This document shows positions 1-8,916 of a DNA stretch of 8,916 bases, one piece after another. A program made the position numbers and the translations under genes. Origin of the DNA: an uncultured Mollicutes bacterium (GTDB taxonomy: Bacteria; Bacillota_I; Bacilli_A; RFN20; CAG-826). How positions within the stretch are numbered: position 1 is the stretch's first letter; every line of letters starts with the position of its first letter. The stretch lies in the NCBI GenBank assembly GCA_937893635.1, contig CALBGF010000113.1:1-8916 (forward strand). The letters are read 5' to 3'. The notes beneath the pieces are model-generated. The model ran no database searches and had not been told where the DNA came from. It worked only from the letters and a program-made list of their open reading frames with translations.

Positions 1-44
1 TTTTTATATGGTATATGCAGTGTAAGATAGCACATTTATAAATT

Positions 45-80
45 AAAATGCGTTACAACGTAAATGCAACGCATTTTTTT
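45..80 (+). terminator. Intrinsic terminator of an upstream transcription unit
   Basis: The arms 45-54 (AAAATGCGTT) and 68-77 (AACGCATTTT) are perfectly complementary over 10 bp around a 13-base loop, and the right arm runs into a T tract (74-80). This is the classic rho-independent form for + strand transcription, so a + strand gene probably ends just left of the window. One frame stays open from the left edge to a TAA at 39-41, but too few codons are visible to call a gene. The right arm is shared with a second inverted repeat (57-95). Confidence 0.7.
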
Positions 81-95
81 CGTTGTATTTACGTT
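57..95. repeat. Second inverted repeat overlapping the terminator
   Basis: Arms 57-71 and 81-95 are complementary over 15 positions, with a single G-T (wobble) pair at 66/86 and a 9-base loop (72-80). The left arm contains the loop and part of the right arm of the 45-80 terminator, so the two hairpins cannot form in the same RNA molecule. Read on the - strand, the longer hairpin would form first and the 45-77 hairpin second, an attenuator-like order, but the T tract on that side is weak. On the + strand the longer stem is made only after the T run. It may instead protect 3' ends or be part of a small palindromic element. Confidence 0.55.
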
Positions 96-214
96 AGTGA
101 ACTAATAATTCTAAGATGTAATTTTAATTATGGCTAATGGTAAAAGTGCTGATACAGATACATATTTGTATATCTTCAAAAAATATCATAAATCTTAATC
201 ATATAGTTAATCCG

Positions 215-222
215 AAAAGAGG
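215..222 (+). promoter_or_regulatory. Ribosome binding site that fixes the HAD gene start
   Basis: AAAAGAGG lies 7 bases before the ATG at 230. The upstream in-frame ATG at 137 has no comparable site, and the 31 residues it would add are not part of the HAD fold. Confidence 0.7.
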
Positions 223-229
223 TATAACT

Positions 230-754
230 ATGATTGATTTAATTGATAAAAATGAAAAAACAAAAGCCGTTAACATTAAAGTTGTTTTTCTTGATATAGA
301 TGGAGTCCTTAATTGTCAAGACACTGAAGAGACTTGTTGCGATTATATTGGAATAGATGATACTAAAGTAACATTGTTAAAACAAATTATTGATGCGACT
401 GGTGCAATTATTATTCTAATTTCTTCTTGGAAAGAAGGATGGACAAGCAATCCGAATTTCAAAATAACTCAAGACGAATTAGCTACATATTTAGATGAAA
501 AACTTGCAAAACAAGGATTAGTTATTCAAAGTAAAACTTTTGATGGTAATTCAAATAGAGGTAAAGGAATTATTAGATTTATTGATAAGCAAAAAGAAAT
601 TGGAATTAATATTGATAAATATATAATTCTTGATGATGAAATGTTCGATTATCTAGAAGTTGATATAGCAGAGCATTTAATAAAAACTAGTTTTTGCAGA
701 AATGGATTAGAATTAGAACATGTAAAAAGAGCAATTGAAGCACTAGTGGATTAA
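230..754 (+). CDS. HAD-fold hydrolase, Swiss-army-knife RNA-repair HAD type
   Basis: A 174-residue soluble protein. Motif I is VVFLDIDGVLN, with the nucleophile at D22 and the acid/base at D24. Motif II is IILISSW (S65/S66), the motif III lysine is probably K112 in NRGKG, and motif IV is YIILDDE (D135/D136). This order and the short cap-less layout fit the small HAD phosphatase family (Pfam HAD_2-like, 'HAD domain in Swiss Army Knife RNA repair proteins'), whose members are presumed phosphoesterases. The substrate cannot be told from sequence. The start at 230 is chosen because of the ribosome site at 215-222; a 205-residue version from 137 would add an unconserved, badly initiated leader. 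A TGTAAT at 117-122 could be a -10 box, but no good -35 is seen. The gene appears to stand alone, with a terminator-like structure just after it. The fold assignment is firm, the role unknown. Confidence 0.85.
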   Translation: MIDLIDKNEKTKAVNIKVVFLDIDGVLNCQDTEETCCDYIGIDDTKVTLLKQIIDATGAIIILISSWKEGWTSNPNFKITQDELATYLDEKLAKQGLVIQSKTFDGNSNRGKGIIRFIDKQKEIGINIDKYIILDDEMFDYLEVDIAEHLIKTSFCRNGLELEHVKRAIEALVD

Positions 755-763
755 ACATTTAGC

Positions 764-818
764 AATAATCAAAAGTGTAGAATTCTACAAAAAAGTAAAT
801 TGTTATTATTTTTGTTTT
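764..818 (+). terminator. Possible terminator after the HAD gene
   Basis: Bases 764-772 pair with 800-807 (one bulged T at 769), enclosing the palindrome at 776-789, and are followed by a T-rich stretch (809-818, interrupted by one G). The position directly after the stop codon at 752-754 fits a terminator. The outer stem is almost wholly A-U, so it would be weak. Confidence 0.35.
776..789. promoter_or_regulatory. Perfect 14-bp palindrome, possible operator
   Basis: TGTAGAATTCTACA is self-complementary with no loop, a form more typical of a site for a dimeric DNA-binding protein than of an RNA hairpin. It lies about 250 bases before the GH3 start and is far from the best promoter candidate there, so a link to GH3 regulation is uncertain. 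It could instead be the inner part of the terminator-like structure around it. Confidence 0.35.
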
Positions 819-971
819 GCTATTAATAATTTTTATATGCTTCTAAATTTATTAGTTACAAAAACAAGTATATATTTTTCCGTTTTTTAACAATATGTTT
901 TCACTAAAAATCAAAAATGATAAAGTAAAAATGTAGTTATTTATTAGCCATTTGCACCGAACAATAAACCG

Positions 972-999
972 CTTACATTATATTTGTTTGTTGTTTAAT
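972..999 (+). promoter_or_regulatory. Candidate promoter of the GH3 operon
   Basis: CTTACA (972-977, 4 of 6 to TTGACA) and TTTAAT (994-999, 5 of 6 to TATAAT) are spaced by 16 bases. Transcription would begin near 1006, giving a leader of about 35 bases. In DNA this AT-rich such matches arise by chance, so this is the best of several weak candidates. Confidence 0.3.
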
Positions 1000-1022
1000 A
1001 ATTCTATATTAAATTGTTCCTA

Positions 1023-1030
1023 AAAGGAGG
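1023..1030 (+). promoter_or_regulatory. Strong ribosome binding site for the GTG-started GH3 gene
   Basis: AAAGGAGG lies 11 bases before the GTG at 1042. The next in-frame ATG (1054) is 23 bases away and the TTG at 1035 is followed at once by a stop codon, so GTG is the likely start. Confidence 0.75.
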
Positions 1031-1041
1031 TATTTTGTAAA

Positions 1042-3987
1042 GTGAAACAAAATATGATTAAGAAAATTATTTGCCTACCTCTTATTGCTATAGTTGTCGC
1101 TAGTGTAATAGTGGGCAATGTAATCGCAGACTTTTATTCTTCAGAAATAAATAGTTTGTTATGTCCCCCAATTCATGATAGTGAAGATTTAGATAGACAA
1201 CAAGAAGAAGGGCAAAAATTATCAAAACAAATTATTCAAGAAGGTGCAGTTTTAGTAAAAAACGATGGAAATGTTTTGCCTTTAAATAAAGAAACTAATC
1301 GTAAGGTAAATGTATTTGGACATTCTTGTGTTGACTGGGGATTTGGTGGCTCGGGTTCCGGTAGAGTTAGACCGGAAAATGATGACTTTTCCACAACAAT
1401 TGATCTATTAAAAGCATTAAAAAGATATGGAATTGATTATAATTCTGAATTAGTTAATATGTATAAAGATTATCGTGGAATTGGAAGAATTGAAGAAGCT
1501 CAAGACCGTGCGATGTATGCGTTATATGAGCCAGAAATCACTAATAAAAAATATTATTCTGATACTTTATTAGAAAATGCCAAAAATTATTCTGATACTG
1601 CAATTGTTACAATTACAAGATTTGGCGCGGAAGGAGTAGACCATACTTTAGAAAACGGTGATACCCGTTCTGATTTGGAAATTTCTATAGAAGAAGAAGG
1701 ATTATTAAAATATGTAGGAGCAAATTATGAAAATGTTATAGTTTTAATTAACTCCGCGAATACAATGGAATTAGGATTTTTAGATACTATTCCAGGACTA
1801 GATGCTTGTTTAGTAATAGGTTTAACAGGTACACAAGGTGTAGCATCATTACCTAAATTATTATATGGAGAAAATACTCCTTCGGGCAAATTAGTGGATA
1901 CATATGCTTATTCATTTAAAAGTAGTGTTTCTTATAACTATTATGGTCAAGCGGCATGGTATCAACCATATGGCTTTTATGATTATATAGAAGGAATATA
2001 TGTTGGCTACAAATGGTATGAAACAGCATATAAAGAAAATTATTGGGAAAATGTAGATAATGAATATGGTAAAGGTTATGACGGCGTGGTTCAATATCCA
2101 TTTGGTTTTGGCTTATCTTATACTGATTTTAAGTGGTCAGTAGAAGAGATGATTGTTAAAAATGGCGAAGAAGTAGTTACTAATAATATTATCAATGAGA
2201 ATAGTACGATTAGTTTTAAAATTAATGTAGAAAATGTCGGTAAAATGGCCGGTCAAGATGTAGTAGAGTTTTATTTAACCGCTCCATACATAAAAGGCGG
2301 AATTGAAAAATCTTATGTTAATTTAGTGGGATTTGAAAAAACAGAAATTATTAATCCAGGATTTTCTCAAGTTCTTGAATTTACCTTTAATGTTTCTGAT
2401 TTTGCTTCTTATGATTGCTATGATAAAAATAATAACGCACATGTCGGATATGAATTAGATAAAGGAACATATGCCTTAAAATTAATGACTGATGCTCATA
2501 ATTTAAAAGATTGTGAACAAAATACTTTTGAATTTGAAGTAGAAGATACAATTAATATTATTAATGATAAATATACTGGTGAAGAAGTTACTAATCGCTT
2601 GACTGGTGCATCTTCATTAGATGGTGCTTCAGTTGATGGAAATGATGATGGAAATGTTGTTGTTAATTATATATCTAGAGATTCGTTCCCATCTTTAAAT
2701 GATTTATCAGTACCGGCAAATAGAACATTAACCGATAAACAAATTAAAGCCGGAAAATATTCAAAACAAGAAGCAGAAGCTTGGGATAATGCCACAACTG
2801 ATAGTTATAACAATCAAGTTTTTAATGAAAAAGTAACTTGGAATAAGAATAATAACTTATCAATTACTGATAGTAAGGGTAATATCACAAAATTAGGTTA
2901 TGAATTAGGTGCAGATTATAATAATGAAAAATGGAATGATTTGCTTGATCAATTATCTATTGAAGAAGTAGTTAATATGGTTAGTAATGGTTATGCATCA
3001 AGCAAAGAATTATCATCAATTGGTAAACCAAAATTATTTGATTATGATGGTCCAATGCAAATTAAAGGATTTACGGGTAAGCCACGTGGAACAGGATATC
3101 CAAGTGAACCAGTATTAGGACAAACATGGAATAAACAATTAGCGAAAAACTATGGCTTAAGTTTTGGTAAAGAAATGAATGCTTTAGGCGTTAATGGTTT
3201 ATATGGATTTGGTTGTAATATTCATAGAAGTCCAATTTGTGGTAGAAACTTTGAATATTTATCAGAAGATAGCTATTTAACAGGAGCAATGTTAACTAAT
3301 GCTGTAATTGGTATTCAAAACACAGGTAGATATGCTTATATTAAACACCTTGCTTTAAATAATGGTGAAGCAAGAAGAGTAGGTGCCTTTACTTGGTGTA
3401 CAGAACAGGCATTAAGAGAAATATATTTAAAACCATTCCAAATGGCTATCCAAGAAGGAGACTGTGTAGCGTTAATGTCTTCTTATAACCGTGTAGGTGC
3501 GAATTGGTCAGGTGGTAGTGTTGGTTTAATCGACGCTATTGTAAGAAAAGAATGGGGCTTTAAAGGAGCGCTTATTACAGACTGTGCTGGTGTGGATAAT
3601 GCTGATTATATGAATATGGATGAAGCATTGAGAGTTGGTGGAGATTTAGGTATGGAAACACCTTTAAATGCTAGTAAATCTGGCTATACCTTAAATTATA
3701 GCAAGTCATCTTCTAATCGTCTCCAATATCAATTAAGAGAAGCAGCGCATCATGTTACTTATTCTTATTTAAGGGTGCAATATCAAAATGATTTATATAA
3801 CAAATCTAATACCGATAACAAGATTACAAGTAGTTATTCGATTAACTCTTGGGCGTGGTGGCGTGTTGTTTTAGTAGATCTTGATATATTAATATCATTT
3901 GCATGTTTGATTTGGCTTTATTTCTTATTTAGAGAAGATATCTTAAAACTTCTAAATAAAGGAGGAAATGACAATGAAAATGCTTAA
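1042..3987 (+). CDS. Membrane-anchored GH3 beta-glycosidase, reversed domain order
   Basis: A 981-residue glycoside hydrolase family 3 enzyme, expected to release sugars from the non-reducing ends of beta-glucosides or related glycans. Its domains are in the reversed order known for some GH3 enzymes of gut and rumen Firmicutes. A hydrophobic anchor lies at 9-29. The alpha/beta sandwich (usual C-terminal) domain comes first, about 50-365, with EGAVLVKNDG at 67 and the probable acid/base E197 in GAEGVDH. A fibronectin III-like domain spans about 382-500. The TIM-barrel (usual N-terminal) domain spans about 630-900, with DYDGP at 667-671, K768-H769, R779 and the probable nucleophile D847 in LITDCAG. 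A second membrane segment lies at about 942-963, followed by a short charged tail. All the catalytic positions I expect are present, so it should be active. An N-in topology for the first segment would place the catalytic domains outside. The start is a GTG, and the end overlaps the next gene by 14 bases. The linkage (gluco-, xylo- or N-acetylglucosaminyl) cannot be assigned. Confidence 0.9.
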   Translation: MKQNMIKKIICLPLIAIVVASVIVGNVIADFYSSEINSLLCPPIHDSEDLDRQQEEGQKLSKQIIQEGAVLVKNDGNVLPLNKETNRKVNVFGHSCVDWGFGGSGSGRVRPENDDFSTTIDLLKALKRYGIDYNSELVNMYKDYRGIGRIEEAQDRAMYALYEPEITNKKYYSDTLLENAKNYSDTAIVTITRFGAEGVDHTLENGDTRSDLEISIEEEGLLKYVGANYENVIVLINSANTMELGFLDTIPGLDACLVIGLTGTQGVASLPKLLYGENTPSGKLVDTYAYSFKSSVSYNYYGQAAWYQPYGFYDYIEGIYVGYKWYETAYKENYWENVDNEYGKGYDGVVQYPFGFGLSYTDFKWSVEEMIVKNGEEVVTNNIINENSTISFKINVENVGKMAGQDVVEFYLTAPYIKGGIEKSYVNLVGFEKTEIINPGFSQVLEFTFNVSDFASYDCYDKNNNAHVGYELDKGTYALKLMTDAHNLKDCEQNTFEFEVEDTINIINDKYTGEEVTNRLTGASSLDGASVDGNDDGNVVVNYISRDSFPSLNDLSVPANRTLTDKQIKAGKYSKQEAEAWDNATTDSYNNQVFNEKVTWNKNNNLSITDSKGNITKLGYELGADYNNEKWNDLLDQLSIEEVVNMVSNGYASSKELSSIGKPKLFDYDGPMQIKGFTGKPRGTGYPSEPVLGQTWNKQLAKNYGLSFGKEMNALGVNGLYGFGCNIHRSPICGRNFEYLSEDSYLTGAMLTNAVIGIQNTGRYAYIKHLALNNGEARRVGAFTWCTEQALREIYLKPFQMAIQEGDCVALMSSYNRVGANWSGGSVGLIDAIVRKEWGFKGALITDCAGVDNADYMNMDEALRVGGDLGMETPLNASKSGYTLNYSKSSSNRLQYQLREAAHHVTYSYLRVQYQNDLYNKSNTDNKITSSYSINSWAWWRVVLVDLDILISFACLIWLYFLFREDILKLLNKGGNDNENA
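3958..3965 (+). promoter_or_regulatory. Ribosome site inside the GH3 gene, for the surface-protein gene
   Basis: AAAGGAGG within the last GH3 codons lies 8 bases before the ATG at 3974 but only 2 bases before the ATG at 3968. Spacing therefore favours 3974 as the start. The arrangement suggests that ribosomes finishing GH3 re-initiate on the next gene. Confidence 0.7.
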
Positions 3988-6907
3988 ATTAGAAAAAATA
4001 ATTCTTATTGCTATTTCATCAGTTGCTGTTTTATCAAGTATAATTGTACCAACGGCCTCCTATATATCTTATAAGCATTATTATGATGATGCGATAGCTA
4101 ATAAACCAAAACCAAGTAATAATCAAACATATGATGAACCAATACTTCAGTCCATTAGTGTGAGATTACAAGATGGTAAAGCTTTCTATAAAAATGGTAA
4201 AGCTAATCCTGTTAAAACTGATTTTGTTGTTGAAGGAACTTATGCCATAAGTGAATTAGAAACTATTACCGATGAAATTAGTCCTTCTGATTATAATATG
4301 GAAATTCCAAATGATTTTGCTATTAATGGAGGAACTATAAGTGTAACTTATAAAGAATTTACAAGTTCTCTTGATATTACTTTAATTGATGTTAAATTAT
4401 CAAGTCTATATCCTTTAACAATGCCTTATAAAGTTTATTATAAAGTAGGAGAAACATTTGACGATGAAGGTTTAACATTAGAGGCTAAGTATAATGACGG
4501 AACAATTGTAAATGTTGATAAATTTGTAATAGAAAAGAAAACTTTAACCTCTGATATTAAAGATATTAAGATTTCATTTACCAAAGATAATGAGACAGTG
4601 GATTATTTACTTCCTATTACAGTTGTAGAAGAAAAAGATTACGATAATGGCGATGTTGTTTCTATTGACGCTAGTGAATCTTACGCTTCAGCGGGACTTA
4701 AATTATCTACAAATAATTTTATTTTAAGAGCGACATATGCCAGCGGAAATAAATTGCTATTAACAAGTACAGATTATACGATAGTTAATGGCGATGATAT
4801 CGTAACTTTAGGTGATAAAACAATTTTAAAACTTAATATTAATGGTAAACAAATTGATGTTGATATTAATGTATCTTCGAAAGTTGAAGCGATAAGCGGA
4901 ACATTAGAAAACGCTACAGCACATAGTGATTATGTATCATTTGTAAGTGATTCAAGTGCAACTTTCAAATTTAATGCTTCTCATAATTTTATGGGTAATA
5001 TTAACTTAAAATTAAGAAGCACATCTAAAGATAGTAAGTTAAATGATTTATTAAAAGTTACTGTTAATAATTCCTTAAATAGCATTGATAAAAATGTTGT
5101 TATATCAAAAGAAAATGAATTTGAAGTTTTATCAATAAATGATGTTAAACTATTTAAAGGTAATAACAATATCGTTATAAAATGTTTAAAAGATTCCTTT
5201 GATTTGGGTAATATTGATGTAACTAGTACAAGTGAAAACTTAAAAGATACAACATTAGGCGAATTTGTTATGTCTAATGATAAAGTGGAATTTAATAGAG
5301 AATGTGTATTTGGTGAAGGAACGCCAGCCGCAATTGATGGATTCACTCATGTACAAGGTGGATGTAGTGATGACAATTATATTTATTATCTTTTTGCGGA
5401 TGAATTAAATCATGAAGCTAAATTAACCAAATATAGTATTGAAGAAAATACATTTGTTTCTAAATCTAATAAATTCTCAATTGGACCAGATAGTACAGAT
5501 TGGACATGGGATTCGGGCAATATTACTTTAATTAAAGACAAAATTATTGTTACTGATTATCAAGGAAAATTCCAAGCCTTTGATAAAGAAACTTTGACCG
5601 AAGTGGCGTGTCCAGAATTTAAATTCCCAGATTTCTCTACGATGTTTGATGATTGGGATGAAAGCGGATCTATTACTGCATTTGAATATAATGAAAAGTT
5701 AGATATTTACGCTTTATCAGTTCGACCAGTATGGTGGTATTCTAATTCTTTCTTATTATTATTTGATGGAGATTTTAATCAAATAGGAGAAAAAATAACT
5801 TTAGAAAGCAATACTGACGTAAAATGGGGCGGATACAAAATGCGCTCTCTTCAAAGTAACGAGAATTATTTGTATGTATTATATGGTGAAGAAAATTATA
5901 AAAACGCTGTTGTTCAAATTTATTCTTGGAGTGGAACTTTAATTAAAGAACAAACATTTTCTGATATTGCACCATATGGTGGAACAAGAAGCTCGCCAAG
6001 AAATATTGTAGAATACAACGGTAGTTTATATTTAACTATTTATAACGATTCAGGTATGAATGGAGCAATATTATATAAAATCTCTTATGTTGAAACAAAT
6101 ATTGATTTACCATCTAAATCTTATTTAATTACTGGATCAAGTATTGTTTTAGAAAATGAAAAACCAATTTTAAAAATTCAAGGTTCATTATCGGATTTAA
6201 CAAAAGAAGACTTCAATCTTACTTTACTTGCGTTAAAAGAAAATTGGGAATATACTCTAGAAACTTTTGATATGGAAATTAATGGTGGAGCGTTTATTGT
6301 AAAATATGATTTAAGTAAATTATCATCCCAATATGATTACATTTTCTTCTTTAATAAAGTAGATGAACAAACATATGATGACGATGGTAATTTAAGAGAT
6401 GGAAAATCATTTATTGTTCCAACAGAAACTGTAACATATAATGGCTTTAATTATATTGGAAGTGATATTTGGGGCCATGCAGGACTAAAGATACAAGAAT
6501 ATCAAGTTCATGAAGATACAATTTCTTATAACTCATATAGATTAGAAAATGTTGATGGCAAAGCAATATTCACTATTAACGCTAATATTGATTTAGAAGA
6601 TATGTCAAAATTAAAATGTGTTATTGTGCGATTTACTTCTTGGGCTAATAGTTCTTTAGAATATGAAATTAAAAAACTAGATGATGGTACATATGATGTA
6701 TCGATAGATATATCTGATGTAGAAATAGATGGAAAAACCGATGATGGCCTTAATGGTGGATACTTTGTTGAATTAGCCACTGATACAATAAGCGATAATA
6801 AAGTTAAGCTTGGAGACGGATTAGATCCAATTACTATTGGAAATAGAACTTATTCATTTGAAGAATTCTATGGTAACTTAAAAATAGTTATTGAAACCGC
6901 AAATTAA
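3974..6907 (+). CDS. Multidomain membrane-tethered surface protein, unknown family
   Basis: A 977-residue extracellular protein that I do not recognise as a named family. A hydrophobic signal or anchor lies at about 9-32, then a Pro/Asn-rich linker (about 40-52). Three beta-rich Ig-like units follow to about residue 305; the second, near 140-219, carries the bacterial Ig-like pattern YKVGETFDDEG...AKYNDG (from 156). Residues about 309-420 resemble a jelly-roll carbohydrate-binding module, ending in a GNNNIVIK strand and LGNIDVTS. Residues about 440-705 are a run of short strands with repeated 'xxYLY.LY'-like patterns and many aromatics (W510, W512, W587, W588), suggesting a beta-propeller. 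Two related C-terminal modules follow (about 717-842 and 850-977). No LPXTG sorting signal or catalytic motif is seen. Its overlap with GH3 suggests joint production, and I infer a role in binding glycan or another ligand for the enzyme. A start at 3968 would add two residues. Domain borders are by eye. Confidence 0.85.
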   Translation: MKMLKLEKIILIAISSVAVLSSIIVPTASYISYKHYYDDAIANKPKPSNNQTYDEPILQSISVRLQDGKAFYKNGKANPVKTDFVVEGTYAISELETITDEISPSDYNMEIPNDFAINGGTISVTYKEFTSSLDITLIDVKLSSLYPLTMPYKVYYKVGETFDDEGLTLEAKYNDGTIVNVDKFVIEKKTLTSDIKDIKISFTKDNETVDYLLPITVVEEKDYDNGDVVSIDASESYASAGLKLSTNNFILRATYASGNKLLLTSTDYTIVNGDDIVTLGDKTILKLNINGKQIDVDINVSSKVEAISGTLENATAHSDYVSFVSDSSATFKFNASHNFMGNINLKLRSTSKDSKLNDLLKVTVNNSLNSIDKNVVISKENEFEVLSINDVKLFKGNNNIVIKCLKDSFDLGNIDVTSTSENLKDTTLGEFVMSNDKVEFNRECVFGEGTPAAIDGFTHVQGGCSDDNYIYYLFADELNHEAKLTKYSIEENTFVSKSNKFSIGPDSTDWTWDSGNITLIKDKIIVTDYQGKFQAFDKETLTEVACPEFKFPDFSTMFDDWDESGSITAFEYNEKLDIYALSVRPVWWYSNSFLLLFDGDFNQIGEKITLESNTDVKWGGYKMRSLQSNENYLYVLYGEENYKNAVVQIYSWSGTLIKEQTFSDIAPYGGTRSSPRNIVEYNGSLYLTIYNDSGMNGAILYKISYVETNIDLPSKSYLITGSSIVLENEKPILKIQGSLSDLTKEDFNLTLLALKENWEYTLETFDMEINGGAFIVKYDLSKLSSQYDYIFFFNKVDEQTYDDDGNLRDGKSFIVPTETVTYNGFNYIGSDIWGHAGLKIQEYQVHEDTISYNSYRLENVDGKAIFTINANIDLEDMSKLKCVIVRFTSWANSSLEYEIKKLDDGTYDVSIDISDVEIDGKTDDGLNGGYFVELATDTISDNKVKLGDGLDPITIGNRTYSFEEFYGNLKIVIETAN

Positions 6908-6923
6908 GGCTCATAAACTAAAT

Positions 6924-6957
6924 AATGACTAGTAAGTAAAATTATTAGTCATTTTTT
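6924..6957 (+). terminator. Intrinsic terminator of the GH3/surface-protein operon
   Basis: Arms 6924-6935 (AATGACTAGTAA) and 6942-6953 (TTATTAGTCATT) pair over 12 positions with one G-T wobble and a 6-base loop, followed by a T run to 6957. It begins 16 bases after the stop codon. The A-rich left flank might give some termination on the other strand too. Confidence 0.85.
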
Positions 6958-7005
6958 AGCGCTTTTTAACCTATAAAATTATATTTTATCACATTAATTA
7001 ATATA

Positions 7006-7032
7006 AAAATGTCCGGAATTTCCAGACGTTTT
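7006..7032. repeat. Small imperfect hairpin before the regulator promoter
   Basis: Arms 7006-7017 and 7021-7032 pair with one G-T wobble (7010) and one C-A mismatch (7014) around a 3-base loop. The right arm ends in TTTT, the left begins with AAAA. It could be a weak second terminator or a protein site next to the TTGACA at 7037. Its G+C content is higher than its surroundings. Confidence 0.4.
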
Positions 7033-7036
7033 CGAG

Positions 7037-7101
7037 TTGACAAATACATAAATATATGCTAGTTGATGTTTGTTTACAATGACTATATCCAATTATATTT
7101 T
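7037..7101 (+). promoter_or_regulatory. Candidate promoter region of the AlbA-type regulator gene
   Basis: Two candidates are seen. A perfect -35 TTGACA (7037-7042) has, 17 bases on, TAGTTG (7060-7065) preceded by TG at 7057-7058, an extended -10 with a poor hexamer. TTTACA (7073-7078) has TATTTT (7096-7101) 17 bases on, 5 of 6 and 4 of 6 to consensus. Either would place the 12-bp array (7138-7197) in the leader RNA, or just downstream of the start site, where a bound repressor could block transcription. Confidence 0.4.
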
Positions 7102-7137
7102 AAGATGAAAAACAAACATTAAAGATTTTATCAAAAC

Positions 7138-7197
7138 AAATGTTCTGATAAATGTTCTGATAAATGTATTGATAAATGTATCGATAAATCTTATAAT
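7138..7197 (+). repeat. 12-bp tandem repeat array upstream of the regulator
   Basis: Five end-to-end 12-base units: 7138-7149 and 7150-7161 are identical (AAATGTTCTGAT), 7162-7173 (AAATGTATTGAT) and 7174-7185 (AAATGTATCGAT) differ at two or three positions, and 7186-7197 is degenerate. The unit is about one helical turn longer by 1-2 bp, a spacing seen in iteron-type sites. Read in the downstream gene's own frame it gives repeated N-V-(L/S)-I until a TAA at 7205-7207. The regulator gene contains a similar stretch (8348-8380, encoding INVPINVSLNL). Confidence 0.85.
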
Positions 7198-7231
7198 AAA
7201 CATATAAAGAAAATAATTTGGGGTATATGTT

Positions 7232-8563
7232 ATGGAAGAAAGAGAAAATGAACAACTAGAGTATAAGAAGACAACAGCAGAATTAAAAGAAGGAGTTATA
7301 TCTTTGGCATCTATGCTAAATAAGCATGGACACGGAATTTTATATTTCGGTGTTAAGAATGATGGTTCAATTTTTGGACAACAAATTGGTAAAGATACTA
7401 CTTCAAATATATCTAAAGAAATCAAAAATTATTTAAGACCTGTTATTTCTCCTACAATTACATTATTAGAAATCAGTGATAAAAAAATTATTAAAGTAGA
7501 AGTATATGGTGAAGATAAACCATATGCTGCATATGGTAGATACTATCTAAGATCTGATGATGAAGATTTACAAATGACAAATGCTCAATTAGAGGATTTC
7601 TTTATAAATAAAAGTGTTGATTATTCAAAATGGGAGAATGAACTTACAGAATATGGTGAAGAAGTTGTAGATGAAGAACTTTTAATTTCATATATAAATA
7701 AAGGTAATGAAATAGGCAGAATTTCTTTTTTATATAAAGATGTTAATGATGCAATGACAAAACTTGGTTTAATGAAGAATAATAAACTAAATAATGCAGG
7801 CCTTTATTTATTTTCAAATTTAAAACCATTAACTTTAAAATTAGCCATCTATGCAACAGACGAAAGAATATCGTTTATAGATAATACTATTACTAAAGGA
7901 AATATATTTGAGTGCATTGATAGTGCCTACAAATATATTGTTAAAAACATAAATTGGAAAGCAGAAATAGTAGGCATGAATAGAGTTGAGACTCCAGAAA
8001 TACCTGTGGAAGCAATTAGAGAAATCGTTGTAAATAGTTTTGCTCACATGAAAGTTAACAATAGTTCATTTAATGAAATATATATAACTCCAACAAGAAT
8101 TCATGTGTATAATCCAGGCTTTTTGGCAAAAGGGAAATCGCCACTTGATTTTGCAAATGGAAGTAATGGACCGATTGCTAGAAATCCGCTAATTAATACA
8201 GTTTTGTATTTAAATAAAACAATTGAATCATTTGGCACTGGATTTGGTAGAGTATTTAAATTATGTGAGAAAGAAAATATTGATTATTTATATAGAAATA
8301 ATGAATTTGGTTTTGTTTTTGAATTTTTAAGAAAACAAAATTCATCTATAAATGTTCCTATAAATGTATCGTTAAATTTAACTAACACGGAAAATCTTGT
8401 GCTAGAAATAATAAAAAATAATAAAGGTGTAACTAAAACTCAAATCGCAAAAACTATTAATAAATCAGAGATGACTATTCAAAGGGCGATAAAAAAACTA
8501 ATTGATGAAAATTTAATTAGGCGTATTGGTTCAAATAAAACAGGTTACTGGGAAGTAATTTGA
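7232..8563 (+). CDS. AlbA/Schlafen-domain putative transcriptional regulator with ATPase-like domain
   Basis: A 443-residue soluble protein of the COG2865 type ('putative DNA-binding domain / ATP-binding protein'). An AlbA_2 (Schlafen-type) domain spans about 5-125, starting with QLEYKKT (8-14) and with GILYFGVKNDG at 35-45. A GHKL-like ATPase domain (HATPase_c_4) follows at about 245-350: PVEAIREIVVNSFAHM (258-273), with N268 as likely metal-binding residue, and ESFGTGFGRVF (332-342), a glycine-rich lid. A flexible NVPINVSLNL linker (374-383) leads to a winged helix at about 387-443. Families of this kind are annotated as transcriptional regulators; biochemical roles are mostly unproven and some lie in defence loci. 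The start at 7232 leaves a complete AlbA domain and has a modest GGGG at 7220-7223. The 12-bp array upstream and its echo in the linker code suggest self-control or past duplication. The gene ends with TGA and converges on the - strand gene. Family firm, target unknown. Confidence 0.88.
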   Translation: MEERENEQLEYKKTTAELKEGVISLASMLNKHGHGILYFGVKNDGSIFGQQIGKDTTSNISKEIKNYLRPVISPTITLLEISDKKIIKVEVYGEDKPYAAYGRYYLRSDDEDLQMTNAQLEDFFINKSVDYSKWENELTEYGEEVVDEELLISYINKGNEIGRISFLYKDVNDAMTKLGLMKNNKLNNAGLYLFSNLKPLTLKLAIYATDERISFIDNTITKGNIFECIDSAYKYIVKNINWKAEIVGMNRVETPEIPVEAIREIVVNSFAHMKVNNSSFNEIYITPTRIHVYNPGFLAKGKSPLDFANGSNGPIARNPLINTVLYLNKTIESFGTGFGRVFKLCEKENIDYLYRNNEFGFVFEFLRKQNSSINVPINVSLNLTNTENLVLEIIKNNKGVTKTQIAKTINKSEMTIQRAIKKLIDENLIRRIGSNKTGYWEVI

Positions 8564-8605
8564 CGTTTTAATGTAATTAAGTATTCGAGATAATAATATA
8601 TAAAT

Positions 8606-8655
8606 AAAAAACTTCAGCATAATAGGATTGTTTTCCTCAATATACTGAAGTTTTT
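8606..8655. terminator. Bidirectional intrinsic terminator between convergent genes
   Basis: Arms 8607-8621 and 8641-8655 pair over 15 positions with a single C-A mismatch (8618), and an inner AGGA/TCCT stem (8624-8627 with 8634-8637) extends it. The left side is an A tract and the right a T tract, so it can end transcripts from both directions: the regulator gene on + (stop at 8561-8563) and the partial gene on - (stop at 8677-8679). Confidence 0.88.
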
Positions 8656-8676
8656 AGTAGTAATTAATTGTTAATA

Positions 8677-8916
8677 TTAATTGGCATTATTAATAACAAT
8701 CTTTAAATTGCCATACAAGTCCTCGAATGAATATGTTTTATTACCTATTGTAATTGTTTCTGGAGCGGTACCTAATGAAATAGAACCATCATCAATAGAA
8801 GAAGTCTTTAATGTTACTAGATAACCTTCATTTTTGTCATCGGATGTTTTTCCACAAATATCTAAATCTGAGATATCTATAGTAACATTAAATGAACCAT
8901 TACTTTGTTTTTCAAT
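8677..8916 (-). CDS. C-terminal end of a second surface protein of the same family (partial)
   Basis: A reading frame open from the right window edge ends with TAA at 8677-8679, giving the last 79 residues of a protein whose start lies outside. It aligns almost end to end with residues 899-977 of the surface protein encoded at 3974-6907: shared blocks are IDISD, GKT, ITIGN, TYSFE and YGNLKIVI, and both end in AN. I count about 44 identities of 79 by eye, with one or no gaps. It is therefore a paralogue of the C-terminal module; whether the rest of the protein shares the Ig-like and propeller parts cannot be seen. The DNA has diverged clearly, so it is not a recent copy. It converges on the regulator gene and shares its terminator. 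Confidence 0.85.
   Translation of the reverse strand: MEKQSNGSFNVTIDISDLDICGKTSDDKNEGYLVTLKTSSIDDGSISLGTAPETITIGNKTYSFEDLYGNLKIVINNAN

Follow-up and report, generated by a model that had tools for sequence, protein, structure and literature searches.

The window, by which we mean the whole stretch of 8,916 nucleotides analyzed here, carries on opposite strands two genes whose products end alike. This raises the question of whether the shared end is a surface module bound to the C terminus, serving retention at the cell surface or secretion as proposed in a preliminary description of this DNA, or part of a larger domain. The two genes are:

3968..6907, plus strand: surface-type protein of 979 aa (in relatives, translation begins with the ATG at 3974)
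8677..8916, minus strand: final 79 codons, with the stop codon, of a cut gene (terminal copy, positions 50-128 of the repeat profile described below)

The coding part of the cut gene spans 8680-8916, with the stop codon at 8677-8679 and the frame still open at the contig end. Gapless alignment of its tail with residues 901-979 of the plus-strand protein gave 44 identities in 79 positions, exactly the number counted by eye in the preliminary description, with 79 residues pairing with 79 instead of the 80 given there. The BLOSUM62 local score of the pair was 227, whereas 500 shuffles averaged 41 and did not exceed 68, and the earlier claim of a module common to two surface-type proteins was borne out. 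Conservation peaks, as had been noticed, in TYSFE..YGNLKIVI (residues 61-75 of the 79), where 13 of 15 residues are identical and after which four residues remain. The codons at the 44 identical residues are the same in 22 cases and different in 22; since half of them differ, the likeness is kept at the protein level and does not stem from a fresh copy of DNA.

Protein searches returned 14, 31 and 40 matches (of 754 candidates, and with 7991 and 7993 candidates scored), which sort by length and alignment into three groups of 970-979 aa, 610-621 aa and 591 aa. The 970-979-aa family is that of the plus-strand protein and includes P0014 (857 aa) as a shortened member; the shortened members of the 610-621-aa and 591-aa families are P0016 (428 aa) and P0047 (396 aa), respectively. 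Eleven proteins of 610-617 aa (P0018-P0028) end in a stretch identical to the tail of the cut gene at 72-74 of 79 positions, and P0017 in one identical at 70 of 79; because these are its closest relatives, the cut gene belongs to the 610-621-aa family. With that family the 591-aa proteins share only the N-terminal third: P0017 and P0029 are identical at 191 of the N-terminal 205 residues, as compared to 70 of 352 in the remainder (forced alignment). No Pfam family was found above cut-off for the N-terminal part of P0011, P0017 and P0024, the match of P0024 to hGDE_N (E 0.004) lying below it. The 591-aa proteins end in a different part, which by eye resembles two lectin-type jelly rolls and which had no Pfam match (P0029 and P0031) and no PDB sequence match (P0029).

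An iterated profile describes a domain of about 128 residues, of which the window tail is the second half. Searching the 979-aa window protein together with 33 relatives by means of this profile detected 67 copies at E below 1e-10 in 27 of the 34 proteins, namely 21 first, 19 second and 26 terminal copies as well as one cut copy that ends the shortened P0016; the seven proteins without a copy at this threshold were P0014 and the 591-aa proteins P0029-P0034. Three head-to-tail copies are the rule in the 610-621-aa family, and the 979-aa family has one clear copy, perhaps with a divergent one before it. What had been described as a terminal module is thus half of a domain that is internal in 40 of 67 copies, which speaks against the tail being a C-terminal sorting signal. 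A profile made from terminal copies only recovered the first copy in all eight of the long relatives P0006-P0013 (E 1e-3 to 2e-7) and the second copy in seven of them at E 6e-26 to 1e-29, missing only that of P0009 (E 0.09). Profile-profile probabilities were 99.5% for copies 2 and 3, 88.8% for copies 1 and 2 and 83.5% for copies 1 and 3. The preliminary description had suggested a profile search of the relatives, in which a known domain family or internal positions in cytoplasmic proteins would speak against a new terminal module: no known family emerged and no copy was seen in a cytoplasmic protein, whereas the domain does occur internally and is not confined to C-terminal ends. The domain family is real but not unusual in type, consisting of beta-sandwich repeats arranged in tandem on surface proteins. 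Matched by no library searched, it extends the range of tandem domains in bacterial surface proteins by a repeat family that is unclassified.

The best conserved part of the domain is predicted to be its closing beta-hairpin, located in the window as follows:

8692..8736, minus strand: closing beta-hairpin TYSFEDLYGNLKIVI (from the sequence, the strands of the P0017 model and conservation)
6848..6892, plus strand: closing beta-hairpin of the terminal copy TYSFEEFYGNLKIVI (from the sequence and conservation, with strands inferred from the P0017 model)

Fold and hairpin are predicted from the model of this relative, in which the modules are all-beta and confidently modeled and strands 597-604 and 607-614 form the hairpin; the model of the 979-aa window protein itself is too poor for the module. 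For an alignment of 17 copies, the 67 copies were reduced to 21 by dropping those at least 90% alike, and the terminal copies of P0001, P0003 and P0028 and the cut copy of P0016 were left out. In this alignment the Trp at module position 41 is invariant, and the 15 hairpin columns have a mean identity of 0.92 as compared to 0.70 elsewhere in the 8 terminal copies, and of 0.75 as compared to 0.57 in the 9 internal ones. Such conservation had been regarded as odd for a structural domain on account of its terminal position; the hairpin stands out equally in internal copies, so that no terminal signal is needed to explain it. A C-terminal sorting or secretion signal, as considered in the preliminary description, would fit the peak of conservation in a 15-residue stretch ending four residues before the C terminus, but it is contradicted by this equal prominence of the hairpin and by the profile matches to internal copies, and we regard it as exceedingly improbable.

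The module matched no family above cut-off in Pfam or NCBIfam and none in PHROGs with a credible E-value (best E 0.05 and 0.32), and Rfam gave nothing at gathering thresholds. Among solved structures, no sequence link emerged for the protein in full length (E up to 1), the module profile had one chance-like match (E 0.18) and two consensus sequences gave a best E of 0.45, while whole-model matches in a viral structure library had a very large rmsd and were uninformative for the module. Two pattern scans of each set, with two short peptides per scan, yielded 67 and 51 raw stretches in genome contigs and 67 and 215 in viral contigs, with 0 confirmed in either set, although with such short patterns the repeat may still occur in sequenced genomes; P0017 was unmatched among plasmids at E up to 0.1, and the titles and abstract starts of open-licence literature described neither the module nor such end-swapping genes.

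When a relative's model was compared with known structures, four matches lying wholly within the repeats were wall teichoic acid enzymes, and whole-model matches were mostly multi-domain FN3 or Ig receptors. This suggests, on structural grounds only, that the repeats may be linked to accessory domains found in teichoic acid enzymes. The tandem C-terminal C1/C2 domains of Staphylococcus aureus TarS (PDB 5U02, 5TZ8; Pfam TarS_C1) are 14-15% identical to the repeats at an rmsd of 6.0-6.9 Å; however, TarS is a glycosyltransferase, whereas the repeat carriers are secreted or membrane-anchored proteins, and TarS_C1 sits on a glycopolymer-building enzyme, whereas the repeat follows an N-terminal part without a Pfam family above cut-off or belongs to a propeller-like protein. 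Pfam TarS_C1 (PF18674) matched none of 17 copies and none of five consensus sequences at E up to 10, HMMER filters dropping most matches above about 0.1. The N-terminal part of S. aureus TarL (PDB 8VA1) and the C-terminal part of Listeria RmlT (PDB 8BZ4; rmsd 8.7 Å, 8% identity) also match the repeats structurally, although both are enzymes and the repeat-carrying proteins matched no known enzyme part. The FN3 and Ig-like domains of receptors resemble the repeat in being all-beta and arranged head to tail; in contrast, they have no sequence match to it, their matches start in the N-terminal domain and the multi-domain ones have a very large rmsd. The repeat is modeled as all-beta in a relative and is probably of Ig-like type, as judged from the TarS, TarL and RmlT matches and the whole-model matches. 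A Trp followed by GxxxVxxD, spotted by eye in the repeat, is a pattern that we take to be CBM48-like. A published study likens TarS C1 to CBM48 (PMC5156392). Membership of the repeat in CBM48 was not supported: the hhalign probability was 0.1% against seven GlgB/GlgX/TreZ domains, a set too small to have much power, and there was no Pfam match.

The setting of the repeat in the window is given by the 979-aa protein, its parts and the gene directly upstream:

1042..3987, plus strand: GH3 glycosidase gene (overlapping at its end with the beginning of the 979-aa gene)
5336..6085, plus strand: beta-propeller-like part, about residues 457-706 (pLDDT blocks and structural matches)
6119..6517, plus strand: possible divergent repeat copy, residues 718-850 (weak profile alignment; counterpart in P0009)
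6521..6904, plus strand: full-length terminal repeat copy, residues 852-979 (profile)

From its N terminus the 979-aa protein consists of a hydrophobic segment, a part matching Big_3 (Ig-like) below the Pfam cut-off, the propeller-like part and the repeat end; in NCBIfam, its one match, at residues 269-335, lay outside the module and, with 17.2 bits (E 0.0015), below the cut-off of 830. The propeller-like part is modeled in blocks of pLDDT of about 41-84, and its top structural matches include BamB, the designed Tako8 and BtuG, all of them propellers. Residues 718-850 align with the repeat end to end over 108 columns, although weakly (E 0.011, probability 3.9%), as compared to E 0.029 and 0.032 over 21 columns for two other domains of which no kinship was expected; they may be a second, divergent copy. 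Hydrophobic segments were detected at residues 5-33 of the 979-aa protein, 5-24 of P0017 and, one at each end, 4-34 and 938-968 of the GH3 protein, in a scan that is only a rough guide, as it gave none over threshold in P0011 of the 610-621-aa family but did report a segment (78-96) for the HAD protein mentioned below. In the GH3 protein, the Pfam domains are ordered GH3_C (70-323), Fn3-like (406-478) and GH3 N-terminal domain (644-863), and permuted domain topology has been published for a GH3 subfamily (GlyA1, PMC5104943). The GH3 gene is likely the operon partner of the 979-aa gene, and the two products would fit a membrane-bound glycan-degrading pair.

We propose that the all-beta repeat of about 128 residues sits near the end of two secreted or membrane-anchored protein families of this AT-rich bacterium and that it would lie outside the cell, as judged from the N-terminal segments, beside the membrane-bound GH3 glycosidase. 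There it might serve as an accessory module binding a glycan, either the substrate of GH3 or the cell's own wall polymer, and homologous recombination between the two families might exchange modules and thereby reassort the binding parts. As a whole, this is the explanation that we on balance favor. The idea of retention in the preliminary description survives as its main rival, in the form that the repeats bind the cell's own teichoic-acid-like polymer and hold secreted proteins in the wall without a covalent anchor. This would be in line with the four teichoic acid enzyme matches lying wholly in repeats and with the lack of an LPXTG-like motif, as remarked in the preliminary description, in all seven proteins that were scanned (including the 979-aa protein, P0017, P0011 and P0029), and attachment of Lactobacillus S-layer proteins to teichoic acids has been published (PMC11181022). 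However, there is no sequence match to the teichoic acid enzymes, and the six 591-aa proteins P0029-P0034 have the same N-terminal part without a clear copy, so that the repeats are not required by every member of that group. Moreover, the plus-strand protein already has an N-terminal hydrophobic segment (residues 5-33), which makes it less probable that its repeats serve mainly for retention, and we consider this rival unlikely. If the repeat does bind such polymers, a domain of wall-building enzymes would also be used on exported proteins. Tandem Ig-like domains often act as spacers, and the predominance of multi-domain FN3/Ig receptors among the whole-model matches might point to inert beta-sandwich spacers that keep another domain off the membrane. 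This we likewise deem improbable: the repeats stand at the C-terminal end, beyond the N-terminal hydrophobic segment and, in the 979-aa protein, the propeller-like part, an order that would leave them nothing to carry.

The exchange of modules within the favored glycan-binding explanation builds on mosaic relatives. P0006 and P0007 carry terminal copies that are identical at 117 and 122 of 125 positions to that of P0005, a member of the 979-aa family, as compared to 72 and 73 of 125 to that of P0011, to which their bodies are identical at 460 of 485 and 469 of 486 positions. P0008 has a stretch of 35 residues that is letter-identical to the 979-aa window protein within a copy otherwise following its own family, and P0009 has, in place of copy 2, the domain that in the 979-aa family stands directly ahead of the terminal copy; it is identical to this domain at 102 of 124 positions, as compared to 32 of 110 for copy 2 of P0017. 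Judging by these proteins, repeats appear to have been swapped between gene families in the relatives, which constitute a natural set of swapped modules. The likeness of the two window ends might then be ascribed to a recent gene-conversion tract between both genes rather than to selection on the protein, as the N in IGNK and the Y in YGNLK of the tail are typical of the 979-aa family and absent there from the 12 closest relatives, P0017-P0028 (in a comparison that set aside P0014, P0016, P0029-P0034 and the window piece P0015). Yet no inverted DNA repeat of at least 20 bases links the two 3' ends in the window, and the differing codons at 22 of 44 identical residues contradict recent conversion in this pair; we regard it as very unlikely, and no recent exchange is visible in the window. 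Somewhat less likely than retention or spacing is that the proteins form a surface receptor set of a gut-type bacterium, with a constant N-terminal cassette and exchangeable C-terminal binding parts, either tandem repeats like those of teichoic acid enzymes or a different domain pair. Repeats would be traded with the nearby propeller-like protein on the opposite strand, and crossover between the two inverted 3' ends would flip the regulator gene lying between them and swap both protein ends at once. P0012 (614 aa) and P0040 (591 aa) have a longest contig of 10,956 bases in both cases and may share it, which, if true, would fit a receptor set with one N-terminal cassette. For P0003 and P0017 the longest contigs are equal in length (22,543), which hints at a conserved neighborhood.

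Elsewhere in the window, positions 137-754 encode a small protein with a HAD_SAK_2 match (HAD domain of RNA repair proteins, E 9.3e-19), for which no link to the surface genes was seen. A strong hairpin with T runs on both strands lies at 8607-8655 near the end of the minus-strand gene (z -4.6 and -6.9) and another at about 6920-6957 after the 979-aa gene (z -5.6), neither being called in a scan for consensus terminators. Promoter-like sites are not in excess in the window (52 found, 62.6 expected from shuffles). A further gene is:

7232-8563: AlbA_2 (Schlafen-type) protein with a C-terminal winged helix (Pfam)

Just before it, at 7136-7201, stand about five tandem 12-bp units resembling AAATGTTCTGAT, which overlap the top promoter-like site of the window (TTGATA-17-TATAAT, 7169-7197), and a further 30-nt copy of these units (83% alike) lies inside the AlbA_2 gene at 8348-8377. 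By their arrangement, the units look like an operator for self-regulation.
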